From: Eunapius fragilis
Lineage: Eukaryota; Porifera; Demospongiae; Spongillida; Spongillidae
DNA length: 64,000 bases
Direction: 5' to 3'
Assembly (NCBI GenBank): GCA_963681505.1
Contig: OY811987.1
Location: forward strand, 6,081,245-6,145,244
In this document: piece after piece, positions 1 through 64,000 of the stretch
Numbering within the stretch: position 1 is the first letter of the stretch
Layout: the number at the start of each line of letters is the position of its first letter
Made by a program: the position numbers and the translations under genes
Notes under the pieces: model-generated
Databases searched by the model: none
What the model was told of the DNA's origin: nothing
The model's input: only the letters and a program-made list of their open reading frames with translations

Positions 1-143
1 AGCAGTCGGTTCAATGCTCTGTTATTGGGCAACATGGCTGTCTTTGTTTCTTTATCCAGACACGAGGGAAGACACTATAATGTGGTGGACACATTCTTGT
101 TAGAGAACCAGCCCTTTGGTATTCTCGGGTATTAAAAACCAAC

Positions 144-3100
144 CTTATACTGGCAATGGAACCCATCATTGTTATTGGACTGAAGGAGAACAACATAATC
201 CTTGAGCTGGGCTACGGGAACTGGTTTCTCCCGACTCATTGAGTCAGACTTTTCACCACCAATGGGTGGACTGTTTGTCCTGCTGTTACTGTCATCCTCA
301 TTCTCATTGTCTGAGTCACCTGGTAAGGTCACCCTGATGGTCCTCTCATCTGATCCCAATCGATTGGTCGCTATAAACTGGTACACACCAGACTCGACCA
401 CAGGCAACGTCCGTATCCTTCTCACTCCGGTGTGTGAGAGGAGCTCAGTGCTTGGTAGACCAAGGCTTACTCCATTAAATACCCACTCACAGGTAGGAGG
501 TGGGTGGCCTGTCACCTGCCCATGAAAGGTCACATGGCCATCCTCTGAGGCAATGCAGCTGTCTGGAAACCCTTGGATGGCGGGGCGGCTGGCTGGCAGG
601 CTGGCTGGGGGGCTGCTAGCTGTTGGTTTGGTCATCATTGTTGGGGGTATACTACTGCTGGTATGGTCAGTAACCTCACCTTCTTGTGTGGAAGAGTTAA
701 AAATGATGGATTGCATTGACAGCTGAATATTTTCTGTGTGCCTCTTCTTAATGCAACGTCTAAGAACATAAGATGTATTCTGACCTCAGCAATCAGAAGA
801 GCCTTCTGTGCTACGTACACCCATCCACACACCCATCCACACACCCATCCACACACCCATCCACACACCCATCCACACACCCATCCACACACCCATCCAC
901 ACACCCATCCACACACCCATCCACACACCCATCCACACACCCATTCACACACCCATCCACACACCCATCCACACACCCATCCACACACCCATCCACACAC
1001 CCATCCACACACCCATCCACACACCCATCCACACACCCATCCACACACCCATCCACACACCCATCCACACACCCATCCACACACCCATCCACACACTCAT
1101 CCACACACCCATCCACACACCCATCCACACACCCATCCACACACCCATCCACACACCCATCCACACACCCATCCACACACCCATCCACACACCCATCCAC
1201 ACACCCATCCACACACCCATCCACACACCCATCCACACACCCATCCACACACCCATTCACACACCCATCCACACACCCATCCACACACCCATCCACACAC
1301 CCATCCACACACCCATCCACACACCCATCCACACACCCATCCACACACCCATCCACACACCCATCCACACACCCATCCACACACCCATCCACACACTCAT
1401 CCACACACCCATCCACATACCCATCCACACACCCATCCACACACCCATCCACTACACAACCCTCAGGTACTAAAGTCATCTTTTCTCACCTGCACACAAA
1501 GATCCCCACAAGGAAGACAGTGCAAATAGCCAGAAGACACACCCCTCCGACCACACTTAGGGCAATGACTAATGTGCTGGGTGTGGTGGTGGTGGTGGTG
1601 GTGGTGGTGGTGGTGGTGGTGGTGGTAGTAGTGGTAATGGTGATAGCTGGGCTGTACAGGCCTGTTCCGTTCTCGTTAACAGCTGCCACCCTGAGCCAAT
1701 ACATTGTGCCAGGTTTGAGGTTGCCAATGGTAACATTAGGCATGTTAGCAGCGATGGTTATGTTGGTCCCTTCTCCAGACGTACAGAGGACCACGTAACT
1801 CCTGTTTAACCCTTTCCAAGCCCCACAGCTTAGCTCCTCCCATAATAAGGAGGTGGCTGTTGAGTTAGTGGTCACCTCACGCAATGCTGTTGGCCACATA
1901 GTTGGTGCTGAAAGGAAGGTATGAGAGGGGGGGAGAGAGGGGGAGGGAGAGTGAGGAGGAGGGAGAGAGGGGGAGGGAGAGAGGGGGAGAGAGAGAGAGG
2001 AGGGAGAGAGAAGGGGAGGGGGAGAGGGGGAGGAGAGAGAGAGGAGGGAGAGGGGAGAGGAGGAGATATATAGAGGGAAAGAGAGAGAGGGGGGAGGGAG
2101 GAGAGAGGATATGTCAATGTAGCTGCTGCACTGGGGAGGAGGATGTGTAGGTGGGGGTGGGGGGTTGTGTACACAGGTGCACACCCACAGACCTTAGTTG
2201 CCTGTAAGGTTGTGCCAAAAATGGCATTAGTGGGATTGGCCAAAGGAAACCGTCTACAACTTGCCTGCAGACTTGGTACGGATCGAGATAGAGGCCTGGG
2301 GACCAGACACATTGAAAATTCCTAAGCCGTAGATGCTGACCCAGTACACAGACCCCTCCTCCAGGCCTGTGATGTTTGCGGCACTGCTGTCACCACTGGT
2401 GACCAATGTCCTGCTCAGAGGGGAGCATCCACCCACGTAGGCGATGGTGTGGAGGAGGGTGGGCGGGTATTGCGGCGGTCCGCTCCAACTGATTACCGTA
2501 GAGGTAGGTCCTACGTCACTTACCGTCACGCCTCCTGGCGCCGCTGGGGTTATGTCAGCAGCTGTGAGCCACGCGGGAACAGTTCATGCATGGATACAGT
2601 CCGTCTGCATGCAGCATAACTCACGGGACACTGACACATTCGCAGATCTCCCGCCGAATGTTGCAGCGGAGATGCACGAGTAGTTGCCGAACAAGGGAGC
2701 CGTCACGTTAAGAGTGTAGCTGATCAGGATATTACTGTATGGACCCACTCCGTTCAGGAGCTTGCTTCGTGCATCGTAGCCGTGTCTTGCCGCTTGTGTG
2801 CCGTTTATCGTCCACCCTACTGCCAGGGCCGACGTGGTACAGTTAAGGGCGAACGAGGGCGGGGCTGTCGACCACGTAACAGGGGACAGAGCTACTGCTG
2901 CGGTCCATCCATTGGCTGGTAACTTTACTGCAACATATAACTCAAGCGTGGAGCCGTCCTGCTGTGTAACAACGCACGTAAATACAGCACCGCTGTTGCA
3001 TATAGACGCGGCATAAAACAGCTTTGCAATGTATGGTGAGGCGGGGGTCGGAGTGTATACATTGCAGGTGGTCGCCAGGACCAAAAGAGAATTCGTCACT

Positions 3101-3510
3101 ATGGCTCCGGATGGCGGCGCCCTCCATGCTGCCGTAGAGCCGGGCGGGCCCACACACACGGGGCCGAAGATACTGAAAATCACGCCATCCGCTGAAGGAT
3201 CGGTCGGGGTACCGGGTAGATATTCTGTGACAAAACTGTACGTTCGGTTCGCCGCAGTACAAATGCCTGATGAGTTCACCATGTACAGTGCTGCAGAACC
3301 TGACTCTAAATGAATGCACAGGGGATACATCTGTGTACTAGTCGGGTCGCTAAGTACTTACCAACTGTTGGCGCTGAAATGCGATTTTGTGCAACGGGAG
3401 TTAAGATCAAATGCACGCGACACGTTCGGAATGGGAATACTATACTTACGGTCGCAGGCCAACCAAACAGCCGGTAGAGAAACCCAAAGGACCAGTATCA
3501 GTAGTATCAT
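144..3510 (-). CDS. Ig/FN3 single-pass receptor, probable receptor-type protein tyrosine phosphatase, copy 1 (3' part beyond window)
   Basis: Five exons join with consistent phases. Exon 1 (3510-3450) encodes a hydrophobic signal peptide starting MILLILVLW, followed by a GTAAGTAT donor. Exon 2 (3305-2625, 227 codons) holds a Cys/Thr-rich N-terminal module and an Ig-like domain (Cys in FALNCTT and the YSC motif in GNYSCIS). Exon 3 (2561-2265) is an FN3 domain and ends in a GC donor (GCAAGT). Exon 4 (1907-1490) is a second FN3 domain, a Thr-rich stalk and a transmembrane helix ([20 protein letters not shown]). Exon 5 (657-144) has a Ser/Pro/Thr-rich linker, an I-set-like Ig domain (CEWVFNG ... 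GVYQFIATN), an acidic linker and the stretch [17 protein letters not shown]. That stretch resembles the juxtamembrane entry of RPTP catalytic domains (family knowledge). The phosphatase domain itself would lie left of base 1, so catalytic identity is inferred. Putting an Ig domain after the membrane helix is odd; an extra upstream membrane exon or exon skipping could change the topology. Confidence 0.62.
818..1452. repeat. 12-bp minisatellite (CCATCCACACAC)n, about 53 copies
   Basis: An almost perfect 12-bp tandem array within the intron between exons 4 and 5 of the receptor gene. Because 12 is a multiple of 3, it is open in several frames on both strands, which creates long spurious ORFs (HPHT, PSTH, CVDG and similar). 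Two variants (CATTCAC near 942 and 1254; CACTCAT near 1094 and 1394) recur with almost the same spacing, showing a ~25-unit higher-order duplication inside the array. Confidence 0.97.
1915..2113. repeat. Polypurine (GA/GGGGA) tract in receptor intron
   Basis: About 200 bp almost free of pyrimidines on the plus strand, made of GAGAGAGGGGGAGGGAGA-like units. It lies in the intron between the two FN3 exons, so it is a polypyrimidine tract on the gene's sense strand and abuts the acceptor of exon 4. A shorter version is at 6607-6765 in copy 2. Mirror-symmetric purine runs of this kind can form triplex DNA. Confidence 0.9.
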
Positions 3511-3954
3511 TACGTGGATATATGACTGTCACCTTCGGTGGCAATAATTATTTAGTCCGCGTTATCTCTGCATGTCACCGTAAATCTGTCAGTACGGAGG
3601 AGGATCTGCGTTGTTAATTATAGTCTGGGGACGAGCAGGTAAATCGTACCATCTCTATGCCAACAACAAATGCTTTTTTTTTGTCGCCATTGCTAAGTAC
3701 TTACTAGCTTCGGTATCCCCTCCCCCAAAAAAAAAACAAAAAAAAAAAAAAACTTGTTGCGTTGGTTATGTACTGCAAAACTTTCGGTTAGCAACTTGAA
3801 AGAGCAAATGGACCAAAAGCAATTTAAGTTCCATGCAGAATAGCTAGATGGCCTTGGAAGACATAATGCGGCTAGGGCAACAAAAGCCATGAATACAATA
3901 TACACAGGGCCAGCATACAGGACATTGCAGTAAACTTCCACATGAACTGAATAT
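3511..3954. other. Upstream region of receptor copy 1
   Basis: Presumed 5' flank of the minus-strand receptor gene. It holds an oligo-A run near 3725-3752 and sequence nearly repeated upstream of copy 2 (8040-8490). No additional exon or convincing TATA motif was seen. Confidence 0.4.
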
Positions 3955-4200
3955 GGCCACCTGGTCAGGGGCAGCTATATGGCCTCCTGTTGTGATACAG
4001 TCAGGGGACCATGGTGCAACTATATGGTCTCCTGTTGGAACATGGTCAGGGGACCAGGGTGCAGCTATATGGCCTCCTGTTGGAACATGGTCAGGGACCA
4101 GGGTGCAGTTATATGGTTTCCTGTTGGAACATGGTCAGGGGACCAGGGTGCAGCTATATGGCCTCCTGTTGGAACATGGTCAGGGGACCAGGGTGCAGCC
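3955..4200. repeat. 45-bp minisatellite, about 5 copies
   Basis: Units of CAGCTATATGGYCTCCTGTT plus a GGAACATGGTCAGGGGACCAGGGTG-type half, 45 bp in total. The same family recurs at 8490-8793 in the duplicated unit with about one or two more copies. Overlapping ORFs here are artefacts of a unit length divisible by three. Confidence 0.92.
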
Positions 4201-4642
4201 ATGCATATGTAATACACCTCACCACGCCCATCAACACTGTCAGGTAATGGATAACTGGATAACAATTTGAGCAAGGCAATATTACTCTCTCCTTTCTTTG
4301 TCATTGGAGATAGTAGACAGCAAACCAAGCCCTTCCACAAGTGTGTGTACATGTATGTGCGTGCATGTGTGTGTATGTGTTATATACTGCATGTGTGAGT
4401 TTTTGTGGTCTTTAATTCTCTTGGTGTCACTGAGTTACACAGAAGACCCAAACAACATGCAAAATGATTAGAACAATTAGAACAAATTACGAATTAAAAT
4501 GAATTAAAAAACAAATTATTACTCAGTTGATGCCAACTTGCAACTTGATGCAATGCATGAATGGCAAGACACATGCCTGAACTCAGCACTTCAATATTCA
4601 TGCACCTCCACCACACTTGTATGTATATGTATGGAGTGGATA

Positions 4643-5767
4643 TGTGGTACTTGCATTGTTTCATAAGAACAATTACATACAAGCGTGAAGTTGCTTAAAC
4701 AGCATTCAATCCTTGGATCAATGCACTGTACTATAATTGTCACTATTTCAGTATGTATTTTAATAGTCCAAGAGCCTCAAATCGCCTGCATACAACCCCA
4801 GCATCTCGTTGGTGATCACACCCAGTTGATCCAATGGTGGAATTGTGAGAATACTCAGACCAAAATCCTCTGATCCAGAGCATAGCAGACCACTGAGCCA
4901 GACTGGCCCAGTCCCCTAGCCAAAGTGAGAATCACCATATGTTGTTCATCTGCACAGAGATACTGCTCGAAAAGAAAGGAAAGCCACACCCACACATACA
5001 CCCACAGAATAGCCACACCTACACCCATCCACACCTACACCCACGCAAGAGAATAGCCACACCTACACCCACCCACACCTACACCCACGCAACAGAATAG
5101 CCACACCTACATCCACCCACCAGAATAGCCCAGCTGTCTGCATGTGACTGCTGCATCATTGGAGTCCCTCCCACACACTGTTCCCCATCATTTTTTTTAG
5201 TACACTTCCACTCTACCCTGGCTTGGGGTAGAGACTGGCCCAATCAGATGAACACTTCCACCCTACCCTGGCTGGGGGTAGAGACTGGCCCAATCAGATG
5301 AACATCTCCATTGCTGTATTTTGTGGGGGGGATTGTCAGGAGTATTGTCAGGGGTAAAATTGGGACTGAAAGATAAATATAGTTCTCTAACAATTTGTCA
5401 CTCCACGAGGTAATAGAGTTCCTTTCCCTGTTATTTAGGAAGAAGGAAGTTCAGACCCCCACCCCAGCCCCATTTCCCCTGAAGTACTGACAATACTCAC
5501 GGATGTATGCCCCCTCCCCCCCCCCCCCCCCCCACTCATTATGTGGGAAGTTTGACAACCCCTAGCCCAAGAAACATATAAATTTAAAAGACCCCCCCCC
5601 CCCATCCCCACCCAAAACCTGAATCAGCCATCAAACTAAACAGATATGTGCCATACCACGTATGAACTTGAATAGTTGAAAGTATCAGTTGTCCACATCA
5701 ATGTACATTCAAAACCATCATGCAAATGGTATTGTAAAGCAAACCTATTATTTAACCACAGGGTCCT
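4643..5767. other. Gene-poor spacer between receptor copies
   Basis: No gene recognised. It contains CCACACCTACACCCACgCA-type short tandem units (about 4980-5130), a two-copy ~50-bp direct repeat (about 5205-5302, CTACCCTGGCTNGGGGTAGAG core), a C22-type homopolymer near 5513-5534 and a second poly-C near 5592-5603. Confidence 0.6.
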
Positions 5768-6177
5768 TCACCAGCTGTATGGTGGTCGAGGACACGCCCA
5801 TGGGGTTAGACACTCTACATGTGTACGTACCAGTTTCCCCAGTGGATATGGTGAGGGATGTGGAGGTGTCGGTGGCTTTATCAGGAAATGGGAGTTAAAG
5901 ATTAGAACAGGTCCATTGGGATGAATCCAGGTTATGGCTGGGATAGGAATACCATCAAATGTACAGTTCAATTGGACACACATCCACACACCCATCCATA
6001 CACCCCCCATCCACACACTCATCCACACACCCACTACACTACAATTAATTAGTTTGTGGGTCCCTCTGGTACTAAAGATCTTTTCTCACCTGCACACAAA
6101 GATCCACACAAGGAAGACAGTGCAAAATAGCCAGAAGACACACCCCTCCGACCACACTTAGGGCAATGACTAATGTG

Positions 6178-6325
6178 CTGGGTGTGGTGGTGGTGGTAGT
6201 GGTGGTGGTAGTGGTGGTGGTAGTGTTGGTGGTGGTAGTGGTGGTAGTGGTGGTGGTGGTAGTGGTGGTAGTGGTGGTGGTGGTGGTGGTGGTGGTGGTG
6301 GTGGTGGTGGTGGTGGTGGTAGTAG
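6178..6325. repeat. GGT/GTA trinucleotide-rich microsatellite (Thr/Pro stalk coding region)
   Basis: Imperfect (GGT)n with GTA interruptions. It corresponds to the Thr-rich stalk coding segment of copy 1 (about 1582-1635) but is much longer and frame-shifted, giving poly-Pro or poly-His in the readable frames. Confidence 0.9.
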
Positions 6326-6961
6326 TGTGGTGATAGCTGGGCTGTACAGGTCTGTTCTGTTCTCGTTAACAGCTGCTCCCTGAGCCAATACATTGTGCCA
6401 GGTTTGAGGTTGCCAATGGTAACATTAGGCGTGTTAGCAGCGATGGTTATGTTGGTCCCTTCTCCAAACGTACAGAGGACCATGTAACTCCTGTATAACC
6501 CTTTCCAAGCCCCACAGCTTAGCTCCTCCGATAATAAGGAGGTGGCTGTTGAGTTAGTGGTCACCTCACGCAATGCTGTTGGCCACATAGTTGGTGCTGA
6601 AAGGAAGGTATGAGAGAGAGGGGGAGGGAGGGGAGGGAGAGAGAGGGGGAGGGAGGGGAGGGAGAGAGAGGGGGAGGGAGGGGAGGGAGAGAGAGAGGGG
6701 AGAGAGAGGGGAGAGGAGGAGATATATAGAGATACATAGAGGGAAAGAGAGAGAGAGAGGAGAGGATATGTCAATGTAGCTGGTGCACTGGGGAGGAGGT
6801 GTGTAGGTGGGGGTGGGGGGTTGTGTAGACAGGTGCACACCCACAGACCTTAGTTGCCTGTAAGGTTGTGCCAAAAATGACATTAGTGGGATTGGGCAAA
6901 GGAAACTGTCCACAACAACAACAACAGGGGACAGAGCTACTGTTGCGTTCCATCTATAGAG

Positions 6962-7287
6962 CTCTTTCATGGTCACATGACGCGTGGGCTTTAATTGCTT
7001 ATTGTCCGCCATATTGGTGCTCGGTTTACTATGGAAATATATGGGCTTATGCTCGGTTTTGGTACTTTTGATACGTATAACTCGCGCTCCGAGGGCACAA
7101 GTAAAAATCATATTTTTACAAATGTTAGTCATGTGTTAGACCACAATTAATATATATTTAAACGACACTCTGAAGTAATGTTACGTACCAAAACCAAGCA
7201 TAAGCCCATACTTCTCCATTGTAAACGAGCACCAATATGGCGGACTAATTAGAAGATGAATGCTATTAAGTCACGCGATGAAAGAGT
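6962..7287. mobile_element. Foldback MITE inserted in receptor copy 2
   Basis: Ends are imperfect inverted repeats beginning CTCTTTCAT and ending ATGAAAGAG. Long subterminal arms match in inverted orientation (CCGCCATATTGGTGCTCG against CGAGCACCAATATGGCGG; ATGGGCTTATGCTCGGTTTTGGTAC against its near complement). It has no coding capacity. It interrupts the Ig exon relative to copy 1. The superfamily was not determined. Confidence 0.82.
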
Positions 7288-7747
7288 GAGAACTTTGCTG
7301 CAACATATAACTCAAGCGTGGAGCCGTCCTGTTGTGTAACAACGCACGTAAATACAGCACCGCTGTTGCATATTAACGTGTTATATATATAAAACAGCTC
7401 TGCAATGTAAGGTGAGGTGGGGATCGGCGTGTATACATTGCAGGTGGTCGACAGGACCGCGGAATGATCTCCCGGCGAATTCGTCACTAACACTGTGGCT
7501 CCATATGGCGGCGCCCTCCATGCTGCTGTAGAGCCGGACGGGCCCACACACACGGGGCCGAAGTTACTGTAAAGCACGCCATCGGCCGCTGAAGGATCGG
7601 TCACCCCGGGTAGATATTCTGTGACAAAACCGTACGTTCGGTTCGCCGCAGTACAAATGCCTGATGAGTTCACCATGTACAGTGCAGTAGAACCTGATTC
7701 TAAAAGAATGCACGGGCGATACGTCAGTGTAATAGTCGGGTAGCTAA

Positions 7748-7878
7748 TAGTCTCGTCCCCAGACCCAGATTCCCAACAGCTGCGGGTGGATTACATCACC
7801 GCTACGTGTGAAGTTTCCACGTAGCGGTGATGTAATCCCCCCGCAGCTGTTGAGAATCTGGGTCTGGGGACGAGACTA
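7748..7878. mobile_element. 131-bp hairpin MITE
   Basis: Near-perfect inverted repeat. The left arm starts TAGTCTCGTCCCCAGACCC and the right arm ends GGGTCTGGGGACGAGACTA, with a short loop around 7808-7820. It shares the core CAGCTGCGGGTGGATTACAT with the 85-bp element at 28673-28757, so both belong to one family. It is absent from the corresponding place in unit 1 (near 3350), so it inserted after the tandem duplication. Confidence 0.93.
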
Positions 7879-8222
7879 GGTCGCTAAGCACTTACCAACT
7901 GCTGGCGCTGAAATGCAACGGGAGTTAAGATCAAATTAGTGCACGCGACACGTTCGGAATGGGAATACTATACTTACGGTCGCAGGCCAAGCAAACAGCC
8001 GGTAGAGAAACCCAAAGGACCCGTATCAGTAGTATCATTACGTGGATATATGACTGTCACCTTCGGTGGCCATAATTATTTATGCATGTCACCGTAAATC
8101 TGTCAGTACGGAGGAGGATCTGCGTTGTTAATTATAGTCTGGGGACGAGCAGGTAAATCGTACCATTTATGTCAACAACAATGCTTTTTTTGTCGCCATT
8201 GCTAAGTACTTACTAGCTTTGG

Positions 8223-8228
8223 TATCCA

Positions 8229-8259
<31 letters not shown>

Positions 8260-8263
8260 CCCC
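8223..8263. repeat. Poly-C homopolymer
   Basis: About 40 bases that are nearly all C in the upstream region of receptor copy 2. Unit 1 has an A-rich run instead at the equivalent place. Likely length-unstable in assembly. Confidence 0.9.
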
Positions 8264-8489
8264 CAAAACAAAAAAAAACCTTGTTGCGTTGGTTATTTAC
8301 TGCAAAACTTCAAACCTTTCAGTTAGCAACTTGAGGTACTATTTGTAGGACCAAAAGCAATTAAAGTTCCATGCAACATAGCTAGATGGCCTTGGAAGAC
8401 ATAATGGGGACAGGGCAACAAAGCCATGAATACTAATATACACAGGGCCAACATACAGGACATTGTAGTAAACTTCCACATAAACTGAA

Positions 8490-8793
8490 TATGGCCACCT
8501 GGTCAGGGTGCAGCTATATGGCCTCCTGTTGAAACCTGGTCAGGGGACCAGGGTACAGCTGTATGGTCTCCTGTCGGAACATGGTCAGGGGACCAGGGTG
8601 CAGCTATATGGTCTCCTGTTGGAACATGGTCAGGGGACCAGGGTGCAGCTATATGGCCTCCTGTTGGGACATGGTCAGGGGACCAGGGTACAGCTATATG
8701 GCCTCCTGTTGGGACATGGTCAGGGGACCAGGGTGCAGCTATATGGTCTCCAGTTGGAACATGGTCAGGGGACCAGGGTGCAGCCATGCATAT
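8490..8793. repeat. 45-bp minisatellite in unit 2, about 6-7 copies
   Basis: Same unit as at 3955-4200, with a different copy number and some GGGACATGG variants. Confidence 0.92.
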
Positions 8794-9536
8794 GCAACAT
8801 ACCTCACTACACCCATCAACACTGTCAGGTAATGGATAACTGGATAACAAGCAAGACAATATTACTCTCTCCTTTCTTTGTCATGGAGATAGTAGACAGC
8901 AAACCAAGTGTGTGTGTACATGTATGTGTGTGCATGTGTGTGTATGTGTTATATGCTGCATGTGTGAGTTTTTGTGGTCCTTAATTCTCTTGGTGTCACT
9001 GAGTTACACAGAAGACCCAAACAACATGCAAAATGATTAGAACAATTAGAACAAATTACAAATTAAAAAACGAATTATTACTCAGTTGATGCCAACTTGC
9101 AACTTGTAGCAATGCATAAATGGCAAGACAAGAGGCATGGCACATGCCTGAACTCAGCACTTCAACATTCATGTACCTCCACCACACTTGTATGTATATG
9201 TACAGTATGTATGGAGTGGATATGTGGATATTTCCTTCATCCACAATTGCCTTCAAATTCATATGGGTATCCACAGCGTCAGGATGTGATGGAGGTTGAC
9301 CCGTCAGACATACTGACACTTGTGAGCCCCTCAACAGCTACAGGACACAGATATTACTTAACAGCCAAGGCCAAGGCAGTTACAGCAGCGACCTGTGCAC
9401 TTACAGCAAAAGCATGAGTATCCATATAAACTATTACATTTTGTTGTATTTGTGTGTGTAGTGCCTTGATGTATGCATACATAGTAAGTTACTTGTTCGG
9501 ATCCCAGAATGATCTTTTTAGAACGAGCGCTGCGCA

Positions 9537-10712
9537 TTAAGGTAAGCTGCCATATTAGAACCGGTTTTTAAACGGACTGTACAAGTCAAACGCATCGTCT
9601 GGAGGACGTTTTAACACCACCAAGTGTCACTACTGATGGATGCGCACCATACCATCGTTTTAAAAGTTTTCCAGCACCTTTTGTTTTGTATATCCACTCG
9701 CACCTCTGAGGGGGGGGGGTTCGCGATGAGTGCCAAATTAGAACAGGGGTGTGTGTCGTAGCTTTTTTAATAGTTTCAATCGTACAGACAACCAGCAACG
9801 CCGCCAACATATCTAGAAGTATCCGAAGTGAAGTTCTAAACACACAAAAAAATACATTTGCGTTCGCTGTCTGCAACTATGTCACTTTCTGTTAGTTCGA
9901 GGGGTAGTGATTTAAAAAACGCCATGCATTGCAAGAGCTAGCAAAAGCCCTCATTTTCCCCATCTTTCTATTCATAAGTCATGAGACATCGATTTTAAGC
10001 TTAAAACTTTGTTATAAGTGGTTACGCGGAAGAGCTACTTCAAGTCAAAGAGAGGCTTCGTGACCTCCATTGAAAATTACCGGAAGTGAGTACTAAATGA
10101 GCCATAGCTTGCATGGTGGAAATTGGCATCGCTAAGTTACGGTTATAACACAAATCTACGCAAGAAAGAATGAGTTTCAAATCCCTACCTCTTCTACAGC
10201 CCCCTGAGAATCGCTGGAATTCAGCAAAACAAAACTTGTTTACCTATACTTGGTTAAATTATTGTAATAAATATTATTGGAAAATTATTGATAGATGCGC
10301 GTATATCGGGCACACAATCGGCTATGATTTTTATGGCGTTCAGATCAGTGGTGACATGTCCTTGGCACTGCAGTTTGGCCTTATATTTACCAAATGCTAG
10401 GCCTACTTCCTTTGACCCCACGAACGGGTCGGTTCTGTGGAGCGATATCGTTTACATAAGTCCATCGTGACATCTTTACTATTAACTGGGATAGGCGCTT
10501 TCCCTTTCGCTGCCAGCCATTTCTTCCACGCTTGGCCTCCAAGAAATAAGAGGTTTACTAACTAGCTTTCGTACGTACGTAAAAACAAATTAACTACTTA
10601 GGGGCGTAGTTCGCTAAAGGGTATTATCAACTGTGGTTATAGGCTGCGGTTATTCTGACCCCCCCCCTGTTCCAATAAGGCCAACCTGTTCTAATATGGC
10701 AGTTTACCTTAC
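9537..10712. mobile_element. Non-autonomous TIR element, about 1.18 kb
   Basis: Terminal inverted repeats of about 27 bp: TTAAGGTAAGCTGCCATATT at the left end, and the reverse complement of 10689-10712 reads GTAAGGTAAACTGCCATATT. The left end starts with TTAA; the right end reads TTAC, so a TTAA target duplication is not exact. The interior holds no recognisable transposase. The TTAAGGTA start resembles the TTAA-flanked element at 29067-30102, but the rest differs. Confidence 0.75.
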
Positions 10713-11293
10713 TGGTAACAGTGATAAGCTATTGGGGCTAGTTGTTTACAGTAGTTACTGCTGTGGCCAAAGTTTTGATAGTTGTGGTTTGGCCACTTAG
10801 CAACACCTCTGTGATAGCCACCTTAAAAATGGCTGCCTTACTCAAAAATGTTTGTGGTTCTCAGTGGTTATTAATAATCAACTTTTTTATTTTACATAAA
10901 TGTTCATTATAATGGACCACATCATATTATAAAGTAAATTGCGCAATTATGAAGTTTCTGCACACAGTAATTATGAGATCTACCTTACAAACCAATTAAT
11001 AGTTTAACCCTTTCATTTCTCATCGAAATGCTCGACACAGTAACATTGTACTTATCAGGCCCTTCGATTTGGTGCCATGCATGCAGCAGTTTTTGTAGTG
11101 TGTGCCAAGATAAAACACTGCAAAGTAGAGTTTATCAGTAAACTAATCAATTATTCAACGCTCAGTATCTTGCAAACCATTAAGAGTCAAAACAAAAAAT
11201 TTCATCCCAGCACCTCTTATATAAAGACAAACTATTGTAAAAGTTTTGAACATTAAGCTACAACATGGTGTCCATCTCTTTGATGAGAAGGTA
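10713..11293. other. Spacer without recognisable gene
   Basis: AT-rich, non-repetitive sequence between the TIR element and the left breakpoint of CPT2 copy A. Nothing else seen. Confidence 0.5.
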
Positions 11294-13913
11294 TAGAATG
11301 ACTCAAGGACGAGCTGGTCACCTTCTAGGACAGTTGCCATGTGGTGGTGTTGAGACGAGGACACTTGTATGAGGTGGAGGCACTGCAGAGAGATGGTGAG
11401 GGAGAGGGTGGGTGTGGTCATGGGGTGTGGTATATTATTAGGAGGGTGTGGTCATGATATCATTAGAAGTGCTTGGAGGAGATGACGAGTGTGTGGTGAT
11501 GGTTTATGGGATGGACTGTGAGAAGGAATTATACTGCTTCACTGAACCTCCTAACAACTCACCCTCCACGTTCCATCGTCCTTTTCTCCTTCACCTAGTA
11601 ATGCACATGAGTGAGCATTATATGGAATTCAGCACTGTGTGACATGGAGTCTATGAGAAGGAATGATGTTGTGTTTCATCGTCACTTCCTCCTTCCTTGC
11701 AGGACTTCCTGTACCTCCATCAGTCGTCTACTCTCAGCTGGTGGCCATTTTAAATGATGCCACGCCCCCTCCAGAGTACCCTGTGAGCTACCTCACGTCT
11801 CTGGAGAGGGACAAGTGGGCGTTGGCCAGGTCCCAGCTGGTGACTGACCCCGGCAATGCCAATACTTTGGACAAGATTGACTCCGCCCTCTTAGTGATGT
11901 GTCTGGATGACAATGAGACCACTGTACAGGAGCAAGTGTCTCACTCCTTACTGCATAACTGGGGAGCCAATAGGTAACATGGAGGAGAGAATGGGTGATA
12001 GCCATTAAAGAATGTATTGAATGGAGGGGGGAGAGGGGGTTAACTTCAGGGAGAAGAATATATAGTTGGGGTAACATTGAATGGGTTCAAGAAAATATTG
12101 AAGTGGGCCAACATGTGGAGTCAACAATGGGGGAATGTCGAGGAGGGCCAACATAGAGGAATGGAAAAGGGGGGGGGGGGGGGGGGGGGGGGCGATATTG
12201 AGGGGACCAACAGCGGGACCAACGCGGGGGAATTATTGAGGGGAGGATGGAATTTTGAATGGGGGAATATTGAGGGATGGGCCAACATGGGGAATAAATT
12301 TGGGGGAGGACAACATGGGAGAGTATTGAGGGGGGCTGGGGGAATATTGAGGGAGCTGGGGGAATATTGAGGGGAGGCCAACATGGGGAATATTGAGTAG
12401 GCCAGTAGGCAATATTGAGGTGACGTGGGACAACACAGTATATTCTGTATGACTAACAGACCATGAAGAAATTGTGTCCAAAGTGGGTGTGGACTATGAT
12501 CTCTCTTTGTGTCTTCCTCCAATGAAGGTGGTTTGACAAGTCCTTCTCTCTCATCGTAACCAAAAAAGGCATGGCAGCTGTCAACTTTGAGCATGCCTGG
12601 GGGGATGGTGTGGCCATATTGAGACTGGTGAATGAACTCTACAAGGACACCACCACCACTCCCTACATCCCTGGAGGTGGAGGGGCCTGTCCCTTTGGCT
12701 TTGCAGGGGCTTCCCCTCCTCCCCCTTCTCATGGCACAAAGGGAGTTTCCCGGCCTCCACAGACTGGAGTTCAAACTCTCAGAGCCATTGAAGAAGGTGA
12801 TAGCCGATGGTCGCCTGGCAACAGAGAAGGCAGCAAACTCGCTGTCCGTCAATATGCTGGAGTATCATCAGTATGGGAAGAAGTACTTGAAGAAGATGAA
12901 CCTCAGTCCCGATGCCATTCTGCAGCTGTCTTTACAGGTAGGGTGTGGTGAGGGAGGTGTGGTATTTGCCTTATAAGGGAAGGAGTGTCCAGTCTGCCTA
13001 AATGGAATACCCAAAGGGGTCAAAAGTGTTTGATCATATTATGGAAATGATACAGAGTGTTTCCTTTGTAAAGAAGGGAGGTGTGGTGTTTCCCTTATAA
13101 GGAAATAGCATATAATACCATAGTACACTGATCACAAGTAACCACATCCTTTTCTGGTTCAGATTGCGTACTATCGTCAGTACAAGGGGTGTGTCCCTAC
13201 CTACGAGTCGTGCAGTACTGCTGCCTTCCGTCATGGTCGCACGGATACCATACGTTCTGCTACCATGGCAACCAAGGCATGTTCTGAGGCCTTTGAGCGT
13301 TCTCACCTTGCTGATGTGGAGGCCATGATGAAGCTGATCAAGGAGTGTGTAGTGTGGCACTCCAAGCTGGTCAAAGAAGCAGTCACAGGTGTGTGTGTGT
13401 GCGTGTGTGTGTGTGTGAGTGTGTGTGTGTGTGTGTGCAAATGTTTGTGGTGTTGTATTTGTATTGTTTAGTGCTATAGATACACTTACCAGTGTGCCAA
13501 TGATGTACCAACATGGCTATTATGCCCCATTATAATTAATTAGAAGTGTCATGTGATTGTTGCTTATCGTCATGACAACAGGACAAGGATTTGACAGACA
13601 CCTTTTTGTCCTCAAGACGTTGGCCAAAGAGGAGGGGATAGGTACCACGCCTCTCTTTGAAGACCCCGCCTACTCCTACCTGAATCGCATCATCCTCTCC
13701 ACTAGCACTCTCTCTTCTGATGCAGTCCTGGTGGGAGGGTTTGCCCCCATGACCCCTGATGGCTATGGTGTGGGGTATGGTGTGAAGGACAGTAGTCTGG
13801 GATGTCACCTGACCACCTACACTACAAGAGATGGGTCTGAGTACCCGAAGCATCTCGGCCAGGTCTGGACTGACCTGTATGATGTCACGAATGGAAAGAA
13901 CTTCAAGAAGTAG
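11294..13913 (+). pseudogene. CPT2: CPT2 copy A: carnitine O-palmitoyltransferase 2, 5'-truncated and disrupted
   Basis: Carnitine acyltransferase of the mitochondrial inner membrane (transfers acyl groups from carnitine to CoA; family knowledge). Exons: 11294-11395 (truncated at its left by the duplication breakpoint), 11703-11973, 12528-12937, 13163-13388, 13582-13913. Visible hallmarks are the catalytic-His segment [26 protein letters not shown] and STSTLSS, then GGFAP near the C terminus; the last exon is complete to its TAG. Two lesions: TAG replaces CAG in the LVTF-DSCH segment (compare copy B), and the 12528-12937 exon carries a net 4-base excess just before the [11 protein letters not shown] codons relative to copy D, shifting the frame. 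The intron before 12528 holds a GGGGGAATATTGAGG-rich array and a poly-G run. One donor lies directly at the start of a GT microsatellite (13389). Confidence 0.85.
12170..12410. repeat. G-rich intronic tandem array (GGGGGAATATTGAGG-type) with poly-G
   Basis: Irregular 15-40 bp units built on GGGGGAATATTGAG plus GCCAACATGGGG, preceded by a ~23-base G run. Homologous arrays occur in copies B (18390-18620), C (23940-24180) and D (37430-37740). Runs of four or five G recur, so quadruplex folding is plausible. Confidence 0.85.
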
Positions 13914-14290
13914 TGTCACACACATGTGTACGTTTTTTGTAAATACGTTTTATAGTTGCAGTTTCATTGTATATTTTTGTTCAAATGGTTTACATCTGAT
14001 CCATCCACAATGATTTGTGTGTGCAGAAATGGATGTGACATTCGTAGTGAACTTAAATTATCCTTCTTTGGAGAAGCACAAATGTGCCGTTACTGCAGGG
14101 AGGGCCCTCTGGTGTTCTCAGTGCTTTGGTCAGGTCATCTACGAATACATACTATTCGACAATGTGCTTGACTTGTACACTGAAGATTGCTCCATTGTTG
14201 TAGAGTTCTTACTCAGCACATCCACTTGTGTTTGTACTGCATGGCCCTCATTACGTTTAATAGCCATGGTCAGTTATAGCTTTCAAAGAA

Positions 14291-14296
14291 AATAAA
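14291..14296 (+). terminator. Candidate poly(A) signal AATAAA downstream of CPT2 copy A
   Basis: Canonical AATAAA about 380 bp after the CPT2 stop codon. It is also conserved in copy D on the other strand (about 35505-35510). The 13914-14290 stretch has no exon and would be 3' UTR. Confidence 0.4.
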
Positions 14297-14606
14297 ATTC
14301 CCCAATGTCACATAACAGCTGTATAAGTATATCACAGCATTTCAAAATTTGTGCAGTTCATTGTCATGTCTGGCCAAATGTATATGTGCATTTGGCCAGA
14401 TATAACCATGGTTACTGTTGTAATTATGAGTTAGATTGTGTAATTAATATGATACTAAGATCCACATTACCCTGCATAGAAGCTAGCCTTAAATTCATCA
14501 GTGGTATATTCCAACGGTTTAAATTGTAACGGTCAATGGGTAAGCACACCAGTTTATTTGGGGATTTCTATCCTCGCTGAACGAACCAATCTGGAGCAGC
14601 AGAAAG

Positions 14607-14819
14607 GTGTGCACATTAAGGCACCTACGCAGTAGTATTTACATTTCGTTGGCCTCTGAAATGTCCAAGGCTTCCATGGCAGACGCACATGCAGTCTTTC
14701 AAGAGTCACTGCTGGTTACTACTGGAAAACATCCCACTACTCTCAACAACTTTTTACAGACACGTGCGTATGAGAAGTATTTCTGTAGGGATCTGCTAAG
14801 ACCCCAGACCAAGTGTTAG
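14607..14819 (+). CDS. Small conserved reading frame upstream of the unrecognised gene, copy A
   Basis: A 70-codon frame (core MSKASMADAHAVFQES) ending in a stop. It is repeated with one clear substitution in copy D (35192-34980). It might be an upstream exon of the following gene, because the sequence continues with another open frame to about 14960, but no splice arrangement was proven. Not recognised. Confidence 0.3.
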   Translation: MCTLRHLRSSIYISLASEMSKASMADAHAVFQESLLVTTGKHPTTLNNFLQTRAYEKYFCRDLLRPQTKC

Positions 14820-14961
14820 AGCTTGTGCTATCATGTCCTCTCAACATTCTACATAGTACCAAAGTGACACACATTGATGATTCATTTGCATGTGTGACTA
14901 ATCATTTCGGCCGTGTATCTCGTGACCCCGCATATTCATATTTCTGGGCACGAGATTGCAT

Positions 14962-15966
14962 ATGGCTACCGGAGATCAACGTGTGACATTCGAAAAACGC
15001 GCCCATCGCTTAGTCAAGCTAGCAGCTTTTCCTGATGATACAAAGCGTGGGATTGGTTTTCTTCGCATTCTTGAGTTCAAGCGCCAGTCAAGTGTACTAT
15101 ATGATATCAACGTGGAAAAAATAGGTACTGCGTACGAAGCAAAAGAGAAAACGGGTGGGTTGTCCGTTTTTAGCAAGCATCCAAAATTTTGGAAAACACC
15201 AGAGGACGTTTTTGATCGCAGGACAGCACAGGAGCTAAAATCCGAAATACTGAATAACCCATGTGCCAATGGTGTGGTGAAAGGTCCAAATGATGACTGG
15301 TATAACACATTCTTCTGTTACACTACCGAGGCGCAATCAGAACTACCTCCCAAACTAAAAATAAAGTGGGAGTATCATCATCGTCAGGATCTTTATCATG
15401 GCACGATATGCCCAATTGCAACTACTAGAGTTAATATAAAGGCTGTAGCTGAAGCAGAGAGCATACATCTGGACACAGAAGGTCGTGGTGAAGGTTTTTT
15501 TGATACTGAACCAGATATATCCGATTGTGGCTGGAAATTGTGTGATCAACCTGTTGTCTTGATGAAGATCAGAAATATGAAAGCCAAAGGGGAGAAAAAA
15601 GAGGAGTCCAATAGAGATGAAGAATATTTCCAGAGTGTAATTCTGGCCTTGAGCAATATTTCCAATACGGCATGTTATGATTTCAACTCATTGAAGGCTG
15701 ATACTCTGTTGGCAGAGATTGATAAAAGAGAAATAGGTTGTAAGTTTGAAGATTATTTGCAGGAACATTTGAAAGCTCTTAGTTTTATTGCTGTTGCCCT
15801 CGATGGTTATGGAAGCATGATGGATATAAACTCACCTGATTATGAAGATTTAATGGATGCAATGAATTTAGTTGATCAAATCCAGAAGGCATCAGAGTTA
15901 AAGAAGGAAGACTCATCAGAATCAGAGAAGTCAACAGAATCAGTGCAAGATCTGTTTAACTCCTGA
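14962..15966 (+). CDS. Unrecognised protein, copy A (about 335 aa, truncated C terminus)
   Basis: Single open exon from ATG 14962 (MATGDQRVTFEKRAHRL). I chose this ATG because it is the first in-frame ATG and is conserved in copy D. The protein is hydrophilic with no signal peptide or membrane helix. It has a basic N terminus, a Trp/Tyr-rich middle (KFWKTPEDVFD, DDWYNTFFCYTT, KWEYHHRQDLYHG) and an acidic Ser/Glu/Lys C terminus. No domain was recognised. Versus copy D, a deletion near 15945 replaces the last ~30 residues with LFNS-stop. Most of the differences seen between A and D are single-base changes that keep the frame open, which suggests the frame was under selection in at least part of its history. 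Confidence 0.6.
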   Translation: MATGDQRVTFEKRAHRLVKLAAFPDDTKRGIGFLRILEFKRQSSVLYDINVEKIGTAYEAKEKTGGLSVFSKHPKFWKTPEDVFDRRTAQELKSEILNNPCANGVVKGPNDDWYNTFFCYTTEAQSELPPKLKIKWEYHHRQDLYHGTICPIATTRVNIKAVAEAESIHLDTEGRGEGFFDTEPDISDCGWKLCDQPVVLMKIRNMKAKGEKKEESNRDEEYFQSVILALSNISNTACYDFNSLKADTLLAEIDKREIGCKFEDYLQEHLKALSFIAVALDGYGSMMDINSPDYEDLMDAMNLVDQIQKASELKKEDSSESEKSTESVQDLFNS

Positions 15967-16159
15967 AAACTCCTGAACCAAAAATGGAGGCAGCTATGAA
16001 GTTTTACGGTTCAGGAAAAATGGAATCAGATAAAGAATTACGACCAGCTTTTATTTGATAATGAATGGTGATGTTCACGCATTGTGTACATGTAAGTGTT
16101 TTCGGTAATACCATCGTCAGCTAAAATAACTAATAATAACGGATTATAACAGCATTGTT

Positions 16160-16945
16160 ATGCATGTTTTTTAATCCCATGCAATTGCCTGCTGCCGCCC
16201 TTACCTTCCCCTCCCGTGACACTGAATTAGTTTAGCATCATTGTACACGCCTGCAAACACACATAGCCACATAACAGGGTGGCCCACACACCTGCATGGA
16301 AAAAACCTCTGGAAAAACCCCACACAGTAGGTAAAAGACCAGTCAAGCGCCTCTCACAAACGACACAATGTTCTGTCACACTCCTCCAGATCCTGCCTTG
16401 CTGTTATGACTCCATAATCTGCTCTCTCGTTAAGGAACACCTTTCCTGGGAAAAGTCGTCTGCAAACACATGCACACAACCACATGCATAGAGACACAAA
16501 GAAGGGGCCTAGATTAAATGCCCAGATTTTTAGACACTTCTAAACAGCGCTCAAGAGTCTGTCATATTTGCCATCTTTAGATGATGCAGACTTCCAACAG
16601 CCATGCCGCTTGAAAAGTCTGTATTCTACACTGGAGCACCCCCTGCTCGCAAGCTATGCATTTCATAACAGCATTCGGTCAAAAACCAACGGTGACACTT
16701 TCCAACAACAGCTCCCTTATTCTGATGTAACTATTAGTGCATAGCTGTTCCCCACTTTTAAGAATTTGCCTGGGATGTGTGGTCTAACTTACCCATGTGA
16801 TAGTAACAGTCACCCGCCCCCTACAATAACTAGGGATGCTCCATTCTGATACTGGTCTGTTTTACTAGACTCACCATACCCTTGGCATCAAATGTGACAT
16901 CGGTACACTTGAGTTTCACCAGCTCATCATACCACATATGCCACC
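16160..16945. other. Non-CPT2 part of block B
   Basis: Inverted counterpart of 25510-26290. It holds an open stretch (about 16540-16743, TALKSLSYLPSLDDADFQQ...) that stays open in both copies, but no start codon or family was recognised. The CPT2 homology ends at the GTGTCTGGTGGC junction shared with copy C. Confidence 0.45.
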
Positions 16946-19900
16946 AGACACTACTAGGACTGCATCAGAGGATAGAGTGCTGGTGGAGAGGATGTGATTC
17001 AGGTAGGAGTAGGCGGGGTCTTCAAAGAGGGGCATGGTCCCTATCCCCTCCTCTTTGGCCAACGTCTTGAGGGCAAAGAGGTGTCTGTCAAATCGAGGAG
17101 CGTGGTCCCTATCCCCTCCTCTTTGGCCAACGTCTTGAGGGCAAAGAGGTGTCTGTCAAATCCTTGTCCTGTTGTCATGACGATAAGCAACAATCACATG
17201 ACCCTTAATAGCCGTGTTGGTACATGATTGGCACACTGGTAAGTGTATCTTTAGCACCAAACAATTACAAATACTACACCACAAACATTTGCACATCCAC
17301 CAATATTAGCACCCTACATGCCCACACAAGCACACACACACATGCACTCACTACATACATGCACATACAACCACACACTCACACTCACACACACACACAC
17401 ACCTGTGGCTGCTTCTTTGACCAGCTTGGAGTGCCACACTACACACTCCTTGATCAGCTTCATCATGGCCTCCACATCAGCAGGGTGAGAACGCTCAAAG
17501 GCCTCAGAACATGCCTTGGTTGCCATGGTAGCAGAACGTATGGTCTCCGTGCGACCATGACGGAAGGCAGCAGTACTGCACGACTCGTAGGTAGGGACAC
17601 ACCCCTTGTACTGACGATAGTACGCAATCTGAACCAGAAAAGGATGTGGTTACTTGTGATCAGTGTACTATGGTATTATATGCTATTTCCTTATAAGGGA
17701 AACACCACACCTCCCTTCTTTACAAAGGAAACACTCTGTATCATTTCCATAATATGATCAAACACTTTTGACCCCTTTGGGTATTCCATTTAGGCAGACT
17801 GGACACTCCTTCCCTTATAAGGCAAATACCACACCTCCCTCACCACACCCTACCTGTAAAGACAGCTGCAGAATGGCATCGGGACTGAGGTTCATCTTCT
17901 TCAAGTACTTCTTCCCATACTGATGATACTCCAGCATATTGATGGACAGCGAGTTTGCTGCCTTCTCTGTTGCCAGGCGGACCATCGGCTATCACCTTCT
18001 TCAATGGCTCTGAGAGTATGAACTCCAGTCTGTGGAGGCCGGGAAACTCCCTTTGTGCCATGAGAAGGGGGAGGAGGGGAAGCCCCTGCAAAGCCAAAGG
18101 GACAGGCCCCTCCACCTCCAGGGATGTAGGGAGTGGTGGTGGTGTCCTTGTAGAGTTCATTCACCAGTCTCAATATGGCCACACCATCCCCCCAGGCATG
18201 CTCAAAGTTGACAGCTGCCATGCCTTTTTTGGTCTCGATGAGAGAGAAGGACTTGTCAAACCACCTTCATTGGAGGAAGACACAAAGAGAGATCATAGTC
18301 CACACCCACTTTGGACACAATTTCTTCATGGTCTGTTAGTCATACAGAATATACTGTGTTGTCCCACGTCACCTCAATGTTGGCTACTGGCCTAAACAAT
18401 ATTCCACATGTTGGCCTCCCCTCAATATTCCCCCAGCTCCCTCAATATTTCCCCAGCCCCCCTCAATATTCTCCCATGTTGTCCTCCCCCAAATTTTTTC
18501 CCCATGTTGGCCCATCCCTCAATATTCCCCCATTCAAACTTCCCATCCTCCCATCAATAATTCCCCCATGTTGACCTCCCCTCAATATTCCCCCATGTTG
18601 GCCCCACTTCAATATTTTCTTGAACCCATTCAATGTTACCCCAACTATATATTCTTCTCCCTGAAGATTGTTCATGTTAACCCCCTCTCCCCCCTCCACT
18701 CAATACATTCTTTAATGGCTATCACCCATTCTCTCCTCCATGTTACCTATTGGCTCCCCAGTTATGCAGTAAGGAGTGAGACACTTGCTCCTGTACAGTG
18801 GTCTCATTGTCATCCAGACACATCACTAAGAGGGCAGAGTCAATCTTGTCCAGAGTATTGGCATTGCCGGGGTCAGTCACCAGCTGGGACCTGGCCAACG
18901 CCCACTTGTCCCTTTCCAGAGACGTGAGGTAGCTCACTGGGTACTCTGGAGGGGGCGTGGCATCATTTAAAATGGCCACCAGCTGAGAGTAGACGACTGA
19001 TGGAGGTACAGGAAGTCCTGCATAGGAAGGAGGAAGTGACGATGAAACACAACATCATTCCTTCTCATAGACTCCTGTCACACAGTGCTGAATTCCATAT
19101 AATGCCCACTCATGTGCATTACTAGGTGAAGGAGAAAAGGACGATGGAACATGGAGGGTGAGTTGTTAGGAGGTTAGTATTATTCCTTCTCACTGCCCAT
19201 CCCATAAACCATCACCACACACTCCTAATCTCCAAGCACTTCTAATGATATCATGACCACACCCTCCTAATAATATGCCACACCCCATGACCACACCCAC
19301 CCTCTCCCTCACCATCTCTCTGCAGTGCCTCCACCTCATACAAGTGTCCTTGTCTCAACACCACAACATGGCAACTGTCCTGGAAGGTGACCAGCTCGTC
19401 CTTGTGCTGGTGAGGGATGCGTGTGGAAGAGGAGAGACTAGAGTACTGGCTCATGTCCAGAGGGAAGGCCTTCACCAGGAAGGCTGCATACCATGAGAGG
19501 GCATTGGGAACAAACCTGGAAGTACAGGATACGGAGGAGAAATGAAAGGGGAGGAGGGGGCCACATGAACACATGCAATGCATGTTTAGGAATGTACATG
19601 CATAACTGAACAATGCCACAGGATGTAGCACACAACACACATACACACACACAATACATACATACATGCACACACACATACACGCACATACAGAACACAA
19701 TCACACAAAGACAATCACACACATACACACAACTCAGACACATAATCACACATACATACACAACACACATAATACACAACACACCCGCACACGCACAGGC
19801 ACATACATATATGTCCAACACAGTTTGCATTAAATAAACTGTGCTAAATTGAACCACATATCATTAACTCTGTACTTTGTCCTTACACTGTTTCAATGAG

Positions 19901-20109
19901 AGCAGAACATGACAGAGGACAAGAAAATGGCCAACTATTATTTAAACACAAGCACACACGCACACAATCACCTGATCACATTTCTAAACATCTCTGTATC
20001 GCTCTTCTCAGGGTTGAGATGGTACACCTCTGGTTCCAACTTCCCATCAGCCAAGGCATTCCTGAACCTCACTGCAGAGTAGATCAGATTGGTCACCCTG
20101 TCAATCAGC
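16946..20109 (-). pseudogene. CPT2: CPT2 copy B: longest 5' coverage, 3' end replaced
   Basis: Minus-strand exons: 20109-19972 (RLIDRVTNLIYSAVRF...HLNPEKSD), 19515-19313 (FVPNALSWYAAF...AFPLDMSQYSSL...VVVLRQGHLYEV), 19017-18747, 18264-17854, 17628-17403 and 17168 to about 16946. The first two exons match the central CPT2 region and are intact here. Lesions: the +4 frameshift also seen in A and C, an extra C in the GATGGTCCGCC segment, a 71-bp tandem duplication inside the last exon (about 17030-17160), and replacement of the C-terminal part after DAVLV by unrelated sequence. Further 5' exons (mitochondrial presequence, N-terminal domain) are absent. It cannot encode a full enzyme as it stands. 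Confidence 0.84.
17035..17168. repeat. 71-bp tandem duplication within CPT2 copy B last exon
   Basis: The GGTCCCTATCCCCTCCTCTT ... TGTCTGTCAAAT segment occurs twice in direct succession; copies A, C and D have it once. The length is not a multiple of three. Confidence 0.9.
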
Positions 20110-20598
20110 CTGTTACCAAGGACAGGAGGGCATTAAAATTACGAGATAGGACAGCTACACTGGGAGGATGTTAAACTTGAAGGAGGCTTGAGATTGGTTA
20201 CCATGGGAATAAGGGGGCGGGGCAGGTAGCACCAACAATAGGTGGGATGTAAATATCATTAGACAATAGAAATGGAGTACAGGGCATATGGTATATGGGG
20301 GGAATTAGTAGGAATTATGTGAACAGATGACATGGCAGGCATCAGTACGACTCACAAGGTTATTGTACATGTTTGTGCCATACAAATAGTTATTCATCCA
20401 AAATGTATTACAAACCCTGTCTTCTGTTTTAGCGCAATCGCAGACAAAACCTGAACTAATTTTAGTATGTTATCATTTTCTAACTATTCATTCCACAATG
20501 TGGTTGGACGAGCAGACAGGGGTACAGTAAGTGGCCAGCTGTCAGTGGCATAAAGTATCTAACAATATAATACAATTCACCAATAGGGATTATCTAAT

Positions 20599-21660
20599 TT
20601 GACTGCTGACCCACCCAGCTTCCATGAAGGGTATTCATACATGGATGTGAATGTCAACTCAACGCACTCCAGCCTGCCCGTGTCTGGTTTAGCACCCTCT
20701 CATGTTGGTACACACAGCAATGGCACTGCCTCTGTTTCGGCTCAGTCTCGCTCTTCACTGCCCAGCGGTATGTCTAGCCAGCCCACAACAGGGACATCAG
20801 AACTCCATCCTGTGGTGATTGAGGGAGGAGTTTACAGAGGAAGTGAGGCCCGCATTTACTTCACCCGCATCCTCTCCCATTTCTTACTTGTATCACATGT
20901 TCTCTGAAGCCCTTCTACAACACATTGTAACAGAAACAAACAGATATGCCTCCCAGGTGATGAACCTGACAAATGTGAGAAGTGGGACCTCGTCACCTTC
21001 AATGAGATCAAGGCTTACATTGGCTTCAATATTTTGATACATGCCGGAGCTTGACCCAGAAAATGTCACGAGACAGATTTCGTGACATCGCCCGTTTCCT
21101 GCATTTTGCAGACAACACTGCCCATGGTGAAGGACATGATCAGTTGGGGAAAGTGCGCCCAGTTAGCAATAATGGGTGCATACCTTTTATCCAAAAATGC
21201 TGTGGTTGATGAGTCGATGATTCCTTCCAAAGGACGATCCAGGATGAAACAATACCTCCCAATGAAGCCTGTAATGAGGGGGATAAAGGTGAGGTGACTC
21301 TCCGATGGAGCTACTGGCTACATATGATGTGTACACTGGAAGGGGAGCAGACCAGACATTGGAAGCTTGGGTGGTGTTGAAACTTTGCCAACACCTGGAG
21401 GGCAAACATCATCACTATTCTGTGACAATTATTTCACCTCCCTATACCTTGTTTAAAAACTTTTGCAGAAAGGTCCCTATGGAGTGAGACCAAATGCAAC
21501 AGTGAGACCAATGATCTGAAGATCCCTGCAAAGGGAAGAAAGAATGCAGAGCGTAGACTATATAAAAGTTAAAGTAAGATGATGCAGTTTGTTACAACAC
21601 CAAAATCTAGAGGAATTGTATTTCAGGGGTGACAGGCAGAAAGAAGGCATGGTGGCCACA
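20599..21660 (+). pseudogene. piggyBac-type transposase remnant P1
   Basis: Fragments of a DDE_Tnp_1_7 (piggyBac) transposase in several frames: KWDLVTFNEIKAYIGFNIL, MSRDRFRDIARFLHFADN, the GRSRMKQYLPMKPVMRGIKVR block and a broken version of DNYFTSLYLVYKLL. P1 keeps about 175 bp (between QVMN and AHGEGHD) that P2 and P3 lack. Stops and frame changes show it is dead. It ends abruptly at about 21670, the palindrome centre. Confidence 0.82.
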
Positions 21661-21670
21661 CTTTGGTTTG

Positions 21671-22424
21671 GCATTAGCTTGAATATATTGTGTTTGCGGG
21701 TAATTTTAGTGCGTGCGTTCTATAGAATCACTTTGGATTGAAATTGAGGGGAAAGTGGTTTATATATTTTCCTATTTGCACTTTTGCATGAGTGAGCCTT
21801 TATGCAATCAAGTGTGAGGGTGTACGGTACGGTTTCAAATGTATATGTGTTACATGAAACAGTTGTGTGGTGCATATGTGTAGCTGTATCAAGTGCCGTA
21901 CATGCTGGTTGTTGTGTAATGTGCTCTCCACAATCACTTATTCTTCATGGAAGAGTCTGAAGCATTCTGTCCCATCATCCACCCCCTGTGTGGCACAAGT
22001 GTACTTTGCATGAGGAGCAGTACCACACAGTTTCACGTTTGCTTCCCTGGGTGGTACGTCTGCTGACACCCTTTATGCTCTCTGTCTTCCTGGTTTCAGG
22101 GTAGTTTTAAAGTGTCATTTTGTGGTCATCACTGCATGTACTGATTAAAATTGATGTGGGCATTGGGTGATAGTCATGACGAGGAGGAAGTTGTAGAATG
22201 ATATACTTGTACGATCTTCTATACTTTCAGACGAACCATGTTGCAATGCCTCAGCTGGTTAGCATGGTCTACTCCCATGTTTTAGAATAGGACATAACTG
22301 AATCTGGACACTGCACTTCTGATCTAGTGCCATCCTTTGTTGTGGTTGAGTCACACCACCTCCATAAGGTTGGACATTGGATAGCAGACTAACGACTTTG
22401 TTGTCTAACCAAAGTGTGGCCACC
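21671..22424. repeat. Palindrome spacer, homologous to the right end of block D
   Basis: Matches 39400-39990 in inverted orientation (GAATATATTGTGTTTGCGGG and the GGGGAAAGTGGTTTATATAT run). No gene recognised. It is the outer flank of the piggyBac remnant in blocks C and D. Confidence 0.8.
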
Positions 22425-22439
22425 ATGCCTTCTTTCTGC

Positions 22440-23312
22440 CTGTCACCCCTGAAATACAATTCCTCTAGATTTTGATGTTGTTACAAACTGCATCATCTTA
22501 CTTTAACTTTTATATAGTCTACGCTCTGCATTCTTTCTTCCCTTTGCAGGGATCTTCAGATCATTGGTCTCACTGTTCCACATCCATACAGGCCTTTCTG
22601 CAAAAGTTTATAAACAAGGTATAGGGAGGTGAAATAATTGTCACAGAATAGTGATGATGTTTGCCATCCAGGTGTTGGCAAAGTTTCAAGCTCCCAATGT
22701 CTGGTCTGCTTTCTCTCCACCATCTCCCCCTCCAGTGTACACATCATATTTGGAAATGTAGCCAGTAGCGCTATCGGAGAGCCACCTCACCTTTATCCCC
22801 CTCATTACAGGCTTCATTGGGAGATATTGTTTCATCCTGGATCGTCCTTTGTCCACCACAACATTTTTAGATGGTAGGCATGCTTCCAACGCAGCATCAA
22901 TAACTGGGCTCACTTTCCCCAACTGATCATGTCCGTCACCATGGGCAGTGTTCATCACCTGGGAGGCATATCTGTTTGTTTCTGTTACAATGTGTTGTAG
23001 AAGGGCTTCAGAGAACATGTGATACAAGTAAGAAATGGGAGAGGATGCGGGTGGAGTAAATGTGGGCCTCACTTCCTCTGTAAACTCCTCCCTCATCACC
23101 ACAGGATGGAGTTCTGATGTCCCTGTTGTGGGCTGGCTAGACATACGTTGGGCAGTGAAGAGAGAGATTGAGCTGAAACAGAGGCAGTGCCATTGCTGTG
23201 TGTACCAACATGAGAGGACCAGACACATGCAGGCTGGGGTGCGTTGAGTGACATTCACATAAAAAGTGTGTTGAAAATGCCCTTCATGGAAGATGGGTGG
23301 TTCAGCAGTCAA
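22440..23312 (-). pseudogene. piggyBac-type transposase remnant P2
   Basis: Minus-strand counterpart of P1/P3. It keeps an open frame over SSQPTTGTSELHPVVMREEF ... SRMKQYLPMKPVMRGIKVRW and, after a shift, CDNYFTSLYLVYKLLQKGLYG. The Asp-rich catalytic centre is incomplete because of an internal deletion shared with P3. Confidence 0.82.
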
Positions 23313-23811
23313 ATGAGATAATCCCTATTGGTGAATTGTATTATATTGTTAGATACTTTATGTCACTGACAGCTGGCCACTTACCTTTATCATCAGTGAC
23401 AAACTCTGTTTGTCCAACCACATTGTGGAATGAAGTAAGAAATGATAACATGCTAAAATTAGTAGTCTACTATTCAGTTTTTGTCTGCGATTGTGCTAAA
23501 ACAGAAGACAGGGTTTGTAATATATTTGTATGGCACAACATGTACAATACTCTTCGCACCTTGTGAGTCGCACTGATGCCTACCATGTCATCTGTTCACA
23601 TAATTCCTACTAATGCCCCCCATATACCATATGCCCTGTACTCCATTTCTATTGTCTAATGATATTTACATCCCACCTATTGTTGGTGCTACCTGCCCCA
23701 CCCCCTTATTCCCATGGTAACCAACCTCAAGCCTCCTTCAAGTTTAACATCCTCCCAGTGTAGCTGTCCTATCTCGTAATTTTAATGCCCTCCTGTCCTT
23801 GGTAACAGGCT

Positions 23812-25510
23812 GATTGACAGGGTGACCAATCTGATCTACTCTGCAGTGAGGTTCAGGAATGTAGAGGGGGTTAACATGAACAATCTTCAGGGAGAAGAAT
23901 ATATAGTTGGGGTAACATTGAATGGGTTCAAGAAAATATTGAAGTGCGGCCAACATGGGGGAATATTGAGGGGAGGTCAACACGGGGGAATTATTGTGGG
24001 GAGGATGGAATTTTGAATGGGGGAATATTGAGGGATGGGCCATCATGGGGAATAAATTTGGGGGAGGACAACATGGGAGAGTATTGAGGGGGGCTGGGGG
24101 AATATTGAGGGAGCTGGGGGAATATTGAGGGGAGGCCAACATGGGGAATATTGAGTAGGCCAGTAGGCAATATTGAGGTGACGTGGGACAACATGTGCAG
24201 TACACTCGGTAACACTAACAGACCTGTGTCCAAAGTGGGTGTTTACTATGATCTCTCTTTGTGTCTTCCTCCAATGAAGGTGGTTTGACAAGTCCTTCTC
24301 TCTCATCGTGACCAAACAAGGCATGGCAGCTGTCAACTTTGAGCATGCCTGGGGGGATGGTGTGGCCATATTGAGACTGGTGAATGAACTCTACAAGGAC
24401 ACCACCACCACTCCCTACATCCCTGGAGGTGGAGGGGCCTGTCCCTTTGGCTTTGCAGGGGCTTCCCCTCCTCCCCCTTCTCATGGCACAAAGGGAGTTT
24501 CCCGGCCTCCACAGACTGGAGTTCAAACTCTCAGAGCCATTGAAGAAGGTGATAGCCGATGGTCGCCTGGCAACAGAGAAGGCAGCAAACTCGCTGTCCG
24601 TCAATATGCTGGAGTATCATCAGTATGGGAAGAAGTACTTGAAGAAGATGAACCTCAGTCCCGATGCCATTCTGCAGCTGTCTTTACAGGTAGGGTGTGG
24701 TGAGGGAGGTGTGGTGTTTGCCTTATAAGGGAAGGAGTGTCCAGTCTGCCTAAATGGAATACCCAAAGGGGTCAAAAGTGTTTGATCATATTATGGAAAT
24801 GATACAGAGTGTTTCCTTTGTAAAGAAGGGAGGTGTGGTGTTTCCCTTATAAGGAAATAGCATATAATACCATAGTACACTGATCACAAGTAACCACATC
24901 CTTTTCTGGTTCAGATTGCGTACTATCGTCAGTACAAGGGGTGTGTCCCTACCTACAAGTCGTGCAGTACTGCTGCCTTCCGTCATGGTCGCACGGATAC
25001 CATACGTTCTGCTACCATGGCAACCAAGGCATGTTCTGAGGCCTTTGAGCGTTCTCACCCTGCTGATGTGGAGGCCATGATGAAGCTGATCAAGGAGTGT
25101 GTAGTGTGGCACTCCAAGCTGGTCAAAGAAGCAGTCACAGGTGTGTGTGTGTGTGTGTGTGTGAGTGTGTGTGTGTGAGTGTGCAAATGTTTATGATTAT
25201 GTGTGTGTGTGTGCAAATGTTTGTGGTGTAGTATTTGTATTGTTTAGTGCTATAGATACACTTACCGGTGTGCCAATGATGTACCAACATGGCTATTATG
25301 CCACATTATAATTAATTAGAAGTGTCATGTGATTGTTGCTTATCGTCATGACAACAGGACAAGGATTTGACAGACACCTCTTTGCCCTCAAGACATTGGC
25401 CAAAGAGGAGGGGATAGGGACCACGCCTCTCTTTGAAGACCCCGCCTACTCCTACCTGAATCACATCCTCTCCATCAGCACTCTATCCTCTGATGCAGTC
25501 CTAGTGGTGT
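23812..25510 (+). pseudogene. CPT2: CPT2 copy C: internally deleted and 3'-truncated
   Basis: Begins with a partial exon (LIDRVTNLIYSAVRFRN, about 23812-23862) fused directly to intron sequence, so the exons carrying the central region up to HNWGANR are missing. Remaining exons are about 24280-24689 (with FEHAWGDG and the +4 frameshift), 24915-25140 (YKSCSTAAF: Glu replaced by Lys) and 25358-25508. After DAVLV the sequence runs into VSGGICGMMSW-stop, the junction shared with copy B. Non-functional as read. Confidence 0.85.
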
Positions 25511-26400
25511 CTGGTGGCATATGTGGTATGATGAGCTGGTGAAGCTCAAGTGTACCAATGTCACATTTGATGCCAAGGGTATGGTGAGTCTAGTAAAACA
25601 GACCAGTATCAGAATGGAGCATCCCTAGTTATTGTAGGGGGCGGGTGACTGTTACTATCACATGGGTAAGTTAGACCACACATCCCAGGCAAATTCTTAA
25701 AAGTGGGGAACAGCTATGCAATAATAGTTACATCAGAATAAGGGAGCTGTTGTTGGAAAGTGTCACCGTTGGTTTTTGACCGAATGCTGTTATGAAATGC
25801 ATAGCTTGTGGGCAGGGGGTGCTCCAGTGTAGAATACAGACTTTTCAAGCGGCATGGCTGTTGGAAGTCTGCATCATCTAAAGATGGCAAATATGACAGA
25901 CTCTTGAGCGCAGTTTGGAAGTGTCCAAAAATCTGGGCATTTAATCTAGGCCCCTTCTTTGTGTCTCTATGCATGTGGTTGTGTGGATGTCTTTGCAGAC
26001 GACTTTTTCCAGGAAAGGTGTTCCTTAACGAGAGAGCAGATTATGGAGTCATAACAGCAAGGCGGGATCTGGAGGAGTGACAGAACATTGTGTCGTTTGT
26101 GAGAAGCGCTTGATTGGTCTTTTACCTACTGTGTGGGTTTTTTCCAGGTTTTTTCCATGCAGGTGTGTGGGCCACCCTGTTATGTGGCTATGTGTGTTTG
26201 CAGGCGTGCACAATGACACTAAACTAATTCAGTGTCATGGGAGGGGAAGGTAAGGGCGGCAGCAGGCAATTGCATGGGATAAAAAAACATGCATAACAAT
26301 GCTGTTATTATGAGTTATTTTGGCTGACGATGGTATTACCGAAAACACTTACATGTACACAATGTGTGAACATCACCATTCATTATCAAATAAAAGCTGG

Positions 26401-26649
26401 AATGCAAGGTGGTAAGCTTCAACATGATGCATTTTTTATTTATGATTCAAAACGTACGCATTAACTACTTCATTTGCAACATTCATAGTAGTTTCACAGA
26501 GAAACGTATTGTAGATTCCTGGTTACTAATTGCTTCAGTGATGCCTTTTATTGTGAGCGTAATTGCTTTAGTGATGCCTTTTATTGTGAACATCTGCCCT
26601 GCTCTATAATTTGTTAAAATAAACACTGCAGCTTTAGATTCCATCTTGG
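26401..26649. other. Spacer between block C and the retrotransposon
   Basis: AT-rich, with a short direct duplication of GTGATGCCTTTTATTGTGA (about 26539-26590). No gene seen. Confidence 0.5.
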
Positions 26650-26858
26650 TTAATGGACTCTCGATCTCATGCACGCGACCCTGACCCCATTAACCCGCGC
26701 TCACCGCGACCTTTCCCTAGCAAGGGTTTGGCAGGGTGCTGGGCCCCACCCCCTGGCTCGCGCGCCGATCGACCCCGATAGGTCGTCCCCCTTTTCCGCG
26801 CTACATCCGGTGCGGGAAATGCTTGGGGGAGCCAGGAGGAACCTACTGGAACGCCCAG
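26650..26858 (-). repeat. Split direct repeat B2
   Basis: About 208 bp starting TTAATGGACTCTCGATCTCA on the plus strand and ending at AACGCCCAG. Same as B1 (27084-27292), then diverges into a ~79-bp spacer with a GGCCAAAGGCC palindrome. Confidence 0.93.
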
Positions 26859-26937
26859 CACATGATCACCGGCCAAAGGCCGGAGAGTTCTATGCCGATA
26901 ACAAACCATCTTGCTAGGTTTATAGATACATCCCAAA

Positions 26938-27083
26938 AATAAAATAAAATAAAATTACTGACGCCGTAGGGAACGCACCGCGTGCTTGCGCCAATCGGTT
27001 CAGCACTACCGACGGTTGCGCATGCGCAGACACACTAACCGCGTCGGTCCATTAACCGCAGTTAACCTACGGCTAACTTTCAT
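26938..27083 (-). repeat. Split direct repeat A2
   Basis: Nearly identical to A1 (32843-32986). It directly abuts B1, as expected for the internal A2/B1 junction. Confidence 0.93.
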
Positions 27084-27292
27084 TTAATGGACTCTCGATC
27101 TCATGCACGCGACCCTGACCCCATTAACCCGCGCTCACCGCGACCTTTCCCTAGCAAGGGTTTGGCAGGGTGCTGGGCCCCACCCCCTGGCTCGCGCGCC
27201 GATCGACCCCGATAGGTCGTCCCCCTTTTCCGCGCTACATCCGGTGCGGGAAATGCTTGGGGGAGCCAGGAGGAACCTACTGGAACGCCCAG
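27084..27292 (-). repeat. Split direct repeat B1
   Basis: Nearly identical to B2. It lies directly downstream (minus sense) of the recombinase ORF. Confidence 0.93.
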
Positions 27293-27403
27293 AGGGGAGG
27301 CTCTCAGCCACACCCTCCCCCAAGCCCTCACCCTTCCTGGACAGAGGAATACAACTTCGCATTACATAAGACAACGCAATTCGCATTCCGCGTATTGTCC
27401 TTA

Positions 27404-28380
27404 GCTATCAGCACAAAGACGTTCTGCCATGCCTTGAAGCACAGCTCGGGGGGTACGCACATACAATGTGTAAGCAGAACTCTGCCAGCGTCCCAGCGTC
27501 TTGATCAATGAATCCTGTATATATGCCACAAAACGCCGCTGTCGTCGCCGCACCAATTCTGAAACTGTGGCCGGAGTACAATCTTGCATCCAACCCCACC
27601 TTTACCAACGCCGACCGGACCGCTGCAACAAAACGAGCGCGGGTTAAAAACCTCCCGTCGCGAAACTGAAATAACGGGCCCGTCGCATTCCCCCGCCGAA
27701 CCATATAGTCCAACACGGCCGCTACCGGACATAGCTCGGGGCTACCTTTACCAATTACTAAAGAAACCCCTTTACGGAACGGGTCTGTCTTCGATGCCTT
27801 AAGAAATACTTGAATGCTCGCCGGGGCTACGCACGAGTCGACCGAGATGTCCTCAAAACAGAGATGCACCGTCGGGTCGAAGCCAGAGTCAGACGGGACA
27901 ACAACCTCACCTGACCGCAGAAACAGAGGCAGACCGCCGCCCACAGCATTGAGGCCGTGAATCCATCAGGCTCCAACGACCATACGCCCTTCAGGCTTCT
28001 CAGAATGCCAGGAGTTACGGGTATAGGCGAGGCCGGCCCCCGCCCTGCGCCGCCCTCCTGCGAAAACCCTTCACGACGCACTCTAGCTGGGGCATCTCAG
28101 CCATGTGAGGGTCCCCAAGTCCAAGACCTATCTGGGTGTGCCGAACGGCGGCCAGATATGCATATGACTTCACCGTTCCGGCGGCTAGACCGTCCACGTA
28201 CAGGCGCGCAACAAATTGACACAGCAACCCCTCTGAAGTAGGATAAGGAGATATAGGGACACTCACACAGAACCGTGCATAACGACGCTGTCCGGACGTA
28301 TACGACTTCAGCGTGGAGGCTGCCAGGCCTGCCGCAAACAACTCGTAAACAACCGGGACCAACTCGGAGACGTCCAATCC
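27404..28380 (-). pseudogene. Tyrosine recombinase of the Ngaro-like element
   Basis: N-terminal core-binding part (about 28377-28015; STLKSYTSGQRRYARFC, GTVKSYAYLAAVRHTQIGLG) and catalytic part (27944-27408). The catalytic frame has KASKTDPFRKG and the box HSFRIGAATTAA (H-x-x-R). The remaining signature LGRWQSSAYTLYVRTP with the nucleophilic Tyr is in a different frame (27480-27404), so a short indel near 27540 breaks the protein. A further frame change lies between the two halves near 28010. It would integrate the circular cDNA intermediate in a living element. Confidence 0.85.
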
Positions 28381-29066
28381 GGTTGAACACTGACCAGAAG
28401 GGCTACTAGGGCGTCGGGCACCACGGCTGGGACCAGGTCCGCAGTCTGGAGACAGGAGAAAAACAGATCATGGTTACCACGAGAAACAGCATCAGCCAAT
28501 ACGTTATCCACACCCGGGATGTGCCGGGCCCTCACACACAGCTGGAAGTGCGCCGAGAGAAAAAACAGGCATCTAACTAAATGCATTATCTGGCTCTCTT
28601 TACTATATCCAGAGTTCAGGACTGACACTGCTGCCTCATTGTCGACATGAGCTATCCGAACCATTGCTGGCCTAGTCTCGTACCCAGACCCTCAATCCCA
28701 CAGCTGCGGGTGGATTACATCACCGCTACGTGGAAAGAGGGTCTGGGTACGAGACTATTGCCTATTACCGCAAGCAAACACCACAGGGAGAATTTCTTTT
28801 AGAGTTATGTTCCTACCGCCCCATCCACCAGGCCATTGGAACTGAAACCAGTGATCACCCCACACCGCCCCGCAGCCAAAACTCCCCGAAGCGTCAGAAA
28901 AAACATGTCGGCTCGCCCCACGGTATCCCACGGTCAGGCAGGAAAGAGGCTCCGTTCCAAGCCTCCAGAAAGACGTCCCACCACACCAAGTCTGACCGAA
29001 ACGATGCATTCAAGCGAATGTGATGATGATCGGCCCTCACCGCAGCAAGCAACTCAAAAACTCGCC
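28308..29066 (-). pseudogene. RNase H domain of the Ngaro-like element (interrupted)
   Basis: Reads RVFELLAAVRADHHHIRLN, then FSDASGSFGCGAVWG (first catalytic Asp) and NITLKEILPVVFACG (catalytic Glu). After the 85-bp hairpin insertion it continues RIAHVDNEAAVSVLNSG (Asp) and ARHIPGVDNVLADAVSRG (last Asp). The order and spacing of the four acidic motifs fit retroelement RNase H. The hairpin element splits it between the Glu and the third acidic motif. Confidence 0.88.
28673..28757. mobile_element. 85-bp hairpin MITE inserted in RNase H
   Basis: Ends TAGTCTCGTACCCAGACCCTC and its inverse at 28737-28757. The internal CAGCTGCGGGTGGATTACATC core is shared with the 131-bp element at 7748-7878. It interrupts the RNase H reading frame. 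Confidence 0.93.
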
Positions 29067-30102
29067 TTAAGGTGATAGGGTACCCTCCTGGAATTTGAAA
29101 AAAAATCATACTAGCTTGTAGCCTGAGAGCATCTTAGAGGACCGTATCATTTTGACAGTTATTAGAAGAGCAGTAAAAATGGTACAAATATTCTAAGAAC
29201 AAAACTTTATAATTGGTTTGTTGAAAACTGTAGTGCTTAAAAATCACCAAATTTGGAGGATAAATATGAAATAATATCTTCTTTCGTTTGGTGCATTCGT
29301 TTCGAAACGGAGCAGTAGGTTTGTGCCAAAGCTTATACTAACCATCGTTTCAGGGTGAACTAATTAGGCTACTCATGGATTACTCATGCTGGGCATTCCA
29401 GAACAGCTACTTTATCGTGATTACACGTTCTTCATTACTTAATTGTCCTTTTGGTGCATCGATAACGTTACTACCCTTTTCCACAAATTTGCAGCAATTT
29501 TTTACAAAGTTACGCATCCCTGGACGCCATATTTGTACCTTGAAATTGAAATGTTATTAATAAATAGATTTTCGGTTTTCGGCTATTTAGAAAAAAGTAA
29601 CTTACTTTGAAAACAAGGACAAGATATTTTCCTACACGTACGCTCTTCTTGGTGCTTAGCTCCTATCGTAAAAATATGCTCAGCACTTGATCATAAGGTC
29701 TGTTGTCCTGAATGTGCAGGAAAAAGAGTTTTTACCGTTCGTATTTCAAGGTGCTCGTAAAACAAGCGGTGCTAGTGTTTCTGCGCGTTATTGAAATGCT
29801 ATCAAGGTAGCATATCTTAAACAATAAGGTGGATTCTCTCCGAATTATATACGGTACTTGATCAGAACTACCAATTGTTGATGACGTATTTTAATAATTC
29901 AGGCCCCAAAATACATGGTGGACTCAAACTGCGCATGCGTGCGCGAATTACAAGATGGTGGATGCCAAAGTTTAAGGCATTGCGCTCGGTTAAATACGTT
30001 ACTAATCCAAATGATATCAAGGTGGCATATCTTAAACAATAAGGTGGATCTTACCATCTTTTTTTCCAAAAAAAAACCACGTTATGGGTACTACTACCTT
30101 AA
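29067..30102. mobile_element. TTAA-flanked non-autonomous element between RT and RNase H
   Basis: TTAA stands at both ends (29067-29070 and 30099-30102). The ends form imperfect inverted repeats: TTAAGGTGATAGGGTACCC against TTAAGGTAGTAGTACCC. Removing it with one TTAA rejoins RT (…GRAFLR) to RNase H (RVFELL) in frame. TTAA target duplication is typical of piggyBac-mobilised elements (family knowledge). Inside are two copies of a CATATCTTAAACAATAAGGTGGAT block (about 29810 and 30030) and no recognisable ORF. Confidence 0.85.
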
Positions 30103-31197
30103 GAACGCTCGCCCAGGCCGGACGACTTTACATGCATGCTGCAGCTTGCCCGCCGGGGACTGCAGCTCCTTCCGCCGGCAAGATCCCTTCCCCAACCAAA
30201 TGCCAATCAGTTCCTTTAGCTCCACTATCCTCCTTTGGGGAAGGCGAAGTACCATGGCTTCAGTGTCGACTTCTATACCCAAGAAGGTAACCGCTGTGCC
30301 AGGACCCTCCAGTTTCTCCTCTGCTATCGGTACGCCGAGATCGGAGAATGTGGCGAGCAAGCAGTCTAGTTGTTGCCCCCCTTGTGAAGGGCGGGCCAGA
30401 AGCAAGAAATCATCTAAGTAGTGACAAACAGTCTCCACACCGCTACTCTTCGCCACCCATTCAATCGCATCCGCTACTGCCGTAAATATCTTAGGCGCCG
30501 AGCGAAGGCCAAAAGGCAAGACGGTGTCCACATACAGTCCCCCATTCCACATCATCCCCAGCAGCCATCTATCCTCCGGGTGAACCGGGACCAGCCGATA
30601 CGCGCTACGAATGTCGACCTTGGCCAGTATAGTGCCTCGTCCCATCTCTGCTACCACCATCGCCACCACGTCCACTGAAGCATACTCCATCGAACACACC
30701 GCTGGATCGATCCCGTCGTTAATGCTTCTCCCATGCGGAGAAGACAGGTCAACAATCAAGCGAAAACCACCAGACGATTTAGGAACAAGGCCTATAGGAC
30801 TGCAATGCACCTCCGGGAATTCCACAGGGTTGAGTGGGCCCGCCACTCTACCCAAACGGCACTCCTCGTCCAGATACCTCGATACGAGAGCCGCGTCCCG
30901 GCTCGTTGAGGCCATGTTAGCCCTGGCCCTGCCGCAAGAGCACCTTGCATGGTCAAAACCAATGCGAAAGCCATCCCGCAATCCGTTGACCATATACCGC
31001 GCAAACTCCAGGTCTGGGTGCAGCGCCAGCCTACTGACCCAACGATGCCAGTCCAGCGGGGTATTAACCTGGCGCAGTGACGGTGGCGCTCTCCATGACC
31101 GTAGATGCCGCTGACCATCCAACACCAACAGATCAGACGTATACCGGTACATCCGCTGGACCCCCCGACCGCCCGTGCCTAACGAGAGAAGCGCCAT
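30103..31197 (-). pseudogene. Reverse transcriptase of the Ngaro-like element
   Basis: Open frame with RT motifs in order: SPIGLVPKSSGGFRLIVDLS, LAKVDIRSAYRLVPVHP (first catalytic Asp), LPFGLRSAPKIFTAVADAIEW, HYLDDFLLL (YLDD box with the paired Asp), and TAVTFLGIEVDTEAM. It is preceded by DHARCSCGRARANM-type sequence. The frame itself is intact over about 365 codons and stops only where the TTAA element enters, so this is the best-preserved domain of the element. Confidence 0.93.
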
Positions 31198-31328
31198 GCG
31201 TCATGAACCATCCACCAAACAAATTAGGTACTCAAGTCAGCAAATATATTGGAATACATACATATACGCACCCCTGCACTCGAGAATAACTCTAAATCCC
31301 CATCCATTATTTTCCACTGTCAATCACG

Positions 31329-32842
31329 TCACGGCTTCCCCCGGGGGAGATCATTCCCCTTGTTGGATCCGGCATATGGCCGAGGGCGGCCACACGACAC
31401 CTCCGGATGAGACCCACCACAAGAGGAACACTCGTGCCGGAACCTACAATGCGGATATGTACACAACCCTGCGTTGAACGACCTACAAATTGCATCCCCC
31501 CGGCCTGCCATCCGGCCCGAGGAACCAGCTGACGACATGGCCGCCACTACCGACCTGACTACTTTTACGCTACATGACACATCCTGATCGTCCTGCGTCA
31601 ACGGGCAATCGGACGCTACGTGGGCCACTGCCGTCTTCCCTGTAAAACACAAGGAGTAGAGAGATGCGTTGACCCCGGACCAACGACGATTGCCAGAGGC
31701 CGCTGCCTGCTTTCGGAACGTCGCATCATAGTGCACCCATGCCAGGCCACTGAAGTCGTGACAAGCCTTGAGTACCCCTCTCATGTAACCCAGAAGTTCC
31801 ACTACGTCCTCAGGGAACCTTCGTGACATCACGCTCGTGTAAGACGTGAAACATTGCAGCCATGTATCAATATTAGTGACCTGTTTGCGTCGCCGACCAA
31901 GCGCCCCCGCATCGTCCTTCCTCACATTCCATTGCTCTGGGAGCAACTCCGCCATCTCCACAAACTCCCACTGCCAGATTTTCTCCGCTAGTTTTCCAGG
32001 CACCGGCTGCCACCCCTCCCCCACATAAATGCCATTGAGGGCGCCTGTACCCATACCCATATGGACGTCATGCGCGTCCAGCCCATCACCCGCCCTACCC
32101 TGGTCCCCGGGGGGCCAGAACCCCATAAATGATGAGCCCACGGCTGGGTCACGAGGCCGCGCGCCTCCGATGAATGATGAGGCCACCGACACGGGTGGGT
32201 CTCGAGGCCGCGTGCCTCCGATGACTGTTGTGACCGCGTAATGAGGCCGCGTGCCACTGTCACATGATGTGTCCACGTCTGGATCACGAGGCCGCGTGCC
32301 TCCGATGGATGCTGTCGTACCCGCATTTGGGTCCCAAGGCCGCTAGCCTCCGACAAATGATGTGCCCGGGTAAGGGTCACGAGGCCGCGTGCCTCCGATG
32401 GACGACAAATTCAACCGCACTACACCAACACCCTCCAGGGCGTCTGGGGGTGGCATCCTGCCCAAAGCTACACGCGCACACACACAATGTGGACAATCAA
32501 GACAGCACGCATACCATAACACGAAATCCACCTAATAGGTCCTTAACATTCCCACAGGACCACCCACGCAATGACAATTCGCACGCCCAACCACTTAACA
32601 ACGCACCTGCGGATCTCACAGGAGGCTCCCCTTCAGGACGCTGACCCTGAGCCGTCGGCTCCACCGCCGAGCGCTGCCCAGCCTCCACTAGCTTTGTCAA
32701 CGCAAGTATTGCTGTTCCCAGCTCTGTAACCGATGCCTCCAGGCGCGCCAATCGACCATCGCCACTGACCTCACCAACTTGCCCATCCTGTTCCGCCTGA
32801 CCATCCTCATCCATTTCCGCCAGTTCCACCGCCAGAACGCTC
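31329..32842 (-). pseudogene. ORF1 (gag-like) of the Ngaro-like element
   Basis: The N terminus (about 32842-32500) has an acidic, heptad-like stretch (RLARLEASVTELGTAILALTK) that could form a coiled coil. A minisatellite-coded segment follows (SSFIGGARPRDP-type repeats, 32420-32110), then a conserved block (NGIYVGEGWQPVPGKLAEKIW, FPEDVVELLGYMRGVLKA). The C-terminal zinc-finger region CRSFNAGLCTYPHCRFRHEC is followed by CSSCGGSHPEVSC, typical of DIRS-order gag proteins. A TAG in one repeat unit (near 32345) and a frame change separate the N-terminal part from the rest. Confidence 0.8.
32110..32420. repeat. Minisatellite inside ORF1 (GAGGCCGCGTGCCTCCGATG units)
   Basis: Five to six units of roughly 45-63 bp, each with the GTCACGAGGCCGCGTGCCTC core. 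They encode an IGGTRPRDP-like peptide. Confidence 0.85.
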
Positions 32843-32986
32843 ATAAAATAAAATAAAATTACTGACGCCGTAGGGAACGCACCGCGTGCTTGCGCCAATC
32901 GGTTCAGCACTACCGACGTTGCGCATGCGCAGACACACTAACCGCGTCGGTCCATTAACCGCAGTTAACCTACGGCTAACTTTCAT
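32843..32986 (-). repeat. Split direct repeat A1 (5' end of the element)
   Basis: Ends ...CGGCTAACTTTCAT and differs from A2 by one missing G (GACGTTGCG against GACGGTTGCG). It marks the upstream border of the element in minus sense. Confidence 0.93.
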
Positions 32987-33001
32987 GAAAAGTTTCAATT
33001 A

Positions 33002-33613
33002 CTGTAGGGCCAACAATTTTGGAACGCCGTAAATTTTGGAACATTCCAATGTATAAGCGCATTCCAATATAAAGCATTTACCAAAATTTCGTTCAAATGT
33101 ATTCATAATTCATTTCACATCGCTGTGCAGGATCTAGTGCTTTACTCTTATAAGAGCCCCGCTTACAAGGTATTGTACGTGCCAGAACTTGGCAGACTGC
33201 TTTGTTTACTTCTTGTAAAGCATCACGGTGAATTGCGCTTACTTGTTTAGAACAAGGTAGGTTGAACAGGTGATCCTCTGGCTCAGACAAATGCCGACTG
33301 GGCCTGGGTATCTCTTCTATAGCAGTACATAGGACTAATTGAGATTGAGGTACCATCTCCTCTTGAGGTAATGCCATGATAGAAGGAGCGATTGAATGAA
33401 AGGAGTCTTTTGGAAGTAAGCAGCACCGTGCCATACACCACGTGGTGCGTAGAACAGTTGCGGTAATATAGGTTTTGTTCCAAAATATCGTGACGACACG
33501 TCATGCATCCCTCATCAAATTCGTTCCAAACCTTTGCGTAGTTCCAATAATTACCCCGTTCCAAATGCCCGCATTCCAAAATTTTCACCCATTTAAAATT
33601 GTTGGCCCTACAG
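33002..33613. mobile_element. 612-bp TA-flanked TIR element
   Basis: TIRs CTGTAGGGCCAACAATTTT and the inverse AAAATTGTTGGCCCTACAG, with TA on each side (33000-33001, 33614-33615). That fits Tc1/mariner-type target choice. The interior has further inverted stretches (GGAACG / CGTTCC) and an open frame on the minus strand without recognisable domain. It sits exactly between the retrotransposon and block D. Confidence 0.85.
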
Positions 33614-33737
33614 TATCCATTTGTTAATTTCGTCATAACTAGCAGATGCAATATTAATATTTTTAGCAGATGATGCAACTTCCAATCTTTTCTTTGCTTT
33701 GTTTATAGTAGCTGTTGACATCATTTGTCGTAATTCT

Positions 33738-34838
33738 TCATCTGATTCCTGGCATTTTTCCTGAATCGTAAAACTTCTTAGCTGCCTCCATTTTTGGTTC
33801 AGGAGTTAAACAGATCTTGCTCAATTGGCATGCAACATCGTGTGCACAGTCCTGCACTGATTCTGTTGACTTCTCTGATTCTGATGAGTCTTCCTTCTTT
33901 AACTCTGATGCCTTCTGGATCTGATCAACTAAATTCATTGCATCCATTAAATCTTCATAATCGGGTGAGTTTACATCCATCATGCTTCCATAACCATCGA
34001 GGGCAACAGCAATAAAACTAAGATCTTTCAAATGTTCCTGCAAATAATCTTCAAACTTACAACCTATTTCTCTTTTATCAATCTCCTCCAACAGAGTATC
34101 AGCCTTCAATGAGTTGAAATCATAACATGCCGTATTGGAAATATTGCTCAAGGCCAGAATTACTCTCTGGAAATATTCTTCATCTCTATTGGACCCCTCT
34201 TTTTTCTCGCCTCTTGCATTTATCTTTCTGTTCTTCATCAGGACAACAGGTTGATCACACAATTCCCAGCCACAATCGGATATATCTGGTTCAGTATCAA
34301 AAAAACCTTCACCACGACCTTCTGTGTCCAGATGTATGCTCTCTGCTTCGGCTACAGCCTTTATATTAACTCGAGTAGTTGCAATTGGGCATATCGTGCC
34401 ATGATAAAGATCCTGACGATGATGATACTCCCACTCTATTTTTAGTTTGGGAGGTAGTTTTGGTTGCGCCCCGGTAGTGTAACAGAAGAATGTGTTATAC
34501 CAGTCATCATTTGGACCTTTCACCACACCATTGGCACATGGGTTATTCAGTATTTCGGATTTTAGCTCCTGTGCTGTCCTGCGATCAAAAACGTCCTCTG
34601 GTGTTTTCCAAAATTTTGGATGCTTGCTAAAAACGGACAACCCACCCGTTTTCTCTTTTGCTTCGTACGCAGTACCTATTTTTTCCACGTTGATATCATA
34701 TAGTACACTTGACTGGCGCTTGAACTCAAGAATGCGAAGAAAACCAATCCCACGCTTTGTATCATCAGGAAAAGCTGCTAGCTTGACTAAGCGATGGGCG
34801 CGTTTTTCGAATGTCACACGTTGATCTCCGGTAGCCAT
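33738..34838 (-). CDS. Unrecognised protein, copy D (about 366 aa, longer C terminus)
   Basis: Same gene as 14962-15966, starting MATGDQRVTFEK at 34838. It is open to a TGA at about 33738 and ends SICQLSK-like/CLTPEPKMEAAKKFYDSGKM. Differences from copy A are mostly substitutions (for example TTGAQPKLPPK, KNRKINARGEKK), plus the extra CAHDVACQLSK segment missing in A. There is no domain, signal or membrane segment. It is the better candidate for the full-length form of this gene. Confidence 0.6.
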   Translation of the reverse strand: MATGDQRVTFEKRAHRLVKLAAFPDDTKRGIGFLRILEFKRQSSVLYDINVEKIGTAYEAKEKTGGLSVFSKHPKFWKTPEDVFDRRTAQELKSEILNNPCANGVVKGPNDDWYNTFFCYTTGAQPKLPPKLKIEWEYHHRQDLYHGTICPIATTRVNIKAVAEAESIHLDTEGRGEGFFDTEPDISDCGWELCDQPVVLMKNRKINARGEKKEGSNRDEEYFQRVILALSNISNTACYDFNSLKADTLLEEIDKREIGCKFEDYLQEHLKDLSFIAVALDGYGSMMDVNSPDYEDLMDAMNLVDQIQKASELKKEDSSESEKSTESVQDCAHDVACQLSKICLTPEPKMEAAKKFYDSGKMPGIR

Positions 34839-34979
34839 ATGCAATCTCGTGCCCAGAAATATGAAATGCGGGGTCACGAGATACACGGCCAAAATGATTA
34901 GTCACACATGCAAATGAATCATCAATGTGTGTCACTTTGGTACTATGTAGAATGTTGAGAGGACATGATAGCACAAGCT

Positions 34980-35192
34980 CTAACACTTGGTCTGTGGTCT
35001 TAGCAGGTCCCTACAGAAATACTTCTCATACGCACGTGTCTGTAAAAAGTTGTTGAGAGTAGTGGGATGTTTTCCAGTAGTAACCAGCAGTGACTCTTGA
35101 TAGACTGCATGTGCGTCTGCCATGGAAGCCTTGGACATTTCAGAGGCCAACGAAATGTAAATACTACTGCGTAGGTGCCTTAATGTGCACAC
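34980..35192 (-). CDS. Small conserved reading frame, copy D
   Basis: Counterpart of 14607-14819 with Phe-to-Tyr in the HAVFQES segment. No known domain. It may be an upstream exon of the neighbouring gene or fortuitous. Confidence 0.3.
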   Translation of the reverse strand: MCTLRHLRSSIYISLASEMSKASMADAHAVYQESLLVTTGKHPTTLNNFLQTRAYEKYFCRDLLRPQTKC

Positions 35193-35885
35193 CTTTCTGC
35201 TGCTCCAGGTTGGTTCGTTCAGCGAGGATAGAAATCCCCAAATAAACTGGTGTGCTTACCCATTGACCGTTACAATTTAAACCGTTGGAATATACCACTG
35301 ATGAATTTAAGGCTAGCTTCTATGCAGGGTAGTGTGGATCTTAGTATCATATTAAATACACAATCTAACTCATAATTACAACAGTAACCATGGTTATATC
35401 TGGCCAAATGCACATATACATTTGGCCAGACATGACAATGAACTGCACAAATTTTGAAATGCTGTGATATACTTATACAGCTGTTATGTGACATTGGGGA
35501 ATTTTATTTTCTTTGAAAGCTATAACTGACCATGGCTATTAAACATAACGAGGGCCATGCAGTACAAACACAAGTGGATGTGCTGAGTAAGAACTCTACA
35601 ACAATGGAGCAATCTTCAATGTACAAGTCAAGCACATTGTCGAATAGTATGTATTCGTAGATGACCTGACCAAAGCACTGAGAACACCAGAGGGCCCTCC
35701 CTGCAGTAACGGCACATTTGCGCTTCTCCAAAGAAGGATAATTTAAGTTCACTACGAATGTCATATCCATTTCTGCACACACAAATCATTGTGGATGGAT
35801 CAGATGTAAACCATTTGAACAAAAATATACAATGAAACTGCAACTATAAAACGTATTTACAAAAAATGTACACATGTGTGTGACA

Positions 35886-36423
35886 CTACTTCTTGAAGTT
35901 CTTTCCATTCGTGACATCATACAAGTCAGTCCAGACCTGGCCGAGATGTTTCAGGTACTCAGACCCATCTCTTGTAGTGTAGGTGGTCAGGTGACATCCC
36001 AGACTATCTTCCTTCACACCATACCCCACACCATAGCCATCAGGGGTCACGGGGGCAAACCCTCCCACCAGGACTGCATCAGAAGAGAGAGTGCTAGTGG
36101 AGAGGATGATGCGATTCAGGTAGGAGTAGGCGGGGTCGTCAAAGAGAGGCGTGGTCCCTATCCCCTCCTCTTTGGCCAACGTCTTGAGGACAAAAAGGTG
36201 TCTGTCAAATCCTTGTCCTGTTGTCATGACGATAAGCAACAATCACATGACACTTCTAATTAATTATAATGGGGCATAATAGCCATGTTGGTACATCATT
36301 GGCACACTGGTAAGTGTATCTATAGCACTAAACAATACAAATACTACACCACAAACATTTGCACACACACACACACACAATCATAAACATTTGCACACTC
36401 ACACACACACACTCACACACACA

Positions 36424-36464
<41 letters not shown>

Positions 36465-37870
36465 GTGACTGCTTCTTTGACCAGCTTGGAGTGCCACACT
36501 ACACACTCCTTGATCAGCTTCATCATGGCCTCCACATCAGCAGGGTGAGAACGCTCAAAGGCCTCAGAACATGCCTTGGTTGCCATGGTAGCAGAACGTA
36601 TGGTATACGTGCGACCATGACGGAAGGCAGCAGTACTGCACGACTTGTAGGTAGGGACACACCCCTTGTACTGACGATAGTACGCAATCTGAACCAGAAA
36701 AGGATGTGGTTACTTGTGATCAGTGTACTATGGTATTATATGCTATTTCCTTATAAGGGAAACACCACACCTCCCTTCTTTACAAAGGAAACACTCTGTA
36801 TCATTTCCATAATATGATCAAACACTTTTGACCCCTTTGGGTATTCCATTTAGGCAGACTGGACACTCCTTCCCTTATAAGGCAAATACCACACCTCCCT
36901 CACCACACCCTACCTGTAAAGACAGCTGCAGAATGGCATCGGGACTGAGGTTCATCTTCTTCAAGTACTTCTTCCCATACTGATGATACTCCAGCATATT
37001 GACGGACAGCGAGTTTGCTGCCTTCTCTGTTGCCAGGCGACCATCGGCTATCACCTTCTTCAATGGCTCTGAGAGTTTGAACTCCAGCCTGTGGAGGGGA
37101 ACTCCCTTTGTGCCATGAGAAGGGGGAGGAGGGGAAGCCCCTGCAAAGCCAAAGGGACAGGCCCCTCCACCTCCAGGGATGCAGGGAGTGGTGGTGATTC
37201 CCCAGTCTCAATATGGCCACACCATCCCCCCAGGCATGCTCAAAGTTGACAGCTGCCATGCCTTTTTTGGTTACGATGAGAGAGAAGGACTTGTCAAACC
37301 ACCTTCATTGGAGGAAGACACAAAGAGAGATCATAGTCCACACCCACTTTGGACACAATTTCTTCATGGTCTATTAGTCATACAGAATATACTGTGTTGT
37401 CCCACGTCACCTCAATATTGCCTACTGGCCTACTCAATATTCCCCATGTTGGCCTCCCCTCAATATTCCCCCAGCTCCCTCAATATTCCCCCAGCCCCCC
37501 TCAATACTCTCCCATGTTGTCCTCCCCCAAATTTATTCCCCATGTTGGCCCATCCCTCAATATTCCCCCATTCAAAATTCCATCCTCCCCTCAATAATTC
37601 CCCCGCGTTGGTCCCGCTGTTGGTCCCCTCAATATCGCCCCCCCCCCCCCCCTTTCCATTCCTCTATGTTGGCCCTCCTCGACATTCCCCCATTGTTGAC
37701 TCCACATGTTGGCCCACTTCAATATTTTCTTGAACCCATTCAATGTTACCCCAACTATATATTCTTCTCCCTGAAGATTGTTCATGTTAACCCCCTCTAC
37801 ATTCCTGAACCTCACTGCAGAGTAGATCAGATTGGTCACCCTGTCAATCAGCCAGTTACCAAGGACAGGA
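35886..37870 (-). pseudogene. CPT2: CPT2 copy D: complete 3' end, internally deleted
   Basis: The last exon (36217-35886) is complete to TAG and reads GQGFDRHLF ... STSTLSSDAVLVGGFAPVTPDG. Exons near 36689-36463 and 37295-36914 are present. This copy alone lacks the 4-base excess of A-C and reads [18 protein letters not shown] in frame. However, it has lost about 20 bases after AILRL (removing VNELYKDT), which breaks the frame earlier in the same exon. Upstream it has the same fusion of the LIYSAVRFRN exon to intron sequence as copy C. The catalytic segment FEHAWGDG is intact. Confidence 0.85.
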
Positions 37871-38344
37871 GGGCATTAAAATTACGAGATAGGACAGCTA
37901 CACTGGGAGGATGTTAAACTTGAAGGAGGCTTGAGGTTGGTTACCATGGGAATAAGGGGGTGGGGCAGGTAGCACCAACAATAGATGGGATGTAAATATC
38001 ATTAGACAATAGAAATGGAGTACAGGGCATATGGTATATGGGGGGGCATTAGTAGGAATTATGTGAACAGATGACATGGTAGGCATCAGTGCGACTCACA
38101 AGGTGCGAAGAGTATTGTACATGTTGTGCCATACAAATATATAACAAACCCTGTCTTCTGTTTTAGCACAATCGCAGACAAAAACTGAATAGTAGACTAC
38201 TAATTTTAGCATGTTATCATTTCTTACTTCATTCCACAATGTGGTTGGACAAACAGAGTTTGTCACTGATGATAAAGGTAAGTGGCCAGCTGTCAGTGAC
38301 ATAAAGTATCTAACAATATAATACAATTCACCAATAGGGATTAT

Positions 38345-39235
38345 CTCATTTGACTGCTGAACCACCCATCTTCCATGAAGGGCATTTTCAACATACTTTT
38401 TATGTGAATGTCAACTCAACGCACCCCAGCCTGCATGTGTCTGGTCCTCTCATGTTGGTACACACAGCAATGGCACTGCCTCTGTTTCAGCTCAGTCTCT
38501 CTCTTCACTGCCCAACGTATGTCTAGCCAGCCCACAACAGGGACATCAGAACTCCATCCTGTGGTGATGAGGGAGGAGTTTACAGAGGAAGTGAGGCCCA
38601 CATTTACTCCACCCGCATCCTCTCCCATTTCTTACTTGTATCACATGTTCTCTGAAGCCCTTCTACAACACATTGTAACAGAAACAAACAGATATGCCTC
38701 CCAGGTGATGAACACTGCCCATGGTGACGGACATGATCAGTTGGGGAAAGTGTGCCCAGTTATTGATGCTGCGTTGGAAGCATGCCTACCATCTAAAAAT
38801 GTTGTGGTGGACAAAGGACGATCCAGGATGAAACAATATCTCCCAATGAAGCCTGTAATGAGGGGGATAAAGGTGAGGTGGCTCTCCGATAGCGCTACTG
38901 GCTACATTTCCAATTATGAAGGGTACACTGGAGGGGGAGATGGTGGAGAGAAAGCAGACCAGACATTGGGAGCTTGAAACTTTGCCAACACCTGGATGGC
39001 AAACATCATCACTATTCTGTGACAATTATTTCACCTCCCTATACCTTGTTTATAAACTTTTGCAGAAAGGCCTGTATGGATGTGGAACAGTGAGACCAAT
39101 GATCTGAAGATCCCTGCAAAGGGAAGAAAGAATGCAGAGCGTAGACTATATCAAAGTTAAAGTAAGATGATGCAGTTTGTAACAACATCAAAATCTAGAG
39201 GAATTGTATTTCAGGGGTGACAGGCAGAAAGAAGG
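38345..39235 (+). pseudogene. piggyBac-type transposase remnant P3
   Basis: Plus-strand copy with the same internal deletion as P2 (QVMNTAHGDGHDQLGKV). It retains SRMKQYLPMKPVMRGIKVRWL, then after frame changes CDNYFTSLYLVYKLLQKGLYG. The flank to 39990 is homologous to 21671-22424. Confidence 0.82.
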
Positions 39236-40238
39236 CATGGTGGCCACACTTTGGTTAGACAACAAAGTCATTAGTCTGCTATCCAATGTCCAACCTTATG
39301 GAGGTGGTGTGACTCAACCACAACAAAAGGATGGCACTAGATCAGAAGTGCAGTGTCCAGATTCAGTTATGTCCTATTCTAAAACATGGGAGTAGACCAC
39401 GCTAACCAGCTGAGGCATTGCAACATGGTTCGTCTGAAAGTATAGAAGATCGTACAAGTATATCATTCTACAACTTCCTCCTCGTCATGACTATCACCCA
39501 ATGCCCACATCAATTTTAATCAGTACATGCAGTGAAGACCCCAAAATGACACTTTAAAACTACCCTGAAAACAGGAAGACAGAGAGCATAAAGGGTGTCA
39601 GCAGACGTACCACCCAGGGAAGCAAACGTGAAACTGTGTGGTACTGCTCCTCATGCAAAGCACATCTGTGCCACACAGGGGGTGGATGATGGGACAGAAT
39701 GCTTCAGACTCTTCCATGAAGAATAAGTGATTGTGGAGAGCCCATTACACAACAACCAGCATGTACGGCACTTGATACAGCTACACATATGCACCACACA
39801 TCTGTTTCATGTAACACATATACATTTGAAACCGCACCGTACACCCTCACACTTGATTGCATAAAGGCTCACTCATGCAAAAGTGCAAATAGGAAAATAT
39901 ATAAACCACTTTCCCCTCAATTTCAATCCAAAGTGATTCTATAGAACGCACGCACTAAAATTACCCGCAAACACAATATATTCAAGCTAATGCTGAAAAG
40001 TTCTCCAAGTACCTACACGACTTCTTCTCTTACAATCACAATTACCTTCATTCACACTGCATTACAACAGCCTCCTCAGCTCCCTCACTTGAAACTGCCT
40101 TTCCTCACTTATATTACACACACAATTTCAGTGCAACTCCAAACACCTCTTTCCTGCCTCTCACTCAATAACAAAATCCCAGATTCAAACAACTGCATCC
40201 TCACAATACAGTAACACCCCTCAAACACGCCTGACATC

Positions 40239-40388
<150 letters not shown>

Positions 40389-40389
40389 G

Positions 40390-41545
40390 CGGGGCCAATC
40401 TGTCGCAATTTGTCTCGCTACGACTGATTGCTGCACTTTCGCGGGACCAATCTGTCCCAATTCGTCGCGCTATTACAGATTGAGGAACTTTTGCGGGACC
40501 AATCAGTCGCAATTCATCAAGCTACGATGGATTGCTGCACTTTCGCGGGACGAATTTGTCACAATTCGTCACGCTTCGACAGATTGCTACACTTTCGCCG
40601 GACCAATCTATCGCATCGTATATTCAAACCAATGAGCCTATTGAAGAGGAGGCATTATTTAGAAAAAGAGGACACCTTACTCGTGCGTTCCATGCATGCA
40701 TAAGGATCGCAACTGCACTTGGTTGTTAAATTAACACCTTGGTGGGAAGATGGCCAATTTTCTCCCATAGAAATGTATGGGAGAGAACCACTAATCTCAA
40801 TCTGCCACAAATCTCCGCGCTATATCGGATTGCAGAACTTTCGCGGAACCAATCTGCGGCCACAATTCGCCTCACTAATACAACCAATTGCAGAACTTTC
40901 GCATGACCAATCTCCCGCAATTCGCCCTGCTAGGATAGATTGCAGAACTTTCGCGGGACCAATCTGCCACAATTCGCCGCGCTAGGATTGATTGCAGAAC
41001 TTTCGCGTGGACCAATCTGCCGCAATTCGCCGCACTACTAAAGATTGCAGAACTTTCGCGTGACCAATCTGGCCGCAATTCGCTGCGCTTGATCAGATTG
41101 CAGAATTTTCGCGGGACCAATCTGCCACAATTGGCCTCACTACGACAGATTGCAGAACTTTCGCCGGATCTCTGTCACAATTCGCCGCCATACGACCAAT
41201 TGCAGAACTTTCACGTGACCAATCTGCCACAATTCTCCGCGCTAAGACAGATTGCATAACTTTCGCGTGACCAATCTGCCGCAAATCTCCGCGCTAGATC
41301 TGATTGCAGAACTTTCGCGGAACCAATCTGCCACAATTCGCCTCACTACGACAGATTGCAGAACTTTCGCGTGACCAATCTGCCGCAATTTTCCGCGCTA
41401 GAACAGATTGCAGAACTTTCGCGTGACCAATCAGCCGCAGTTCGCCTCACAACGACAGATTGCAGAACTTTCGCGTGACCAATCTCCCGCAATTCGCCGT
41501 GCTAGGACAGATTGCAGAACTTTCGCGGGACCAATCTGCCAGAAT
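40390..41545. repeat. Satellite of about 52-bp units
   Basis: About 20 diverged units of GATTGCAGAACTTTCGCG + GGACCAATCTGCC + RCAATTCGCCGCGCTA. Each unit carries GATTG and CAATC in inverted orientation, so a unit can fold on itself. Units near the centre are more alike than the edges. No gene is supported in this stretch. Confidence 0.92.
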
Positions 41546-42042
41546 ACTTTCTAAATGGTGTGGTAAAGTTTGGCCTCCAATGGCCACCGCTTGTAACACA
41601 CTTGAGTACAGAAAGTAGGAAGAAGATTCAGAATATAACTTTGTCCATATCATGTATTATACAAAGGTTATGCAAAGGTTAATACACAAAGCCTACCAGG
41701 CAAATACTCATAACACGCCTTCATGTTTACAACATAACACCATGCCTTGCTTCTTACAAAGAGCCTTCACAGTTTAACGGGAGATTTTTTAAAGATGTCC
41801 TTGTGAATGCTTACATCAAGAAAAAATCAGAGCGCAGTGCTTTTTCTAAAACCATAGGTACATGCACTTGCCATTTGAGACACCTCATACTGCTTGCTAA
41901 GAGGACATTAAGGACATCCATGCTATACATTGCGCAAATGACAGGATTTCATGACTTCTACCACCACACGCTCAAGCCACAAATCATCATGATAATAGTA
42001 CAAGATGCAGAGATATAATGTAACCTACCAGAATGTGAGCCA
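41546..42042. other. Spacer without recognisable gene
   Basis: AT-rich unique sequence between the satellite and the GT microsatellite. Nothing supported. Confidence 0.5.
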
Positions 42043-42156
<114 letters not shown>

Positions 42157-42339
42157 TACAATCAAGCTTGAGATGTCAATAAACAGTTATATCAGATATG
42201 AGGCAATAACATTATTATAACCAGGTGGAACTAAGTCAAAAACGTACAAATACACTGTGTTGCTATTGGGATACACTTGGTTGAACTTAATTGGAGTAGG
42301 ATTATTGTTGTGAAATATAGTGTATGCACGACAAGTACT

Positions 42340-44358
42340 TTAATCTTCACGTTGTGGTTCCCATAGACCATATTCATCTGATACATTGGCCAGCTCTGTA
42401 GGAAAATGTAATTCGATTTTCCTTTCAAATAATCCATTAATCTTCTCTCTGGCTCTGTCATACATGTTGCAAGTCTTTAGGATGGCCACAATGAGATGGT
42501 ACAAGACAGTGGCCATCAACATCACTACATAGAGACCTACCAAACAACCAACAGTTACGATAGTGATTTGTGTTTGGTCTGAACTCTGGTCTAGAATATA
42601 CGACATTGACATAGCCAGTGCAGTGTAGTTGAGGAGGTAAAACAGATCAAGACAATTGCACAACTGATTGTAGAAGTTGGTATACCTTTTGAAATTATCA
42701 CTCTTTTGAACTGACAGTCCAAGTGGCTCTATTCTTGCTTGTACTAGCATGAACATGATCACCATAGTAGCCTGAATAGTGAGAAGCAGAGATGGCTTGT
42801 CAGGACTATACACTGGATTTAAACTGTACATCACTACTACAAGCCAAAGCCTTGCTCCCAGCCACCATTGCCACTCCCCCTTATAAGGAGCATAGTGGGC
42901 ATCATTCATTGGTTTGATCTGATTGGCCTTCTTGTGGAGATAGTTGAACAGTCTGTTGTGTTCACTGTTCCGTTCAATGATTGGAATGAAAGTGAGGGCA
43001 AAGGTGTAGGGGAGGAGGAACAGGGTACATGTCAACATGGCAGCCACAAACAGAATGGCATGTTTTCCATGAAGGTAATCCACATTTCCATCATAGAACC
43101 ACACATACATATCACCATTGGGCAGATGGAGTGAGGAATATGTGAGAATATCAATGACAGTTCTCAACAATTTGGAATATGACAAGTAGATGAGAGTAGA
43201 TAGAACACCAACTGCTCTTTCTCCAATTATGGTGGAAAATCTGTTACAACAGGATCTAGTGGAGGTGATTGGAGATCGTTGAAGGCAGTAGTGGCAGAAC
43301 ACAATGACTGTCATGGTGAGAATGAGGAGGTAGGCTGGGAACACAAACTGAAGGCCAGCTTTGTCTGCATCATCCATACCATCATAGAAACATAGAGGGA
43401 GCCCAAGGTCAAGGTTCACAAATGACACTATCACCTGCAATGGTTTCAAAATTGATTGGCTGAAGAATATTGAAGTATTAATTTGAATAATGTTGGCATA
43501 GAAGATGAGCCCATAGAGTGTGCCCTGTGTGATGGTGAGGTTGAGGAAGAACAGTGTGGCTACCAGTAAGGCACCCAACACTGCAAACATCACAAGTGTG
43601 GTCAGCCACATATCTGAGCACTCCTGACACTTGGAGGAACCAAAGATCACACTATAGTTGCCATGGCAGTGACCACAAATAATGCCACTACGCCCTCCAT
43701 TACACATGTCTCCAGGTCTAGATAGATGCAGCTTACTTATAGCACTGTTGCAGTAGTCCAAAGGACAGGTTTCAACCAGTGCTGGAAGTGTGTCATTGTA
43801 CACACCAATCCAGTTAGTTTTACTTCTAGTCACAGTACCATCTGATGTATCACAGACCACTCCATGTGATGTGAAGAACAGTGAACAGTCACACATCATC
43901 ATACCAGTAGAAGAATTTGATATAAAAATAAACCCTGGTTCACATGGTAACAGCTTTATCTCAATGACTGTTGGAAAATTAGTGGGATAACTTGACAGAA
44001 GTAGTTTAAATGAAGCCATTTCTGGTCCGTATATTTGGTACTCCACTATACCACATACTGTTCCTACCCATTGAGCCTTCTGCCGAGGTACTAGTGCTAT
44101 TTTTTGAGAGGTATCACCATTTTTTTCAATTTGTGTGTAAACCACGCTGGGTGACAAGTTGTTTCCTTCATCTACTGTGGTAACATTGAGTCTCACAGTC
44201 CTACCGGGATATGTGGTAACCATTCCTTCATACTGGTGTGTGACACTGCACAAGTTAGGTTCACTGCAGCCACACAAGTGCACATACTTTGGAAATGAGA
44301 GTACTTGGATGTCTTTGATATCTTCTGGTAGCGGGGTAATAGTGAAATAGCTAGTCAT
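42340..44358 (-). CDS. Polytopic membrane domain of beta-helix receptor-like protein (3' part)
   Basis: 672 codons. The first ~250 residues are Cys-rich and extracellular in type (VHLCGCSEPNLCSV; CDCSLFFTSHGVVCDTS; MCNGGRSGIICGHCHGNYSV; CQECSDM). Eight to nine hydrophobic helices follow, beginning LTTLVMFAVLGALLVATLFF. Conspicuous polar motifs are LPLCFYDGMDDADKAG, YSKLLRTVIDIL, WFYDGNVDYLHGKH, and NDAHYAPYKGEWQWWLGARL. No named family can be assigned with certainty; the layout is that of a lineage-expanded membrane receptor or channel-like protein. Its ATG overlaps the stop of the upstream ORF as ATGA (44355-44358). Comparison with the inverted copy suggests both ORFs were once one protein separated now by a 10-base deletion. 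Confidence 0.8.
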   Translation of the reverse strand: MTSYFTITPLPEDIKDIQVLSFPKYVHLCGCSEPNLCSVTHQYEGMVTTYPGRTVRLNVTTVDEGNNLSPSVVYTQIEKNGDTSQKIALVPRQKAQWVGTVCGIVEYQIYGPEMASFKLLLSSYPTNFPTVIEIKLLPCEPGFIFISNSSTGMMMCDCSLFFTSHGVVCDTSDGTVTRSKTNWIGVYNDTLPALVETCPLDYCNSAISKLHLSRPGDMCNGGRSGIICGHCHGNYSVIFGSSKCQECSDMWLTTLVMFAVLGALLVATLFFLNLTITQGTLYGLIFYANIIQINTSIFFSQSILKPLQVIVSFVNLDLGLPLCFYDGMDDADKAGLQFVFPAYLLILTMTVIVFCHYCLQRSPITSTRSCCNRFSTIIGERAVGVLSTLIYLSYSKLLRTVIDILTYSSLHLPNGDMYVWFYDGNVDYLHGKHAILFVAAMLTCTLFLLPYTFALTFIPIIERNSEHNRLFNYLHKKANQIKPMNDAHYAPYKGEWQWWLGARLWLVVVMYSLNPVYSPDKPSLLLTIQATMVIMFMLVQARIEPLGLSVQKSDNFKRYTNFYNQLCNCLDLFYLLNYTALAMSMSYILDQSSDQTQITIVTVGCLVGLYVVMLMATVLYHLIVAILKTCNMYDRAREKINGLFERKIELHFPTELANVSDEYGLWEPQRED

Positions 44359-47336
44359 ATTCGGATTTCAGTGATAGACATGTAATTTTTAAAAAAACCT
44401 ATGCAGTTAATGCAGTTATAAATGGGTGTGGCATATACAGCATGACCACCTTGCTGTGCATGGTTATCATCGAAGGTGATGGAGAACAAGTTGCTCTTAA
44501 ATACACAATCAACGACCCTTTCATACGGACTGCGACAGTCTTTAATCAAGCTCATTGCACACTTGTCTTTAGAACCTTTCATAGGCTGCAGAGGCCTTTT
44601 TTGGTCTCCATTACTGTAGATTGCACCACCAAATCCAGTTGCTATATTTCTAGAAAATTCCACAACACAATTCTCATAGTAGTACAGTGGGACACTGTTG
44701 GACAGACTTATGGCCCCACCATTTTCTCCTATGTTATTTGTGAATCTGATGTTACCATGGAGTTGAAGAAAACCATTTGTTCCTTGAATGGCTCCCAGGG
44801 GAGAGTTATATGAAAACTGACTTTCTGAAGTGGTTTTTCCAAAGATATCTACTTTCATTCCATTAAAGTAAAGGGCCCCTCCTCTAATTTCATTAAACTG
44901 ATTACAAGAGCAGTGGTTATCATTAACAACAACATCCAGGAGAATGAGGTGGCCAAAAGATTGAGCATCTGAACTTAGTGTTGGAACATTACTATTAGCG
45001 GTATAGATTGCTGCTCCCCCAAGTGCAGTATTGTTAGTAAACTTAGAGTGACTAATTGATATCAAATTGATTGAAATGATGAAAATAGCACCTCCAAAGA
45101 ATGCATTGTTGTTCTGAAATGTGCAGTTTGTGATGCTAACATTACGTTCTGATCCATTCAATAATACAGATCCATTCAATAAAATAGCACCCCCACTACC
45201 ACCAAAATGACCAGTAGTAACACTGTTATTCTGAAATGTGCAGTTTCTTATGATAACATAGCCTACTGGTACCAACAAATAGACCGCACCACCACCACCA
45301 CCACCACCATCATAATTAGTAGCACTGTTGTTGTGAAATGTGCAGCTTGTCATGGTAACATTGCCTGATGTTCCGGACAATAATACAGCACCACCACCAC
45401 CACCAATTCCAATATTGTTAGTAGCACTGTTAATTTGAAATGTGCAGCTTGTGATTATGATATTGGCACTTGATTTTAACAGTAATACAGCACCACCACC
45501 ACCACCACGAACACGACTATCACCACCATACACAGCCCTGTTGTTCTGAAATGTGCAGCTTGTGATGATAACTGTGGTTGCTGATTCATACAATAATACA
45601 GCGCCACCACATCCACCATTATCAAAATCATTAACAGTAGTAGCACTGTTATTCTGAAATATGCAGCTTGTGATGATAACTTTGCCTGTTGATTTATACC
45701 ATAATACAGCACCACCATCACTACCTTCACCTCTACCATCATCATTAGTAGCACTGTTGTCCTGAAATGTGCAGTTTGTGATGCTAGCATTCCCTGTTGA
45801 TTTATGCAATAATACAGCACCACCACCACCACCACCACTACCACCACCACTACCACTGCCATGAGTGGCGCTGTTGGCCCTAAATGTGCAGTCCATGATG
45901 ACAACATTGCTTGTTGGTCGAAATAACAAAACAGCACCGCTCCCAGTATTAGCAATGTTGTTCTGAAATGTGCTCTTTGTGATATAAACATTATCTATTG
46001 ATTTATATAATAATACAGCGCCACCACTACCACTTCCATCATCATCATTAGTAGCACTATCAACATCATTAATAACATAATTGTTCTGAAACATGCAGGT
46101 TGTGATGATAAAATTACCTGTTGATTCATAAGATAACACAGCACCACCACTACCATGACCTTGATAACCAGTATTAGCCCTGTTGTTCAGAAATGTGCAG
46201 TTTGCGATGTTTACATCGCCTACTGATCTATAATATAAAATAGAACCACCACCGCCATCACTATCATCAGAATACATAGCACTGTTATTCTGAAATGTGC
46301 AATTTGTGATGGTAACATTGCTTGTTGATTTATGCAACAATACTGCACCACCACCGCCATCACCACTACGAGTAGCACTGTTGGCCCTAAATGTGCAGTT
46401 TGTGATGATAACATTACCGATTGATTCATACAATAACACCGCACCACCACCACCAACAATACCATTATCATTGTTGTTCAAGAGTGTGCAGTTTGTGATA
46501 CTAAAGTTGCCTGTTGATCGATACAATAATACTGCACCACCGCCGCCATCACCATGAATAGCTCCGTTGTTCTGAAGTATGCAGTTTGTGATGGTAACTT
46601 TGCCTGTTGATTCATACAATAATATGGCACCACCACCACCATCACCGCCAATAATAATGGCACTGTTTTTCTGAAATATGCAGTTTGCGATAATAAAATT
46701 GCCTTTTGATCTACGCAATAATACTGCACCACCACCACCATTACCACCAAAATAATCACCGGCATTAGCCCTGTTGTTCTGAAACATGCAGTTTGTGATG
46801 CTAAAAATGCCTTTTGATCTGTAGAAATAAATCGCACCGCTAACACCTCCATCACCACCACCATGAGTGGCACTGTTATTAATGAATGTACAATTAGTGA
46901 TGCTAACCGTTTTTGTACTACGTTCTGAAAATATTGCTCCATTTGGACTATCCCTAAAAGTGCAGTTAGTAATGAAAATATTTTTGGTGGATACAAGGCG
47001 GATGCCACAGTTCATGAAGGTTACTCTCTCCATGGTCAATGTTTGTGCTGAAATGAATGCAAACACTGTACCTTCTTCGCAGCGAATTGTGGTGGTTTCC
47101 GTAGAAGACCCCGATATTGTAATGTTGCCTCCACCAGAAATGTTACAGGGCCGTTCTGACGATATGCGATGCTCTCCACCGTCCAATACAACAGTCATAT
47201 CGAACACGAGCGGTCCACTGCATAAGTAGTCCTGTAGAGCATAGCCTGTAGCGGTGCTGTTGACCTGATCGGACATAGCAACGCCATAGCTCCCAAGAGC
47301 TAACAAAACAAACAGCATCCGAGGAACCAGTTTCAT
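44355..47336 (-). CDS. Secreted/ectodomain right-handed beta-helix repeat protein (5' part of the same gene)
   Basis: Signal peptide from ATG 47336 (MKLVPRMLFVLLALGSYGVA). An earlier in-frame ATG at 47441 would put a second hydrophobic run in front, so I prefer 47336. About 20 repeats follow, each with the core ITNCTFQNNSAT plus a Gly/Asp-rich loop and GGAVLLYKSTGN. This repeats the F-x-N and GGA(I/V) pattern of right-handed parallel beta-helix / polymorphic-membrane-protein-like repeats (family knowledge). Near the end it becomes GGAIYSNGDQKRP, then VDCVFKSNLFSITFDDNHAQQGGHAVYAT, and stops at TGA 44357. Coding loops show as GGT/ACC-rich microsatellites, so repeat number should be variable. 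Confidence 0.82.
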   Translation of the reverse strand: MKLVPRMLFVLLALGSYGVAMSDQVNSTATGYALQDYLCSGPLVFDMTVVLDGGEHRISSERPCNISGGGNITISGSSTETTTIRCEEGTVFAFISAQTLTMERVTFMNCGIRLVSTKNIFITNCTFRDSPNGAIFSERSTKTVSITNCTFINNSATHGGGDGGVSGAIYFYRSKGIFSITNCMFQNNRANAGDYFGGNGGGGAVLLRRSKGNFIIANCIFQKNSAIIIGGDGGGGAILLYESTGKVTITNCILQNNGAIHGDGGGGAVLLYRSTGNFSITNCTLLNNNDNGIVGGGGAVLLYESIGNVIITNCTFRANSATRSGDGGGGAVLLHKSTSNVTITNCTFQNNSAMYSDDSDGGGGSILYYRSVGDVNIANCTFLNNRANTGYQGHGSGGAVLSYESTGNFIITTCMFQNNYVINDVDSATNDDDGSGSGGAVLLYKSIDNVYITKSTFQNNIANTGSGAVLLFRPTSNVVIMDCTFRANSATHGSGSGGGSGGGGGGAVLLHKSTGNASITNCTFQDNSATNDDGRGEGSDGGAVLWYKSTGKVIITSCIFQNNSATTVNDFDNGGCGGAVLLYESATTVIITSCTFQNNRAVYGGDSRVRGGGGGAVLLLKSSANIIITSCTFQINSATNNIGIGGGGGAVLLSGTSGNVTMTSCTFHNNSATNYDGGGGGGGAVYLLVPVGYVIIRNCTFQNNSVTTGHFGGSGGAILLNGSVLLNGSERNVSITNCTFQNNNAFFGGAIFIISINLISISHSKFTNNTALGGAAIYTANSNVPTLSSDAQSFGHLILLDVVVNDNHCSCNQFNEIRGGALYFNGMKVDIFGKTTSESQFSYNSPLGAIQGTNGFLQLHGNIRFTNNIGENGGAISLSNSVPLYYYENCVVEFSRNIATGFGGAIYSNGDQKRPLQPMKGSKDKCAMSLIKDCRSPYERVVDCVFKSNLFSITFDDNHAQQGGHAVYATPIYNCINCIGFFKNYMSITEIRI

Positions 47337-47441
47337 AACCATCGGGATCTTGGTCAAAATGATATCTCCGATTTGTGATGCTGTATATATCATTATAATT
47401 ATCATAATTATTATGGGACAGTTTCCGAGAAAATTTCGCAT

Positions 47442-47804
47442 CCTTCACAGTTTATAACAGTAATGAAAATGCCTTGCGCGATAAGCCATATAATTACAAC
47501 AGGTCAATGTAATCCCTCACTTATTGTAATTGTTACTCGGCCGGTGAACGTACGGTTAGTATATCAGGTATACATCAATGAGCATCATCTTCCATTAGGG
47601 TAATTATAATACGGATAGCTGCATGAGCAATTAATCCATGCAGATTGTTAATCCACAGCTGTATGTTAATCATGCCATAGCTGATAAGGGCTTTGTTTCC
47701 TTCATTACAAAGTCTATCATAACTCTAACTGGAAGTTGTCCCATTGATGCTGGATACAAGGGAGAATATATATATAATCGATAAAACAGCTATATGGCGT
47801 TGTC
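47442..47804. other. Spacer between divergently oriented beta-helix copies
   Basis: About 360 bp between the two inverted copies. It could be a shared upstream region. No obvious TATA box near the minus-strand start. AT-rich with ATTATAATTATCATAATTATTATG at 47391-47414. Confidence 0.4.
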
Positions 47805-50800
47805 GTGTCCACCGCTAACATTCCACCTGGCTATTCTCTACACAACTACCCATGCTACAGACCACGTATGTCCAATACGGCTGTTGTATTGGACGGTGGA
47901 GAGCATCGCATATCGTCAGAAAGGCCCTGCATCATCTCCAGTGGAGGCAACATTACAATATCGGGGTCTTCTACGGAAACCACCACAATTCGCTGCGAAG
48001 AAGGTACCGTGTTTGCATTCATTTCAGCACAAACATTGACCATGGAGGAGAGAATAACCTTCATGAACCGTGGAATCCGCCTTGTATCCATCGAAAATAT
48101 TTTCCTTACTTTTAAGGATAGTTCAAATAGAGCAATTTTTCAGAACGTATAGTAAAAAATCGGTTAGCATCACTAATTGTATAGATTTATTAGCAACAGT
48201 GCCTCTCATGGTGGTGGTGGTGCAGTATTATGCTATAGATCAGTAGGTGGTGTTCTCATCACGAACTGCACATTTGAGAACAATAGTGCTAGTGGTATTG
48301 GTGCTGAGGTGCGACGTTATTGTATGGATCAATAGGTAATGTTATTACAAATTGCACATTTATGGACAACAGAGCCACTCATGGTGGTGATGGTGGTGGT
48401 GGTGTAGTATTATTTTATGAATCAACAGGCAATATTACCATCACAAGCAGCATATTTCTTAACAACAGTGATAATGGTTATCGCCGCGGTGATGGTACGG
48501 TGTTATTGTATGGAACAATAGGTAATGTTAGTTATCGCTAATGCTACTATCCATGACGTATTTCATGGTGATATTTTGGGAGTGGTGCTGTATTATTGTA
48601 TGGATCAATAGGTAATGTTGGTATCACGAGTTGCACATTTCAGAACAACAATGTTTATGCTCATAATTTTTATGGTGGTGGTTGTGCTGGTGCTGTATTA
48701 TTTTATGCAGCAGACGGCAATGTTATCATCAAAAACTGCACATTTCATGCAGTACAATGATGCTAATACTCATGATTTTCGTAGTACTGGTGGTGGTAGT
48801 GGTGGTGCTGTGTTTTTGTATGAATCAACAGGCAATTTTAGCATCACAAACTGCACATTTCAGTACAACAGTGCTACTACTGGTGATTTTTATGGTGGCG
48901 GTGATGGTGGTGAGGTGCATGGTGCTTTATTATTATCATCACAAGCTGCATGTTTCAGAACAACAGTGCTATTGTTGCTAATTATGTTCATACTGGTGGT
49001 AGTGGTGGTGCAGTACTATTGTATGGATCAACAGATGGTATTATAATTACACATTTCTGAAAAACAGGGCTGTGTATGTGGATAATGAGGGAGGTGTCCG
49101 TGGTGCTGGTGGTGGTGGTGTATTATTGTTAAAATCAAGTGCCAATATCATGATCACAAGCTGCACATTTCAAATTAACAGTGCTGCTAACAATATTGGA
49201 GTTGGTGGTGGTGGTGGTGCTGTATTATTGTCCGGAACATCAGGCAATGTTACCATGACAAACTGCACATTTCAAATTAACAGTGCTACTAATTATCATG
49301 GTGGTGGTGGTAGTGGTACTGTATTTGTGTTGGTGCCAATAGGTTATGTCATCATCACAAACTGCACATTTCAGTACAACAGTGTTACTACAGCTGATTA
49401 TGGTGGGAGTGGAGGTGCTGTTTTATTGAATGGATTAACATGGTGTCAGTATCACAAACTGCAGAACAACAATGCTGTTTTCGGAGGTGCTATTTCCATA
49501 GTTTCCATTAATTCCATATTGATTAGTCGCTCTATATTTACTAAAAACACTGCACTTGGTCTTCAATTTCGAGGTAACATCAGGTTCATAAATAATGCAG
49601 AAAAAAAGGAGGGGCCATACGCTTGTCTAACAGTGTCCCACTGTACTTCCATGAAAAATGTGTAGTGGAATTTTCTAGAAATATAGCAACTGGATATGGG
49701 GGCGTTATCTTCAGTAATGGGGACCAACAAAGGCCCATGCAGTCTATGAAAGGTTCTAGTAATGGGTGTGATTGGACATTGTGTTTTATTGGAAAAAAAG
49801 GGAGGTTTTTTCATTGAAAGCCGCTTCTCCATCACCTTTACTAATAATCATGGACAGCAAGGTGGTCATGCTGTATATGCCACACCCATTTATAACTTTA
49901 TAAACTGTTTGGGTATTATGTTGATCCAATGACCATCACTGAAACTCTATACTGTCAAAACATGACTCGCTATTTCAATACTACTCCACTACCAGAAGAC
50001 ATCAAAGACAACCAAATACTCTCATTTCCAAAGTATGTGCACTTGTGTGGCTGCTATGATCATAACTCATGTCGTGTCACAAATCAATATGAAGGAATGG
50101 TTACCACATATCCTGGTAGGACTGTGAGGCTCAATGTTACTACAGTAGATGAAGGAAACTACATGTCACCTGGTGTGGTTTATACACAAATGGTGATACC
50201 TGTCAAAAAATAACACAATACCTCAGCAGAAAGCTCAGTGGGTAGGAACAGTATGTGGTATAGTGGAGTACCAAATATATGGACCAGAAATGGCTTCATT
50301 TAAACTGCTTCTGGCAAGTTATCCCACTAACTTTCCAACATCAATTGAAACAAAGCTGTTACCATGTGAACCAGGATTCACTTTGATATCAAATTCGTCT
50401 ACAGGTGTGATAACATGTGACTGTTCACTGTTCTTCACATTACATGGGGTGATATGGGATGCATCAGATGGTACTGTGACTGTTCACTGTTCTTCACATT
50501 ACATGGGGTGATATGGGATGCATCAGATGGTACTGTGACTGTTCACTGTTGTTCACATTACATGGGGTGATATGGGATGCATCAGATGGTACTGTGACTG
50601 TTCACTGTTCTTCACATTACATGGGGTGATATGGGATGCATCAGATGGTACTGTGACTGTTCACTGTTCTTCACATTACATGGGGATATGGGATGCATCA
50701 GATGGTACTGTGACTGTTCACTGTTCTTCACATTACATGGGGTGATATGGGATGCATCAGATGGTACTGTGACTGTTCACTGTTCTTCACATTACATGGG

Positions 50801-52506
50801 GTGATATGGGATGCATCAGATGGTACTGTGACTGTTCACTGTTCTTCACATTACATGGGGATATGGGATGCATCAGATGGTACTGTGACTGTTCACTGTT
50901 GTTCACATTACATGGGGTGATATGGGATGCATCAGATGGTACTGTGACTGTTCACTGTTCTTCACATTACATGGGGTGATATGGGATGCATCAGATGGTA
51001 CTGTGACTGTTCACTGTTCTTCACATTACATGGGGTGATATGGGATGCATCAGATGGTACTGTGCCTAGTAATAAAACTAACTGGATTGGTATGTACAAT
51101 AGTACTGTTCCAGCAATGGCTTCAACTTGTCCTTTAGCCTACTGAAATAGTGCTATAAATAAGCTGCATCTATCTAGGCCTGGAGACATGTGTAATGGAG
51201 GGCGTAGTGGCATTAATTGTGGCCACTGCCATGGCAACTATAGTGTGATTTTGGTTCTCCCAAGTGTCAGGAGTGCTCAGATATGTGGATGATCACACTA
51301 GTGATGTTTTCAGGATTGGGTGCCTTACTGGTAGCCACACTGTTCTTCCTCAACCTCACCATCACACAGGGCACACACTCTATGGGCTCATCTTCTATGC
51401 CAACATTATCCAAGTCAATACTTCAATATTTTTCAGCCAATCAATTTTGAAACCATTGCAGGTGATAGTGTCATTTGAGAACCTTGACCTTGGGCTTCCT
51501 CTAAGTTTCTATGATGGTATGGATGATGCAGACAAAGCTGGCTTTCAGTTTGTGTTCCCAGCCTACCTCCTCATTCTCACCATGACAGTCATTGTGTTCT
51601 GCCACTACTGCCTTCAACGATCTCCAATCACCTCCACTACATCCTGTTGTAAATAATTGTAGAAAGAGCAGTTGGAGTTCTATCTACTCTCATATTCCAA
51701 ATTGCTTAGAACTGTCAATGATATTCCACAGTCCACTTGCCCTATGGTGATATATTTGTGTGGTTCTATGGAGAGTACCTCCATGGAAAACATGCCATTC
51801 TGTTTGTGGCTGCCATGTTGACATGTACCCTGTTCCTCCTCCCCTACACCTTTGCCCCCACTTTCATTCCAATCATTGAACGGTACAGTGAACACAACAG
51901 ACTGTTCAACTATCTCCACAAGAAGGCCAATCAGATCAAACCAATGAATGATGCCCACTATGCTCCCTATAAAGGGGAGTGGTGATGGTGGCTGGGAGCA
52001 AGGCTCTGGCATGTAGTAGTGATGTACAGTTTAAATCCAGTGTATGGTTCTGACAAGCCATCTCTGTTTCTCACTATCCAGGCTTCTATGGTGATCTTGT
52101 TCACCATATTAGTACAGGCAAGTATAAAACCATTTGGACTGTCAGTTCAAAAAACAGATAATTTCAAATGGTATACCAACTTCTACAATCAGTTGTACAA
52201 TAGCCTTGACATGTTTCACCTCCTCAACTACACTGCACTGGCTATGTCAATGTCTTCCATAATTCTAGACCAGAGTTCAGACCAAACACAAATCACTGTA
52301 GTAACTATTGGTGTTTTGGTGGGTCTGTTTGTAGTGATGTTGATGGTCACTGTCTTGTACCATCTCATTGTGGCCAACCTAAAGACTTGCAATATGTACG
52401 ACAGAGCCAGAGAGAAGATTAATGGATCACTTGGTTCTTTTGAGCTGGATGCCACCGTCAATGCATTAGATGACTATGGTCTGTTGGAACCACGGTGTGA
52501 GGATTA
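47805..52506 (+). pseudogene. Inverted second copy of the beta-helix/polytopic membrane gene, decayed
   Basis: Plus-strand copy arranged head-to-head with 42340-47336. It lacks the signal peptide: similarity begins at VVLDGGEHRISSERPC. The beta-helix section is fragmented into short frames (48320-48541, 48615-49046, 49072-49665). The membrane section survives in pieces (51264-51656 with FYDGMDDADKAG; 51737-51985; 52019-52507, ending with DDYGLLEPRCED and the stop). Stops replace sense codons, for example TGA in GEWQWW. It carries a 59-bp out-of-frame array. At the ectodomain/membrane join it retains ITETLYCQNMTRYF, which shows the ancestral continuous frame missing in the other copy. Confidence 0.88.
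50421..51064. repeat. 59-bp tandem array, 11 units, in the pseudogene
   Basis: The GATGGTACTGTGAC landmark recurs at 50467, 50526, 50585, 50644, 50701, 50760, 50819, 50876, 50935, 50994 and 51053: nine intervals-type spacings of 59 and two of 57 (units lacking TG). In the minus copy the same coding stretch occurs once and is flanked by TGTGACT exactly 59 bp apart, which explains the origin by microhomology. 59 is not divisible by three. Confidence 0.95.
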
Positions 52507-52928
52507 AAGTACTTGGCCTGTTCTTTTCGTCATGCATACACATGAACAATTGTACTTTATATGGTAGTTCAACCATGTTTATAACCATTATAACCAAAAA
52601 CATTTTGATTTGTTTTATAGAACCAAAGTGTATGTAAATAATGCTAATGCTATGCCTGACAACAAAACTCCGTGACAGCTAGGACAATGTCCCTGGAAAT
52701 CCCTGGTACAGCCAACAATCACTTTGAATATTAATCTGACCTTACACACATCACTGTCTTGTAGTTTATCTTGTCATATCTTCGTGGCGATGTCCTAGAC
52801 ACCTCCTGTGAATTGGAAAGGCACGCACACAAGTACAATTGTTAAAACCCGCGGTGTCATAGGAAATGGCATGGGGACCGGGCAATTCTCGGTCCGGAGG
52901 GCCGTGCATACGGTCCCTCCATGGACCG
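52507..52928. other. Spacer after the pseudogene
   Basis: No gene. Contains GGTCC/GGACC-rich inverted motifs at 52885-52928 that recur around 55808-55835 on the other side of the candidate element. Confidence 0.45.
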
Positions 52929-53254
52929 CAGTGGCGTAGGAACTGTAGCGGCCGTAGCGGCCATGGCCGCTACACTTTTCTGCGGTTTTTATTTTATTTT
53001 ATTTTAACGATTGCCATGTCGTAACAGCTTAAGTATGTATATCTGAACCTGCGGCAGCAGGTTCAATATAGGATTGATTGAGGGTTGATGAATGTCATTA
53101 ATAAAACTTCACTAGCGTCTGGAGGGACAACGGAGAAACGGATCGCTTATATCTCTTTATCGCGATGGAATGAGAGCACAACGACCTACAGTTCTACGTT
53201 GGTTACGTGTCTAGAGAAACAAACAATTTTCTGTTTCTCGTGCCCAGTCCTAAA

Positions 53255-53390
53255 ATAATTCTTGGTCGTCGTCGTCTTCTTATTCTTAGGAAGGTATAAC
53301 TCGAGCTACGAACGGTTTTGAAGAACGGAAATAGTACCAATCGCTTCCAAATTTACCGGCACGTTATCCTTATATGTCATATAGACACAT
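53255..53390. repeat. Dispersed repeat, copy 1
   Basis: Shares CGTCGTCGTCTTCT ... GGTATAACTCG ... GTTTTGAAGA ... ACCAATCGCTT with 56300-56432. Moderately diverged copies of an unknown family. Confidence 0.6.
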
Positions 53391-53533
53391 ATCTATCAAG
53401 TTCTGTTTAATAATGATAAACCCCGCTGTCCGATTGGCTTCCGAGAGGACGCGGTATCGCAGGGGTCACAGAACTACCACTACCACCCAAAGGTATGTTA
53501 TGGCATGCTGTATTAAAAAGCTGTGCATGCAAC

Positions 53534-53630
53534 ATTTGTACAGCTTAGTCGGGCCACGTTTGGTCGGGCTTGTCGCCCTGCTACCTGACCAAACGCGGTA
53601 GTAGGGCCCGCCCGACTATGTACAGCACGG
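53534..53630. repeat. Nested inverted repeat around 53.58 kb
   Basis: The outer arms TTTGTACAGCTTAGTCGGGC / GCCCGACTATGTACAG enclose inner arms CGTTTGGTC / GACCAAACG. It looks like a small foldback element. Confidence 0.65.
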
Positions 53631-53950
53631 ATTTGCACAAAACCATTCACTTCACATGTAAAGCATGCATGGTGACTTAACACTAGTGTCTATTGTTTTA
53701 ATCTGATAAGGCTTCCTTACTTATCGATCTACACAGAGCCATGTAGTTCACTCCCACACTATCCGTCTATTGCATTTAGGTTACACCTCCATGTTTAGAT
53801 GGGAGCATTTTTACTGGATCAAATTTGACCAATAGATTTTTAGCACAACTGACACACATACACCCCTTCCCTCCCTGTCAATTTTATGATGGAATTGGAC
53901 CAATAGATTTTTAGCACTGCAGTCTACACACGTGTTAACGCTTTGCAAGG

Positions 53951-53958
53951 TATAAAAG
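53951..53958 (+). promoter_or_regulatory. Candidate TATA box (TATAAAAG)
   Basis: TATAAAAG about 133 bp before the ATG of the proline-rich ORF, in an otherwise ordinary upstream region. Also consistent with chance. Confidence 0.35.
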
Positions 53959-54083
53959 TCACTCACCCGCTGAATAGTACACTTTGCAAAAGCCTTAATA
54001 CTATGTTGATTTTAGGCTTTGCACTTTGCTTGAAAAAAGAAAGAGGTAAAAATTTAATCGTACTCTCTGTCACGCACATGTAG

Positions 54084-54914
54084 ATGGCAGCTGAAGACCT
54101 CGGAGGTTTTTTCACCAACGAGGGGTCGGAGGAGGGAGATGATGACTACATTCATCTTCTGACTCCTCTCCCCTTCACCTCACCACCTCCTGAAGCAGCG
54201 CTGCCCCCGCCACCACCACCAGCGCTGCCCCCACCACCACCAGTGCTGCCCCCACCACCACCACCAGTGCTGCCCCCACCACCACCACCAGTGCTGCCCC
54301 CACCACCACCACCAGTGCTGCCCCCACCACCACCAGTGCTGCCCCCACCATCACCACCACCAGTGCTGCCCCCACCACCACCACCAGTGCTGCCCCCACC
54401 ACCACCAGTGCTGCCCCCACCATCACCACCACCAGTGCTGCCCCCGCCACCACCACCAGTGCTGCCCCCACCCACCACCACCAGTGCTGCCCCCACCACC
54501 ACCACCAGTGCTGCCCCCACCACCACCACCAGTGCTGCCCCCACCATCACCACCAGTGCTGCCCCCACCACCACCACCAGTGCTGCCCCCACCACCACCA
54601 CCAGTGCTGCCCCCACCACCACCAGTGCTGCCCCCACCATCACCACCACCAGTGCTGCCCCCACCCACCACCACCACCAGCAGTGCTTCCCTCCTGGCTT
54701 GCATGGCCACTACCACCCTGGCCCGCCTGACCAGAACAAGCATGGCAAGGAGGCTGGGGAGGAGGATGTCCGCGAAGAAGAAGAAGAAGAGGGTGTGGGC
54801 AAGGACACATCATCATACATTCAACTAATTCTTATAAAAATAATTAAAGATATTGGATTATTGACTGCGATACTGCTGACAAGGCGGAAAAAAACTTATG
54901 AAACGAGTAAATAA
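54084..54914 (+). CDS. Proline-rich low-complexity protein
   Basis: Starts MAAEDLGGFFTNEGSEEGDDDY (acidic), then a minisatellite coding VLPPPPPP units over about 54195-54690. A frame slip at CCCACCCACC near 54470 turns the frame into TTTSAAP units. It ends with an acidic and basic stretch (EEDVREEEEEEG) and a hydrophobic tail. The proline frame itself leads to a different, basic C terminus (54484-54828 frame, KKKKKRVWAR), so either the array length varies among alleles or the ORF is decayed. The stop codon lies inside the start of a 115-bp inverted repeat. Function unknown. Confidence 0.4.
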   Translation: MAAEDLGGFFTNEGSEEGDDDYIHLLTPLPFTSPPPEAALPPPPPPALPPPPPVLPPPPPPVLPPPPPPVLPPPPPPVLPPPPPVLPPPSPPPVLPPPPPPVLPPPPPVLPPPSPPPVLPPPPPPVLPPPTTTSAAPTTTTSAAPTTTTSAAPTITTSAAPTTTTSAAPTTTTSAAPTTTSAAPTITTTSAAPTHHHHQQCFPPGLHGHYHPGPPDQNKHGKEAGEEDVREEEEEEGVGKDTSSYIQLILIKIIKDIGLLTAILLTRRKKTYETSK

Positions 54915-55196
54915 AAACATTCTCTAACGAGAGAGTTGTTGGTATATAGGATTGACCAATGGTGGTGTAAAAAGCACGGAAACAAGAGTGACAGAAATTT
55001 TACTGGAAAATTGAAATAGGCCTGTTATTTAGCACACTCGCAAAATAACAGCGCATGCCTGAGTAATGGGGTAAATATAGACCTATTTCAATTTTCCAGT
55101 AAAATTTCTGTCACTCTTGTTTCCGTGCTTTTTACACCACCATTGGTCAATCCTATATACCAACAACTCTCTCGTTAGAGAATGTTTTTATTTACT
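54906..55196. repeat. Perfect 115-bp inverted repeat (hairpin) with 61-bp loop
   Basis: Arms 54906-55020 and 55082-55196 match as reverse complements by eye (AGTAAATAAAAACATTCTCT ... TTGAAATAGG). It resembles a young foldback MITE. The left arm contains the TAA stop of the proline-rich ORF. Confidence 0.95.
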
Positions 55197-55647
55197 TGTG
55201 TACAATAGCCGCTCTATATTTCGAGTGTCCCGGGTGTTATATATACGTGCATGTAAGTGTATATACATGCATGTAAGTGCATACATTTTTGTGATCGAAC
55301 AGGAACTAGTGCCGGTATAGCTTTAATTGGTTGATATTGAAAAGCAATTGGGCTAAGTGCTAGCTCGGACTGCGTGACATATATACTCAGTCCTCAATAC
55401 GAGCATTTTGTTTCTGCATTAGCCATATTTACAACCATCTTACAGATCAGCTCAGTTTGATTGAAATAGGGAATGAATTTATAAAACGTTCCAGTCGCAG
55501 AGAAGCTCATTTTGGAACATTTCTGTCAACCGATTTACTTTGATCATGCAAATAATTGCATTCTTTTCATAAATGATTAAAACCTACTTTAATTCATGCC
55601 GAAAGTGATCAAATATAAATATCGTATGGTTTTTGAACACAAAAGTT

Positions 55648-55700
55648 GCACAAATTGCAAAGCTTCTGGGGTGGAGCCCCAGAAGCTTTGCAATTTGTGC
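55648..55700. repeat. 24-bp perfect palindrome arms, 5-base loop
   Basis: GCACAAATTGCAAAGCTTCT... mirrored by ...AGAAGCTTTGCAATTTGTGC around TGGAG. Loop 55672-55676. Confidence 0.95.
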
Positions 55701-55807
55701 ACCCCCATACCCCCTTGCTGGGCGGGAGTGAGCACGCACCTGTACCCCTCCCATTTTTATTACGTGACCTAAGCCGCTACACTTTATAAGCACTTCCTAC
55801 GCCTCTG

Positions 55808-57254
55808 GACCAAACTTCCTAGGGAATACGGTCCGTCCAAAAGTGGTACTTCTAGGGAACTGGGTGCGAAGTTAGAGACGAATCCAATTCGCTGGACAGT
55901 GCGCACATGAATTCGTAGCCAGCATGGAATTCTATATTGCTGGTGCTAATGTACTCATGTCTCATGAAATAGTATCATTCTTCCAATTAATTCCCCCCAC
56001 AGCGCGCCTAACTCCTCGCTCGATCGCGCGCCGTTACGCAAGTAATCAGGAACTACTGTAGTTCCTATAGGAATTGACCAGAGTACGTCGTGAAATCTTT
56101 TTTTTTTTTTTTTTTTTTTTTTACTGAAACGCGACCCGTGTATACTCGCGTACCAAGAAACGGATAGTTTACCTCTTTGTTGCTATCGAACCAGAAGGCA
56201 AAGACGGTCATTTTAATGTTTTGTTCCAGTCTTCAAATTGTTTGCTTTAAGAGAACAAAAAAGCTCGTTTTTATCTACTGTACGTCCCCAAGCCAATTTT
56301 TCAGATCCTCCGTCGTCGTCGTCGTCGTCTTCTCGGCTGAGGTATAACTCGGGATAGAAATAGTTTTGAAGAGCGCAAATTATACCAATCGCTTTAGAAT
56401 AGCCTGGAATGACATCTTCAGGTATCAGATACATGAATAAAGCATAAAACTGATTACGTAATCATTATGTATAAAAACTGTGGCCATGGCAACATTCACG
56501 TATAATTAGAATTGTGCAGCGTCCTTAGCCACACCCACAGGTGGGAATGATTAAAGGCGGAGGATGGTGTTTCAAGCATTTTTTTCACTGTAAACACGTT
56601 CTTATTTGTTCGCCTGCTACCAACGCACGCATAGTAATTATGGGACAAGTAACGGCCACGGCCCCTTTATTTCCCGTTAATCGAACCCACCTCCATTACA
56701 GGCTTATTCGGTAATTGGAGGCGTGGGCGTAAGAGAGTTTGACCATAATATGTACAAACTGATAAATGTTAATCGGCAGGAAGTCTACCCGTGTATACGT
56801 ATGCTGACCTTTAATTACTAACATGGCATTATAACGCGCCTTACTCATTGACGGCCAAACGATTCGGATTTTAAAAGTGACTTTCATTTCAATCTATCCA
56901 CTAAGAGGGAGAAACCTTAGGGTTAGGGTTAGGTCATAGCAATTCGTCAGATTTTCATTTTTGTTGTTGAGATACAAACATAGATGATCTAGAGTTGATG
57001 AAAACTGAACTATCCACTACTGCATTGCACTGAGTAATTAAACAGCACTCAATTTAGAATGCACAGAAGGAAACGGATCTCTCTACAAAACTGCAGTACG
57101 GACATGCCCCAACTAACTGCCTCCCCTGGTCTTTACGCGGGTGGTATGCTGAATAATCCCACCTGGTGAATAACTATACGGCTATAGCCACTTTCGGAAG
57201 GATTACGAACTAATATCCGGCATTATCCGGCATTCGCTCTTGCGGTCGGAACGA
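55808..57254. other. Spacer upstream of DENND5
   Basis: Contains a poly-T run (about 56097-56122), a second copy of the 53255 dispersed repeat (56300-56432) and a short CTTAGGGTTAGGGTTAGG motif at about 56917-56934. No gene recognised. No clear TATA box before the DENND5 start. Confidence 0.5.
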
Positions 57255-60200
57255 ATGGCGCAGATCGTCGACTATTTCGTTGTGTGTGGCATCCAAACTG
57301 ACCGGCCACTGCAAGAAACGAAGAACGGTGAGGAAGGATATACCACAATCACACCTCTCCCTCCTCCCACCCAAAGATCATACCGTACTTCAGGCGCGCC
57401 GAATAGCTTGACACGTGTTCGTTTCTTCTCCCTTCAGCGAGTCATTCTTCACGCATCCCTCCCTTCATGAGGACGTACACACCTCGCGTTCTCGCTCGCT
57501 TTCCGCTCAAGGACCACCATGGAAATACGTTCGACGAGGGAGCCGTATGTGCAGTAAGTTCCCCCCCCCCCCCCCCCCCCTCGCATACCCTCGTGTCATG
57601 CCCGGTCTCCCTCAGCTCTGCGCGCCCGAAGGCGTGCGCTTTGCGAAGAACCTCACCGAGCCGAAGAAGTCGTTCCACTGCTTCCTCATCACGAGGGAGA
57701 ACGCCTCGCGAGCGCACGGAGCCGCCCTCACCTTCTACGAGCGGGTGGGGGACCCGTCGGTGGGGGCCATGCTGGAGGGGATGCAGGCCCCCCGCTCGGG
57801 GGTCCCCGGGTACCAAGGCGAGGAGGAGCATCCCTTCGATAGCTCACGGGACACGCTCTTCGCGACCAAGTGCCTCTGCCTGATAAGTTCCCACCCCATA
57901 GTGAAGCCATTGCAGGCATACCTCGAGCAGCTGTATGCCATTACCGCCGGCGGGAAAGAGGCCCAGCTGCCAGTGGAGAGTTACCTCTTCAACCTCCTGT
58001 ACAAGATCCCCATGCCACGCCCAGGCCACAAGATTGTTATAACGGGACCTCTGGGGAAGATAACGTGGAGAAGCCCTTCTCTGGCTGACCTGCCTCTGTG
58101 TGACTACTCTTTCTCAGAGTTCTTTGAGTTGCTTGGTGTCAAGAACATTCTAAGACTGCTGGCTTGCCTCTTGTTGGAGCATCAGGTCCTGTTGAAGTCA
58201 GCAGGTGATGTTTGTACGCGTGGTGTGTGTGTGTGTGTGTGTGATGTGTGTGGTGTGTGTGTGTGTGTGTGTGTGTACTGTTACAGACCGTGTGTATCAG
58301 TGTGGGCGTGTGTGTTGTGTGTTTGTCTTATGTCTGCAGACTACCAGCGGCTGATGCTGTGTGCTTTCTGCTCCATTTCGCTGCTGTTTCCTTTCAACTG
58401 GCACCACGTCTTTGTTCCCATCCTCCCTGCTGCACAAGTGGGCTTCCTGGATGCCCCAGTTCCCTTCTTGATGGGCCTCCATGTTGATCCCTTAGCTCCA
58501 TCCAGGTCCAGTCTCCTTCAGCTTGAGGTAGTGAGCCCCACCTCTTCTCTGCCCCAGTCCCCATGCTTTTCCCTGTGTATCTCTGATAAGTAGTAATGTT
58601 TTAATAACTGTTGCTTTGAGTTCAATACCTTTGGTTTTCCCAAATTTTCATACCTGCCTTGTCCCTTCACCCTCTCCCTCCCAGTCCCTCCATGTTCTCC
58701 CCAGTCCCTCCTCCCCTTCCCCTCCTCCCCCTACTGCCTTGTCTTAAGTCGCCTCCTCCCCATGCCTTCCCTCTCCTCCCCATGCCTTCCCTCCTAGGCA
58801 TCATTCTGCTGTGTGGACATAGACCGTGGTACGGTGGACTATGGAGACGACCTGTGCACACTGCCTGATCAGGATCGACTCATCACACGCATTGCCACTG
58901 AGCTGAAGAGACATCACATACAGACTCCTGACCTGTGTGAGGTACCTGCCAGTGTTGAGTACAAGTCTTCCGAAGGAATGAATATTCTGGATACTCTTCG
59001 GTAACATTGGTCTGGGGAAGAGGCACCTTACATGACCCTAACCTCCACCCCACATGACCCTAACCTCCACCCCACATGACCTAACCTCCACCCCACATGA
59101 CCTAACCTCCACCTCACATGACCTAACCTCCACCCCTCATGACCTAACCTCCACCTCACATGACCTAACCTCCACCTCACATGACCTAACCTCCACCCCA
59201 CATGACCCTAACCTCCACCCCACATGACCTAACCTCCACCACACATGACCTAACCTCCACCCCACATGACCTAACCTCCACCTCACATGACCTAACCTCC
59301 ACCCCACATGACCCTAACCTCCACCTCACATGACCCTAACCTCTCAAATGACCCTAATCTCCACCTCACATGACCCTAACCTATTATACGGTTATCAGTT
59401 CTCACACCCAAGCCACACCCAAGCCACACCCGTGTCACATCAGCTCCCTTCTCTGAGAATAGTGGGGTGATGACCAGTAGGTAGCTCTGTTAATAATCTA
59501 TCAGGGTGCACTTATGTTGGGCTTTTAAGTTATAGTGACCATGTGGCACACAAGCAGGTTATATGTAGCTACATGTAACTGGGGGTGTGGCTATGTGGGC
59601 CCATTGTTAGCATGTGACCCATCCCACAGGAAGCAGTATCGTATAGGTGTGGAGGGTGTGGAGGTGGGAGACATTATCAGACGGGCACAACTGGAAGTGG
59701 AAAGCCCTACTGGGGAGGGGGTGGAACCTGCTGGGGAGGGGGAGTGGGACTTTGCGCCTAGCTCCATGGAGACGGGCTTCTCTGGTGCCGTGAGACAGGT
59801 GTTTGCCAGCTACTTTGTGGAGCACTTTGCAAACTACGAGAACTTTGTCATAACACCTCAGCAGAATTTTGAGGATTGGCAGAAGAACAGAGACCAGTTC
59901 CAGAACTTTGACAAGTCAGCTTTCCTCTCTGATCAGCCAACATCACACTGGCCTTTCTACTCTGCCTTCCTTGAGTCTACACTGTTCAGCTGCTTCATTG
60001 ATGAGAAGCTTCTGTCCCAGTGGAAAGCAGGGGATACTAACCACGCCCTCACTGTGTTCGATTCCTACATTGAGCGCTACAAAGATAAGAGTGGGCTGTC
60101 CAAACCACCTACAACACCAGGCCCTTTATCTGAAGGTCCTTCTCCCCTTCCCCTCCCTCTCCTTTCCCTCTCCTTCTTCCTCTCCCTCTCCTCTCCCTCT

Positions 60201-63200
60201 CCTCCCTCTCCCTCCTCTTCTCTCTTCTCTCCTCCCTCACCTCTCCCTCTCCCTCTCCTCCCTCCTCTCCCTCTCTTCCCTCTCCCTCTCTTCCCTCTTC
60301 TCCCTCTCCTCTCCATAACTGGAGGTTGTTTGAATTACCTGCAGGAATGCTTGGTGGTGGTGTGTTGGCATTGGAGGTGAGGGACCTTGCTCCCCCTCCT
60401 GTCCTGCTTGAGGGAATGGTGGTTCCCTCCAAGACCCAACATCCTCAAGTGTTTCCCCAGCTGGACCCTGGACTGATGGAGTGTGTAAGTCTTGGGTGTT
60501 CAGTTACATGTAACATGGGCGCAACCAGTTACCATGGTAACAGGCGAAAGATGGCTTCTGTTATGGTTTTGTGTACTTTATCCTTATGGCTTCAGGAAGA
60601 CACCTGGTACATGTATGTCTTCACATGTCTATGTTTTCATTGTGTGTGCTGTTGGTACACGTACGCAGATTGTATTGCAGATTGCTGCTGCATCATTAGC
60701 ATGGAGTCAGTCACGTAGTGACCTTGTGTAGTACCCCAGTTACCCCTGATGACAGGTGATAGTACCCCTGATGACAGAGATGGTAGTGCCCCAGATGACA
60801 GAGGTGGTAGTGCCCCAGATGACTGAGGTGGTAGTGCCCCAGATGACAGAGGTGGTAGTACCCCTGATGACAGAGGTGGTAGTGCCCCAGATGACAGCAG
60901 GGGTAGTTGGTAGTAACTCTGATGACAGAGGTGGTAGTACCCCTGATGACAGCAGAGGTAGTTGGTAGTAACTTTGATGACAGAGGTAGTAGTACCCCTG
61001 AAGACAGGTGGTAGTATAACCCTGATACTCTTCACTCCTCCACACAGACTGAAACTCCTAATTTAGTGGACTTTGTTTCATCTCCCCAAGGAAAGCTACC
61101 CCCTCCATCCATGGGACCCAAACCACTAACTGGCTTCTTCCATAGCCAGGTGAAATTTGTGAATCAGCTGTGGAGAGAGAGCAGGCTGCGAGTGAAGCAC
61201 ATGCTGGGTTCAACTGGGGAGTCTCTGAACTACGTAGAAGAGAACACACACATCGCCTATCTCTGTGAACTGCTGGAAAGGATCTGGGGACATGGCCTCA
61301 AGAAAAGAGAGGTGAGTGGTCATATTGATAGCACCCCCACCTTGATGTGAAGTGAGTGGTCATATTGATAGCACCCCCACCTTGATGTGAGGTGAGTGGT
61401 CATATTGATAGCACCCCCACCTTGATGTGAAGTGAGTGGTCATATTGATAGCACCCCCACCTTGATGTGAGGTGAGTGGTCATATTGATAGCACCCCCAC
61501 CTTGATGTGAAGTGAGTGGTCATATTGATAGCACCCCTTCCACCTTGATGTGAAGTGAGTGGTCATATTGATAGCACCCCCACCTTGATGTGAAGTGAGT
61601 GGTCATATTGATAGCACCCCTCCCACCTTGATGTGAGGTGAGGGGTCATATTGATAGCACCCCCACCTTGATGTGAAGTGAGTGGTCATATTGATAGCAC
61701 CCCTCCCACCTTGATGTGAAGTGAGTGGTCATATTAATAGCACCCCTCCCACCTTGATGTGAGGTGAGTGGTCATATTAATAGCACCCCCACCTTGATGT
61801 GAAGTGAGTGGTCATATTGATAGCACCCCTCCCACCTTGATGTGAGGTGAGGGGTCATATTGATAGCACCCCCACCTTGATGTGAAGTGAGTGGTCATAT
61901 TGATAGCACCCCTCCCACCTTGATGTGAAGTGAGTGGTCATATTAATAGCACCCCTCCCACCTTGATGTGAGGTGAGTGGTCATATTGATAGCACCCCCA
62001 CCTTGATGTGAGGTGAGTGGTCATATTGATAGCACCCCTCCCACCTTGATGTGAAGTGAGTGGTCATATTAATAGCACCCCTCCCACCTTGATGTGAGGT
62101 GAGGGGTCATATTGATAGCACCCCCACCTTGATGTGAGGTGAGTGGTCATATTGATAGCACCCCTCCCACCTTGATGTGAGGTGAGTGGTCATATTAATA
62201 GCACCCCTCCCACCTTGATGTGAAGTGAGTGGTCATATTGATAACACCCCCACCTTGATGTGAAGTGAGTGGTCATATTAATAGCACCCCTCCCACCTTG
62301 ATGTGAGGTGATGGGTCATATTGATAGCACCCCCACCTTGATGTGAGGTGAGTGGTCATATTAATAGCACCCCTCCCACCTTGATGTGAAGTGAGTGGTC
62401 GTATTGGTAGCACCCCTCCCACCTTGATGTGAGGTGAGTGGTCATATTGATAGCACCCCCACCTTGATGTGAAGTGAGTGGTCATATTGATAGCACCCCC
62501 ACCTTGATGTGAAGTGAGTGGTCATATTGATAGCACCCCCACCTTGATGTGAAGTGAGTGGTCATATTGATAGCACCCCTCCCACCTTGATGGGAAGTGA
62601 GTGGTCATATTGATAGCACCCCCACCTTGATGTGAAGTGAGGGGTCATATTGATAGCACCCCTCCCACCTTGATGTGAGGTGATTGGTCATATTGATAGC
62701 ACCCCTCCCACCTTGATGTGAAGTGAGTGGTCATATTGATAGCACCCCTTCCACCTTGATGTGAAGTGAGTGGTCATATTGATAGCACCCCCACCTTGAT
62801 GTGAAGTGAGTGGTCATATTGATAGCACCCCCACCTTGATGTGAAGTGAGGGGTCATATTGATAGCACCCCCACCTTGATGTGAGGTGAGTGGTCATATT
62901 GATAGCACCCCCACCTTGATGTGAGGTGAGTGGTCATATTGATAGCACCCCCACCTTGAGTGGTCATATTGATAGCACCCCCACCTTGATGTGAAGTGAG
63001 GGGTCATATTGATAGCACCCCTCCCACCTTGATGTGAGGTGATTGGTCATATTGATAGCACCCCTCCCACCTTGATGTACGTTCTGATATCTTGTCTCTT
63101 CCTTAATACCTATAGGGGAAGTCCCCTTTGTGGGCTCACCTTATGGCCTATGTTGAGACAAAAGGGGAGGTACCTAAAATGACCACACCCAGCCCCCTCG

Positions 63201-63840
63201 CTACATCACTCATGGCTCTTAACTCCATCGGAGACAAGAGCTCACCAACTTCATTTTTAAAGAAACGCTTCAATCTTCCTCAGCTCAAGTCACAAATTCA
63301 AGCCGTCCTGCAACCACAGCCTCCTGTGTTGATTGATGACCTTAGGTATGGCCTGGGTACCCTGATTGATAACCTTATGTATGGCCTGGGTACCCTGATT
63401 GATGACCTTAGGTATGGCCTGGGTACCCTGATTGATGACCTTAGGTATGGCCTGGGTACCCTGATTGATGACCTTATGTATGGCCTGGGTACACTGATTG
63501 GTGACCTTAGGTATGGCCTGGGTACCCTGATTGATGACCTTAGGTATGGCCTGGGTACCCTGATTGATGACATTAGGTATGGCCTGGGTACTATGGTTAA
63601 TCCAAGGAGGAGGAGTCTGTTGTGCCCAGCTGTTGCCATGGTAACTTCACTGTCCCTGCCTTTGCCATAGGACTGTAGCCAATATGACCGAATTGAAAAC
63701 TGATGTTGGAAGGGCCCGGGCATTTGTCCGTCTTACCCTTGAGAAGAAATGTCTGTCTAGGTACCTCTCAGAGTTGCTAAGCAACAAAGACCTGATCAGG
63801 TGACAGTAACCAGCTTCATCAGAAGTGTTGATATAGCGTG

Positions 63841-63889
<49 letters not shown>

Positions 63890-64000
63890 CCAGCGATATC
63901 GGGAGTATGCCTTCCTTTGCACAGATGAAGAAAGGGAACAGTTTCTGTACCATCTGTTGACACTGACTGCTAGGGACTTCACCTGTTTCACTACTGGCTT
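57255..64000 (+). CDS. DENND5: DENND5-type Rab guanine nucleotide exchange factor (5' part; continues right)
   Basis: Eleven exons join in frame: 57255-57327, 57438-57553, 57616-58204, 58340-58527, 58798-59000, 59630-60135, 60345-60484, 61048-61311, 63116-63345, 63671-63799, 63890-end (about 849 codons). ATG 57255 gives [13 protein letters not shown], the conserved DENND5 start. u[15 protein letters not shown] ... [20 protein letters not shown]. c[90 protein letters not shown]. dDENN: FENYENFV-like/[22 protein letters not shown]. First RUN domain: [57 protein letters not shown]. Family role: exchange factor acting at Golgi/endosomes for Rab6/Rab39-type GTPases. Exon 6 has a weak GTCCTT donor. 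DENND5A versus B cannot be decided; sponges may have one gene. Confidence 0.93.
58205..58339. repeat. DENND5 intron 3, GT microsatellite
   Basis: Short intron largely made of (GT)n, starting a few bases after the donor. Confidence 0.85.
59035..59390. repeat. 22-23 bp minisatellite (CCTAACCTCCACCCCACATGA) in DENND5 intron 5
   Basis: About 16 units, alternating CCCCAC and CTCAC variants, with or without one extra C. Confidence 0.95.
60136..60312. repeat. Polypyrimidine (CTCTCCCTC)n tract filling DENND5 intron 6
   Basis: Nearly pure pyrimidine on the sense strand from just after the donor to just before the branch region. It reads through as an open frame without meaning. Confidence 0.9.
60752..61010. 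repeat. 27-bp minisatellite (GATGACAGAGGTGGTAGTRC) in DENND5 intron 7
   Basis: About 9-10 units with two alternating tails (CCCCAGAT / CCCCTGAT) and a few 45-bp variants containing GTAGTTGGTAGTAACT. Confidence 0.93.
61312..63083. repeat. 40-43 bp minisatellite, about 42 units, starting at the DENND5 exon 8 donor
   Basis: Unit: GTGAGTGGTCATATTGATAG + CACCCCCACCTTGATGTGAA, with a 43-bp variant (CACCCCTCCCACC). The first unit begins with the splice donor GTGAGT of exon 8, and most units repeat AAGTGAGTGG or AGGTGAGTGG. Confidence 0.97.
63333..63600. repeat. 33-bp in-frame minisatellite spanning the DENND5 exon 9 donor, 8 units
   Basis: Unit ATTGATGACCTTAGGTATGG + CCTGGGTACCCTG. Each unit contains exon-end sequence (LIDDLR) followed by AGGTATGG. 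Units 2 and 5 have ATGTATGG instead. Confidence 0.95.
63844..63889. repeat. (CA)n directly forming the DENND5 exon 11 acceptor
   Basis: The CA tract runs into CAG|CCAGCG, so the acceptor AG follows the microsatellite with no ordinary polypyrimidine tract next to it. Confidence 0.9.

Follow-up and report, generated by a model that had tools for sequence, protein, structure and literature searches.

Background

Tandem repeats that run across an exon-intron boundary and thereby copy its AG/GT splicing signals have been described in lancelets, where such "mirages" are found in Adh3, in the globin genes BflGb6 and BflGb9, and in the troponin C gene (PMC3087553, PMC3902484), with similar but imperfect repeats in PGBD5 (PMC3902484). 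According to the available text of these papers, the repeat units measure 10 to 72 bp in Adh3 and 150 to 160 bp in the globin genes, and RT-PCR results suggest that splicing is undisturbed. The accessible part of PMC3902484 states that no aberrant mRNAs arise from the mirages of Adh and troponin C, and that of PMC3087553 that regular splicing seems undisturbed, but that the copies could serve as cryptic sites.

Two other systems bear a partial likeness. The human morpheus/NPIP genes carry variable internal tandem repeats with a mean unit of ~30 bp that alter gene structure, and NPIP transcripts differ in unit number; the available portion of the paper, however, places those repeats within an exon and ascribes the variation to structural polymorphism, not to donor choice (PMC2812944). 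Introns gained when AG/GT proto-splice sites are duplicated in tandem (Rogers; Zhuo et al., as cited in the available text of PMC3087553) likewise involve a doubled splice boundary, whereas the case described below needs no new intron, an existing donor having been multiplied. A further candidate precedent, PMC3039753, concerns, in the part available, a promoter minisatellite and was set aside as not relevant. We found no report of such boundary arrays in sponges among the literature matches listed.

Here we describe two arrays that, like the lancelet mirages, are tandem repeats at an exon-intron boundary with the AG/GT signals copied. Their units are 33 bp and 40/43 bp long, and they lie in a DENND5-like gene in the window, the 64-kb stretch of DNA that was analyzed. 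They differ from the lancelet cases in that the genome is probably a sponge's, that two consecutive introns of one gene are involved, and that one array has an 11-codon unit with an open frame. Copy-number variation and RNA results are on record for the lancelet mirages, as far as the available text of those papers goes, whereas the DENND5 arrays are known from the sequence of one assembly. If the genome is indeed that of a sponge, mirages are not a lancelet speciality.

The DENND5-like gene and its conserved exon junction

Matches to the uDENN (PF03456), DENN (PF02141), and RUN (PF02759) profiles, all over the Pfam cut-offs, lie on separate exons between positions 57616 and 63800 of the window: the uDENN and DENN matches fall in the stretches 57616 to 58203 and 58342 to 58527, and the RUN match falls in the exon after the 33-bp array. 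These exons were treated as one gene, of which the analysis covers the portion inside the window. The arrangement of uDENN and DENN followed by RUN is that of DENND5/Rab6-interacting protein 1, and the best solved relative of the joined exons was Rab6-interacting protein 1 (3cwz_B; E = 6.5e-16), which we take to be mouse DENND5A. The DENND5 identity proposed in a first-pass annotation of the sequence is thus upheld. A whole-genome protein search gave four matches among the best candidates scored, all of them exons of this gene.

The exon sequence across the junction 63345/63671, which was supplied in the query, matched ...SLIQDMR/HIQNIGEIKTDVGKARA (LIQDMR/HIQNIGEIKTDVG) of 3cwz_B without a gap. 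We therefore take the donor at 63346 to be ancestral; LIDDLR, in the exon end, would then be old exon sequence that was copied by the 33-bp repeat.

Table 1. Features of the DENND5-like gene around the two boundary arrays (window coordinates; a slash marks a splice junction).
Feature	Position	Strand	Evidence
Preceding exon; acceptor placed by eye, without a Pfam match of its own	61048..61311	+	Open frame, protein search
40/43-bp minisatellite, 42 GTGA-type donors	61312..63078	+	TRF, unit listing, donor scoring
DENND5-like exon (GKSPLWAH...), acceptor AG at 63114-63115	63116..63345	+	Open frame; 3cwz_B match when joined with next exon
33-bp minisatellite, 8 units	63330..63593	+	TRF, unit listing, unit comparison
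First (conserved) 5' splice site, TAG/GTATGG	63346..63347	+	Gap-free protein junction; donor score
Seven further donors at 33-bp steps; T at -1 in units 2 and 5	63379..63578	+	Unit listing, donor scoring
3' splice site (CTTTGCCATAG/G) common to the eight donors	63669..63670	+	Sequence, frame test
Next exon, RUN profile positions 51-94, donor starting at 63800	63671..63799	+	3cwz_B match, Pfam, donor scoring

A 33-bp array spans the donor

The array at the conserved junction consists of eight units of the form TGATTGATGACCTTAG/GTATGGCCTGGGTACCC, without indels; TRF returned 63330 to 63591 with a period of 33, 7.9 copies, 95% matches, and 0% indels. Unit 1 opens with the final 16 bp of the exon and continues with the initial 17 bp of the intron, such that the exon-intron boundary lies inside the repeat, and AG/GT signals recur in many units. 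The first-pass annotation had already recognized an eight-unit repeat that encloses the end of the exon and its donor and had read it as a 5' splice site captured by a minisatellite; both the unit listing and TRF agree, the array spanning the donor at 63346. Its start, however, had been placed at 63333, and we find it at 63330, inside the exon.

The eight donors begin at 63346, 63379, 63412, 63445, 63478, 63511, 63544, and 63577. GTATGG is kept in every unit; six units read TAG/GTATGG, identical over the 9-mer, and units 2 and 5 read TAT/GTATGG, the six-to-two division given in the first-pass annotation. Paired with the single 3' splice site that they have in common, these donors would define introns of 325, 292, 259, 226, 193, 160, 127, and 94 nt. 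Since the donors are spaced 33 bp apart, the phase is unchanged, and the frame is open into the next exon from all eight, so that the predicted gain of 11 residues (11 codons) per unit holds on paper: successive donors would add 0, 11, 22 ... 77 residues. A second place similar to this array, C17:733926 (72%), proved to be a 30-bp array in another region.

A second array starts on the preceding donor

The first-pass annotation omitted a second donor array, which lies in the preceding intron. The preceding exon ends ...AAAAGAGAG, and its donor, GTGAGTGG, starts on the first base of the 40/43-bp minisatellite (Table 1), so that this array, too, contains the boundary and repeats AG/GT in many units. 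AG/GT is present at 18 of its 42 GTGA-type donors, and 12, the true donor included, share the 9-mer GAG/GTGAGT. The frame is open through the next exon from the first of the 42 donors and from no other, and reading onward from the exon that ends at 61311 meets a stop inside the first unit.

This array is a built-in control for donor choice. Twelve copies are equally strong and the first alone is productive; local strength alone would therefore rarely yield protein, and yet the exons seen of the gene are open and conserved despite the array. If the gene works, some preference for the first donor, which we infer, must hold in this intron, and such a first-of-many-equal-donors preference makes it less credible that the later donors in the 33-bp array are used routinely. 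It is curious that one gene carries boundary arrays in two consecutive introns. A Fisher value based on ten DENND5 introns counted by eye was post hoc and was set aside.

Donor strength and intron size

For comparison, we used myosin genes of the same genome. Of 87 Pfam matches, 61 were taken, in seven loci (60 rows, one match running past its locus); six matches in locus L039, four of them with internal stops, were left out. Neighboring pairs were used when separated by at most 16 model positions, and two pairs gave no junction, which left 36 resolved introns, one of them (3741 nt) resolved poorly.

The first-pass annotation had proposed splice-site scoring of each unit, and this was done with a donor weight matrix built from 30 of the 36 resolved myosin donors. 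TAG/GTATGG fell at the 57th percentile of these 30 donors and TAT/GTATGG at the 27th; T at position +4 occurs in 11 of the 30. Five other DENND5-like donors, placed by eye, were scored in the same way: that at 61312 lay at the 83rd percentile and the remaining four no higher than the 30th (0.20, 0.00, 0.30, and 0.03). The possible introns of the 33-bp array (94 to 325 nt) have lengths that also occur among the 36 resolved myosin introns, whose range runs from 50 nt upward. Because six donors are identical in their 9-mer and all eight introns are usable in size, nothing local silences or forbids the later donors. When identical donors compete in vitro, the intron-proximal one is often favored, which would point to unit 8.

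Does the open frame mean anything?

We simulated random boundary duplications at the 36 myosin introns, taking as reading phase the first phase open upstream, and 6652 of 32904 (20%) were in frame and open; thus, in-frame openness needs no selection. When the first 17 nt of each myosin intron were placed behind the exon end at 63345, 13 of the 36 stayed open.

The units differed by one synonymous change and by D>N, D>G, L>I, and R>M, the last seen twice; relative to the unit consensus, units 2 to 7 show all of these except L>I. Unit 8 has two more changes, at its ragged end. Synonymous outcomes make up 27 of the 99 possible single changes in the unit, and there is therefore no sign that the peptide is protected, in a sample of changes too small to prove neutrality. 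AlphaFold2, run on the single sequence, rendered the repeat as one long helix (residues 70 to 161), but the antisense control also gave a helix (residues 15 to 116), so the prediction is uninformative as to a helix or the protein loop assumed in the first-pass annotation, and the proposal of a helix that grows with every unit was dropped. Three further leads were not taken as evidence: apolipoprotein matches, which were weak (E of 0.025 and worse); a DUF6116 match below its cut-off; and the hydrophobic moment, which was as high in 13% of shuffles.

How the arrays are best explained

We favor the reading, which we think likely, that the two arrays are mirage-type minisatellites that are mostly silent beyond the first donor. 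On this account, a tandem duplication over the exon-intron boundary would have taken 16 bp of exon end and 17 bp of intron start and expanded to the eight units observed, giving eight near-identical donors. By homology, joining the donor at 63346 to 63671 would produce the ancestral protein. In all or most transcripts, the spliceosome would choose the first donor, the one anchored by the exon, presumably because the equal local strength of the copies counts for less than position and a real exon upstream, and the seven downstream copies would remain intronic and mostly silent. Since the frame by chance remains open, some leakage to isoforms longer by multiples of 11 residues could be tolerated. 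The preceding intron would represent a second capture of the same type.

The first-pass annotation had instead seen a length dial. In its full form, the gene would draw on several of the eight donors, its proteins would vary in steps of 11 residues just before a segment of the RUN domain, and alleles of other unit numbers would widen the set. The eight open, in-frame donors, the GTATGG kept in every unit, and the scores of the six identical donors and the two T variants all speak for such a dial. We nevertheless find it unsupported and rate it unlikely, for several reasons. The first junction alone gives the conserved protein without a gap. In the adjoining preceding intron, 41 of the 42 donor copies break the frame, and a position-dependent choice of the first donor must already act there if the gene works. 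Openness of the kind seen arises in a fifth of the simulated duplications, and the peptide is not visibly spared in units 2 to 7. The lancelet precedents, too, are reported without disturbed splicing or aberrant mRNAs in the available text of PMC3902484, although the copies are regarded in PMC3087553 as possible cryptic sites. Likewise, we would give only a small chance to the proposal that all eight in-frame donors are usable and that the number of 11-residue blocks inserted in the RUN domain of this protein, of Rab6-effector type, depends jointly on how many units the DNA holds and on which donor is chosen in the RNA.

Alternatively, the last donor, at 63577, could be constitutive, in which case the repeat would be coding and its 77 residues a lineage-specific insert. 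The frame stays open from one end of the array to the other, the leftover intron of 94 nt would be ordinary (10 of the 36 resolved myosin introns measure 50 to 104 nt), and the exon already has residues that are absent from 3cwz_B. Such an insert would, however, separate by 77 residues two stretches that align to 3cwz_B without a gap, and the peptide shows no visible sparing, which makes this explanation, in our judgment, improbable. An assembly or annotation artefact, with the exon boundary or the array misplaced, is very improbable: assemblies can get the size of a tandem array wrong, but the exon, donor, and acceptor are consistent with 3cwz_B, and the eight 33-bp units carry scattered single-base differences.

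Overall, the 33-bp donor repeat is probably a harmless accident and only possibly a switch of protein length. The adjoining introns carry natural runs of near-identical donors. Every donor choice in the 33-bp array can be read as a protein of different length, whereas in the 40/43-bp array the first choice alone can be read, and both could reveal what picks among equal donors: position, exon definition, or chance.

Boundary arrays elsewhere in the genome

A minisatellite with a period of at least 10 was present in 21 of the 36 resolved myosin introns. Among arrays reaching at most 25 bp into an exon, one began upstream of the donor in none of the 36 and on the donor in a single intron (a GT-rich run). 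Genome-wide, the donor-like octamer AGGTRAGT formed 650 array-spaced triples (360 + 290) and the backward octamer TGARTGGA 1060 (621 + 439), where the counts are of matches, not arrays, and one long array supplies most of the rows listed. Donor-like octamers are thus not enriched in arrays relative to the backward octamer, which argues against a special mechanism.

We also screened 200 kb of contig C1 (2700 N) and the window for arrays with a period of at least 12, at least 2.5 copies, and a repeated AGGT[AG][AT]G. Besides the two DENND5 arrays, this matched a 29-bp array at 107521 to 107831 of the C1 sample, without a clear exon upstream, and an array on the minus strand of the window, at 5004 to 5120. 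Given introns filled with minisatellites, rare boundary cases, and no octamer enrichment, boundary capture seems to arise now and then as a by-product of the genome's wealth of minisatellites.

Several minor observations were made along the way. In the myosin loci L035 to L041, the first array starts 5 to 45 bp after the donor in 14 of the 21 minisatellite-bearing introns. Possible boundary arrays lie at two places in these loci (L037 near 6211 and L041 near 7156), and GT-rich runs start on the donors of myosin exons (CAG/GTGTGTGT...) at about 418 in L037 and about 4177 in L041, offering many GT dinucleotides per splice site. In the window, a 59-bp unit is repeated about 11 times at 50416 to 51064 inside coding-like sequence of another gene, maybe a third boundary array; a stop codon near 51144 suggests that this is a broken copy. 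Contig C24 carries a COX1 whose frame stays open under table 4 (TGA = tryptophan), a code of sponges and cnidarians that is not known from lancelets; together with the COX1 sequence and the type of gene next to it, this fits a sponge. Nuclear COX1-like fragments with several stops lie about 49 kb apart on C9, at 9625139 to 9626160 and 9674219 to 9675257.
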